From: Apteryx mantelli
Taxonomy: Eukaryota > Chordata > Aves > Apterygiformes > Apterygidae
Direction: 5' to 3'
Assembly: GCF_036417845.1 (NCBI RefSeq)
Contig: NC_089978.1
Span: 163,305,962 to 163,369,961, forward strand
DNA length: 64,000 nt
Shown: positions 1 through 64,000 of the stretch, piece after piece
Layout: each line of letters starts with the position of its first letter
How positions within the stretch are numbered: the stretch's first letter is position 1
Program-made: the position numbers and the translations under genes
The notes under the pieces: model-generated
What the model was told of the DNA's origin: nothing
The model's database searches: none
The model's input: the letters and a program-made list of their open reading frames with translations, nothing else

Positions 1-493
1 TGGAGCATTGAAGGGTATTGCCTTAAATTTAACCTGGTCAAGTTTCTGCAGGATCCCAAGCCCTTGACTTCCAGAAGTAAAGTATTGGGATTAGAACCTG
101 AGAGAAATGGGTGGTATTTCTTAATGTGAAGACCTTGACTAGGTACTCTGCCACTGCAGCCTGTTTCTCCCTGTCAGCTCAATGGAACAGGAGACCAGGG
201 ATAGAGATTTAGTCATAGCAACATTTCTAGATCCAGTTGTCTTTAGGAAGAAATATACAAGCATTAGAAATGAAATCTTGGGTACTTCTGTTGTAGCATT
301 AGAGCACTGACCCTATCCCTGTGGTTAGGGAGTACAGCACATTATTTTTTAGGCCCCAGGACTTGTTGGGTTTTATGCATCACCCTGTGCCAACTTTTGC
401 TGCTGTCATATTTTATGCATAGACCATATGTCTATTGTTCCTTAATGGGGTATTTCATTTCTTCCGTTTTTCCCCATTTCACGTAAATCTTAG
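1..493 (+). other. HMGXB4 intron (partial)
   Basis: This is intronic sequence before the first visible coding exon, ending in TCTTAG at 488-493. I see no exon, RNA gene or clear repeat in it. Confidence 0.7.
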
Positions 494-3400
494 AGTTACT
501 AGAGAGTGACCGAAGTGTTGATGACGTGGGGCTGGCATCTGGCAGGACACAGCGAGAGAGAAAACACTCTTACAAGGATCTACTGCAAGAGGAGGAGGAG
601 ATAGCAGCTCAGGTCAGGAAGCTCTCAGAGAAAAGGTTGAAAGTGTAAGGATGTGTATAAAGTTACTGATGGGATTGGATGAGATGGGATGGGAGGGTTT
701 CTTGGTTTTGTCTATGTAGAAACTCCTGTAGAAGATAGCAAGAGCAGCTAATTAAGTGTCCTGTATTGTTCAGTAGCTTTTCTGGGAAAAAGGAGGGGGC
801 CAATCCCAGGTACAACTGATTCTGATTTTTCTGGCCTCAGAAAATAGGATAGTTGGGTCTTATCCTAGCCTTGGTGCAGAACCTTGCAAATCATGAGATA
901 GCATGAATGACTTTACACACAGAAATAAGATTTTTAGAATTTACAATTGTATAAATAGCCAGCAAAGGATGAATAAAATATTAACTGATGCACTGTTGTC
1001 TTCCTGATTCTGCAGACAGCCTGAAACGATAGCTCTTGAGAGGTATGAACTTGCCCTATTCATCTCCTTGGGGCCTTAACACTGAAATCATGTAGCGACA
1101 ACTTAAGTTTCTTCAAAACTTTCCTCTTTGAGCTAAAATTTCTGCTGTCAGCTCAAAGGTGACTATCTTGTGATTGTTTTTTTAATTTTTTAAATGTGAG
1201 AAGAAAAGTTCTAGTTTAAATGAAAATCTTCTTCTTCTACCATGCAGATGGAATTCTGCAGAGGAGCTTCATTTTCAGACTGTAAATTGGTCAAGCAACA
1301 AATTATAATTGGGTGACGTGAGATATGGAGGTCAATTTTCTGGCCCATCATTTTACTTGTCACCTCCCTATGCCTCCTTTCACTTCTTTCTCTTCTTCGG
1401 CATATTAAATATGAACTACTCACCTTCATTTTCAAGGCTTGACAGCCTATGCATGCTTAGTTATCTCTTAGCCATAGTAATATGTAGACTTTTGTCGTTG
1501 ATCAACTCATCAGCTGATCTCCAAATAATGGCTTCCATTGCCCATTTCTTAACACTTTCAAACGTGCTATTCCACGTTTTCTTCTGTATTGCTCCTTTCA
1601 TTTGGGAGGAGCTCCCTGTAGAGATGCCTTCTTTCAGTTTCCTTCTTATACTCCTGTTTTGCTACAATGTCTACAGAAAGCTTGATGCCAGTGAGGTGGC
1701 TGATGTGCTGAAACCAGTGCTGACTAATACTGTTTTTTATACTCTCCTGGCTATCCGTATGTTGTTTGTTGTCTCTTGCCTTATACCTACACTTTGGGCT
1801 CCTGGGGACAAAGAATGTTTGCATAGCATCTGGAATAAGGATCCTGGTCCATGACTAGGGTTCCTTGGCATTACAGTAGAACCAATAACTCTGATAACTC
1901 TTATGAATTATTTTCTATGTCAATAGTCCATGTGAATCTCTTATAATTTCCCTCCTGTTTGTTCAGCAACTTCTCTGCTCTTGTTCTAGGACAGCAAACT
2001 TGTCTTTCTGGGGACAGAACCTCACAAAAAGAAGCGAAAGCACTCATCCGATGAGTTCAGCTACAGAGGTAAGATGGTGATCAGGCAGGGGAAGGGGCTA
2101 ACTGGTCATGACTTTGAGGAAAGGGAGCTCATCAACTAATGTCATCAAGTTTTGTGGTCAGCACTTTCAGGAGAGAAAGTACACCAATCTGTCTTAGGAC
2201 AACTAATCAGAAACCTGATCAGAATACTGCACCAGACAGCAAAAGATAAGGATTGATATTTCAGATTTTAGCTTAACAAGTTGCATTGTTGGGGATATAC
2301 AGCTTTCATCCCTCTTTTCATTATCAAGTTGTAACTAATGGAAGCCTTTTTGACTTTTGTATTTATTTCTTTCCGTGTTGTATTACAAGCTATGATTTCA
2401 TTTGTAGATGGTATTTATTTCTCTGAATTTGTAGAAATACAATGTGTCAAGGCATAAGAGGAACGCTTTTGGGTTCAGTTTAAATACCAAGACATTATTC
2501 TCATAGTTAATAAATTGGCCAGAAAATGACAATTCAGTTCATAATGGCTTAGAAGGTTTAAGATTTATTTTTGTCCTGATGCAAAAAGAAAGCCACGTCT
2601 TTGCAATATTTTTACAAATTTTATCAAAAATCTGTTTTCAGAATGAAAAAGCTTGTGTTTTCAATTCATTGGTCTCTCCTTGACTAAAAGTAACAAGAAA
2701 ACTTTGCACTTGAGATGTAATATTTCAGTTTCAAAAGATATATTCTCAGAAAAATATGCTATTTCATGATAGAAAATTAAGTCAGACAAAACTTCAGGAA
2801 CTTGCTTAGTCTGTCTTTCTTCCTTAAATTGTTTGAATTGTATCAGCAAAAATGCACTGAGGTGGTAACAAGTTTAAGAGATCTTGTCCTTAAGCCGGAA
2901 TGCAGATCAGTTAGCTGTAATCATAACTATTGCAGGATTCCCACTTCACTTCTTAAGCTAGTGTAATGCTCTTTAAGGGAAGCATCTTGATGTGCATTTC
3001 TGTTGATCTTTTTCAGATCTTTCGCCTTTGGATCTACCATCAAAGAAGAAGAAAAAAGCAGTTTCCAGCCCACCCTCTGCTGATACAACCATGGATCTAC
3101 TCAAAGCTATCACCTCACCTTTGGCCACTAGCTCAAAGTCCTCAAAGAAAACCTCTGAAAAATCATCATCTCATTCTTCCTCTGGCCATTCTGAAAGCAA
3201 AAAGGAGCACCACAAGAAGAAGTTGAGCGGAAGCAGTGGGGAGCACTCACTGGACGATGGCAGCTACCACAAATCTAAAAAAATGAAACCTCTCTATGTG
3301 AACACAGAGACACTTACTCTCCGTGAACCTGATGGCTTGAAGATGAAGCTCATCCTTTCACCAAAGGAGAAAGGAAGCAGTGCAGCAGATGATGAGTCTT

Positions 3401-6400
3401 TTTCCTACTCTTCACCACCAGCAGCTGCAAAGAAATCTTCAAAGAAATCAGCTCGAGATGAGCAAGGCTCATTCCTTCTGGGTCATGAACTGCAGAGCTT
3501 CCTGAAGTCAGCCCGGAAGAAGCACAAGCCACCTCCAGACCCTCATCCACCTTCCGAGGGGATTGGTGCTGACACCTCCCTTTTTTCAGAGGGCCATGGG
3601 AGTGAATATGATGTTTCAGGTCTAGAAGCACCACCAGAATCTGGTTCATCTTCCGGTGGGGAGTTGGAGGCTGGAGAGCTAGTGATAGATGACTCCTACC
3701 GGGAAATCAAGAAGAAGAAGAAGTCAAAAAAAAGTAAGAAAAAAAAAGACAAGGAGAAACACAGAGAGAAGAAGCACTCTAAATCTAAAAAGAGTTCTGG
3801 ACACACTGTGGCAGCAGCAGAAGCAACAGTGTCACCACCACCTCCTACCAGTACTCCCTATGTTCTTCCTTCACCTCCTCCTGTTTTTCACTCAGATGGA
3901 CAGGGCGAGAAGAAGAGGAGAAAGGAAGACAAGGAGAAGGAAAAAGCTGAGAAATGGGAGAAGGAGAAGGAAAAGGAGAAGGAAAAGGAGAAGGAAAAGG
4001 AGAAGGAGAAGGAAAAGGAGAAGGAAAAGGAGAAGGAAAGAGAAAGAGAAAGAGAAAAAGAAAAAGTAAGGAAAAATAGGAGGGAAGATAGAAATTGGGA
4101 TACCCAGAGACTTTGAAGTTGGGTAATGATAAATTAGGCTCTCAGTGTTGCAGAAGTTATCAAGGATTTCATTACCATTATTTCAGAACCTAGTTTTTCA
4201 AAGCGGTAGATTGCAGAAACCACAAAGTTTGGAGAGTGTATGACAGTCTGATGGTAGAAGTGATACAATTTATTAGGCTAACTGCTGGAGCTGAAAATGT
4301 TTAACAGATTTTTAGGGCATATGTGCACAAAAGTTTGTCTGATTTCTTTCAGCAATAACAATTGGCCTAGTAAGAACTACTACCTCTTCATACTTTGTTT
4401 TGTCTTCTGTTTAAAGATATTTCTAACTTTCACTGTTGTGAAAATAATTTTATTGTGTCAAGTGCCCTATCCATTACAGAGGCATGTTATATTAAAACAG
4501 AGGATAACTAATATCAGCATTAATGATTTTGTTGCAGGATGTTTGGCAAAAATGTTTCAGCTATTTTGATTTATTTTTGTAACAAAAGTAATATAAATCA
4601 TTATTCTTTGTAGTATAGGACAGTCTTTAGCTGACAGAGGTCCTTTGAAAAGATTATACTTAATTTGCTTGGTATAGATTATGCCACAACTATGTCATTT
4701 TCTAAGGTAATTCGTCATAGCTATTGCCAGGCAGGAGTTTGGACAAGGCTAGCAGTGATCTAGTCCATCATGATAGTTTCTGTAAAAAGGAATTGAGCTC
4801 TGCCCTGAAGTGTGAAGATATTTTCCCATTTATTCCTGTATTAAAATGAAGTTCTAATTCTACAGACTACCACATTCCCAATTTTGTTCTGTACTTATCA
4901 GGATTTCATGGTTAACTTCCAAAGGTATGAGTAGGAAAAATTGTAGCTAGCATATGAATGAGTTTCCAGATTACATAGTTCTAGCTGTGTAAGTGTATAA
5001 ATGTGGAAAAAACAGTTTCTGTATGTCTATGTAGAAAAGAGTTGCTTTGTGTCAGGAAATGGGCAGAAGTAGCCCAAGTCTGTTCAACTCTGCTCTATTC
5101 TCTTTGGTAAGTTTTCTCTGATCACAGCTTGGCAGCTGCTTATGCCTCTGCTATCACTATACTTCTACTATCTACTTTCCTGCTATGAAATGTTTTGTAG
5201 GCATGCAAGGAATGGAACAGAACATTAGAATGAGGACTGAAATCATTTAACAGATCTATGATAGGTAGTGTGAATAGTATAACAGATTTTTTTTAATTTT
5301 AAGTTTTAAAACTGAGATATATTAACGGAGTTATATGTTGATCCTGGATTTAGAATAGCAAGTTGTGAGTTATGAATGAAATGCGTTGATAGAGTTGTTG
5401 CAAGATAAGCCTTATATTAAGACTGGTTCTGGATGGTTCCTGTGCTTTCATAACTGCTAAAACACTGCTTCTTTAGGTTCCTGATTTAAGCACAGTATCT
5501 TTCTTTAAGACTTCTATAAATGCCAATTTATTATTAATTCAAGTAGATATAATTGTAATTAAAAATATTTGTTTCCTTTTCTTCTTCTGACTAGCCAAAG
5601 AAGAAGAACATGTCTGCCTATCAAGTATTCTGTAAGGAATATCGTACAACTATTGTGTCTGAACACCCTGGGATAGGTGAGATAATAGTCTCTCCTGGTC
5701 TTCTGTTGATTATACATCTGTCAGATTATTTATCAGGACATACCTTCTCTGCATCATACCAAACTCTTAATTTTGATGGAGTGCGAAGAATGCCAATTTT
5801 CTTTGAATAAGAGACAGCAAAGAGGATAGGAGTTGATTTCATGATTTGATTTCATTGTATTTTAACCAAGCTGTGAATCTGGTTAAAAAATTTGCCAGCC
5901 CTCCCTTTCATTTACTTGTAGACCTGTCTCTGCAGGTTCATTGCATCACTTTTCCAAATATACATATGATCTTATATTCCCTATATCAGCTTTTTTCATT
6001 TTAGTCAGTAATGAAACAACACACTGGAAATAATTTCCTAGGTAGACAGAGAGTTCTTGATGTAGAACAGTTTGTTTCCTAAATGTGTATGCATGGGCCA
6101 ATTATTCCACTGTCAACATTCACATAAATTTCATAAGTTCTGTGCTTGATTTTATTATTTCATGCATATTAAACTTTTTTCTTCTCTTCTGCCAGATTTT
6201 GGAGAGCTGAGCAAAAAACTGGCAGAAGTGTGGAAGCAGCTACCTGAGAAGGATAAACTGGTAAGTCTGTGTGAGATGTTTTTGTAAAATGATTTCTCTT
6301 AACTAGGTGCTTAGGTCAGAACATGCTGGCAGCATTGCCACCATGCCTTACAAAATGTTTCCTCTCTCCCTAAAGTAGAGAAAAATGGGTAATCTTACCT

Positions 6401-7974
6401 TTATGGTTATAAAAGCATCTGTTTTATCTTCATGGCATTGCTCAACCAGTTGGCTACATAAAGTCATTCTATCTCCAGGTTCTGGCATCAGGTAACAGAA
6501 TTACCTGTTGTTATGAATCTCTCTTTTCATACTGTGATAACTGCAGATCTGGAAACAGAAAGCTCAGTATCTGCAGCACAAACAGAATAAAGCAGAGGCC
6601 ACCACTGTGAAGAGGAAGGCATCATCTTCAGATGGTGCACCAAAAGTAAAAGGTAATTGTTGCATCTTGTTTGCTCAAGTCTTTTTTTGGATAGGGGAGA
6701 TAGTGTTGACTGTGAAATAAAGAACAAAGGTCTTTTCCTGCTTCCCATTACTACCTGTTTTCTCACAAGTCTTGGTATTTTTTTAACTTATATTTTACTC
6801 AAAAACAAAGAATGATGTCAGCCTGTTTCAAAAAAAAAAAAAAAAAAACTTCCTTGTCTAATTTTAATTAGAAGAACAGGGATTTTTTAGCGCTTCAGGA
6901 ATTGAAACAAAACAAGAAGAGGCAGCAGGGAACTTGGAGGGGACTAGCATGCTGCAAGAGAAAAAATGGCTGTGCTTATTTTGGCATTGCTGTTAACCAA
7001 ATCTCCCCGACCTACAAAACTGCATTCAGCTGGGGTAGATGTTTTGCACATGTAGAAGGGAAGTTTTGACTCCAAAGACTACAGGACCAGATCCACAGAA
7101 CTATTTAAGCATTTATTGCTTTTGAGATTTGAACTTTACTATGTAAACAGACTTGTAAGTAAAAGAATGAGAGAAGACAATATGGAATTCTAATTGTTGT
7201 GTTTCCAGCTTCTCCAACAGGCATGCTTTCCCCTCATAAGAAATCCCCCTCTAGCACCGTGGTGGTGTCTGCCTCACCGGCCAAAGTCCCTGAGACAGAT
7301 CCTATTGATGTAGCTGCGCACTTACAGTTGCTGGGTGAATCTCTGAGCCTCATTGGTCACAGACTGCAGGAAACAGAGGTGAGTTTGGAACCAGTAATGT
7401 CTCAGTGATTGTATGTAATCCATATATAGGATTGCTTTTTTATTATTATAATTTTAATTTACTTAAAAGGTTAGCCAATATTTTTGTATTAGGAGGAGGA
7501 AGATGGATTGTCTTGTTTCTTTGATGTATTGCTGTTAATTTTCAGTGAAATAAAAAGCCTTGTTTGTCAATATACAGTAGATATCAAAGACAGGTCCCTG
7601 GCTTGCAGCTCTAGGCCCTTGAAGGCAATTCTTAGCTCAACAAACTCTTCAGTCTTTTCTTACTATATGTTCACCTTGGATCTAGTATTCCTTTTCTGTC
7701 TTTGCCAGTCTCTGATCCAGTTTCTGTTACCCTCTCAAGCCTTCTGAGAAAACTATCAGAGAAAGCTTTTACCAAGATGTTTTTTTGCATGTGCTGCTGT
7801 TCTCTTGCAGTATCCTGTTGCCAGTGCTTTGGGTAGGGGCTACTAATGTTTCAGCTTACCTGGTAACATAGAAGTTGTGGTATCCTAATGGTTTCATACA
7901 GTTAGATGATAGTGGTTACACACATACAGACATGCATTTGCGCACACACACATGCACACAGATGTGCGCGTGTA

Positions 7975-8015
<41 letters not shown>

Positions 8016-10728
8016 ACTTTTGTTTCTGGTATGACTTCATTGAGGTTATTCATCAGAGGAACTTCTCTGGAGTAAAAATCTCCCCCTTCACAAAAAAGCA
8101 TGCAAAAAATTCCCTTTCCTAGAAGTATATCAGCCACTAAAGCATTTTCTACATCCTTACCATTTCTTTAGGCTTTGAAAATAAAACTATCAACAGAGAT
8201 ACTGCCTTTTAGGGCTCGTGTAGCTAACACAATAGATGGTAGGAAATGGCAAAAAAACTCCGTTACGCAAATTGTGGAATTGAGTGGTTTACAAAACTAA
8301 CAACTGTCTGACCTTGTTTTCTGTTGTTCCCTACTTTTATCCTACATATGCCTGTTGCCTGTTGAACTCTTAAATTTTTTGAACCAGCAGTCTCTGTATG
8401 TGAAGTGCTTGCTGTAGTTCTGTTACTGTGTAAATAATGAAAGTAAACTAGATAACCACAAGCATGAGCCTGTATTACTTGCATGAAAATCAATACAGTT
8501 GTGAAAGGACTGTGATTTCCACTACTTGTCCCTATCCATTTTTTTCTTTCTTTACTTCCAGGGAATGGTGGCTGTTTCAGGAAGTTTATCAGTACTTCTA
8601 GATTCTATCATCTGTGCTTTGGGTCCATTAGCATGTCTGACAACGCAACTACCTGAATTGAATGGCTGCCCTAAGCAAGTTTTGGTGAGTTCCTTGTGGT
8701 TATTTCCCTTTGAGACCTGTTAATTTCAGTGGAGTTCACCTGGAGTTTTCTGATAAATCAGTCTTATGATGTGCTTATAATTCCAGTGCTACAAAGATAA
8801 GGAAATTGTCTTACTCATTCAGTTTTTAGAGGGATATTTCATAAAATTCTTTAAGATGTTACTGCTATACAGTATTGTACAACAGTTTTTTCCAGTAAAG
8901 ACACAGAATTTAAAGCTTCAAGGAAAACTGATGTAATGTTTGTTCCATTGACTGCAATATGTGTAGGTTCTGTTTTAGTGACTGCATTAATCCATCTGAA
9001 CCAAATAAAGCACCTGTACACATATCACTATTTTTGAAAGTTCTAATTTTGCAGAAGAATTAAAAAGCCCCTTCCTGCTGCTCTGTATGCACACATTATA
9101 TTTTTTTATAGCAGCATAAAAAATAACTTGCTATCTTAATTAGGATTCCTAATGCGATTGAGTTTACATGTAGCTCTAACCTTCTCCAAGGAAAGGAAAA
9201 TAGACTCTGTTTTAAGGAACTGGATAACAGCAACAAGTTCTTTCCACCTTTTCTGTTGAGACCTGATTTAGCAACAGCTTGTGGCATCAATGTAGCATGA
9301 TGTGGACACAGAGTAACATGGCAACAGCACAAAAAGAACCAGGAGTCATACCTCCAACAGGAGCCATGAATAAAGCAGAGAATGGGTGGCAGGGAGGAGG
9401 CAAAGCAAAAATGAAAAATATATAGTCTGCAGAAATACACTGAATAAGTTAGAGATTAAAAACAAATTTGACAGAGAGAATAATAAAATAGGATATGAAT
9501 TGGCATGTTTTATGGGACAGCCCAAACACTGATTCATGCTGAGAAGGGATTACTAACAGCAAAAACGTTGACAGCTTAGTCTGTAAGCTCCCACAAAGTG
9601 GCTCTCTACACAAAAGCTGAGTCAGCAGGGTGTTTCCATCCTAAGCCATGGAAAAACATCCTATGTTTTTTTTTCTTCCTGCTTGCCAAGTTTTTTCAGA
9701 GCAGTGACACCCCTTTTCCACATGACTAATGGTGCATATCTTGGAAACGTAATCATTGTATTGTTATAGGGAGCAATAGAGCTTTTGGTGGATTAAGGTA
9801 CTCACCATTCACTTCTGAGAACTGGTACTCAGACTTGATAATAAATTTTTCTGACTTCTGCCATCAGATATGTAAAGATAGCAGTGTTTAAAACATGGAT
9901 AAAGTTCTCAGTGCTAGTGCTGCATGTAGTATGCAATTTATCTTTCCAGTCAGTAGATGGCATTGCTGAATTCTAGAATCACAGTTGCTACAGATCCAGC
10001 TCCTCTGTCTTCAGCAATAAAAAGGCAGGTATTAAGGTTTCCTTCAGCCATCTAGTCACAGGTTTGAAGTTGCTGATATACTGCATTTGAAGAACATACA
10101 GATAATACTGCTGAGTCTTGTTTTCTGATATGCATGGGGACTCTTACTTTCAGAATTCTAATATTTGCAGGGAAGACTGGAGAGCACTTGTTTTTCCCGT
10201 CTGACACCCTATTAGTAGGTGTGTTTGAGGCTTTTTCTCTTCACTTTTACACTTCAGAGTTTCATAAATGATTTGTGTATGTAGATTCAGTTTGGTTTTT
10301 TTTTACGTATATTCTACTACTTTGATCACTTTGCTCAAGTCCTTCATCACAAGTCTTCCCAGTGGTTGTTGTGATTTGGCTGATGTGGCTTGCTCAAAAT
10401 TCAAAGACAGAGGAGGAGGTCACTTGAGGGAAGTCTTAAGCATTTTCTTTATATATAGTTGCTTCCAAATACTGAGGCTACCTTTGTGTTTAATTTACTC
10501 ATATTTCCAAGAATATGCAAATTAGCCTAGCAGTGATGAAAACAACTAGGCAGATTTGGTTAGCTGCATCATATGGTAACTTATAAGACAGTGAAGATGC
10601 TTAGTACCCTCCTCATCTGTATCATTTCTCAAGTATTTTGAGTCATTATCTGATGTTAAACAATATTGAATTTCTTTTCCCAGTCAAACACGCTAGACAA
10701 CATTGCCTACATCATGCCTGGACTTTGA
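494..10728 (+). CDS. HMGXB4: HMGXB4, HMG-box protein 4, 3' nine coding exons (5' partial)
   Basis: HMGXB4 (older name HMG2L1) is a nuclear HMG-box protein linked to chromatin remodelling (NURF) and to dampening of Wnt signalling; that role is family knowledge. Coding exons read here: 494-642, 1990-2068, 3017-4065, 5595-5676, 6196-6260, 6547-6652, 7209-7378, 8562-8684 and 10684-10728, ending in TGA. All have AG/GT borders and join in one frame into about 621 residues. The first exon or exons, with the start codon, lie upstream of the window. Recognition rests on near-identity to the vertebrate protein: QREK-type basic N-terminal stretch, [20 protein letters not shown], the HMG box ([12 protein letters not shown]) and the conserved C-terminus ending NIAYIMPGL. 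The human protein is about 600 residues; the excess here is mainly a Lys/Glu repeat in the large exon. Identity is very secure; the border of the first exon is least certain. Confidence 0.96.
643..1989 (+). other. HMGXB4 intron with possible ancient CR1/L3-type tail
   Basis: Intron between 642 and 1990. Read on the minus strand, about 1740-1855 resembles the conserved 3' part of old amniote CR1/L3-like repeats (a 'ggaccaggatcc...gctatgcaaac' start, then an 'aagagacaa' region). It is badly decayed. An open frame of 181 codons (1309-1854, +) overlaps it but shows no splice-site or family support. Confidence 0.35.
1740..1855 (-). mobile_element. Decayed CR1/L3-like 3' fragment (tentative)
   Basis: The word order matches the 3' consensus of ancient amniote CR1/L3 repeats as I remember it, but with many mismatches. 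RepeatMasker would settle it. It predates the other CR1 copies in the window, judged by divergence. Confidence 0.3.
3017..4065 (+). CDS. HMGXB4: HMGXB4 large central exon, Lys/Ser/Glu-rich
   Basis: This 1049-base exon encodes about 350 residues, more than half of the visible protein. It starts within a codon completed from 2068 (phase 1) and ends in phase 0 before GTAAGG. Order of features: a KKKKK nuclear-localisation-like cluster, the [12 protein letters not shown] block, Ser/His/Lys-rich stretches, the conserved [20 protein letters not shown] block, [11 protein letters not shown], a Ser/Gly segment with [18 protein letters not shown], a run of Lys ([17 protein letters not shown]), a Pro-rich patch, then a long EK/ER repeat. 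Most of it is probably disordered; the conserved blocks are likely interaction surfaces (inference). Confidence 0.95.
3955..4062 (+). repeat. Purine-only AAGGAG/AAGGAA tract inside the HMGXB4 CDS
   Basis: About 100 bases of GAGAAG/GAAAAG hexamers followed by GAAAGA units encode an alternating Lys-Glu then Arg-Glu run. Every repeat step is a multiple of three, so length changes keep the frame. The strand is pure purine, prone to triplex formation and slippage. Confidence 0.9.
4066..5594 (+). other. HMGXB4 intron, no further feature seen
   Basis: AT-rich intron with a GTAAGG donor and a CTAG acceptor. I found no exon, RNA gene or recognisable mobile element in it. Confidence 0.6.
5595..6652 (+). 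CDS. HMGXB4: HMGXB4 HMG-box exons
   Basis: Three exons (5595-5676, 6196-6260, 6547-6652) encode the single HMG box. They begin with [17 protein letters not shown], continue with [22 protein letters not shown] and finish with [20 protein letters not shown]. This is the usual three-helix L-shaped DNA-bending fold: the N-terminal basic residues, the aromatic F/Y core, the conserved W of helix 2 (VWKQLP) and the WKQKAQ of helix 3 are all present. Introns fall in phase 1 and phase 0. No residue expected for the fold is visibly missing. Confidence 0.94.
6830..6848 (+). repeat. A19 homopolymer in HMGXB4 intron
   Basis: Nineteen consecutive A residues. No adjacent retrocopy or SINE body was recognised, so it is a simple repeat. 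Confidence 0.85.
7209..10728 (+). CDS. HMGXB4: HMGXB4 conserved C-terminal exons
   Basis: Exons 7209-7378, 8562-8684 and 10684-10728 encode the region after the HMG box. It holds a Ser/Pro linker, then [20 protein letters not shown], the strongly conserved [20 protein letters not shown] stretch, and the last 14 residues ending MPGL. The last block is hydrophobic and likely helical and folded rather than membrane-spanning, since the protein is nuclear. The function of this block is not established. Confidence 0.93.
7917..8013 (+). repeat. (CA)n microsatellite in HMGXB4 intron
   Basis: Compound CA/CG/TG tract that becomes pure (CA)n from about 7979 to 8012. Alternating purine-pyrimidine with CGCG steps (GTGCGCGTGTACGCGC) gives Z-DNA potential. 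Probably length-polymorphic. Confidence 0.92.
8685..10683 (+). other. Last HMGXB4 intron, no further feature seen
   Basis: Two-kilobase intron with a GTGAGT donor and a CCCAG acceptor. Open frames in it (for example 9096-9440 on the minus strand) are low-complexity and lack support. Nothing recognised. Confidence 0.6.
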
Positions 10729-11047
10729 CAGGAAGAGATCCTGGGATGCGCTCAGCCTCTGCATAACTGACTTGTGTACATATGCACTACGCCGGTACTC
10801 TCTAAGGGCTCCGTGTGTAGGGTTTTAACATTTTATATCTGTATAGTATATACATAGGATTGTAACTATTTGACTTCTATTAATTTTATGAAAAGTTGTG
10901 AAGTTAAGCTGAGAGAACCCTTATCTGTTGGTGGATGAAATGTACTCAAATCTGAAAGTATTTCTATGAAGAATTCAGAAAGCTTTTGAGATGCTAGCCT
11001 TAAATTCAGATCTGTTAGTGGGGGAAGCAGCCAGAGGATCGACTTCT

Positions 11048-11079
11048 AGATATATATATATATATATAAAAAAAAAAAA
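11048..11079 (+). repeat. (TA)n-(A)n simple repeat
   Basis: Alternating TA followed by about 12 A residues, directly before the decayed CR1 tail. Confidence 0.9.
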
Positions 11080-11087
11080 GTTACCAT

Positions 11088-11255
11088 AAAAGTGGTCAAT
11101 GGAACGGTTTGCCCCGAGAGGGTGTGAAATCTCCATCCTTGATGATAGTCAAAAATTGACTGAGCAACCTGCTCTAGTTGGACTTTCTTTAAGCAGAGGT
11201 GGACAAGATGACCTCCTGATATACCTTCCAACTTAGAGGTTAATTATTCCATGGG
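11088..11255 (+). mobile_element. Decayed CR1 LINE 3' fragment in the HMGXB4 3' UTR
   Basis: The sequence follows the 3'-terminal CR1 pattern: 'ggtttgcccygagagg', 'tctccatccttg', 'caacctgctctagttgg' and 'atgacctcctgatataccttccaac'. It lacks intact ATTCTGTG octamers and is much more diverged than the copies at 41 and 60.5 kb, so it is an old, short, 5'-truncated insertion on the + strand. Confidence 0.8.
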
Positions 11256-12024
11256 CAGTTAGAGATGCTAATTTATTTTGGACCAAGGAGTAGAACTGAA
11301 CTCTTCACCAGCCCTGTTTCTAACTGTTTTTCAGTTTAAAATCTACTGCTTGAGGGAAATGTTGGATAGCTGATAAAAGATACAGAGGTCTTCACCTCTC
11401 GGTCACAACTTCCAAGCTTCCCTCTTCAGTGATGACTGAAAGTTGTCAGCGTCAGCTGGCTGGTCTGGTAGCTTACATTTGGTTTAAAGTTGAAGATGGC
11501 AACAAACTTGTTCTTTTCTGTGGACTTGCATCCAAATTGCATTAGCGTGAGATATCAACAGACTGCATTGGCTTGTGAGAATGAATCCCCTGCTGATTTT
11601 TCCAGGGCATGGTCAGCCCACTTTGATGGAGTGGTAGCAGATGGGAGAAAGCTGGATTGCCTCTGCTCATCTTGCACGTGTTTTGTGAACAGAGGACTTG
11701 AGTTTCTGAGATCGCTGATCCCATCCCTTTCACCAGCAGGTTTGAAAGAGCCACGGTGCTGCTGTGAGGCAGTGACTAATGACCAGTTTGAAGCAGTAAT
11801 GACTGAGCAAGGCACATGTCAATTGATTGGACTGATTCCCCTTCCTTCCAGCCACATACTTGGTATTTTGGTTTTCTGCTCCTCTAGAAGAGGAGATGCA
11901 GGAGAGCACTTGATTCTCATATAGGCTTTTGTGTGTCTGTGTGTATGTGTATGTGGTGTTCATATCATGTGTATTTAACTTTTACCAATATCTGTAACAG
12001 ATTTTAATTTATCCTGTATATTTC

Positions 12025-12054
12025 TGTGTGTGTGTGTATATATATATATATATA
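12025..12054 (+). repeat. (TG)n(TA)n microsatellite
   Basis: Compound TG then TA dinucleotide run in the HMGXB4 3' UTR. Confidence 0.9.
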
Positions 12055-13625
12055 ATTTAAAAGCAAAAATCCCTCCCTGCACCAACAGTGTGTGGAAAAT
12101 ATGAATCAGGTGTGCCTCAACCACTTCCTGCAGGCATCAAGCTATACGTGCAGTAGCAGGCATTGGCTCTCTATGGGGAAACAACAGCAAAATTTTAAGT
12201 GTTTGTAAAAAACAGACTATTTTGTGAAGCTGGGTAGAATCTAAAATATAAGGCTTTTTAATTTGACCCCAGCATCTCCAGCCCTTATAGCATAAAAGTT
12301 TTAAAATGATAGAAGAACGCTTTTGGACTACTTCCAATGTGAAGTTTCTCTTTTTCAGGGCAGTTGAAAGTGAGCTGTCCCTCATTATGGCTGAGTCCCA
12401 AATCATATTTAAAATTAAATCCTCAGGTGTGCAGGAGGGTTTTTCTCCCCATTCGTCTTTACCATGTATTCCCCAACTGTGCCAGTGCAAGGCAGTCTGT
12501 CTTTTACAGAGCTTTTCTCAGTTCAATGTTTTGTTTTCTCAGTAAGTTAGTGGATGAAGCAGAAGGTTCTCAGACTATCATGTAAGTTCTTATCTGAAAC
12601 CTCAGACCAGAGAATACGTGTTTTGACAATATATGACTAATCCCAGAGATCTTGGAATTGGGAAGAAGCCTGGGAGGGAGGCAGTCTAATTCAATTTGTG
12701 ATTCTGGTCCCTTACTAAAGCATCTGCTGTTGGGAGTGGCACAAAATAACTGGCTCTTTCCAGCCCTTTACAACTGAGAGCATTGTGGTAAAGGGGTAGA
12801 TCTCTAAGGAACAGAAGGGAATCAGCTCTAACTTTGTCATCTGTACAATGGAAAACTCTTGAAGAGTTTAAAAACACACACAACCCTAGTGTATTGTATT
12901 TTTATTTAAAATTTGTACACTTTGTATAATCTGTATCTTGTGGTATTTGGTACTAGAGGGAAAACTTTGGCGAGATTTAGCAGTTTTTATATTTTTGTTA
13001 TTTCCTTGCCATTTGGTCCAGATTACATTACAATTATATAAAGAAACTTTTTTGTACCGTACTTACAATACAATTTTTTTAACATTTGCAGTGTTGTCAT
13101 TCATTTCTAGTGTTTACTGTGTTTTCTTGTAACAGGTGTTACTACTAGTATTTAGTGTTTCTCAGCAAAACACCTTTAATTTTAAATTCCTTAATCTCAG
13201 TTGTTTTTAAAGCAAGCTATTCTATTCCTAATAGCACAGTTCACCTGAAATACTACTCAGAAAATACTGACAATTTGGAGACCTTCCTGAAGTGAAAGAT
13301 ATCATCTAGCATTGCAAATACTTGAGCATTGGGGCATTTTTCTTCCCTGCTCTCTCAATCCAGTTCATGTTTGTGGCATTAAGGTGAAACAGTACAGGGG
13401 ACGCAAGATCGAGGTAGTAAAAAGAACTACAGGCATGGCAAAGTTAGATCATAATTTCTGCTAGTTCTTAACATGTCCCCATTTCCAGGGTCTGAAAGAC
13501 GCATTGACCAATTACACCCTCAGCTGGTGTGATGTCCGAAGACACGAGGCTGTTGCAGAATGTGATACTTTACTAGCCAACTTGTATTCCTTGTAAGAGT
13601 ACGTTTCAACAGAAGTTTATGGAAG

Positions 13626-13631
13626 AATAAA
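13626..13631 (+). terminator. HMGXB4: Probable HMGXB4 poly(A) signal
   Basis: Canonical AATAAA about 2.9 kb after the stop codon and about 0.4 kb before the next gene's CpG island. Cleavage would be expected some 15-30 bases downstream. Confidence 0.55.
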
Positions 13632-14309
13632 AAGTCTATAACCACATCCTTTCACACATTTCACCACAGTTCTAGGTAATGTTTATTCTATATAGATATG
13701 GAAGTGCATTTGAGGAAACTGTTCTAGTGTTTCAGTAAGAAATCAGTAGCAAAAAGGTACATCAGTAGCAACACCTCCCAGTCTTGGTGCCACAGTGTAA
13801 ATAGCTGTGCTACTAAAGGCTGGATAATACCCAATGCAATAGGGAAGATGTGTGCAGGGAAATTAAACTTGTTGGTAGCTGGGCTCTTCAAAGCTGTTGC
13901 TGCAAACACCTGCCTTGTCTACTAAAAGAGCATTCGAAACCTCCCTGCGGGGAGGACACACGGTGGACCTCAGTCCCACCGGTGAACAACAGCCAGCCCC
14001 AGCTGCTCAAAGCAGTCAGGTTAGAAAGGCCTGAAACCAGGAAGGACACACGGTTTCCTATAGCCGCTCGTGAAAGCGGCGGTTGAGGCCGTCCCTGGCT
14101 CCGGGCCCCTCCGCGCGGAGGGCGGCCGGGGCCGGAGCGCTCTGGTGACTCCGTCCCCGGCGGGCTGGCGGGCTACCGGCCACCCTTCCCCAGCGCCGGC
14201 CCCGCCCCCGCCGGCGGGGCGGTGGCCGTTAAGCGCCGGCCGCCGGGGCGCTTTCGTCACAGCGTGGCTGGGGCGCGGAGGCACGCCCCGGCCTGGCGCG
14301 CGCGCGGGC

Positions 14310-14319
14310 GTCACGTGAG
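14310..14319 (+). promoter_or_regulatory. TCACGTGA E-box (MITF/TFEB-type, CLEAR-like)
   Basis: GTCACGTGAG, about 50 bases before the TOM1 ATG. The TCACGTGA core is that preferred by MITF/TFE factors, which drive lysosome and autophagy genes, and is also bound by USF. TOM1 is an endosome-lysosome adaptor, so control by TFEB/TFE3 is plausible but not shown. Confidence 0.5.
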
Positions 14320-14344
14320 CGGCGCCGGCGGAGTCAGCTGATCG

Positions 14345-14360
14345 CGGCGGCGGCGGCGGC
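14345..14360 (+). repeat. (CGG)n in the TOM1 5' UTR
   Basis: Five CGG units immediately upstream of the start codon context GCTGCGATGG. Short, in an untranslated position. Confidence 0.85.
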
Positions 14361-14364
14361 TGCG

Positions 14365-17300
14365 ATGGACTTTCTCCTAGGAAACCCCTTCAGCTCCCCC
14401 GTGGGGCAGCGCATCGGTGAGGCCCCCCGCGACCGCGCGCCCCGCCCCCCGCGCCGCTCCCCTGCCCTCCCCCGCGCCCCTGAGGTGGGCTCGCCCGCTG
14501 GCTGGACCCCCTTCCTCCAGGAAGCGGCGGCGAGAGCCCCGAGGGGGCGCGGCCGGCCCCGCCTCCACGGCGGGCCTGAAAGGGCTCCAGCCTATGAGGG
14601 GAGCGTTCCTTTTTGACGGGCAGGCGCTATCCACCAATGGAGAGCAGCCAGACCTGGACGGCTCCGTCGGCCAGCCAATCCGTGTGCGAGGGGGTCTTGA
14701 CCTGGCGAGGCAAAGTTTTCTTATTTAAAGGGACCGAAGCAGCGGTGGTCCGAGCCACGCCCCTTCGCGGAGCCGAGGCCTGTAATTGGCTCGGGGCCAT
14801 TCCCGCTGACACCTGCATGAGGGCCCCGTGGGGGGAGCGGGCACCTACAGGGGGAGACACGTGGGGATCACTGATTGGCTGGGACTCAGGTGCAGCTTCC
14901 TAGGCGGGAAGGGCTGGGGATTCTCCATGAGGAGAGGGGCCTCCCGGGGGTCATGACAGAGCCTGGAGGGCCCCACTGGGAGGCGGGTCAGGCCTGCTCC
15001 AGGCTCTTCGGGGCTTTTCCCAGGGGGCTCGGTGTTTCCTCCGCTCTGAAGGAGGAGTGTGCCTGGTGCTGCAGGGATTGCAGCCCACTGCTGAACCTCC
15101 CAGCCTTGAGGTCTGCAGTGAGCAGGGCTCCCCATAGGGCCCCACTGCAGCTTCATGGGGAGGAAAGCACTCTTCCCTGCACTGCTGGGTTTCTGGTAGG
15201 GCTGAATATCAGCATGGGAAATGAAATCAATGGCAGGATTATGGCATCTACTCAGTGGCCTTTCAGGCCAATGGACAGCTAAGTCTTTTTTAGACCCTGT
15301 GCTCAGGTCAACTAGATGAACACAGGGGAAGAAAGTAATCAAAAAAGGTGGTGCAAAGAGATGTTGCAATTAGAAAGAACAAGAGCAGCAACAATTCTCC
15401 TAAAGTCTCAAAACAGATATACAGTTCTTAAAATACTTAAAATAAAGATTCTTTTCTTCCCCTGTTGTTTATGTTACATATAACAAATAACTTGCAACAT
15501 GTATTCACATTGCCTAAAGGATTAGCTAAATTGTTCAAGGGTACATGTTAGTACAAAATAAAACAAAATAGATGTTTTTTGTAGCATCTTGTCTTAAGTG
15601 CCTTCTGGTTCTGCTTGAAGTAATGCAGTTGATGTTACATGTTTAATCTCTCCAGCATGTGTGATAGAGAATGGCCATTTCTAATTTTATACACTTCTTC
15701 ACTCTTGCTTTTTATCACTAGTGCCAGCCTGTGTTCTTCACTTTGAAAATCTGATTCCTAATTCAGTAGTTTTCAAAGTGCTTGTGTGTGGGGACTACAC
15801 ATGTAGTGTACTGACTGTGTCATGGATGACACAGTAGACAGTGCCATGTATGGGGCAGGAGGGGAGCAAGCAGTAATAGTAGTAGGAGTAGGTAATGCTT
15901 TTATAAGTCCTGCTCATTTTGGAGGCTCTTGCTGCCCGAAGCAGTGTCCAGAAAATATGGATAGGGCATTGCGATGTGGCACACTTTAGAGTGTTGAACA
16001 ACATAGGTGAGATGCCCTACAGCAAGGCAGGGGAAGGATCACTTTGGTCAAAGATATCAGGGAAGTTTCTAAGTAACAAGAAGTTCCAGGTGATCTTTGA
16101 TGTCCCCCCAGGCAGCTGTCACATGTTGCATCATGCTTTCCAGGAAGAGCATGCTCCTGTCCTTTTCAGAATGAATGTTCTTAGATTCCCTAAGTGAATG
16201 TTTTGGATATGATTTTTGCATTTGGGCTGAGGCAAAATGAAGTAATCTTTAGATGTTACAGGTTACTTCTTGCCCTCCAGATGTTTTGATGAGTATAGTA
16301 GCCGGATTGTAAGTGATTTCCCCCTGGGCTTTTCTTCTGTTAAAGGGGTTTCCAAGTAACAAACCAACAGCGAAGAAGAGGAAATAAGTATTTCAAAAGT
16401 GTTGTCAGACAGGAATTTAGAGTCTTTAATACCAGAAGTGTGATAGTAGAGAGATCTTAATGGTTGGGGTTACAGGAGTCCAAAGGGGTGAAGGACTTGC
16501 AATGTCTGAGAAAGGAACTGAAGTGTGGAGGACTTAAAAGGGTTGGTGGTTGTAAATATGAATGTTTTTCTCCTTTTGATCATTGCCTAACAACATCCTG
16601 GGGACATAAATAAATGCCGTCTTTATTATTTAATTTGAGAAGCAAATGTGACTTACCTTAAGTTGCTTGGTAGGTCAGTGTCAGCTGCTTATAGAACCCT
16701 GATCACCAAACCTGCATAGTGCTGCTGCTTTGGGCTGTCTACAAAAGGCTTATACTGCATCATTGTAAATTACTTCAGCAGAGTCGTGTATGCCTGATAC
16801 AGCTTATAAAGTCTAAAACAGCTTCAGGTGAAGGCAGTGGAATGAAAAAATCTTTTGTGCCACACTGCAGTGATGTTCTCAAATTGCTTAATTAATGTTA
16901 ATCTAGAAGTCTCCTTTATTTTGCTGACATGGAAACTGGTGCTCAGATAAACTCAGTGATTTGTCTCAGAATGAGTTGGTTGCAAACTGCAGAGGAGTAG
17001 GTTTTCCAGCTTCTTACTCCCAATCCTGGAATTTGTTCACAAAAGTTCCTTCTGTTCTGTTTCTGGCTCATGATATTTCTTCCTAAGTAAGAGAAATAGA
17101 GATGACTGTTTTGGTTTTTTTTAATACAATACTTTTGACTAGTGGAGAACTTTCCAAAGGGTGCTGAAGCATCATAGTCTGGACTCTCCACACAAAACGG
17201 TAATCCCCTTGGCCTCTACCTAGGAGCTCTGAGAAACCTCAAAATGGAAAATCCAACTTCAAGGAGGCACTCTAGTAGTAACAAGGCAACTGTAGAGTGT

Positions 17301-20300
17301 GAAAATGGAGAAGACACCACGAATGCTCTCTTTCTTGAAACCTGGAGTTTGGAATAGCTTGTAATTATAGTAATACTGAAGGAACAGAGATTGGTCATTC
17401 CAGTGAGTGAGGGCAGGTAAGGGAGAAAACTAAAGATGTAGTAGAGAGATGAAGAAGAGTTGGGAGGGAGGGATGGAGAAGTTGAGACTGGGAAGAGGGA
17501 CCTGGCAAGAGCAGATTGCCTCTGCTTATTAGTGAGGGAGAGGAGTAAATAAAACACAATCCATCAGAAAAATCACCATGGCCATTTAGATCCCACCTTG
17601 CAGGTGTCCCTGCACTCTTCTGTGAGTTGAATCTTGGGATCTTGGGAATTGGTGGGAAGCAGATATCAGCTGTTGTTAATAACACACTGGTCCCTGCAAG
17701 CTAATGCTTCACAAATAAGCATTGCCTTGTCTTCTGTGCCCTCTGTATCTGGAAGAAAGGGCAAAGAAAGCTCTCTGAAGAGTTTTGATCCCTGAGAGTC
17801 TGAGTTGATTCACAGAAAGGGAACAAGAGGAGAAATTCAGAGACTCAAATACCCACAGTCTTGTATCAGTTCAAGTCTGTGTCCGTCATCATACTTGAAT
17901 GAGGTTTGGAGGCATATTTCTAGAAAGAGAGTTGTCCCCCTCCATCTTTGAAGGAGAAATACAGCAAGGTTGAATGATGGAGTCCTTCCTGAGTTTGTAC
18001 TGGAGTTTCCTTGTGGGAGGAGAAAGCATGACGCTTAGCAAGGAGACTTTGTACAGGATGATGATTTTGGTCAGGGACATTATGAATTGTAGGGAGGCTA
18101 GGGGAAAGGATTCTTGTGTTGCTTTCTGCTGGACTTACACTGTCACGTCCAATGAAATGCTGATGCCCTCAAACTGCTGTTCAAATAAGCGGGAAAGTGT
18201 TTGATGCTTTGGTGAGGAATTTAAAACTAGTGAGACTGAGTACTGTAGGAAATGCTGGCTAAGGGCCTTACTCAGAGGAGGAGTGTGTAGTTTCTGGTGA
18301 ACTACAGGAGAGCATTTCACCTGTGAAGAGTTCCTGAAAGTTGCCTGATTGGTTGTGGATGCTTCAGATCTCTGAGCGGAAACAAAGGGGTTGGAGCCTG
18401 CTTGCTATCTTCTGTCCATAACTCCTGTATTTCTCTGAACTATTGACTGTATTGACAGTTTGCTGCTGCAGGAATGGGTGGATTTCAAGTCCAACAACAG
18501 GCTCTCCCCTGCCACAAGGGAAAAGACAATAAACCTGAAAAGAAACAAAGAAAAATCATTGAGTCAAATTTGGTCTTGGCACAAAGGAACATACAGTTCC
18601 ATTGTATTACTGATGCCATGTTCAGAATTATTCCTTATCTTAAGACTCCAGACAGTTTTGATAACTTAGTTACAGTAAGCAGGATTGCATCAAATGCCAG
18701 GAAGGAAAAAGTTAAATGATGCAAGTTGGGCCCATATCACAGTTCTCGGAGGTTCTGGGCTGATCTGAGCAAATTGTGAGGCAGCACACTGGAATCAGAC
18801 AAACCCCAATGCTGTCACGCCCAAGAAGCTGGACTGGCTGCCAAAATAATGTGGCTTTGAAGTGGCCGCATGAAGGACACTTGCATTCTGGATGTTCAGC
18901 AGCCAGTTGGTTTCAGGCTTTGAAGAAGATGGCATTTATACACTCGCTGATAGCCCCCGCGTGGAATTTTCTGCTGCAGGTCGGGATCAGCTCCTTGGCA
19001 CACAGTAGTAGAAACTCCCCAATAAGTCCTGCCAGGTAAAGTGCTGGGCAGGCAGCTGTGCTCTGCCTCCCGCGTGTGCTGTTTTTAGGAACTTGTTGCT
19101 GTTCCCAGCCATCGTGGGCTCAGATTTCATGAGAGGCAGACAGCTCATGTACTAATTACAGCTCATGAAACAGGGCCAGCCATCTTGATCCTTCATGTGA
19201 CTAATGAACACACTTTGTTTCCCTTCCTTCTGCAGGCTGGGTAAAGCTGAGGATTTTCAGAGAAAACTCCAACATATCTGATTAAGTTTGGACAGTCCCT
19301 TAGTGCTTGGAAGCCAGGAGGATTAAAAGGGCATTAGTTCCAGCTGTCCCAAGGCTAATCTGTACTGGGTAGATTCAACTGCTTTGTCCTTGGAAATGTT
19401 TCATGGTCACATTCCTATTTTCCATATGCCCTAATTCTGGTCGTCCTGATTTTTATTTGTTGAGTGCATGTTGCATTTATGGCAGATTTGCTGCTTTTCT
19501 GCAGCTTTTCATTGACCAGTGTCAGAGAGGAGGTGATAGCAGCAGGATCTTTGTTTCCTTGTAAGGTTATTGCTGGGGCTGTATGTGTCACTTGTGAGGA
19601 ATCCTCATTTTCCTATAAGTGATCAGCCAGGTGAAAGAGTGTGCACAGTTTGCATTCCTTTCTGAAAAGCAAACTGGCTCCTCAACCTTGGTAGGGCTGA
19701 TGCACTTGGAGGAGGAAAAGAGTGAGGGGAGGAACAGGTTACAGAGCGACACCAAGTATGGGGAAGCAAGAGATGGGTGTTTGCAGACTTTGTTCACATT
19801 TATGTATGGTGAAAATGAGGTTGAAGAGGGTTTGGAGAGACTTTTGAATGACAAAGACTTCATGGTTAGAAACAATTTTCATTTCATTCTCCAGTTTCTT
19901 CTGTAGCTCAGAGTTTCCCAGCTTTTGCATCTGTTCCCAAGCTGCAGGCTTTTTGGCTTTTTTTTTTTTTTTTTTTTCCTTTCCATGTTCAGTGTGTTTC
20001 TTCAGTGGTGAGATGGGTGGATGCAGATGAGAGGAATTTTCCCTTTTAGTAGGGCAAACCCCTTTGTGACTGATTTGTGTCATCATTGCCAGTGTTAACA
20101 AGCAGTGCAGGGAAACTTCTAGCTAGACTGGGGTTTAAACTAAGGAGTGTACTGAGCAGGAATTGCTCCTCAGCATTCTAGGGGAGAGCACAAGTGAAAT
20201 GTACCTTTGTGACCGTATGTACCAAATGCATCAGACCAACCTGATCAACCTGGCAAGGCTGGGTGTGTGGCATCCCAGAACAGAAGAGAACCTAGAGCTT

Positions 20301-23300
20301 TGCTACTGTACCAAGTCCTGACCCCAAAGGAGCCCTCATGGAAAACATTTTCTCTAGATGTATTACCACAGCTTCACCCATTCATTTGCATACGACCCAC
20401 GCACCAGGCATGCTCCCCTGTAACCCACTGCCCTAGATATTCTCTACCACATCACCCAATCTAATGCTATCTCATATGTCTCAGTGAGGAAGCTTAGATC
20501 TGCAGAGACTAGAATTCCTATTTAAAATTAATTGCTGAAGTGAAAAAACATCATCTGACCCAAGAAGCCTTCAGGGTATTACAACAGGGCAGAAGTAGTA
20601 ACCAGACATTCAAATATGTGGAAAAGCATCAGGAATGCTCTGCTACTCTCCTTCCCTTGTTTGCCCTCCACTCTCCTTCCCTTGTTTGCCCTCTTCCATC
20701 TAATTGTAGCAGCCACAATGTAATCAGTGTAATCACAGTGTAATCATTATATTTTGTAGTCAGCAGAAAAGGTGGTGGCTGGATTATGATAAGATTAGTT
20801 TAGGTAGCTTCACGTTGTGATATGTGTGATGTGTGTAATTTGTGGGAGGGACACGTGTAAGAGATGAAGGCAGTGTGGCTGTATTGCACAGTGCTGTGAA
20901 TAGCTCTCTGCCTGCTGCTTGAAAACAGCACATCCCTAAACATGATGGATATGTTTACCCAGGCAGGAGTTAAAAATCTTTTTTCCCATGTTATGGCCCC
21001 TATCCCAATACCACTGCATGAATGGGCATTTCCTTTTGTTCCACAAACAGATCATTAGCTGTTGGGTCAAAAATAGGAAAAGACAGCTCTGCAGAGGAGG
21101 GTGTCTGCAAAGGGGCAGAGGGCCCACAACATCAAGAGCTGGTTCCAGATTTTGCAGGGAGAGCAGTTTTGAAATGCAGATACTTAAGTACCTAACTCGG
21201 TCTGAACTCTCCTGAAGAGCACCTTGTAGGTGCTGAAATGGTCTGGCTAGTCTTACTTCTCTTGCCCGACTGCCAACTTGGGCATTTTAGAGGATGAGAA
21301 AGCTAGGAAAGAGGGTTCTTTCCTTCTCCTTGCCATCTGCTTTATCTCAGTGTGTCTCCATGGTCTGGAGAGTGCCTGCATCCTGCCTACCGTACTGGTC
21401 TTTCTCTTTCCTGGTGCTGTCCCTAAAGGCATCAGTCAGCCAGCCCAGCTGGGACTGAGACATGGCTGATTACAGGGTGGAGGCATGGGTGCTCTCAGTA
21501 ATAGCTGTTTGCTGCATGAGTCTCTGCCATGAATAACATCAAGGCCAATTCAGGAATTTCTAATTAAAGGGAACACAGTCCAAGCCAAAATGATATTGCT
21601 TGAACTTGAGCCTGCAGTCCACTTACGTCCATACTCCCCAGAGTTCAGGGGAGGAATGTAAATGTTCAACAACAGAAAGCTGTTGAACCAACTGTTTTGG
21701 TTGTTTGTTTGCTTGTTTGTTTTTGTAGGACCTATGTAAAAAGAAGGGGGTTGATTCTTTTGTTTCCTCAATTTGCTTCAAATCAAGAGTGATGCTATTG
21801 ACATTAGATCCAAGACAGTGAGAGCAGACCAGACATGGTTTCCTATGCTGGCCCTGCCGCGGCAAAGCAAACAAGCCCCCTTCCCTCCTGTTGTGGAGCT
21901 GAAGTTATGCGTTTTCTGCTGAGGTCCTTTCCCTTTTTGTGTAGGACACAAGAGAGCCTGCGGTGTGCGTTTGTAGTGTGCCTGCTGCAGGGAAAGCTGA
22001 GCACATACCCCCTCCTCATCCCAGCCAGCCACATGCTTTGCGGTAGAGACACCTAGTGGGCTGCACTTTGTGGCCCGATCATCGCAGCCTGATTCATGGC
22101 AGTTATATTTTCTGGTGGAAGCCGTGGAGAACGACACTAGGTTCTGGGGTGTTGTGACAGCTCATGACAGCTGAACAGCAAACTGTGAGCAAGCTCTTAG
22201 CCTTGTCCTGCCTTGGTTTCTTTTTTCCAGAGAGAGCTACAGATGGGTCCCTGCGGAGCGAAGACTGGGCTCTCAACATGGAGATCTGTGATATCATTAA
22301 CGAGACTGAAGAAGGGTAAGGGACCTGACAAGAGCATACCTCCAGCAGTGGGTCTCAGTGCACACTCTGTAACACTACATCCCTAGACTTACGTGGTACC
22401 ATGCACTGGTGGAGGTGATAAGCCAGGTTGCCCCACAGTCCCTGAACTTTACTCTGCTGGGAAACCTAGAGACACACTAAAGCTCTCAGAGCATCTGTTA
22501 GATGCTTCCCTGTAATCTTCATGAGCACAGAGAGCCATTCAAACAGGCCTTTAGGGTCCCCAGAGAAACCTTGATTCAAGCCAATTTGCCTTCCATCTCC
22601 CAAAGGCATATTTGAAATTCTGTCACTTTGATTTATTCTTCCTTCATAGCCCTCTCTTTCTCTCCTCTGGGAATGTAAAAGTCTCCAGGTTGGTGACTGA
22701 GGAGAGAGGAAAATCTCAGGCTGCTAGTCAATTCTCTGACTGTGCAAATCCTGCTGGGATTCTGCTCTCAGGTGTTTTCATATACAGTCACTCAGACACG
22801 TGCAAAGTGAGTGGGAGAGCCCTTGCCCCCCTCTCCCTAAGGGAAGATGTTCAGAAATCTGTCATGTGTGTTAACTCTGGACTTGGGGATTTGCCAGTGA
22901 ATTCAGAGGGGACTGCTCCTTCTCACAGTGAAGGTGTCAAGAGCAGCATGTAAAAGGAAGGTGCTACATGGAATAAAAAACGTAGGTTTCACTCCTTTTG
23001 CTGTCCCACCTTGCAGTGAGGCTTATATAGGATTAGCAAGCAGCCTATCTCCAGCTTGACTGTTGTATGTACACCAAGCCAAACATCTACTTACAGAACA
23101 CCACTTTTCCCCTCTTGCTGTCCCCATGGTGCAAATATACCCATCTCTACCCACAGTTCTCAAGCTGTGGTCACTTGGTGTTTCAGTGCTGGGTCCCTGA
23201 TAACACAATTGCACCCCAGTCATGTCCCCCTCTCATTCTGGGCATGGAGAGAGCTCTCCCTTTCCCCTGCTAATGCCAGTCCATTGCAGCCATGCACTCC

Positions 23301-26300
23301 CACGAGTTGATGCGTTCCCTCCCTCCTCATGAGCTGAGTCTTTCAATCTCACTCTTACCCTCCAGCACTGTTGCTCTTCCAGCCCAGCCTCTGTTTCTGT
23401 GCTCTGACAGAGTACATTTCATTGTTGCCTTTCACAAGATTACAGTGGGCTGAGACCACAGTGCTTTTTCCCTCAGAGAATGACTGAGGAGGTCTTGCAA
23501 TGCTGCTGCTCTCTTGTCCACCTCCAAGATGGGCAAGATTTTGCCATTGCATCTTTCCTGCTTCTCCTTAGCCTCCTTTCTTACTGGAAAGTGTTGTCAA
23601 ACAACTGCTCTCTGAGCAGCACAAGAATTACTGTAGTTCTCTCTCTCCTTTCTGCTTCTAACTCATGCCACGCTTCTTTTCTCCTATTCCTTTGTCTCTC
23701 TGCTGTGGGATTTTGCTCTACCCCCAAGCAGTACATTTCTAGTGTTTCTTTTACTGTTTTCTGTCTCATCCTGTGCACCTTGGATTGTTGCTGACATCAG
23801 CACAAAGGCCTCAAATTTTGGCAACAGCACTCACTAGCAGGACCCCACTCCTCTTGCAGAGTCACTGTCAGGAGCTGCTCTAACAGTCATTGCTTCAAGC
23901 CATCCTGAAAACCTAGTGGGAGGTCACCTGCTGAGTATGAGGCTCTGGGTGCCAGTGGCCATTTTCTTTGCATCTCTAGAGGCAGGTCTCAACCTTCTGC
24001 TGATCTTTCTTCACCTGATTTCTCCTGCAGGCCCAAAGATGCCTTCAGAGCCATAAAGAAGAGGATTGTAGGGAATAAGAACTTTCATGAAGTTATGCTG
24101 GCTTTGACGGTGAGTGGTCATGGCTCTTTCTCAGCTCCACTATATCCTGCTGCAAAGCTGAGTCCTTGGCTGCAAAGGCACAGGTGTCTAAAGACAGCAA
24201 GGCTACCACGCACAATCAGAGAAGGCTGTAGCTAATGCTTCTTTGCCTTTGCAGGTCCTGGAGACATGTGTTAAAAACTGTGGCCATCGCTTCCATGTCC
24301 TTGTGGCCAGCCAGGACTTTGTAGAAGGTGTCCTGGTGAGAACAATCCTGCCGAAGAACAATCCTCCTGCCATCGTGCATGACAAGGTGCTGACCCTCAT
24401 CCAGGTGAGCCAATAAAAATGGGCCTGTGCACCAGCTCAGGGCACACTATGTCTTTAGGTGTTTATATAGCAGAGTATTTTAAATGATGATGGGCTACAC
24501 TGTCTCCTTCTCCCCAGTCCTGGGCAGATGCCTTCCGGAGCTCCCCAGACTTGACAGGTGTTGTCACTGTCTATGAAGACCTGAGGCGGAAAGGTCTGGA
24601 GTTCCCCATGACTGACCTGGACATGCTGTCACCCATCCACACACCACAGAGGGTATGGAGGCATCTCTGAGGAGAAAGGAGTTGGGCTGCTGCCATTCTG
24701 GAGCTATGAGGGGATTCCAGCAACTCCAGCTAGCAGTTACAGGGCTTTGGGGGAGTGAGGGGCTCTAGGACAGCTTCTTCGCAAGGTGGTCAAAGGGACT
24801 GCAGGTGTGGGTCAGGAGCTTTGGGGGGAGGTAAGGCAATGAAGCTAGAAGACCTACTGGAAGCAGATGAGGATTTGGCATCAACATTTCTCTCCTAATT
24901 GCACTACCTTGTCAGTTGTGAGTGTCTAACATCTCCCCCTCTCTGTCATGTTGTCTGTTTCCTCCCCTGTCTCTAGACTGTGTATAGCTCTGACTCACAG
25001 TCTGGACAGAACTCGCCTGCAGTCAACTCCCCTCAGCAGATAGAGTCCCTCCTCCATCCTGTCACCCTGCCCATGGGGACAGGCACTTCCAGCGATGTGC
25101 CCATCACACCCACACCAGAGCAGGTGAGTTGAACATGGGCCCTGTGGTGCTTCAGGCTGTCCCTACATTTGGGGGCTGTTTTACAAGTGCTGTTCTGGAA
25201 CTGCTGTCCTGGTCCTGCCCCAGCATCTTGGCTCAAGGAACTGCTCCTCCAAAAGCACCATCACTTTGAGGGCTCCCCAGAGCTCCATCACAGTCATGGT
25301 GATTAGCTGGGATACCATGAACCTGGAGTGATTACATTTTCTTAAGGCAGGGCTTCTTGCAGTGAGGGAGAGGGAGAATCCCCTGACTATAGGGAAGTGG
25401 GGAACGGAGAAACATGTTTTAAGGGAGGTCTTCGTAGTGCAGGGCAGCAAAAGCTTGCTCAGTAGATGCTTCCTTATTATATTTATCTTGCCTCACTGCT
25501 GATTTTATATAAATCAACCCCATCTGGCTCTGGGACTTACAAAGGCCAGGGCTTTCTCACTCATTTCCCCATCCTTTTTTTCTTCTTCATCATCCTGACT
25601 CCGTATGATACAGGTTCAGAACCAATGCTCCAGCCTTCAGTAGGTTGCATCCTCTTGCAGAAAATAGGCTAGATAACTGCTCTCAAGAGCCTGATTAGTA
25701 GCCTCTGAAACCAGAGGGAAAATGCTTCAACTGCACACATAGCCCAGACTCACCTTTTGAATGTTAATTCATTTTTTTCCCCTCTTACACTGCTTTGGGA
25801 ACAAGATGATTTGTGTGGCTGCCACACAGGAGCTGCTGGCTGGGGAGAGAGAGACTCGAATTATAACCACAGCCTATGCTGGCTGTTAAAAATCAAGGTT
25901 AGGCCTAATGGACAAAGGTCCCGGGTGAGGGCCTGGTATCTGCTACCAGCAAAGGAATTTGATGGTAATTTGATGGCCTTCCTTCTGCTGGGTGCTCCTG
26001 GGAGCCAAACGGAGCAGTGATAAATGAGTTCTCCAATGGCCTTTCCCTTTGGTTCTATGGATTCACACACATTGTGCACTGCCATTCAGAACTGTCTCAG
26101 CCATCTCCTCAGTCTTCCCAGGCTGAGCAGTGACTTCCATTCCCTTTTGTAGATTGGGAAACTGCGCAGTGAGCTGGAAGTGGTGAATGGAAACATGAAG
26201 GTGATGTCGGAGATGTTGACAGAGCTGGTGCCAGCCCAGGCAGAGACTTCCGACCTGGAACTGTTGCAAGTAAGGAACACGAAGCAGCTGCTGGTGGGGG

Positions 26301-29300
26301 CAGAGGGCTGGCACATGGAGCAATGTCTCAGTGGACTGAGGCATTATGTATGCCAGGCATGGACAACAATTGTACTGGACAGTTTAGTGTGGGGCTTATC
26401 AGGGAGTGACAGCATAAGGGAGACAAAGAGAAGGTGGAGCTTCAATGGCCAAGGGAAGTTGCACTATTGAGACTGGAACCATTTCACATGGAGGGTATTG
26501 CATAGTTCTTGAGGGCCTTTCTTCCTACATGATGTTCCACCAGAAGTACATGTTCACTGCAAGAACAGAGCAAACCAGGAACTGTAAATCTCAGACTCAG
26601 CTTACCTCCATTAGAAGAGCCTCTCATACCAATATCTGTTCCCCCTAAATACTTGCTGATAGACCCCAGTAGCCTCTGACTGTCCCATTCAGGCTTCCAA
26701 ATCTGTGAATGCTCAGGCTTGGCCTGACCTTTGTGGTAACTTCCTCTTGCTGTGAGCAGGAACTGAATCGGACATGCAGAGCCATGCAACAGCGTGTGCT
26801 GGAGCTGATTCCCCGTGTGCTCCATGAGCAGCTCACCGAGGAGCTACTCCTCATCAATGACAACCTCAACAATGTGTTTCTGCGCCATGAAAGGTACCTA
26901 TCTCCTCCCTTCTCTGCTCTGCTCTTCCATGGGAGTTTGCTTCCCTTTGGGGGCCTCGTATCCCACCCTTTTGTTTTGCCTATGAATGTAATATTCAATG
27001 TGTATCAGTCTGTATCATCCACCTTTGAGAATAGATCCACTCCTTGGCTCTTGCTGTTTTTATCTTGTTCCTTCAAAGCCACTGTGTAAGTTGTTGATGG
27101 CAATATAGAGATGTCCCTGTGGCCCAACCCAGAAGGAGGAGAAGGGAACTGCATGGAATGAGCTGTTTTTCTAGCTCTGAGGCAGACAAGAACAGAGAGG
27201 ATTTGCCCAGGTGGGGGCAGGACCCCTTTTTTCCCTTCATTTTGCCAAACCCATCTCTTCTGCTGGGGTGAAGCCAAGAGAATTTAGTCCCTTGTGTCTG
27301 TCTGAAGGAGAGCTGGGTTTGAACCACTTCGGTTAGGAGTAGCTCTGGAGGATCACAGGTAGCTTCCTCATGCCACACCTCTGGAGACATCAGCTTTGTG
27401 GGTCCTGCTGTGGTGTCTCCTGTCTTGGTGGGAAATTGGGCCCTGAACCATGATCCCCATTTCCTAATATGTAGGAAGGGACAGGTTATGCCAAGCCTTA
27501 GTGAGGAATCTCTCAGGGCTGAGGGTGTATAAGCACTTGAAAACCTCACATTGCTGAAATGTCTTCTCTCATCTTTTTTGCAGGTTTGAGCGTCTTCGGA
27601 CTGGACAGCCTTTCAAGGTAATTCAGAGCTACTCCCCCTCTGTGCATGTTGGTTTGCATTCTGCAGGTCCTGCTATGTCCTGCTGAGTTGGAGAGAGATT
27701 TGCTCTGCCCCACTTCAAGCTGTAACCTCCCTGTGTCAGCACTGCCCTGTCTTCTGAGCCATTACCTGACCTACTGGCATCCAGCAGAGCTGGGAGGCTG
27801 ACTACTAAGGCTTATTCTGCCCTGGGACACTATTCTCAGCCAGTTCTCTGATCACTGTCCCCTTTCTTGCAAGGAGAGGCTCCCCAACCAATATCTTTTG
27901 GTGGGTATAGAAGGGCTTCCTTCCCCAGTGTTAACAACCTGGGATTGAGGAATGCAAGCTGTCTGGGCTTCAAAAAATCTTCACTGGCTTCCTTTTTTCC
28001 TCCAAAGATGCCAAATGAGGCAGAGAACAGCTTGATTGATCTGGGACACAGTGCTGCTTCTGCAGTGAGACAACCTGAAGCCACCAACAATCTCTCCTCT
28101 CAGCTGGCTGGAATGAGTATGTTGCCATACATTGTTCCCCTCACTCCTTCTTCTGTACTGGGAATCCTTTAATGCCTTTGAATTCCCTCCCAAAATTATT
28201 TAGCCACCTTCATAGAGTAATCTAGAGAAATAGGGTGTATTGTCGACTAGTAAACTCATGAAGAAACCTGTTTATGTGCCAAGGGACACAAACATATGCC
28301 TCAGCATCCACACTTCAGGTTATGTGGGACATGGACATGACTTAAGAAGGACATCAGCATTAGGCTGTGGCTAGGGACTGGGCCTTCCAGCAGGGCAGGG
28401 GTGATAGTTACTCTTCCTCTGATCCCTAGCAGCATTGGTTGCCTCTCTCTTGCTGTGCAGTGTGAGGTTAATCACTGAGGTCTGGAAGAAGAAAGCTGCT
28501 CAGCAGTGCTGCAAAGGCAGCCATGAGCATCTTGTTCTCAGGACCCAAGACTTGACAGGGTGTCTACCAACAAAGCACTCTGTCCTGAGGAGCCTTCAGG
28601 ACATAGCACCAGCCTACATGTCAGTGCCTGAAGCTTTTGTTGGCAGCAAGCACATTCAGTATAGCTTGGATGCAACTACAGAAATCTGGCAAGATAATTT
28701 TTACAGACAACCCAGTGGATGTATTTATCAAGTCATGGTCTTTCAGATGACACCTGAGTCATGAAAATTCATTCATCTGTTTCGGAGGTGCTTGCCAGAA
28801 GTACAGGTTAGCCTCTTCCACGGGTTATGGAGTAATTCCCTCTTTGTTATCTTAAATGGTCAGGAACATCTGGCCTTCAGAATCAGTGCAGTATATTGAT
28901 GCTGCTGCTGCCAGTGACTGAGCTAAAAGTGTCTGCTGAGCAGGCAAAGAAACTGATTCTGTCACTTCACCCACAATGCTGAACAAACACATATATTGTG
29001 CTACTGCCCAGGGGTGGGATAGCGGAGTGGGCCCAGGGCAGTTTAGGCTGTTCTGACACTAGCTTTCTACCTAGCACCTCCAAGCCCATGACCTTCCATT
29101 TATTATTGTGCTGCCTGCTCACCCTGCTCTTTCTGCTGCAGACCTGGGCTCGAGCAGTGTGAGTGCAGGGCTGCGCTCCCTTGACACCTCTGGCAAGCTG
29201 GAAGAAGAGTTTGACATGTTTGCCCTGACCCGTGGCAGCTCACTGGCTGAGCAGCGCAGAGAGTAAGTGTGGCAGCCCCTGCTGCCCTGCCTTCTCACAA

Positions 29301-32300
29301 AGGGTGAGGGTGAGGGGGATGCCTGGCTTCAGAAGGGAGAGCTGGGACTGTGATCCCAACCAGCAGCAGTTCCTGGGAGGCAGTAGAATGCAATAGAGGC
29401 GCATCTTTTCAGTGCACAGTGTTTGACCTCCACAGTCTCTGTTCCCAGTCGTTCTTCCTTCTGCCATCAACTCCCCTTTGCAGTGTCCTCCTGGGTGTGA
29501 GAAGGAAGTGTATTCTGTGTATGCATGTCTCTCACTGCTGTGTCAGGGGGCTGTAGTGCCACATGTGCTGGGGAGGCTCAACATTTGGAGATGAAGGTGT
29601 GGAATGGGACTAGGTAAGTTTTCTTGTCTGTCTCTGAACCCTTAAGTTGCTCTGTGCCTTCGATGGGATGATGTTGAATTTGGGAACTCCTGAATGTCCA
29701 TACAGCCTGAAGTACAGAGTATTGAACTGGAATGCAGGAAGTGTATAATCTGTTGTGGCTTGCAAGGCAGGGCATGTCTTTGTGCCTCAGCTTCCCCACC
29801 GGTAAGTGGGACTGTGGTTTCTTCCTCTGTAATGTGTTTGAGACCTCCTCATATAAAGCACAGTCTAAGAGCTTTATCTCCATAGTACCATCTAAGCTGA
29901 AGAGGTCTCTTCCATATTGCAAAGAGTGGATTCCTGAATCTTTACTCTGGGAGGAGGTGACAAGAGCCATGCTAACTGGATATTTTTGGCTTGAGAGATT
30001 ACATCTGATCTTATTCAGGATCTATTCTGTCTGTCAGAATCATCCAGTGTTCTCCATATGTTACTGAGCAGGGCTCTATGAGCCTGTAGGCACCTAGCTG
30101 CCTCCAGCACTCAAAGACCCGTGCTCCTGATCTCAGTCCATACAGTTGGACAGTGGCGAGTTAAGATCTCTTAAGGATGTCTTCTTTCATTCCCCTGCCT
30201 CAGACTGCTTCTAGTACAAGTGGCAGGGAGATTAATGGCCAACATACAGCCTGTTTTATTCCTAGCGATCTTGTCCAAGCATTGAGCTTCCCAAGCCAAC
30301 TGCCCTGATCTGTCTCCATGAGCCTGGTTGGCTTTTCTAAGAGGGAATTCTGGTCCTGTCCCACTGACTCTGTCCTCTGTGCTGTCACCAAGCTACACCT
30401 CTCCTTAGGCCATGACACTGCTGCGCTAGGAGCATGTTAGGGGTGTCAGAAAGTAGTGCTTAAACACATACACAGTTGTTCTGGGCTTAGCTAGTGCCAG
30501 CCAATTTACTGGACATGGCTGCCAGCACTCACAGCTCTGAACCGCTTCAGTCAGGGCTCTGAATTCCTGCTCAGAGAGTACATCAGGGGTGTGCAGGGGT
30601 ACTGCCTGGAGGGTGCTCCCAGTACAGAGTGGGGTGTGCTGGAGGCCCTGGGGACAGGGGCAGTCTGGGACAAAAACACTGGTGCCAGCAGTGCCGGATT
30701 TGGGGCTGACATCTGAGCTGCAGGTATGTGCTCACAACTAGAGGCTGAGGGAGATCTGGGCAGGGCTGGAATCATATCCCCTCCAACATGGCCCAGTCCT
30801 TAACAGACAGAGACTTGTGATCTTTGCAGTAATGAGACATCTTCTATTTATTCCTTACTACCCACCATCTGCCTGCACTTGCTCTCCTGCCAGGTAGCCT
30901 CTCCTCTCACTGGCCCAGGCTTTCCATTTCACACACCAGCCCCTGCTCTCAGTGTCTCCCTCCCTCTAAATAGACCCATTCCCCTGCTGTTCCCTGACAG
31001 GACGTGCTGGCAGGAGACACAGGCAGGATAGCTGGGGTTTGTTCCTGAGCCTCCATGCTTCATGAGTGTCTCAGTTAAGCAGTGCTTGAGACACCTCAAG
31101 CCTTTCCTGCCATTCTTTCTCATCAGCGGCATGATAGCAGCATTGTACTTCATCCTTGATGCCATTGTCCACAGTGGCCCCTTCACTGATGAGCACTTCT
31201 TCGAGAAGTTTGAGCGTCGGTGGCCCAAGCCCCTGGTCTCCAACAAGAATGACTCCATTTAATGGTCCCCTAGAGCTGCGAGGAGGGCCCTGGGAGCAGC
31301 TGGAGGGGAGACTTGCGGAGAGTCTCTGGGAGAGGCTTCATTCTTCCAGCATGGATGGACTGTTCATCCCAGTCTGCATGGATCAGATGGTGATGTGTGG
31401 CCTTGGCATGTGTGGTAGCATCCTAGAGGGGGTGCAGAAATGGGATGAGGGAGATTATGGGTGGGACATGTCAGTGTGTGGAAGGAGGTCACTGTAATGG
31501 TGCATCTGGAGATCTTGAGGCAACATGGGACTATTTTGTTCACCCAGTCTCACTTTCTATGTATGTGCCATACATATCTCTGCTGCCATCAGTTTTTGAG
31601 TGGTATTGGTTAAAGATATCTTTTTGAGCTGTGATTGTGCCTGTGAAAGAAGCTGAGTATATGGGGGCTTGTTGCTAGAGTCCTTTCTATAGTAGCTGCA
31701 ATCTTCTGATCAGTTTGTGTTATGTATCTCTCTTCTATAGTCAACCCCAGATAACATGTGTGTCACTGATGCATCTAGCTCTTTAAGTCTGTAACTTAAT
31801 CTGTTGGATGGTTGTTTTCATACGATCCCTTATCATCTTCCTGTAATGTGCCAGGGCTTCACTGTGGTGTCTCAAAGATTTTGCAGTGGGTAGATTAGTC
31901 CGTTCTGTTGTTGCCTACATCTTTAGCAGAGGTTCTGCCCACCTTTCTAGATGCAGATAAAAGAGATGAATGGTTGTGCAGTCAGCAGCCCTGAATATAC
32001 GTCTAGCAGTTCCTGCTTTACATTCTCAGGCTGCTCACCAGCCCATGCATTAAATAACTTCGTGCTTTCAGGATGAAGTACGAAGATCCCCAAGCCTCCA
32101 AAGGACTTGCTGGTGCCCTGGATGCCCGGCAGCAGAACACGGGAGTGGTAAGTGGCTGCAGAGCCTTTAGTGCACACCAGGAGTGAGTGTCCCTCTTGCT
32201 TCCCAACACAATAAATGTGCAGTCTGTTACAGCAAAGATCAAATGTTTAACATGACTGATGATAACTCTCCCAATAACTAACCTGCTTTAAATACCTGGA

Positions 32301-35300
32301 CTCTATACCCCATTCTTTAAACTCTGGAGGTGGGGAGAGCAAACTCCCCACCTTGCCAGAGGTATGAGAAGTCTGAAATTGACTCATTCAGTAACAGGAT
32401 GGCCTCCTTATATCTGCAGGGAAATTTCTACCTGGAAATATACGTTTTATTCTATTTAGCAGGTTTCCAAGTCCAGTCATCTCCTCTCTGCAATCAGAGA
32501 GGTGGACCATCAGTAATAAGGCATTCTGCCCCCCCCAGCACTGAACCCACTGCCTCCCCTGTACCTCACCCTCTGTGATAACAGCTTTCAGCACAGACTT
32601 TCTCTCAACCAGGGGGAGCCTGGTGATGGAGCCCAGCTAACTAACTGGATGATGCGACAAGGAATGGTGAGATCATGGCAGTGTCAGCAGGGAGGAAGGA
32701 AGCTGGGGCTGCTGGACTAGAGGTGGCACTGGTACAGCACATGAGGATGCAGAGCAGACATCAGGAGAGGCTGTAAAATGAAATGGAGCAACCCTTGCCT
32801 GGGCCAGTAGTGGAGACCAGGGAAGGAAACAGGCAGAGTGTCAGTCCTTCCTCAACTAAACCTGTCTGTAGGGAACAACCCTAGGAGCTCTGAGGCCAAA
32901 AGAGCATGTGCCATTCTTTGAGCTAATGGATGGCTCATTTCATGTTGGATATCTGGGGCAGAAGCATTAACCAGTGGTATCTTGGGGAAGGCTGCTGCCA
33001 TTCATGTTACCTGCTGAGGAACCTCTCCCGCTCAGGTTGAACTTCCTCATTTGGAGGAAAACACAATTTCCCCTTTTACCCTGTTCAGGGCTTCCTCCTG
33101 CTGGACATTGATAAAGTGTTTGAGCCTTCAAGCTGTTGAATTTGGTCTTTGGCAGCAGAAGTCCTGCATTTGTATCCCTTCAGACACATTGAGTCTTTGA
33201 CACGCTCCCAGGTCTAATGCTTGTTAGCCTGCCTTCCTAAAATGGGCACTGCCCAGGCTGATGTCTGCTCTGGAAGTTTCCCCATGTGCTGTCCAGTTGG
33301 CTTGGATACACTTCTACCCCAAAGAGTCCCTCTCTGGGTAGATAAAGCCACTTCACTTTGAAACTTCCTTAATCTTACACATCCTCTTCCCTCCCCATCC
33401 ATCCGCCAGCCATGGTAACTATCTTGCTGTGGTAATGTCTGCCAGTCATGGTAACTAACTTACTGCATGGTTTTGGGAAAATCTGCCTTTTCTTGGTAAG
33501 AAAAGGTTACTCTTGTGCTTGGTCTTGCTGTTTTCCTCACAGTAAAGAAACTATACATTTTTCAGAAGCTGAGAAATAAGTTCCTACAAATGCCCTTTCC
33601 TGCTTCTGCTTGTGGAGCCTCTAGCAAGGGCTGCCCCTTGCTCAGCTTTGTCCAGAAGCTCCTGACTGGATAAAAAGATCTGGAGTTTGAATTGGTCTTG
33701 GTTGCCTTCAAGGTTATCTCTGTCTATAAGAAAGTGTCTCTTAACTGCATAAATTGGCCAGGGACCTAAACTCTTCTGAACTAGCCTCTTCCCTACTGGT
33801 AGTCAAATTTACCTTAATCGTTGAGAACTTTCTCTCTGAAATACGTGTTTCTATAGTTTGTTGTGATGTCAAATACTGCTGTGCTCTGTGATCTTACCAG
33901 GGAGGTAAGGCAGGTGCCTTTTCCCCCTCAATGTGGTATCAAACCTAGGACATCAAGTTTTTGCAGCAGCACAGACTTTGACATCAGACCATCACTGGGC
34001 CTATCATTGCTCTGTGGAAGACGGGCAGCGTGAAGAAAAGTACGTCTCTTGTTCTCTGGCTGCCTAACAATGAGCAGCCAACTTTCACCTAGTGGTTCCT
34101 TTCCAAAATGTAAAGCCTGATGAAGTGCTAATGCCCCAAAGTCTGTCCTAAGACCTCAGATGCTTTTGATGGCACGTATCCTGAAAATCATCCATGTCCA
34201 GGTGTGGATGGAATGGAGGAAGCAGGTGAACGGTGGCATTGGTAGCAGGGAGAGAGCTGCAGTGGCACCGGCTGGATTTGGAAGGGCCTGAGCTGACTGA
34301 ATGGTGGTACATGAGGGTTAGCTTTTGGGTTGGGCTTTCCTTTTGCAGGAGTGGGTTTCAAGAACATCCTCTCTTTCCTTGGCCTCATCTCCTTCTCATT
34401 TTTCTGTCCCAGGTGCCAGTCCCCCAAGCCAATTTCATGGAAGACATAGAGAAGTGGCTCTCCACTGATGTGGTAAGTGAGGGGCAGGACCAAGGTGGTT
34501 CCTGCACGGCTGCATCTGGTGCAGAGCATCTGTCTGCAAGTCCCAACTGGTTGTAGGGAGGCTCTGATAGGTATCAGGCAAGAACCATGAGGACTCAAGC
34601 ACTACTCACATTCCCTTAACCTTAACACAGAGCCTCTTTGCCACTGGTCTCTCCCAGCCCCCCAGACTATGTCTCCATTTCCCTCTTAGTGGCATCTGAC
34701 CTTGCTGAAAACCTTCATGACCTTTGCTTTCCTGGAGCTAGCACTCCTGTCAGAGTTTCCTGACTCTTGCTGAGGGGTTGGGGTTTAGGCAGTGTACAAT
34801 AGCCCTAGCACAGCTAAACATGTGGCACAGCCTGCTTTGAGGGAACATGAAAGGAGAAGCCAAGGACACCAGGGTCTGAGGTATCCTATTAGTATGATTA
34901 GCCTTTTAGGAGGCATAGCTAATGAACCAGGGCTCAGGGCCACTCTAACATGCCTGTACAGCACCATCCTGTCTCCCTCCGTGCAAGCAGAGAACCACAT
35001 CTGTGGAGGTGTCTTTGTCTACCTTGCCCCTTACCATGCCATTTCTTTCCCAGGGAGAGTCAGAGGATGCGAAAGGTGTCACCAGTGAAGGTAAGAGTCC
35101 CAGCCAACCCCCTTCTTCAGCTGTTCCTGGCAGCACCTTGGCACTTCCACAAACCTCCCTCCTGCTAATGTTCTCTCTGCCCTTGCCCCAGAGTTTGACA
35201 AGTTCCTGGAAGAGCGAGCAAAAGTTGCAGACCGGCTACCCACTTTGTCCAGCTCCTCAGCAGGGACGTCTGTCTCCTCTCCTGCTGCCAGCCATCACCG

Positions 35301-35340
35301 GAAGCAGGCAAAGGAAGATGATGCTATGTTTGCCTTGTGA
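14365..35340 (+). CDS. TOM1: TOM1, target of Myb1 endosomal trafficking adaptor, complete
   Basis: TOM1 sorts ubiquitinated cargo on early endosomes and in autophagosome maturation, with Tollip, clathrin, endofin and myosin VI (family knowledge). Fifteen coding exons: 14365-14416, 22231-22315, 24031-24109, 24255-24404, 24518-24652, 24977-25123, 26153-26269, 26760-26893, 27584-27617, 28008-28116, 29142-29262, 32072-32147, 34413-34472, 35054-35090, 35192-35340. All borders are AG/GT, all phases match, and the sum is 1485 bases: 494 residues plus stop, against 492 in human. The start is fixed by the conserved [17 protein letters not shown]. The protein has a VHS domain (about 20-152), a GAT domain (about 217-305), a clathrin-box-like LIDLG at about 320-324, a myosin VI-binding segment around [12 protein letters not shown] (about 422-433) and the terminal DDAMFAL. 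No lesion is seen. Identification is secure. Confidence 0.97.
14634..14878. promoter_or_regulatory. Cluster of four CCAAT boxes inside TOM1 intron 1
   Basis: CCAAT at 14634 and 14675 (+) and ATTGG at 14785 and 14874 (inverted), with a CACGTG E-box at about 14859 and an AT-rich TTATTTAAAG at about 14722. Such NF-Y-type clusters usually mark promoters. Lying downstream of the ATG exon, they may serve an alternative or upstream-directed start site. Confidence 0.45.
14906..22230 (+). other. TOM1 intron 1
   Basis: About 7.8 kb in total from 14417; this part follows the CpG island. It holds a MIR-like fragment (see 16912-17040) and a T-run near 19960-19978. Several open frames of 60-175 codons, including 14845-15369 on the minus strand, have no support. 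No other gene is recognised. Confidence 0.6.
16912..17040 (+). mobile_element. MIR/CORE-SINE-like or CR1-L3-tail-like fragment
   Basis: The order 'ttttgctgacatggaaactg', 'tgctcagataaactcagtga', 'ttgtctcagaatgagttgg', then 'ttcttactcccaatcctgg' follows the conserved pattern of ancient amniote SINE/L3 tails (gaaactgaggctcagag, aagtgacttgcc, ctcccaatcc). Strongly decayed. Confidence 0.45.
22231..24652 (+). CDS. TOM1: TOM1 VHS-domain exons
   Basis: Exons 22231-22315, 24031-24109, 24255-24404 and 24518-24652 encode residues 18-167. Hallmarks read here: [15 protein letters not shown], the basic [14 protein letters not shown] turn, [36 protein letters not shown] and [19 protein letters not shown] is an eight-helix right-handed superhelix that binds ubiquitin and acidic sorting signals. 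All helices appear represented, with no gap compared with the mammalian protein. Confidence 0.95.
26153..27617 (+). CDS. TOM1: TOM1 GAT-domain exons
   Basis: Exons 26153-26269, 26760-26893 and 27584-27617 encode residues 217-311: [38 protein letters not shown] and [20 protein letters not shown]. This three-helix bundle binds Tollip and ubiquitin. The short stretch ending helix 2 ([10 protein letters not shown]) differs from mammals (IPQIANEQLT) but is colinear. Confidence 0.94.
29700..29880 (+). mobile_element. MIR-like ancient SINE fragment in a TOM1 intron
   Basis: 'tttgtgcctcagcttcccca' followed by 'ccggtaagtgggactgtgg' and, further on, 'catataaagca' matches the MIR core-to-tail order (cctcagtttccccatctgtaaa..., ...atataaagtgc). 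Decayed but in the correct order. Confidence 0.5.
31062..31262 (+). CDS. Possible nested single-pass membrane microprotein in a TOM1 intron
   Basis: A 66-codon open frame on the TOM1 sense strand, inside the intron between 29262 and 32072. The N-terminus is short and basic (VKQCLRHLK), residues 14-36 form a continuous hydrophobic helix ([10 protein letters not shown]... to AIV), and the C-terminus is charged and protein-like ([18 protein letters not shown]). An in-frame TAG lies 11 codons upstream of the ATG. The ATG context is weak (T at -3), an out-of-frame ATG lies just upstream, and no AATAAA follows nearby. The topology recalls small mitochondrial or ER membrane proteins. I do not recognise the family. 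It could be a retrocopy, a last exon of a nested gene, or chance. Confidence 0.4.
   Translation: MSVSVKQCLRHLKPFLPFFLISGMIAALYFILDAIVHSGPFTDEHFFEKFERRWPKPLVSNKNDSI
32613..32666 (+). CDS. TOM1: Possible TOM1 cassette exon (18 codons)
   Basis: Between TOM1 exons 32072-32147 and 34413-34472 lies a 54-base open segment flanked by CTCAACCAG and GTGAGA. It is in phase 0 at both ends, so it can be included without disturbing the frame, adding [18 protein letters not shown] directly before the myosin VI-binding segment and giving a 512-residue isoform. The peptide is not one I can confirm from a known isoform. The fit of length, frame and splice sites could still be chance. Confidence 0.4.
34413..35340 (+). 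CDS. TOM1: TOM1 C-terminal exons (myosin VI-binding tail)
   Basis: Exons 34413-34472, 35054-35090 and 35192-35340 encode residues 414-494. They include [12 protein letters not shown], the core of the segment known to bind the myosin VI cargo domain, then [17 protein letters not shown], a Ser-rich linker and DDAMFAL at the C-terminus. The stop is TGA at 35338-35340. Confidence 0.94.
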
Positions 35341-36600
35341 ACACTACAGACTGGTGTGCTGTGGAGTAAGAGGCTGTGTGTGTTGTTTTGCTCGCCTCTG
35401 ACCAGGGGCCAGCAGCGGAAGGACTCTGTCCCCTTCCTCCACTCTATTCCTGTTTTTCTTGAGTTGTTTTTATTTTTAAGTTGCTTGCAGATTCCAGAAA
35501 ATCATTGTTGTGTTTAGGGATGTCACACAATAGACTTGTGAAGGGGGTTTTCAAAGCTGCTAGAGAACATGGAAGTTCAGTGGACTTTTTTTTGGTACAA
35601 TGTGGGCAAAGCAGAAGAAGCTCCCCATCTCTCTCTCCACTGAGGTGACCACAAATCTTGCCCAAGAAACAGGAGAGACTGCTGAAATCTCTCCTGCCTG
35701 TCTCTTTCCTATCCCCCTCCCTAGAATAGGTCTCCAGCCCGCTGCCTATCACTCTTAGATTGGAAAGCCTGGAGATCCACAGCATTAAAGCTAGCAAAGG
35801 AAGAACACTAATAGTAGTCTGTCCCTGTTACTCTAGTCTCTCTTGCACAAGTACTTGTGGTATGCAACACCTTCCCACTCACAACCCCTTCTCTTCCTCT
35901 TCCTGTCCTCCCCTTCCCCATCAGTTTATCCAGAATTCTACCCACAATCCATACGTTTCCGTTGCATGACAGCCAGTTACCTAATCCTGTGGCTGCACAC
36001 AGGGCTTGAGCTGTGCATGGTTCCCAATCCATGGGCTAAAGAGGCTGTCTGTTATAGAGTAGGATGTGCCTTCAGCAAACTCTTCACAGTTAATTTAATT
36101 CTTGTGTTATTATACTTTCCTCCCCTCTTTTCTGCATGTGATTCACTTCTGTCTCTCATTTCCACTGATGCCTTCCACCACATCATGCTGTGGTGTCAGG
36201 GAGTCTCTCTGAGCCTTTGATCGAGCCAATGCTAGAGATTCCCTCAGGGTAGCTGTGTATGCCGGGGCAGCCATGTCCCCTGAAGGAAGAGGCCCTTATG
36301 GTAGGCACTGTTATACCGGTGAGAACATTCTGTTTCTGGGGTAGTTTGTTCAGCTGGTGAGCACAGAGGTGGATTAAGACATTAGTCATCTCATGCCAGC
36401 AGTCCTGCTGCAGCCAGGAGCTCCTTTGCACATGGAGAGAAAAACCCTTCTAAGCAAACTGCACATGCTACCTAATTTCAAACGGCAGCAAGGGAGGAGG
36501 GTGCCAAGCCTGGGGCTCCTGCTTATGGTATTTCTTGCTGAATGTGGAAGAGTTGCTTTTTTATTGCATATTAAAGGAGCAAACTCTTGAACCTCCCTTG
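35341..36600 (+). other. TOM1: TOM1 3' UTR and near flank
   Basis: Sequence after the TOM1 TGA. No AATAAA was found nearby; the variant signal ATTAAA occurs at 35784-35789 and 36570-36575, so the transcript probably ends near 35.8 or 36.6 kb. A T8 run lies at about 35587. Confidence 0.45.
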
Positions 36601-38249
36601 CTGATGTGCATGTGCTATATGTGCCAGCGTGGGGAGGGGAGGACCTTGTGGGGGAGAAGAGGGGTGCAACCATGTAGCCACATTTCCTCTCCACAGGAAG
36701 GCAAGGGCACTGTGGTGCTGAGAGAGGCAAACCATGGGGGCTGACCGTGCTATGAGCCAAAGCAGGCACTAGCTGCTGCTTTTTAGCACAGTCTCCTGGG
36801 GAAGTGTCTCCAGCCCATCTTGAAATAAGAAGAGAGAGAGAGCTACCTTTTCTCCTTTCCCTCTCTGCCTTGGGACCAGATCCAAATACTCCTCTCTCAG
36901 TCCATAAATCACTTGAAGACCTGCAAGAAATACAGTTACTACAAAACGGCTCTCTGGTGCCCAGGGGGTGTCCTCAGGTGTCCACATGCCATGCCCTGGT
37001 GTCCAGTGAGTGGGGAAGAATTCTTAAAAGAACGTTGAACAAATTGAAAGCATCATCTGAGCCCCAAACTTGTAGGAAGGAGTTAAATTAGCTTCAGGTG
37101 TCCAAACCTCAGGGACTCCCTCTTCCCACACAAGCATGGCATTCTCAGCTACACCAAGCTCAAGCAGAGGCTTCAGGGTAAAAGCTGTGAGCAAAGCTGG
37201 TCTGCAGCTGATGGTACCACGGCTGGAAAAAGCAGTGTGCTCAGGTTTCTTCCTCTCCTCCGTTAGCAGTTGGGGATGGGCAGAGGCTTTGTGGCTTTTC
37301 CAGCTTTCCAGGATGGACAACATGTTCTAGATAGGTTGTCCCTTGGAAAAATGAATCATCATTTCCAATTCCAGTGACCACAGCACTCTCTGTAGGGCTC
37401 TGGGAGGAACCAAGGGAGCCTCCCCGCCACCACTTCCCTTCTGAGCCAGTTCACCTCTTGGACATTTCCTATAACCCTCTTTGAGCAGCCATTCTCCAGC
37501 TGGAGATGTAATCTGGAGATGGTGGGGGAAGAAAAGTCCTAGCCTAATGAGCATTTCATTAGGCCTTAGTCCTTCCCTTCCCCTGTTTGTTCTCTCAGCC
37601 CCAGGAGATTAGGGACAAAATACTCCAGAAAAAGAGGAATATGGGAGGCTGAACATCCAAAGTGTGAGAACTGCTGTGTTGGAGCCCAGCTGGACACAGC
37701 CAAGAAGAGAGCTGCCAGTCATGGTCTGTCTTGCACGGTATCCCAAGATCTTTCCTGATCCATGAGTGGCTCCATGTCAAACACTGCTGGAGATTCCCCA
37801 AAGCAAAAAAGGTTGTAACTTTGTCTCTGAACATCAAGATATTTCCCCTCTCACAGCCAGTTCTGCAGCTGGACTTTACAATACCACAACACTATATGCT
37901 CCTCACCTAAGAAGGGCTTAAGTGTGCAAAGCACTTTCTCACTGAAGATCACAGCCTAAGAGCTGCGTGTTTCATCCTTACTGATTATCACAGGTTTCAT
38001 GCAGCAAACATAGGTAAATATTTTAAGTGGTTGGGCTGCAAACTTCTATTGCAAGTCTATTTTCCACATTCACAGCTTGCTGAAATATCTTTTTTTTTTG
38101 CTCCAAAGCATCGTTGGCCAAGGGGATGCTGGAAGTAAAACCTGAGGGAAGATGCTAGCTACATTTGTCCAATTTGCTCTGATTCTGGCTTCTGCTGTCA
38201 CCCTTGCAACAACCCCAACACCTAACTCGGCCACAGTGGATGGTATTCA
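36601..38249. other. Intergenic, nothing recognised
   Basis: Moderately GC-rich sequence between the end of TOM1 and the CR1 copy. No exon, repeat body or RNA gene recognised. A heme oxygenase 1 gene would be expected downstream of TOM1 from human gene order, but I see none here. Confidence 0.5.
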
Positions 38250-38451
38250 CCGATAGCAGCAGCCATCTGAGGGAGCATTACACTGGGCTGACAAGAGAAG
38301 GCCCCGGGTTGACGCAAACAAAAGTAAACACGTGATCAACAAAACAGAGCTTAAGTGGGAGCACTGCAAGCATTTGCACATAAGCAAGGAAGTGGCTACA
38401 AGATAGCATTATGCGGAAACCTTTCACCCCCTTTCTAGGAAATCAGCATGC

Positions 38452-38970
38452 TTGGGTACTTCTCTGAAGTGCCTGTACACAAATGCATGCAACAGGGGGA
38501 ATAAACAAGAGGAATTAGAGATATGTGCGCAGTTGCAGGTCTATGATCTTGTTGGGATCACGGAGACATGGTGGGATAGCTCACATGACTGGTATGCTGC
38601 AAAGGATGGACACGGGCTTTTTAGGAAGGACAGGCCAGGGCAGTGAGGAGGGGAAGTCTTCCTTTCTGTGAGAGAGCAACAGGAATGTATGGAGCTCTGC
38701 CTAGAGGTGGATGATGCATTGACTGAGAGCTTATGGGTAAGGATTAAGGGGCAGACCTATATGGGCAACATTGTTGTGGGTGTTTGCTATAGGCCACCTG
38801 ATCAGGAAGAAGTAGATGAGGCCTTCAACAGACAGCTAGAAGTAGCCCCACATTCACAGGCCCTAGTCAACAAGGCTGACTTAAGCACCCCAGTATCTGC
38901 GGGAGGGACAATGCAGCAGGGCACACACAGTCCTGAAGGTTCCTGGAGACCATTGATGACAACTTCCTGA
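38452..38970 (+). pseudogene. CR1 endonuclease domain remnant
   Basis: Two adjoining open pieces (38452-38646 and 38668-38970) with the apurinic-type endonuclease motifs TETWWDSSHDW and YRPPDQ. A TGA at about 38644 and the loss of the segment with the catalytic Asp/His motifs show that it is inactive. Confidence 0.85.
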
Positions 38971-39914
38971 TACAGGTGATAGAAGAGCCAACAAGGAGAG
39001 GTGCTCTGTTGGACCTCACTCATATTTACAAACAAGGAAGGGCTGGTTGCGGATGTGAAGGTCATGGGCAATCTTGGATGCAGTGGCCATGAGATGGTGG
39101 AGTTCAGGATCCTGAGAGGAGGGAACAGAGCAAAAAGCAGGCTAACAGCCCTGGACTTCAGGAGAGCATACTTTGGCCTCTTCAGGGACATGCTTGGAAG
39201 AATCCCATGGGATACAGCCCAAAAGGGAAGAGGTATCCAAGAAAGCTGGTTGATATTCAAGGATCTCCTCCTCCAGACTCAAAAATGGTCCATCCCAATG
39301 AGCAAGAAGTCCAGCAGAGGTTGTAGGAGGCCTGCATGGATGAACAAGGAGCTCCTGGCAAAACTCAAACGTCAGAAGGAAGTATAAAGAAGGTGGAAGC
39401 AGGGACAGCTAAACTGGGAGGAATATAGGGATGTTGTCCGAGCATGCAGGGATGGGGCTGGGAAGGCAAAGTCCATCTAGCTCTTAATCTGGTAAGGGAC
39501 ATCAAGGACAACAAGAAAGGCTTTTATAAGTAAGTGCATCAGTAACAAAAGAAAGACTAGGGGAAATGTGGGCCCACTGCTGAATGGGGCAGGGACCCTG
39601 GTGACAAAGGAGATGGAAAAAGCTGAGGTACTGAATGCTTTCTTTGCCCCAGTCTTTACTGGTGAGACTGGCCTTCAAGTATCCCAAGCCCAGAGACAAG
39701 GGAGAAAGTCTGGAGACAGGAATTCTTTTCCTTGGTGGGGGAGGATCACATTAAGGATCACTTAAGCAAACTAGACATACACAAGTCCATGGGCCCTGAT
39801 GGGATGCACCCACAAGTGCTGAGGGAGCTGGCTGATGTCCAGTAATGCCACTCTCAATCATCTCTGAAAGGTAATGGTGATCAGGAGAGCTGCCTGAGGA
39901 CTGGCAGAAATCAA

Positions 39915-40583
39915 ATGTCACTCCTGCCTTCAAAGGGCAAGAAGAGGGACCCAGGGAACTGTGGGCCAGTCAGCCTCACCTTGATCCCTGGAAAGGTGAT
40001 GGAGCAACCCATCCTGGAAACCATTTCCAGGCACATGAAGGACAAGAAGGTGATCAGGAGTAGTCAGCATGGATTTACAAAGGGGAAATCATGCTTAACG
40101 AACCTGATAGCCTTCTATGATGGAATGCCTGGCTGGGTAGATGAGGGGAGAGCAGTGGATGTTGTCTACCTTGACTTCAATAAGGCTTTTGACACTGTCT
40201 CCCGTAACATCCTCATAGGCAAGCTCAGGAAGTACAGGCTAGGTGAGCAGACAGTGAGGTGGATTGAGAACTGGCTGAATGGCAGAGCTCAGAGGGTTGT
40301 GATCAGTGATACAACGTCTAGTTGTAGACCTGTAGCTAGCGGTGTACCCCAGGTGTCAATACTAGGTCCAATCCTGTTCAACTTATTCATCAGTGACCTG
40401 GATAATGGGACAGAGTGCATCCGCAGCAAGTTTGCTGATGATACAAAATGGGGTGGACAACCATCAATTAGATGGTTGTGTTGCCATTCAGGGGGACCAC
40501 AACGGGCTAGAGAGATGGGCAGAGAGGAACCTCATGAGGTTCAACAAAGGGAAGTGAAGAGTCCTGTACCTCAGGAGCAATAA
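39915..40583 (+). pseudogene. CR1 reverse transcriptase domain remnant
   Basis: A 222-codon open piece covers the RT fingers and palm: STRHMK-like lead, HGFTKGKSCLTNLIAFYD, YLDFNKAFDTVS (first catalytic Asp), SGVPQVSILGPILFNLFI and FADDTKW (catalytic Asp pair). The frame is lost shortly after FADDTKW, and the preceding part (39001-39765) is in other frames. Confidence 0.88.
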
Positions 40584-41314
40584 CCCCTTGCACCAGTACA
40601 GGCTGCAGGCTGACTTGCTGGAAAGCAGCTTTGCAGAAAAGGACTTGGGGTCATTGTGGACAAGTCGACTGTGAGCCAGCAATGTGCCCTTGTGGCAAAG
40701 AAGGCTGATGGCATCCTGGGCTGCATTAGGAAGAGCATTGCCAGCAGGTCGAGGGAGGTGATCCTTCTCCTCTACTCAGCCCTGCTGAGGCCATACCTTG
40801 TGTACTGTGTCCAGTTCTGGGCTCCCCAGTACAAGAGAGACTATGGAGCTACTGGAACAAGTCCAGCAAAGGGCTACTAAGATGATTAAGGGACTGGAGC
40901 ATCTCTCTCATGAGGAAAGGCTGAGAGAACTGGGACTATTTTGCAGAGAGAAGAGAAGAAGCAAGGGAGGATCTTATCAATATGTATAAATATCTGAAGG
41001 AAGAGTGTAAAGAAGATGGAGCCAGACTCTTTTCAATGGTGTCCAGTGACAGGACAAGAAGCAATGGGTACAAACTGAAACCCAGGGAGTTCCATCTGAT
41101 TATGAGCAAAAAAACCCTATTGTACTGTGAGGGTGACTGAGCGCTGGAACAGATTGCCCAGAGAGGCTGTGAAGTCTCCATCCTTGGAGATGTTCAGAAG
41201 CTATCTGGATAGGGTCCTGGGCAACGTGCTCTAGGTGACCCTGCTTGAGCAGGGGGATTGGGCTAGATGATCTCTAGAGGTCCCTTCCAACCTCAACCAT
41301 TCTGTGATTCTGTG

Positions 41315-42763
41315 ACATACTTAGAGTAATTCAATGCAAATGACTCAAGTTTGTAATACATTTATCAAAAATCAAAGATCCACCTGAGCTTTGTTGGTCC
41401 TTTTGACTTATGGCTATGAGCAAATTTTAGAGAATTCTTTCTCGTAGCTACAGCTCATATGGCCGGTATCACATCATATTAGCTTTAGAGTAGCTAGATA
41501 AAATAACCATGAACCAAATTTCAATTTAAGTAATTAGGCTTGGCCTGTAATAGAAGTTCAGAACATGGCTCAAACTGAGGTCTCTGAAACAAAAGCAGGA
41601 TTCCTTAACAGCTCTGCCACTATAGCCCTTCTTATGCACTTACAGCAAGTATTAATAATTTATTGCCTATTTATAAATTATTTACAAGTATCCTCTTAAT
41701 ATAAAGTGCAACATTTGTGATTATCATGAATTTCATATACATTTTTGAACTCCAGATTGGGCACTTAGAGAAAAGAGTAAGTATACAAATAATAAAATGG
41801 CTATTATCTGCAAGCCACAGTCTATGAATACAGTTTGCACGTTCTTGAAGAGAACACAAGGGAATGTATTTCATTGCAACACAGCGATTGAATAACCATT
41901 GAAACAGACTGTCTGTACACATTACCTCTGCAGACACTGGTGGTGCAGTGCTGTCCCTGAACTGTATGTGTTTTGCAGACAGATCCTTCCCCAGTGAACC
42001 AGGGGCCAAAGGATGTTTCTTTGTGACCCAGTGCCATCACCTGATGCTACACATCCAGTCTATGATGTAAATAGCTGTGATAGTAAATAATCTGACAATT
42101 TGCCTAATATTTTATATGGTATTAGCTCAACAGAATCCGGAAAAGTAGCATCAACATACAAGTTACTAATATTTTGAAAATATGCTGATTTTTTGCTTTG
42201 AATCTCTTTGCTACAAAACTAAAAATTAGGGCACTCTGTAAATTCCATGGCCAATTTAAACTATTAGAATCTAATTAGACTCTGCTTAATCACCTTAAAA
42301 TGTTGAACAAATAAGCATATTCTGAACATCTGTCATATCATATTTGAGCCAGATGTATTACAAGCTGGAAGCCACTGAGGAACCCTGTGTAATTTTTCCT
42401 CCAGTAGTTATAGGATGCAACATTACAGGGACTGAATGTCTCTAACATACATATACACACACATATATATATGTATGTGTGCGTGTGTAAATATATATAC
42501 ATATATAGAACCATTTATATTAACAGAGACTTCCTTTTTCTGGAAATGTTCTGAGTTGGAAAACAAATTACTTATAAGCTTTCAGTCTTGCATATAAAGC
42601 TTGGAGCTTACATGTAAAGCTTAGGAGGCAAGTTTCTTGCAGAAAACATGAGTTTCTGAAATTATATATAGTCTTTAAAGAGATAATTCATTAGACATCA
42701 ATCAAGAGATGTGTCAGTCACTCAGAGTTGTGTCAATTGTTTTTCAATTATGCTCTTTTAAAG
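41315..42763. other. Start of AT-rich segment, no secure gene
   Basis: Base composition changes sharply to AT-rich right after the CR1 octamers. The segment 41756-41776 (IGHLEKR, phase 0, ACTCCAG before and GTAAGT after) could be a 21-base microexon of the tail gene that follows. No transmembrane or extracellular exon is visible. Confidence 0.4.
42445..42508. repeat. TA/TG/CA alternating repeat, partly self-complementary
   Basis: Runs of ATACACACACATATATATAT and GTATGTGTGCGTGTG face each other, so the tract can form a hairpin. Simple repeat. Confidence 0.85.
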
Positions 42764-44584
42764 GTGGATAAACAGATATACAGTGATGTTAACTGTGCAC
42801 AAACCGATGGCGAGCCTGAGGTAAAGTCTCTGTTGTCCTCTGTAGGGACACATCACAGATCTCGCTATCAAGGGTGACAGTCATTTAGGGTACAGTCATT
42901 ATAGACAAGGAGTAAAAAGAGTTAGATGAGCCCACTTGCTAGTCATATGCTACTCATTTGCAGTGCTGCATTTTTGCTGTGACTCCCAGACCTTATTTGC
43001 CAGATGAACAAAGCCAGACAAAAGTTGTGGAATGGCCCTGGAGATGTTAATAGTGCCTGTACTGTGGCAGGGCAGCAGGAGATGGAAAGGAACCAGAAGA
43101 TCCCCCTAGGAGAGGCACCCCATAGCCCCCCAAAATGGGCTCCTGCTACGTGTAGAAAACTGGGAGGGAAAAAGGAGAAGGGAAGCAAGCTCAGCACCCT
43201 TTTCCTTCCCACTCTGTTAATATCAGGATATTTTTGTGCCTACAGCTGTGTTACTATACTTGCTCTTTCTTCTGCTGAAGCTAGGGAGAGGCACATCTTA
43301 TGGGACGTGGGAAATTTGTCATTTAAAATTAGCAGGAGTATCAAAAAATGCAGTGCCCTGAATTGGGAAAACACAAAGCTTAAGCTACCTGGTTTTGGGG
43401 GAAAAAAACATAAACAAAATGTCACATCTCTAGTTTTTGGTAAAAGTCCTCAGGCTAGACCTCAGTTCTGAATCTTATTCCTTTATACAAATTTATCTTC
43501 ACAGTTAATTGTGAATGTCATCTTCTAATGGACACTTTTTCCTTTCCTATTATTTTCTTCACTAGAGAGGATTTTACTCACTCAGAAAGTCCATGGTATG
43601 TTTTAACATCTCTATCTATATAGATTTGTATAACACTATTTGCAAGACTAAGTACTGAAAACAACTTTGGAAAAGTACATAACAGCATATGTTTTATGTC
43701 TGGTTTACAATGCCAGGAAGTATATACTATTTTAAATTATGAGTTCTCCATCTGTTTTCCTAAATATTGCCATCAAATTAGATGCAAATCATAGCCCAAT
43801 GATTCAAGAATACAATTTATTAAGGTGAAAATAAATTAATAATGATTGTATACATAAATGGATATTTAAAGCCTCATCCACATATAAAGGTATTCATATA
43901 AACACAGGTTATATGTTTATGAATATACAGAGAACTCACGCCTGTCCTTAGTACACATACTGATGCTATCAGTTTGCTAAATTAAGGAACTGCATGACTG
44001 GTTTCTTTTAACAAGCACCTGTGTGCACCTGTCACCAGACTCCCTTCATAAATCTGTCTCTCTTGTACTATTTATAGCTTTCCAGCTTTTAAATTATGCC
44101 ATATATTTAATAGTACTTTTCCTATAGTTGTCAAGACTGTAAGTACTCAGAGAAATAAGTAATCATCAAGAAAAGTCCTCATATAGCTTAACCATTCAAG
44201 TCATTGAGTAAAAGATTTGGTATTTGAGGAGTCCAGAAAAAGCAGAAAATAGAATGGAATTAGAATTATACCATATAGAAATAAACATGAATACAAGCAT
44301 CCAGATTATGCTTGTGCATATATGTACACAAACATATGTGCATACATACATATTTTTCCACTTTTAGTGAATTAAAAAGTTTATATATTATTCATGCAAA
44401 TGTATCTGTCATTCTAAAGCTTAATTAATGATTTGAGTGATTAAGTAACTATTGCTATTGAACATTCTTACATTTAACCATACAGAACCCTTTTAACAGA
44501 AAAACAGAATCTGTGGAAGATGGTGAAAACCATGACTACATTGAAATAACCACTATGTCAAAGGAATCTTTGATTTTCTTATAA
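42764..44584 (+). CDS. Unidentified gene, candidate cytoplasmic-tail exons (5' missing)
   Basis: Three exon-like segments fit together in phase 0: 42764-42820 (VDKQIYSDVNCAQTDGEPE), 43566-43595 (RGFYSLRKSM) and 44486-44584 (NPFNRKTESVEDGENHDYIE..., ending SLIFL and TAA). Each has an AG before it and a GT donor after it (GTAAAG, GTATGT), and AATAAA at 44801 follows the stop by about 220 bases. The small phase-0 exons and the YSDV and YIEI motifs (YxxV/I, of the kind used for SH2 or endocytic binding) resemble tails of immunoglobulin-type or other single-pass receptors. I do not recognise the protein. No signal peptide, ectodomain or membrane exon is visible upstream. It may be a truncated gene, a rearranged one, or a coincidence of three short open segments. 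Confidence 0.35.
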
Positions 44585-44800
44585 CATCATTTGTCTTCTT
44601 TTGAACCTTCAGTTCATGCTTGACCCATTTTTGATAGAATTTCACATCATAGGATATTTAAAACTGCTGCATCCCTGAAAGGCATTTTAACTGCAAAATC
44701 TGTTTCACTAGACATCTCAGCAGTAGTATAAAAATAAGGGACAATTTATATAAGCAACATTAAGCCTAATGCATATCATTTATCTACAAGATTTTTCCCC

Positions 44801-44806
44801 AATAAA
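44801..44806 (+). terminator. Poly(A) signal for the candidate tail gene
   Basis: AATAAA about 220 bases after the TAA at 44582-44584. In AT-rich DNA a chance match is also likely. Confidence 0.35.
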
Positions 44807-44829
44807 ATTTGGCATCTTTCTTTTATTTT

Positions 44830-47800
44830 GACAATCATTTAAGTTCTGTCAGAGAGAAACATAGATTTGATACAATAGTCAAAACTGCTTCTCTCTTACA
44901 CATGTAATCATCCTTGTAAAAACTTAAAGATGAAGAACTATTCATCTCACCAAAGTGCTGATGAGAGCTTAAAATTATCTGTGCTTTTGTGAAGGATGAT
45001 CTTTTGGGGTTTTTTTTATAGAGAATGCTTATTTAACATATGTTTCATGTCAAAGCCATGTACTTCTGAATGTATTACAATGTTTGCTCTACACAAATGC
45101 TTTGCCAAGTGCAGGCAACTTGTCAAACAAAGAGCAGTGCAAAGGAATAAGCAGGCCTTTAATTTTCTGTCTAGTTGTACTGCATCTGCATTCTGCTTAC
45201 CTGTCTTCAGTTCAATCAGCTTTCTTTTAAGTTATTTTTAGAGCAAATGGGTTCAATAGAGGTTTTCTGATAAGAAGGTTTTCTCATCAGATGAGATGAG
45301 AATGTTATTACTTTAAGCTGGAAATTCATTTTTCTGTTAAAAACAAGAGCAAACACTGAAGCATTTCATTGTCTATCTTCTATTTATAAATCTTTTAACT
45401 TGCATTATCCCTTCCTGAAAGAAAAAAGAAAATAGGAACTCTGGATATTAATAAATATTTCACATCACTATTGGCTTTATGTTAACAAAGCTTTCCTTTA
45501 TTCCATTTCGCCTTTTAACTGAATTACTTCTAGCTGGGCAACCAAAGAAAAAATGCCTTTGAAGAGTGAACATACTATTGCTTCATATTAGTTAAATATT
45601 TTTAAATATCACAAAGTGACTCAACAAAATAATCCTGTAATATGTTCACTTTAATATGAAAAGCTTAGGTTTTAAATGCCTACAAACAATACTGAGCAAT
45701 GATCCAAAGCTTTGCTGTACTTTTTGCAAATTATAAAAACAGAACTCATGTAAACCTATAATAATTTCTATTTTGCTTTGTAATTTTTCATTATATTAAT
45801 GAGAAACACACAAGAAGTGGCCCACCTCCTCCTACCCCACTCTGTACTTGAGAGCAAAACCAAAACTTGTTGTGATATATATATACATATATATATTATT
45901 TTAAAAACATGCTTGCAGTCTCTGCTTTCCTAACTGAATTCACAAGATTTTACTTCAAATGAATAACTAATCAATCAGTTAGCCTTCCTTACGGCTACAA
46001 GCAACATGAAGTACATTGTGACATTAAGTCAACAAGAGTTAACTGAACACATCATTGATAAAAACTGAGACCAATAAAGTCATGACTGAAAAGGCTAAAA
46101 AAGATTAGGATAAAAAGACTCTTTTTACAAATATACTTTGTTTGGGTATAGTATGTGACACAAGTGTATTTGTTTCATGACGACATTTTTGGCGTCTTAT
46201 TTTAAAATATCAGTTCTGCTTTCCATAAGAGTTACTGTTTTTCATAAAGAGTTTAGTCTAGGATTGTATACTGTGACTGTCTTTAACAAATTCTTCACAA
46301 ACAGTTTTCCTGGGTCGTGTCAATGGTAGTTTGTGTAGTTTCAACAGGGGAGCAAACTGAAGGGTATCTAGAAAATAGCTATCTTGTAAGTCTTGCGGTG
46401 TTGGCTTCAGACGGACACTTCATTGCAGCTGGCTGAGGTAGGGAGCCACGTCTCCTGCTACCTCTGCCGAACCTGGTCAGTGCCTGAGGAGAAAACTCTA
46501 TAGACCTGGAAAACTCAGCCTGCGATGCTGGATGGTCTCCTGACTCAGCAAAGGCACGTGGTCAGATGCAACCTAGACCTGAAAAAGCATGTCTGCTACA
46601 CAAGTTTTTAAGCCTGTCTTGGCCTCTTGCCATCTGGTTTGCCTACATATTTAGCAGCCTGCTTGCAAATTTGCCTAACAAAGCTAAAACTCTGCAAGTC
46701 CTGGAGTAGAGAGCACCCATTTCTGAGAACTTTCCAGTGAGAACTTGAAGATCTCTTAAATTTTGTCTGGTGATTAAAATAAAATTATATTTTAAAATGT
46801 GAAATTAACTGCATCATCATCCTTTTTACAATTTTTAAAATATACGTTTAGGGGATTTCATATTATTTTGATTTTATTTCAAATATAGATGACAGAAACC
46901 GAACAAGAGCTATCCAATATTCAATCACTTAAAAGAAATGCTGACAATATCATGCGTCTGTCCTATTCCCTGATACAAATACTGCAGAACAGAATGAAAT
47001 GCAAAACAAATACTGACTATATATCAATTTCAGTTTTTTGAGTAACAGTTGAATTTTGGATGGAATTTACTCCCATCCAGCTTTAATGGGCTCCTAAGTT
47101 CCTTTATAACATGCTTAAATGGCATTTATTTTTCCTAGCATTAACCATCAAAAATAATGGTTATAATTCCAAAAAAATATGGTATAACTAAGTTTTCTAG
47201 GCTGTTACAGTCAATGGAGAGGAATAGGCACTTCTGATGGACAATTAATCCCATCCTAAGATAGGCAAGGTGTATTGTCCTTTGGACATGCTTTTCTGCT
47301 TCACTGCAATGATTTCTCTATTTCTCAGTCTACTGGAAGACTAGCTGGAATCAGTTTGGACTTGATGAAACATGAGCATCCTATAACATATTTAGAAATT
47401 TTGTCATATTCTGTAAAATTCTGTTTGTATTAGTTGTGTTACACACAATGAAATTTCAAATTATGTTGTTTTGAAAGAGGTGCATTTGTGGTGGATTTGA
47501 GGCGTTTGCTCCTACAGCAAGCTCGCTCTTGAAATTTTTGCATTTTGTTCTATGTCACATTGTCATACAACATGAAAATTTCATCATAGCAATGAAGAAG
47601 GTTCAGTGGAGAGTGCATGTAGTAGGCCTTCTTCCATATCCTTAGCTATTCAGAATTCAAGAACCTAATTGCCTGTGGGCACATGGGGTTAAACTGGAAC
47701 AATCCGTAATACAAATAGTCTTCTGGTAACAGGATGGACTAGCTGATCTAATGTTAAACAGCACAAAATTTACCTTCTTACAGAGTAAGAGTAAATTCTA

Positions 47801-50800
47801 GAAATATAGAAATTGATGACTTATTGATGGCATTAGTAACTTTAAGAGAATATTTCTAATATAAGTCCTATCCCCACTGTGCTTTAAACAATATAGCAGA
47901 GACATTATCAGTGATGCAGATAGATACGTGTGTGCTTATGCATGTATGGGTTTACCTCATATTCATCTTTCAAGGCAAGCTACTGTCATTTTTGTGAGCC
48001 TTGTTAGAATTCCTTAAATTAAAGCTGATGGATGCCATGAATTCTTATTGGATTATATCTGTCTACACACAAAATAACTTTTACCTTAACTCATGACAAG
48101 AAACTGAAGAAATGAAAGCCTTCTTATGACAATCTTTTCTGATGTTACAATAAAAATTACAGCAGGGATGGCCATTTATTTTGATTCTATATGATTAAAC
48201 AATCTCAGAAACACTGACAAAAATGAAAACCATAACTTTCAGCTCCTGAGATAGTTGTTATTTCATTTAATGCAGTTTGAGTCCTATGCACGATGAAATT
48301 GCCTTACCACGCCTGCAGGAACAGCTGAAGGGACCATTCCAACACAGCTGAAATGAATACTCATGAAAATTATAAAAGTTCTCTCTTTAAAGATCTAGAG
48401 TAATCTAGATGGAAGTTCAATATTCATTGAAAGTTGAAGGTAAAGATTTAGATTTAATTAACACTGCTGAAATCATCAGGACCTTATTAATATGTCAAGG
48501 AAATATTATCTTGAAGGGTACTACAGCCATCTAGAAGTCATGAGCAGATAAAACCTTGTTATAATTAAACAGTTCCAGCCATTCTTTCTTTATATTAACC
48601 CAACATTACAGTAAGTAATGACATGGTTGACAGATTAATATGAAGCCTCACTACTGGCGCCATCTCATTAATACTATTCTATTTAATTTCTAAAACAACA
48701 TAGTTCTTCATTTTTATCTGGACAGGTACAGACAAGTTCTGTATTATGCATCAAATATGTAGGTATTGTAAGTGCTATACAATTTGACAGATGACATTAA
48801 TTTAATTATTTTGTATTAAACATGTCCAGTGAAATCAAGGAAATATAATTCCAAAGAGGAATCTTGTATGAAAAAGAAATCATTAAATACTTGAGGGGTC
48901 AAGAACAAATTTTTTTTGGTTAGTGCCAAAATTTGCCAAAATATAGTAGGCTTTTTTACTTATTCTCAGAATTGCCAGGTAGACCCTGGATAGGTTACTA
49001 GTAGAGGTGCTAGGAAATAAAGGATATGTGAAATTTCACAGTGCCAATGGGAAGTGGGAATCCTAAGGACCTGATGGATAAAATTGCCTTTTTAGCACAT
49101 CAGCCACGCCCCATGGAATAGACTTACAGATTGAGGGGAATTCTGTTGGTATGTTGAAGATAATTGGTCCTCAGAGACAGATTTTATGATCCTCTTACAT
49201 AATGGTCCAATTTTATGGTCTTCTTACTGTATACAAATGAAAAATGCCTTACATTAATAAAATTACAGTCTGCTGTGTGAAATCCATCCCCTCGTTTATC
49301 TTTGATCACATGTGATCAGTTCATTGAAAAAATGTTTAAGGGCTTATTTTGAATTAGATTATTTTATTTATGGTTTAGGAGATGCTGAGGTAAAATAAAA
49401 TATATTTAAGATCATTCATTAAATATCTTTTTTCATGCCTGGAATAATCTTTTTGGTCACAGAGAATTATGTCACATTTTGTTATATAATATATTAGAAC
49501 ACAAACCAGTTAATTTCCTGTTGTAAGATATGTCCAAATAACACATTTATGAAATCATATATTTGTTAATTTTATTTTTAGACATTGTGCAAAACAAAGC
49601 AATAAGTCTATTAACCAGATGATTTTAAGTATGGGTGCCAACAGGGATATAAGTCATTGATGAAGACATATATATGATGCACACTGAAAGATATATCATG
49701 CATTTATTTCTGAAATATATACTAATGTATATACTGTTGATGTGAAAAGGAACCTTGTACTAACAAAAAGTTTAAAATAATCCTTTAATTCAGCATGTGT
49801 GGAGGACAAATTTACTACCATTAATATGAAGAATTGCAAATTGTTTATCCCTTTATATGTTTCTGAGCTTTCATCCTGCATAAGATGCACATCATTACTC
49901 TTTCCTGAATTTGAAGGCATGCCAAGCTTGTACACATGCACACATTATACAGATATAGGGCATTTTATGTCCTGCCTATGTTCATATGGTTTTCCTCAGA
50001 AAATTTATTTGTTCCTTAAATGAACAGTTCCTGGAGTTCTGATACATAAGATGTACAGGAGAATATACTGAATACTTTCTTGATAATATTTTTTCAGGTT
50101 CTATAAAATATGGGATATTTAAGTATTTTATGACTACAGTTTTGATTTCCAAGAAAATTTCCACATAGATACAAACCCATATTCTTTCACAAATCGCTTA
50201 CTAAATTTTCAATAAGTATTAAGCTTCACAAAATTTATACAATAAAATACATATTCAATGAACAAAATACCTAAAGATAAGCCTTTAGGTTTATGTGAAT
50301 TCAGTGAAATTGCATATGCATATTATTGGCAGGATAGTAATACTGGTTGTGCTGTAAAGCTTCTAAGGAGGCAGAACATTTATTGACAATTTATTCTGGG
50401 AGCTTTTGATGGAATACAAAGAATGAATGTTTCCAGTCTGAGGACAAAAACACTTTGCCTAGTGCTGAAAAGTAAATAGAATAAAAGAAAGTAGGAGTTC
50501 CAGTTAAAAATATGTATTTGGGTAAATCGCTATTTACTGTCCAAGATGTGGGAAGAAGGCAGCATGACCAAGCAGATACTAGTTACCAACAACTGTGTTT
50601 ACATCATTCTATACCTCTTTCTCTCCTTACCACCCTGCCTCCTCATCCTTTCTCAATGTAATCTACAGCACCTCTTGTATTGCTTTAATTGTAATGATAT
50701 ACTTAAAGAAATACAGTCCTCCTTGCTTTCATCACAGATGCAATTCCAGTCATATTAAAATAACTATCTTGGCATAGTTTATCACCCTATCTGAACCATT

Positions 50801-53035
50801 ATACTAATACACAAAGTATGTAACTACATTATTAAATATACAAAAGCAACCCCAAGCAAATATAAAGTTCCAGTGTTTAAACGGTACAAAGTTACTGTAT
50901 TCAAGTGAAGACATAATCCTAGGAACTATTGCAGATTAGTGCCTCATTATGAAAGGAGGAGAGGGAAAGGTGAGAGGAAACACAAACACCTCCTGCTTCT
51001 GCATTACTAAATGAAAGAAGCCATAGGTATCTGGCACAGAGGACAAGTTGTGTGGCACAACTTGTATCAATATGACTAATTTTTTTTGCTCTCCAAATGG
51101 GCTGGCCCACTAGTGTGAGTTATCTCCCAAACCATGCCCAGGCATTACCAGTGAGGTTGGCAGCTGGCCTGAGCCACAGCCAGGCTGAGCAGTGCATCAG
51201 CTGCTGAACAGTACAGGTGACAACAGGACAGCATCCATGCCTGTGCCAGGGCCCTACTTAGCTTACTGGAGTGAGTGTAGTTTACTTCTATAGCGGGGTC
51301 AAAATTTACAAAACTTCACATTAAAGAAAAGTGTTTGTATAATTAAAATTGTTTTAAAAAACACAGACTTAATCCTTGTGTGAAATTTTTTAAATCGACA
51401 GCACCTAAATCAAAAGGATTTAGGGAAGATTCACATAGCTTTGTTTTGATTATCCAGCTTAGGAGCCAAAATTACATGCTTAGAATTAGGCAGTGTAGTT
51501 TGTTAAAAGTGTCTATGCAGGGGATTGCACTGATTTAAAACAAAAACAAACCAGCACAATGACCTTGTGCGTGGGTCACCTTCGACTCTTAAATCCGTAT
51601 ATGAAGAACCGACTTATTTGTCTCATTCTTAGCACTCATCAGTTTCCCCGCACAACAAAAGAAGCAGTAGTGATTAGAAACTGACTTGTTACTATTACTA
51701 CACACACTTTCATAACTGTGGGATCAGCTGCAGTAGAAGAAAATTTTGTCCTTTCCTCTTAATTGTGCACCAAAGGACAAATCAGATTCCTCACATGCCC
51801 TAATATTTTTATTTCAATTTTCTTTTCAATGTATTGAATCTGAAACTGTCTTTAGGATTTCCTATTATGTTTATCTTTCTTAAGGCTGGTGCTTTTAGCT
51901 CTATGACTGCACCCAGTTATGTCCCTGCACAAACTGACCAGTGTGACCAGGCAGAAGGATCATAGCAATGGCTAGTCCGCTAAATACAAAACCAATGCAG
52001 ATATCACCGTCATTTCCAGAGAATGAAAACAGAAAAGATTGCATGTGAACTATGTTTATCCTCATACATTGTGCTGTTTCTCTGTAAATATCTGAAAGAT
52101 TTGTCCTCCGACCTAGTGCCAGCTAAACAAGCTTTCCTGAACACCACATCTTGATAATTCTGGCAAGAATATCCTGACAGTACCTGATGCGCTTTTCTCA
52201 ACAGACTAGTACCATTCACTGCCATAATATATTAATGTTTTGCCCTTTCAGATCCATGAGCCAACCAACAGTAAGAGATTCTGAAATGCATCAATCCAGT
52301 TTTTCAATTCACTTCTGCTCCCTCCATCAGCAACAGTGGCCTCAGATGGACTCCTTTACACGGCAGAGATCCATCCTCTGTAAAAGATCATTGAATATTA
52401 TGTGCCAAAACACTTGATAGCAAATATAAGCCAAATTATCACATAAAATACTGCAGTTGAAAAATGTTTAAGAAAACCACAGATGTCTGCCTACTAATTT
52501 TTCTGCATATTCCCCCTTTATTTCTTCATCAGACTCATTTCTATTCACATGCAACTTGATGACAAAACTCTCACTGACCTCCACACAAGCAGAATCAAGT
52601 CCGTAAGTGTTTTATGGAAAGTAAACATGATCTATATTTAGACAGTTCCATAACTAACACTCTACGACATAAAGTAGTCTGAGGAGGCATGTAAAGCACC
52701 AGTGAACTGTAAGGCCTGAAACACTGTTTGCTAGCAAAGCTTCAGTATGAACACACAAAAAAACCAGTGAAATCCTATTAAAAAAAATTGAAATTTAATG
52801 AGGCTGCCTAGCACTCTTAAAAATCTTCCCCATGTAGAATAAGAGAAGTATGTTCATCTTTTTATTGTGGGGAGAATACTCTTAACAAGGTAGAAAAGCA
52901 GAGTTATAATTCCTGAAAGATAACTAAAACAATTTATATTCTTTCTTCCTCTGAAAAAGCAAATGCCAGGCCAACTGTTTTCTGCCCCCCTCTGTAGTTA
53001 TGGTTGTTAAACATTGCTGGATAGCAAGGCCTGGT
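44830..53035. other. AT-rich gene-poor DNA
   Basis: No gene, RNA or clear mobile element recognised. Stop codons are frequent in all frames. A short GC-richer patch lies at about 51120-51260. Confidence 0.55.
45874..45897. repeat. (TA)n with central TACA
   Basis: Alternating TA dinucleotides, palindromic around ATACATAT. Confidence 0.85.
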
Positions 53036-53405
53036 AGAGGCTGGAGTGATCTGGTGGTGTGGCTTGTTGTGTGTGGCCCCCAGTTCTGCTAGCCGCTCAG
53101 GCCAGCTGCCCTGCGCTTAGCCAGCTCCTCCATGGGCTGGGTCCCGTGCCACCTCTTGCTCCGGCGGCTGTGCCATGCGTTGTTTTCCCTTGCCTCACTG
53201 CCACTGCCAGGGACAGTGTCTCAAGATGCTCCTGCCCTGCTAGCTGCTCTGGTTAGGCAGTTCTTGTTCCACTGGCTGCTTCTACCAGTTGCACTTTACT
53301 TTGCTAAGTCCAGCTGGGCATCCCAGTGCCATCTGCTAGCCAAGCATCGCACCCTGGCTTGTCCCACTAGCCATTCCTCACTCCCTTTCCTGTTCCAGTT
53401 CATGG
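53036..53405. other. GC-rich island in AT-rich surroundings
   Basis: About 370 bases of CT/GC-rich sequence (gctagccgctcaggccagct, ctccggcggctgtgcc) with sharp edges against AT-rich DNA. Open frames cross it (53059-53256, 53132-53416) but are Cys/Ser/Leu-rich and not protein-like. It may be an inserted retroelement piece or a GC-rich minisatellite; I cannot name it. Confidence 0.35.
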
Positions 53406-56400
53406 TGATATATTAATTTTCTCAAATACAAATTTTAGCCACCCACTTTGAAACACAAAGTACCTTAAAAACATTGGATTTTCTTCCTTTAAGTTATTAT
53501 ATTACAACTAGAGTCCTCATACTGTTCAAAAGGGCTGGTTATTAATGAAGGGTGCTGATTTAACTGTATATTTTTCAACAGTTTAATGCATTAACAGCCT
53601 AATAGGTGCAACTTATGTTTCATTCTCAGAGCAGATTTATTTTGGGTTAGTGCAAAATCATTCCTCTACAAAGACTTATTTAAGAACAATACCTAAAAGA
53701 AACTTAGATTATTCATACTAAGGATGTGTAAATACTGGTTTTGAGCTTGTGAAGAATTTTGGTTTGAAAAACAGACTTCATTGGTGCAACATTTTTCAGT
53801 AAGAAGAGTCAATGGCTAGTGAGAGTGCCGTTTTCCTTACTGCATTTTTCTGTGCATGTTTGTACACACTGGACATAACCCAGTCAGAGCAATAGTTTTT
53901 ACAGTCATTTTTCATTCACTGTCATTTGGTTAAGTGACTTAGTGGCTGCATGGCAGGCAATACTACTACACTAGGGATTTCAGGCTGAGGAGTACCACTG
54001 TCAAGTTACAAGGGTGAAGGAAGGAAGGGATGAGTGTTGGCAGTAAAACGCATTGTTTTCCAGCCCATCCACCTTCTCTAAGACATTAAAGACATTAAAG
54101 ACAGAAGCTGTGAGCTAAAGTATTCTCATGTAGAAACATATTTTGCATTATCATTTTAATGCCTTACTACCTCAGAAAGTGGGGAGGAATGAAAAATAGC
54201 TGCTAACGGTTGGAACACTCAATCCAAAAATAGTTATTTATTTTCATAAATGTATGCTATATATTTAGGCTTAGACAACATCAAGTTCAGTCTTATTTGT
54301 TCTTGGCACAGTCATCTCACAATAGATGTTTAAGGAACAATTAGAAGTCCAAGACCCAGCTACATTAAAGACCAAAGTTTAGTCTTTTAATTAGCAAGAC
54401 ATTTGTGTTCCCCTGTAACACTTCAGATCACAAAGTCCGGATGACAGCTGCTAACAAAGCATCCTTGATTGAGAGGAATGATTCAATGAAAGCAGATCAA
54501 AACTGAAAGATCTCAGTGATAATTTATACCACAGAATTCTGAAAAATATGGCCTATGATGAGATCTACTGAGCCTGTAGTTTATTTGGAAAGCAGAAAAT
54601 ATTTAAGAGAGGGAAGAAAAATGAAGTGACAATTATTGACTCAATACCCTGTGGTCTGATTTCAGTTGTATGAAAGATATTGGAACAAATTATGAAAACA
54701 AGAAAAATTCATACCTGGAGAAAAATAGAACAACATGCAGCAGAGGTTGAGCATAAGTAGATTATGCCAAATTAATCTGTGAACTTTTTTTGAGATAAGT
54801 ATTTCTTAAACAAAATAATTGTAGTGAATCTCTTCTGTCAGAAGTAAAGCACAGAGAAGAATTCACATTACTGTTTAAATAGTATTTGATACAATGTAGT
54901 GTAGAAGTCATAAAATGGCTAAGACACTAACTAAAAGGATGACTGCAAGTAGTGCTGAAAGAAGAACTTTCTAGTGAGGTTGAAGTCCTGTTGAGTATCG
55001 TGTCCTGAGTTTCTATGATTTAGGTAGGGGAGAAACATCCAGATGGAATGAGGTAAACCTAGAGCACTGTGGTTTTCAAAAAACATTACAAAATCTTCTT
55101 TGAGAAAGCTTTTCAAACACAGCAAGGCATAATATTTGCAACATAAGCATCTCATATACACTACCACCTAAATCTGAAAAACAAGCAATAAAAAAATAGC
55201 AAAACAATCAAACTAAACATGCAATCCTAATCTAAAAAAAAATATTATACTTGGAAAAAAAAGAGACAAGCTTAAGTCTAAATATAGACCAAATACTGAT
55301 ATAGGTAAGGCAAACCAATTTGCAGTGGGAGACAGGCAAAATCTGACAATATAGAATAGCAAAATCAATTGTAAAAAATCCATTGCTATTCATACTTATA
55401 AATTTTAAACAAGAAAACAGTAGAAAAATTCCTTTATGTTCATTTTTGAAGGAACAAAACACTCCTTTTCCTCTCCAGCATCACTGGAATGAGAAATGGA
55501 TAATATTTTTCTACACTGTGCACCATGTTTATAGCCAAACTGAAATGCAGCCAGACGAAGTTAAGAAAAAGGAAGTCCAAAATCATGTTGGTTTACCTTT
55601 GCTACTTCCACTAAAAGCAACCTGCTTTAGATGAAACTCCAATTCAGACTAACTATTGTATAGGAACATCCCAGACATGTGCCTGTACTCCACATTCATT
55701 TTACCATGCTCTCATAGAAGAAGCATATTTCTGTGTTTAAATATTGGCTTTGAACTATCAACACATAAGCAGTGTGAAAGCAAGGTCTTTCCATCAGTGA
55801 TTCAGTCTTGTCCCTGGCCAGATTCTTAGAGCACAAGAATAGAACCTTGTTGCCTTGCATACAAAAAGAATGAATTCATTTTGAAGGTTAAAGAGAACTG
55901 CACCACTTTCAGGAAGCACCTGGAAGGAATTCTGCCTCCGGCAGGTATTATTTCTTCAGGAATTACTAGGAACTGCCCTTGCCTGTAAGACACACTTCTT
56001 CCCAGACATCATGTGCCCCAGAGACATCAAGTCTCACTATCCCATCTAGGGTAGCTGGCATACAAAAGCAGGATGAATTTTGTAGTGAAAGTTTACATAG
56101 CTGGCCTGAACAAGTTGTCGAGTAAGGAAAATACACAAAATGAAACACATGCACGGTCCCATTTGATCAGTCATTTCATTTACTTGAAATCTCATTCTTT
56201 TCTTGAATGACAAGTTTATGTTAAAAATGATAAAAATCATGAATCTCTCACTAAAATTCTGAAATGTCAGCACGGGAGAATACTAAAAGCCTAAAATAGT
56301 ATAACACACTGTTAACTTAGTGACTTCAAAATACAAGTTGTGAAGAACCAAGATCAAAAGGAGTAGGTTCTAACAACTAAACCTACCACCACCAGCAACA

Positions 56401-57020
56401 GCCAACAACAATGAAAAAACAGAGCAAAACTGTGCCTTTGAGAATTAAATATTTCCAAGGAACCACTCAAAATATAAATGGGAAGAAAGAGTGTCAGTAT
56501 GTAATATCTATATGCAGCCAATTTAAATAGAATAAAAGGCAGATTAGATGATCACAGAAACTGACAGGGCTACTCACACTGAGGAGACTGCAAATGATCC
56601 TTCAGCTGATTAATGAATGCTAGGCATACAGCTTTGTGTAGAAGTTGTTATATTTCATTGCACCATATGCCAGTAAGGCAAAGGATAACATATGGAAATC
56701 CAGTCAAGCACTGAGAAACATTAAAGAAGGTATAGTAAATCTATGGTGGCATTGTGAATACCTCTTCATCAGGAAATATTTTGAATGTCTGCTATCCATA
56801 ACAATACACAGGCAGCTTAGCACAGCTCTTACATTTATGGCTTTTTGTGTATCTGTCAAGTCCCATTTTCCTGTGGCACTCAGTTCAGGATGTTCATTAT
56901 TACCGCTCTGAAGACACAGTTAATCTTTAGAGAGAGATTAATTCCCACTGGTGGAGACTTGCAGGGATTTGTGGAACAATAATTCATCACCACTTACACC
57001 AAATTTTATATGTACTGCTT
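53406..57020. other. AT-rich gene-poor DNA
   Basis: Nothing recognised before the telomere-like repeat units. Confidence 0.55.
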
Positions 57021-57027
57021 TAACAGT

Positions 57028-57390
57028 GCCTCTAGCCTTTCTCTTTTGCACAACCCTAACCCTAACGCTAATGCTATACCGTTTTTCAGGGCAATACTGC
57101 CACAAAGACCCCTATGTGTGGCCCAGATGAGAAACTCCTCACAGGAACCATCTCTGGGCAGCGCACACTTTCCTCTGGCAGCCCCTTTCCATACCCATGA
57201 CAATGGCGCCTCTAGGCTTTCTCTTTCTCCCAGCCCTAACCCTAATCCTAACCCAAACGCTAATGGTAAAGGTTTGCTGGGCCAGTGCTGAGCCGAAGAC
57301 CCCCATGTGTGGCCCAGACAAGAAACTCCTCACACGAACCATCTGCCCTCAGGAGGCACCCATGACTATCAACATTGACCATTCCCAATA
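57028..57390 (+). repeat. Tandem pair of ~180-bp units with telomere-like hexamers
   Basis: Two copies begin with GCCTCTAG at 57028 and 57208. Each runs through 'ctttctctt', CCCTAA hexamers (57054-57075: CCCTAACCCTAACGCTAATG; 57234-57265: CCCTAACCCTAATCCTAACC), 'atgtgtggcccaga', 'gaaactcctcaca' and 'gaaccatct'. The hexamers are the vertebrate telomere C-strand motif with degenerate members. Confidence 0.85.
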
Positions 57391-57419
57391 TTGAGAGGCC
57401 TCCATGACTATGGATTACA

Positions 57420-60400
57420 GCACGTAGCATTAGGGAATGATATCTGTCCACATCGATCCCTGTCCATAGGCTTCAATACCACCCGATCTCAACAGGCATC
57501 TCCATTTTGGGGTTTCAGGCCGATTTTGCTATCAGTAGGTATCGAACGATATCGACACCAATACCTCTCACTATGCAGGGGCACCCATGCCCATCACATT
57601 CCATACCTATCGATAAGGATCAATATCGATGGGGATCGATGACTATCCATCCCCATTGATATCTATCCAACACAATAGTCAGTGATACCTCTCAATCTCC
57701 ACAGGCATCTATTTTCTTTGGTCTCAGGATGATGTTGTTCTTGGCAGGCATCAAACGATCTATCCCCATCAATATTGTTCCCTACTGATAGGTCTGGCTA
57801 CCGCTCGATCTTGAGAGACATGCATAGCTTTCAGTTGGTGGCTGATGTTGCTCTTGGTAGGCACCAATGACTGTCAATATTGACCGTTCTCGAAGTTGAG
57901 TGGACTTGATGACTATGTATTGCAATAAGTATTGTTAGGGCCTGTCTAATTCCATACCTATCGTATGGGAGAGGTATTGACGTCTATTAATAGGGCTTGA
58001 TATCAATATAGATTGATTCCTATTGATAGGCATCAACACCTCTCGATCTTGAGAGGAAAGTTTATCTTTTGGTCTAGGGCCGACTGTCTATCAGTTAGCA
58101 TTGAACGATATCAACATTGATACGTTTTGATATTGAGGGTCATTGATGCCTGTTGAGTTCCATACCTATCAATAGGAACCGATATCAATTTGTATCAATA
58201 ACTGTCAATCTCTGTTGATATTGGTCCCTGTCAATAGGCAACGATATCTCTCAATCTCGACAGACATGTATAGCTTTCCACTTCGGGCCCATTTTACTCT
58301 TGGGAAGCTTTGAATAATATTGACATTGATATCTCTCAATACTGAGTGGCATCAACTCCTTTCAAATTCCATACCTATGGATAGGGATGGATATGGAAAT
58401 TGAAGGGCATCCATGCCTATCGATATCGAGAGATATCAGTGTTGATGGGCGTCAACGCCCACCAAACACAAAATCGCTCTGAGTGTGAAACCTAGAGTCG
58501 CCAGATGAGATCAAGAGGTCTCGATGGGTATTGGTAAGGATCGATATCCATAGGTATCAATACCTATTGATATCAATCCCTATTGATACGTATAGAAGTT
58601 GAAGGGCACACATGCCTTGTCAGTATGGAGAAGTATTGATGTCATTAGGTGTCAATGCCTACCGAGAGCATCATCGGCCTGAGACCAAAAGCTTTGGATG
58701 CCTCTCGAGATTGAGAGGTATTGATGCCTATCAATAGGGATCAATAGGTTTTTACATTTATCCCTTTTGATTCCATCAATAGGTATGGAAATTGAAGGGC
58801 ATCCATGCCTGTCGATATTGAGACATATCAATCTCGAAAGTTGTTGATGCCTTGCCGCTTCAAGAGTGAAAGCTGGAGGTGCTTCTCGAGATTTAGAGGT
58901 AATGATGCCTGTCCATAAGGTCTGATATCAATAGTTATTGTTTCCTAGCGATACGTACAGAAATTGGTACTCCTCAAGGCCTCTTGGTATTGAGAACGGT
59001 CAATGACCATCAGTGTTGATAGTCATCAGTACATACCGAGAGCAAAATGAGTCCAAGAGCAAAAGCTAGAGATTCCTGTTGAGATCGAGAGATATCGATC
59101 CCTGTCAACAGGTATGCAAATTGAAAGGTATCCATCCCTGTTGATATCAAGAGGTATCAGTGTCGATAGTCATCAATGCCTACTGAGAGCAAAATCAGTT
59201 TGAGACTGAAAGCTAGAGATGCCTCTCAAAATCAAGAAGTAATGATTCCTGTCGATAAGGATCAATATCTATAGATATAATTTCCTGGAATATGTATGGA
59301 AATCAGTACTCCTCAATGCCTCTCAATATAGGGAACGGTCAATGTTGATAGTCATCAGTGCCTACCAATAGTAAAATCCATCCTAGTGAGAAAGCTAGAG
59401 ATACCAGCTACAACTATCGATACCTATTGCTATTAATCCCTTTTGATAGGTTTAGAAATTGATAGGCATTGATGTCTGTCGAGATCAAGAGGGATCGATG
59501 GGTATCAATAGGCATGGATGTCAATAGATGTGGTTCTCTAGCAATATGTATGGAAAAAGGTACTCCCCGAGGCTTCTCAATATGGAGAATGGTCAATGTT
59601 GATAGTCAACGGTGCCTACCAAAAGCAGAATCAGTCCAAGAGCAAAAACTAGAGAGGCCTGTCGAGATCAAGAGGTATGGATGCCTGCTGATTTGGATCA
59701 ATATCAATAGGTACAAATAGTTACTGATACCTATCAATATCAATCCTTATCGATAGGTATGGAAATCGAAGGATATCCATGCCTGTCCATATAGAGAGGT
59801 ACTGATGTCAATAGTCATCCACACCTACCAAGAGCAGTAGTGGTCCAAAAGAGAAAGCTAGAGATGCCGGTTGAGATTGAGAGGTAATGATGCCTATCAG
59901 TAAGGATTGATATCTATAGCGATACATATTGAATTCCATAGTCATCGAGGTCTCTCGATATTGAGAACGGTCTGAGACCAAAGGCACAAGAGGTCTGTTG
60001 AGATGGAGAGGTATTGATGGCTATCAGCAAGGATGGCTATTGATAGTTCTCAGTAAGTATCAACACAGAGTGATATCAATGCCCATCGATAGGTATAGAA
60101 ATTGATCATGACCGATGCTTGCTGAGATGCAGAGGTATCGCTGGGTAATGATAGGCATTGACATTGATGGATGTTGTTCCCTAGCGATACGTGTGGAAAT
60201 CAATACTCATGAAGGCCCCTTCATCTTGAGAATGGTCAATGTTGACAGTCGTCAGTGCCTACCAAGAGCAACATCGGCCACTGACCGAAAGCTATGCATG
60301 CCTCTCAAGATGGAGCAGTAGCCAGGCCTATTGATAGGGATCGATATCAATGGGGATCGATAGTTAACACGACCTATCGATATCAATCCGTGTCAATACA

Positions 60401-60520
60401 TATGGAAATTGATACTCTTCGAGGCCTCTTAATATCAAGAACAATCAATATCAATAGGCATCTATACCTACCAAAAGCAAAATCAGCCTGAGACCAAAAT
60501 CTTTGGATACCTCTCAAGAT
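57420..60520. repeat. Degenerate satellite built on TATCGATA/GATATC words, with inverted arms
   Basis: Landmark phrases recur at irregular 110-300 base steps, many near 160-220. On the + reading these are 'gagcaaaatc', 'gagaccaaaagct', 'gatgcctctcgagat', 'gagaggtattgatgcc' and 'aggtatggaaatt'. From 57420 to about 58383 the phrases appear as reverse complements ('cctctcaatct', 'ggccgattttgct', 'ttccatacctat'); from 58392 on they are in the forward sense. The turn-point carries 'ttcaaattccatacc' against 'tatggaaattgaa'. Variants such as TATCGATA, TATCAATA and TATTGATA differ mostly at CpG. No open frame of note. Confidence 0.85.
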
Positions 60521-61515
60521 CATAGAATTCCAGAATCACAGAATGGTTGAGGCTGGAAGGGACCTCTAGAGATCATCTAGCCCAATCCCCCTGCTCAAGC
60601 AGGGTCACCTAGAGCACGTTGCCCAGGACCCTATCCAGATAGCTTCTGAACATCTCCAAGGATGGAGACTTCACAGACTCTCTGGGCAATCTGTTCCAGC
60701 GCTCAGTCACCCTCACAGTACAATAGGGTTTTTTTGCTCATAATCAGATGGAACTCCCTGGGTTTCAGTTTGTACCCATTGCTTCTTGTCCTGTCACTGG
60801 ACACCATTGAAAAGAGTCTGGCTCCATCTTCTTTACACTCTTCCTTCAGATATTTATACATATTGATAAGATCCTCCCTTGCTTCTTCTCTTCTCTCTGC
60901 AAAATAGTCCCAGTTCTCTCAGCCTTTCCTCATGAGAGAGATGCTCCAGTCCCTTAATCATCTTAGTAGCCCTTTGCTGGACTTGTTCCAGTAGCTCCAT
61001 AGTCTCTCTTGTACTGGGGAGCCCAGAACTGGACACAGTACACAAGGTATGGCCTCAGCAGGGCTGAGTAGAGGAGAAGGATCACCTCCCTCAACCTGCT
61101 GGCAATGCTCTTCCTAATGCAGCCCAGGATGCCATCAGCCTTCTTTGCCACAAGGGCACATTGCTGGCTCACAGTCAACTTCTTGTCCACCAGGACTCCC
61201 AGGTCTTCCTTCCTAGCCTTCCTGGCCCCATCCCTGCATATTCAGACAAGATCCCTGTATTCCTCCCCGGTTATCTGTCCCTGCTTCCACCTCCTGCACA
61301 CTTCCTTCTTCTGTTTGAGTTTTGACAGGAGCTCCCTGTTCATTCATGCAGGTCTCCTGCCTCCTTTCCCAGACTTCCTGCTTGTTGGGATGGACCGTTC
61401 TTGAGCTTGGAGGAGGTGATCCTTGACTATCAACCAGCTGTCCTGGAGTCCTCTTCCTTCTAGGGCCCTAGCCCATGGGATTCTTCCAAGCAGGTTCCCG
61501 AAGAGAATCCTGAAA
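60521..61515 (-). mobile_element. CR1 LINE copy 2, internally deleted, inserted in the satellite
   Basis: Reverse-strand CR1 with its 3' octamer end (CACAGAAT) at about 60537-60544. From 60537 to about 61180 it matches copy 1 (40668-41314) with only a handful of differences. Beyond that it jumps to a part equal to 39160-39475 of copy 1, so about 1.15 kb including the RT catalytic region is missing, and this part is clearly more diverged. Satellite sequence lies on both sides, so the element sits inside the array. Confidence 0.9.
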
Positions 61516-61665
61516 GGCATCTATAGCTTTTGGTCTTGGGCAGATTTTGTTATCGGTAGACATTGATGCCTATCAACAGTGATATCTCTCAATATGAACA
61601 GGCATTGATGCCTGTCAATTTCCATACCTATTGATAGGGATCAATATCGATAGGTATCCACAAAT
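61513..61665 (-). repeat. Satellite resumes, inverted orientation
   Basis: 'aggcatctatagcttttggt', 'gggcagattttgttatc', 'gcctgtcaatttccatacct' and 'gatcaatatcgataggtatc' are the satellite phrases in reverse-complement sense compared with 58.4-60.5 kb. The array ends near 61665. Confidence 0.8.
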
Positions 61666-64000
61666 TCTCTGTGGCACAGCTGCCCCCCCTACCCAGATAC
61701 AAATTGAAAATCTGCTGTGAGAGCAGAGCTTGCAACCAAGGGCTGTGTTCTGTGAGTCTGGCTAATAGAGACACTCATAACATAGGAAGTTAAAGCCCCT
61801 TAGGGGATATTTCACTGTAAACCAATTGAGCAGCAGAGGTTACTTAAACTTCTACTTCTACTGCTACAAATGCAGAACAAGGGTAAGTACTTCCTGAGAA
61901 ACAGAACTCTGCACTGAGACATTAGGGTCTCACAGCCTCTGCAGCTTCCGTCTTGCAAGTTTTGGTCAAAGAACAGAGAGCAATGGGAAAAGACAAGAGG
62001 GCAGCACACTGAGCTTTCCTTCCAGAGTAACAGCTGCCCACAAGAGAGGAAGCAAGAGCAGAAGAATTATGGAGTCCAGGCTAATGGGTTTTGCACTTGT
62101 ATCACCAGAATGCCATCCAGAGAAGAGGGCCTGATGCCAAAATCCTCTCGCTGGCCCCTGGGTTTGTGCTCCCCTGTTCCACAGGCAAGGGCAGGCTTTT
62201 AGTGCACAGTCAGCATTTGTGAAGGATACCAGTCTATTCATATGATAAGGGCTGACCATGTTTTGAATGCTGCAACATGCCACAGTGGATGCTTAGAGCT
62301 CTTGGTGCCTTTGACTCTCTGGGTGTACTGCCTATGTCTTTCCCTGAAAGCAAAACAAGAATAGCAGGCACTCAACTAAACTCTCACTCCACAGGACAGC
62401 CAGTGGCATGCAAACAGCCCAAAATCTCAGGGTAAAGGGAGAAACACATAGGTTGTGGCCCTGGGAAAGGCAAGTGATGACTAAGGTCCATACTTCTCAA
62501 CTCCATTCTTACCTTGAGGAGCCCCTGAAGGATTGAAGAGTGAAGCTGAGCCCAGGAAAGGACCTGCTTGCCTATCTAATAAGGAAAAGGTTGGCCCCAA
62601 AACACAAGCATCAGCTGGCCACCCTGTGACGCCATCTCCAAATTCATACCCAGAGCATATGGAGAACAAGCTCCTTCCTGCTGCCTCTGCAGTATGCTGA
62701 GCCCACCTCAGGGTAAGGGCCTCTTCTCCACCCTGTTAGTTCCTTGTTTTTTCCCTCCTGAAACAGCCAACAAGAGAGCTGGCATGCAAAGCACAGGAGT
62801 GAAATTTTCCTGAGGAAGACCTGAAGGTAGAGGAATTTGCTTGCTACTACCTTTGTCAGGGGGCTAACAGGTGGGAATAGTTTTTGGTCACTGCCAAACT
62901 AGAGCCAGTTTGAAGTGGTGACCAACAAGTGAAAATTCAGAGTCCTGCTCATAGCTTTCTGGGCTAACATGTCTCCTCCCAGTTGTGTAGTGATCTGCAC
63001 ATTGTGACTCATTTAACTTTTGACCAGTCAATGCAAAGATTTATCTTAGAAAGATTATAGTTCTTTTTTCAACTGACTGAATAGCATGATAAATGAGGGG
63101 AGAATCTTTCCAAGCCCATATAAATATTGTCATACTTGTTATAGATTATATCAGTAATATCTTAAATAATTTTGAGAGATTTCTTTTGAAGAGGAGCTTA
63201 AAAAACCTGCCAAGTCTGCAAGGGATTGTTTTAAGCAGAGGTCAGATATTTTGCATTGGCAACAGCTACTTTATGGCAATGAAAAAATAAAGTGACAGTA
63301 TTATAAATAATTTCTTTAAATGCTTTTTCCTTTTTTAAAGTGTTTTCTAATGTTCAGTTGTGGCGTTGTTGTTTTTTTTTTAATAATGAAACTTACTTGT
63401 TTTTGACCACCAGAGGGCTGCAGTCACTTGCACACTCATAGCATGAGCTCTGCAAATTGGAAAGGAAAACCTGCTTTGCAGTGACCTGCTTACCAGGCTA
63501 TGCAATCAAAGGAAACAAAACCCCCAAATTCTTCCCTCCTTCTAGGTATTACACTGCAACCATTAGCCTGATACAGACGCACACGGTGACCACTTCAGGT
63601 CATGTATACACTCATTGAACCTGCATATAGGCACCATACCTTCTGCAGGAGAGCTGACTGTCAGCCCAGGCCTCACGGAGAGGCCCCAAGCACTCCCTGC
63701 AGCCTGAGACCTGTAGAGCTGCATCTACTGTCAGAGGGTCGGTCTGGGTCCAAGCCTCTGACACAGCTGATGCAGCGACTCCAACAGCTACTGGGGAATG
63801 TGCTCTGTGGTGTGTCATGACCATACCTGAGGAAGCGTACACTGCTGGGATTGGAAATGAAGGTGCCTTCTTGCGCCCTTCTGCGCTAACTGCTGTGCAA
63901 ACTGCTGCGCAAACTGCTGCATCTGTTTGCTGCCTCTGTTAGCATGTCTACGCACTTGGTAACACTCAGGGGATTTGTCTTTCACTGACCTGCCTGCTCT
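61666..64000. other. Unique-looking flank, no gene recognised
   Basis: Ordinary base composition returns. Open frames such as 61966-62283 (minus, with a Leu-rich stretch) and 63602-63820 lack start, splice or family support. Confidence 0.5.
63883..63921 (+). repeat. Short 12-bp tandem repeat
   Basis: About three units of a GCGCAAACTGCT-like 12-mer (gcgctaactgct, gtgcaaactgct, gcgcaaactgct). Confidence 0.8.

What the first reader, a model, noticed from the sequence alone, without database searches (positions are those of the whole stretch)
57420..61665. Palindromically folded satellite with a CR1 at one of its orientation switches
The same landmark phrases run in reverse sense at 57.42-58.38 kb, forward at 58.39-60.52 kb, and reverse again after the CR1 at 61.51-61.66 kb. 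The turn at 58383 is a local inverted repeat, and the second turn coincides with the CR1. Satellites normally run head-to-tail; alternating arms suggest fold-back replication or repeated inversions. I know of no named avian satellite with this TATCGATA/GATATC core.
Basis: partly seen in the sequence, partly recalled or inferred. Interest (0 to 1): 0.75.

Follow-up and report, generated by a model that had tools for sequence, protein, structure and literature searches.

The report
Kiwi satellite with flipped segments
In a kiwi chromosome, an old, palindrome-rich tandem repeat changes direction twice, once at a hairpin-like point and once at a jumping element; the same repeat recurs across the genome and changes direction in some other places too.

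Summary
A strand-specific profile finds 22 copies or fragments of a unit ("A", 183 or 209 bp): 7 reverse at 57343-58393, 14 forward at 58373-60521, then CR1 at 60522-61506, then 1 reverse at 61507-61646. Three shuffles give no such matches. The window is kiwi: 264 residues identical to Apteryx owenii HMGXB4.

A recurs as short, decayed arrays in 38 places, this one included (capped list), and its consensus is full of palindromes (9 strong dyads against 0.09 in shuffles). Both orientations occur in 8 of 20 loci read, clearly in 5, and in 0 of 10 shorter stretches. Four direct head-to-head turns, one weak, lie at the palindromic unit boundary. A companion unit, B, with CCCTAA repeats, lies beside A in 8 of these 30.

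Best reading: repeated fold-back or inversion at the satellite's own palindromes, long ago; copying by fold-back is not proved. CR1 sits at the second turn; in L015 a CR1 entered A without flipping it. The CR1's 3' part was later overwritten by gene conversion with an inverted CR1 about 19 kb away. Closest kind: Tribolium macro-dyad satellites.

The parts
57030..57345 (+). two copies of the companion unit B (~180 bp, contains CCCTAA repeats), abutting the A array
   Evidence: B forms long arrays elsewhere in the genome
57343..58393 (-). A satellite, reverse arm, 7 units or fragments
58358..58406 (.). turn 1, head-to-head: imperfect stem 58358-58373 / 58392-58406, loop 18 nt
58373..60521 (+). 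A satellite, forward arm, 14 units or fragments
60522..61506 (-). CR1 LINE copy without the stretch matching the reverse-transcriptase part of its partner, at turn 2 (tail-to-tail)
   Evidence: satellite arms end at unit coordinates 141 and 140 on its two sides
60531..61184 (-). part of this CR1 that differs from 40663-41312 at 4 of 650 aligned bases (gene-conversion tract; limits set by me from the alignment)
61507..61658 (-). A satellite, reverse arm, 1 truncated unit
38500..41312 (+). partner CR1 (RVT_1 domain in the frame at 39846-40580); its 3' part matches the CR1 at turn 2; 5' limit not determined

Best explanation
The stretch is an old fragment of a dispersed kiwi satellite family (A) whose unit is rich in short palindromes and comes in two lengths, 183 and 209 bp. 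Shown: the two direction changes, the nearly equal unit coordinates on the two sides of turn 2, and direction changes at other loci. Inferred: the palindromic unit boundary forms hairpins or cruciforms, and replication template-switching, or repair of a break capped by such a hairpin, turned the array around there, more than once and in different places. Also inferred: the CR1 entered exactly at, or together with, the second turn. Shown by the identity pattern: the CR1's 3' part was later converted by, or converted, an inverted CR1 about 19 kb away. No function is claimed; this is a mechanism of origin.
For: Array and turns. Palindromes: 9 dyad centres with at least 9 of 12 pairs against 0.09 on average in shuffles, 0 of 500 shuffles reaching 9; consensus fold z -8.4, array windows mean z -2.1 (n=16) against +0.3 for 30 windows elsewhere. 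Turn 2 at unit coordinates 141|140. Recurrence: 8 of 20 loci contain both orientations, 5 of 20 (L010/11, L012, L019, L021, window) with units above 70 bits on both sides. The four direct head-to-head turns (window, L012, L021, L023; the forward side of L023 weak, 35 bits) all switch just 5' of the box GGTATGGAAAT or its variants, with different spacers. Units differ by about 30%, so this is not a library or assembly chimera. CR1 alone need not flip the array: in L015 a CR1 sits between same-orientation units with TACAG on both sides, read by eye.
Against: Mirror-paired units are not clearly more alike; the turn-2 mirror partner ranks 5th of 17. The mirror register scores best (650.5), but another register reaches 634. 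Dyads are so dense that a random point lies within 3 nt of one about a third of the time (my estimate). At turn 1 the two profile alignments overlap by 21 nt in a palindromic stretch, so its coordinates (about 11|12) are certain only to within some 20 positions, and matches near the profile's ends are biased by where it starts. In three of the eight loci with both orientations (L018, L020, L023) one side is weak (16-35 bits). The 20 loci were the best hits, not a random sample; 12 of the 20 show one orientation only, and 10 further short stretches show no switch, nor do the five copies of the 1,031-bp block that I read.
Confidence: 0.55

Rival explanations
1. Plain inversion: a head-to-tail array of A was inverted in pieces by recombination between oppositely oriented or palindromic units, with no fold-back copying.
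For: Same-orientation and opposite-orientation units are about equally alike (69.1% and 68.6%, 76 pairs each, permutation p 0.22), as expected if flipping moved existing units.
Against: A single balanced inversion in an in-phase array would leave matching unit coordinates at both breakpoints; here they are about 11|12 and 141|140. The array has truncated units, so later deletions could also explain this.
Confidence: 0.3
2. CR1-made turn: target-primed insertion of the CR1 bridged two ends in inverted orientation, creating turn 2 in one step, as described for L1 in tumours.
For: Arms end within one unit position of each other at the CR1. L1-bridged fold-back inversions are described in PMC7058536 (passages).
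Against: Mirror partner ranks 5th of 17; CR1 in L015 inserted without flipping. In the other seven loci with both orientations no match to the CR1 of 38501-41330 lies between opposite A blocks; but in L019 one such gap holds repeat C, which from recall could be a CR1 5' part (not confirmed).
Confidence: 0.2
3. Fold-back transposon: the forward array, a core and a reverse array are the two subrepeat-built inverted ends of one mobile element.
For: In L010/L011 two B arrays of about 1.3 kb are each flanked by A arrays of opposite orientation.
Against: Array ends fall at many unit coordinates; no shared ends or target duplications noticed by eye at the 8 loci printed (no systematic test); the cores differ (CR1, B, repeat C, a 650-bp stretch without match in the other loci read); 12 of 20 loci carry one orientation only.
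Confidence: 0.05
4. Assembly or library artefact.
For: Repeats are prone to misassembly (general knowledge).
Against: Units of the opposite arms differ by about 30%; a chimeric fold-back would be nearly identical. Switches occur at other loci too.
Confidence: 0.03

Closest known systems
Tribolium madens TmSat1/TmSat2 macro-dyad satellites (PMC13081366; abstract and passages)
   Same: Short inverted repeats within units, unit orientation changes within arrays, preferred inversion sites.
   Different: Those occupy multi-megabase, likely (peri)centromeric regions and their main TmSat1 inversion-site subunits are 98-99% alike; here the arrays read are short, dispersed and decayed, and the four direct turns share position but show no clear shared spacer.
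L1-mediated fold-back inversion in tumours (PMC7058536; passages)
   Same: A LINE lies at the centre of an inverted junction.
   Different: Here a germline CR1, arms strongly diverged, order of events unknown.
Emu satellitome, 24 DnoSat families (PMC11036779; passages)
   Same: Palaeognath satellites with units near 200 bp (median 214 bp).
   Different: No sequence comparison was made; identity with any DnoSat family is untested.

Membership tests
Satellite DNA | tandem units of common origin | tested here: met
   units of 183 and 209 bp in tandem
Satellite DNA | long homogenised arrays | tested here: inconclusive
   A arrays read run about 0.2-3 kb without interruption and 113 near-complete units are 24% from consensus on average (low-scoring units left out); but searches were capped and skip very common words, so long A arrays could be missed. 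B does form long regular arrays
Macro-dyad satellite (Tribolium type) | orientation changes within arrays | tested here: met
   8 of 20 loci, 5 strong; 0 of 10 further short stretches
Macro-dyad satellite (Tribolium type) | conserved sequence at the inversion site | tested here: inconclusive
   four head-to-head turns share position; pairwise scores are higher in forward than in reverse sense in 4 of 6 pairs, mostly by small margins, and spacers differ by eye
Macro-dyad satellite (Tribolium type) | (peri)centromeric location | not testable with these tools
   no centromere map; places found are scattered along 13 contigs
Fold-back transposon | fixed termini | tested here: not met
   array ends fall at many unit coordinates
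Fold-back transposon | target-site duplication | tested here: inconclusive
   flanks of 8 loci printed and looked at by eye only
CR1 LINE (element at 60522-61506) | homology to CR1 with octamer-like 3' tail | tested here: met
   matches the partner copy, which carries RVT_1; the name CR1 and its ATTCTRTG tail are recalled, no repeat library was searched

The most novel reading that the evidence does not exclude
A is a satellite whose own palindromic boundary is a recurrent reversal point in the germline, and it helped seed large inverted amplification: a 1,031-bp block of A units, 95-99% identical, sits in at least 40 listed places on 20 contigs, in both orientations, with 7 of 20 listed neighbour intervals at 96-116 kb. 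No direction change was seen inside the five copies of the block that I read, so the link is conjecture.
Probability: 0.15. Interest if true: 0.7.

Novelty: new member of a known kind. Interest (0 to 1): 0.42.

Why it matters
Direction changes inside tandem arrays are hard to explain, and the clearest report that I saw concerns huge, likely centromeric beetle arrays. A small, dispersed, old family in a bird, with several apparently independent changes at one unit position, gives a countable set of events for testing whether palindromes within the unit set the breakpoints. The CR1 at a turn here, beside a CR1 in L015 that did not flip the array, is a natural comparison.

Tried and rejected
rDNA spacer: the high-copy A block on C12, C14, C23, C373 and C376 sits in GC-rich DNA, but the 40 listed 5.8S matches lie on contigs C69, C85, C86 and C157 (only 40 of 28,070 first-look candidates scored, so this does not exclude others), and Rfam found nothing in the five stretches. 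I hold it unsupported. Inversion between the two CR1 copies as the cause of turn 2: it would carry the array away from the CR1 rather than flip it in place (reasoning). Protein trace of the satellite in other species: 5 candidates, none at E of 1 or less. One 22-base pattern in prokaryote contigs: no match. RNA role: no Rfam match in the window. Other catalogue evidence could not be had.

The first profile mixed both strands and was discarded. One search was a script error (file name), repeated. Eight of the 38 places were not read at all (C1:153.7, C7:13.0, C15:10.0, C3:26.0, C1:176.9, C7:33.0, C44:46.1, C3:16.6 Mb).

Full report
What is in the window. The window is bird DNA: an open frame at 3007-4116 encodes part of HMGXB4. 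From one shared motif, 264 consecutive residues are identical to the Apteryx owenii protein P0025, while the runs with ostrich (P0001) and two tinamous (P0003, P0008) break after 27, 24 and 13 residues; beyond that run the kiwi protein lacks part of the frame, so overall identity is 82%. The window lies at 163.3 Mb of a 222.9-Mb contig in a 1.50-Gb assembly.

The array. A profile built from oriented units finds 7 reverse units or fragments (57343-58393), 14 forward (58373-60521) and 1 reverse (61507-61646). Direct and inverted matches are abundant; three shuffles give none. No A or B unit was found in window bases 1-57000. Units share 56-81% identity and differ by 23.5% from the window consensus. 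CpG is kept at 0.55 of expectation against 0.19 for the window, and at nine sites picked for holding mainly CG, CA or TG these stand at 41, 50 and 39, which fits an ancestral unit rich in CpG that has been decaying.

The unit. Across loci the unit comes in two lengths, 183 and 209 bp, differing in the linker; 26 short and 19 long complete units were aligned. The window consensus has nine strong dyads where shuffles average 0.09, and it folds with z -8.4.

The turns. Turn 1 is head-to-head with an imperfect 15-16-nt stem and an 18-nt loop. Turn 2 is tail-to-tail around the CR1; left and right arms end at unit coordinates 141 and 140. If breakpoints were random on a 209-bp unit, agreement within 10 positions would occur about once in ten for each turn; this is my estimate, not a tool result. 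At turn 1 the two alignments overlap in a palindromic stretch, so the agreement there (about 11|12) is loose.

Other loci. One search gave 121 matches from 40 scored of 199 candidates, in 38 places on 13 contigs, this one included. I fetched the 19 best-ranked other places (20 stretches; L010 and L011 overlap), and these with the window are the 20 loci of my counts. Eight hold both orientations of A: L010/11, L012, L018, L019, L020, L021, L023 and the window; in five of these (L010/11, L012, L019, L021, window) both sides have units above 70 bits. Twelve show one orientation. Ten of the remaining 18 places, read as short stretches (1.0-1.9 kb), show no switch; eight were not read. One shuffled copy of each locus gave no A or B hits. 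Direct head-to-head turns occur in the window, L012, L021 and L023 (L023 weak on one side). In all four the switch lies just 5' of GGTATGGAAAT or a variant of it; the spacers differ: 18 nt, a GC-rich stretch, degenerate linker, and about 100 nt of other sequence. Pairwise alignment of the four regions scores higher in forward than reverse sense in 4 of 6 pairs, mostly by small margins. I read them as separate events, but common descent is not excluded.

Companion unit B. The two copies at 57030-57345 belong to a ~180-186-bp unit with several CCCTAA repeats. B touches A or lies within about 50 bp of it in 6 of the 20 loci (window, L010/11, L020, L021, L024, L027) and 2 of the 10 short ones (L033, L038), in both relative orientations. 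None of nine stretches read in or at the edge of B arrays (L039-L047) held an A unit.

The CR1. The copy at 60522-61506 lacks the stretch that matches the reverse-transcriptase part of its partner. Its 5' part is 82.8% identical to 39178-39467 (290 bases). Its 3' part aligns to 40642-41312 at 98.4%, and within limits that I set from the alignment (40663-41312) at 4 mismatches in 650 bases (Fisher p 1e-22 against the 5' part). The reading frames of both copies are broken alike within that part, judged by eye, so the likeness is better explained by gene conversion after decay than by two fresh insertions. In L015 a CR1 lies between A units of one orientation with TACAG on both sides: insertion alone need not flip the array.

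A high-copy relative. A 1,031-bp block of A units (L051:1600-2630) has 40 listed matches at 95-100% on 20 contigs, the query's own place included (40 of 323 candidates scored), in both orientations; 7 of 20 neighbour intervals that I computed are 96-116 kb. Five copies were read: one orientation of A in each, in DNA of 58-63% G+C.

Mechanism. The satellite's own palindromes are the best candidates for the turn points. Against fold-back copying: mirror pairs average 70.2% against 67.8% for all reverse-forward pairs (SD 4.2, n=65), and the turn-2 partner ranks 5th of 17. After so much decay this test has little power. I therefore hold fold-back and plain inversion fairly close together, and leave the order of CR1 and turn 2 open.

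Literature. The closest described kind is the Tribolium macro-dyad satellite (PMC13081366, abstract and passages). For LINE-bridged inverted junctions I saw passages of PMC7058536. For palaeognath and chicken satellites I saw passages of PMC11036779 and PMC4992247. That the family is unnamed is not established: one search found none of six consensus 14-mers in a paper on satellites, the listings of searches showed no title on a kiwi satellite, and no repeat library was at hand.

Noticed in passing
window 40663-41312 (+) and 60531-61184 (-): Two CR1 copies in inverted orientation about 19 kb apart share a 650-base part with 4 mismatches while their 5' parts are 82.8% identical: a gene-conversion tract, and a possible substrate for a 19-kb inversion.
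   Followed up: partly
L040, L041, L043-L045 (C3:68.73-68.84 Mb, C6:19.54-19.55 Mb): Long regular arrays of a ~186-bp satellite with about two to four CCCTAA repeats per unit, in one orientation in each of these five stretches.
   Followed up: partly
L048-L052; C12, C14, C17, C19, C21, C23, C25 and 13 further contigs: A 1,031-bp block of A units, listed copies 95-99% identical to the query copy, 40 listed places (40 of 323 candidates scored), both orientations, 7 of 20 listed intervals at 96-116 kb; perhaps a ~100-kb amplified unit.
   Followed up: partly
L015:4791-5025: CR1 inserted in an A array without change of orientation, flanked by TACAG.
   Followed up: yes
window 63632-63941; L019:5440-6363; L024:1556-2469; L027:3047-3606; L023:5945-6263: A dispersed repeat of up to about 0.9 kb near A arrays, with an ORF relic whose five protein matches are unnamed.
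   Followed up: partly
contigs C69, C85, C86, C157: 5.8S rRNA genes, spaced about 15 kb apart in many of the listed cases: probably rDNA arrays of this assembly (capped list).
   Followed up: no
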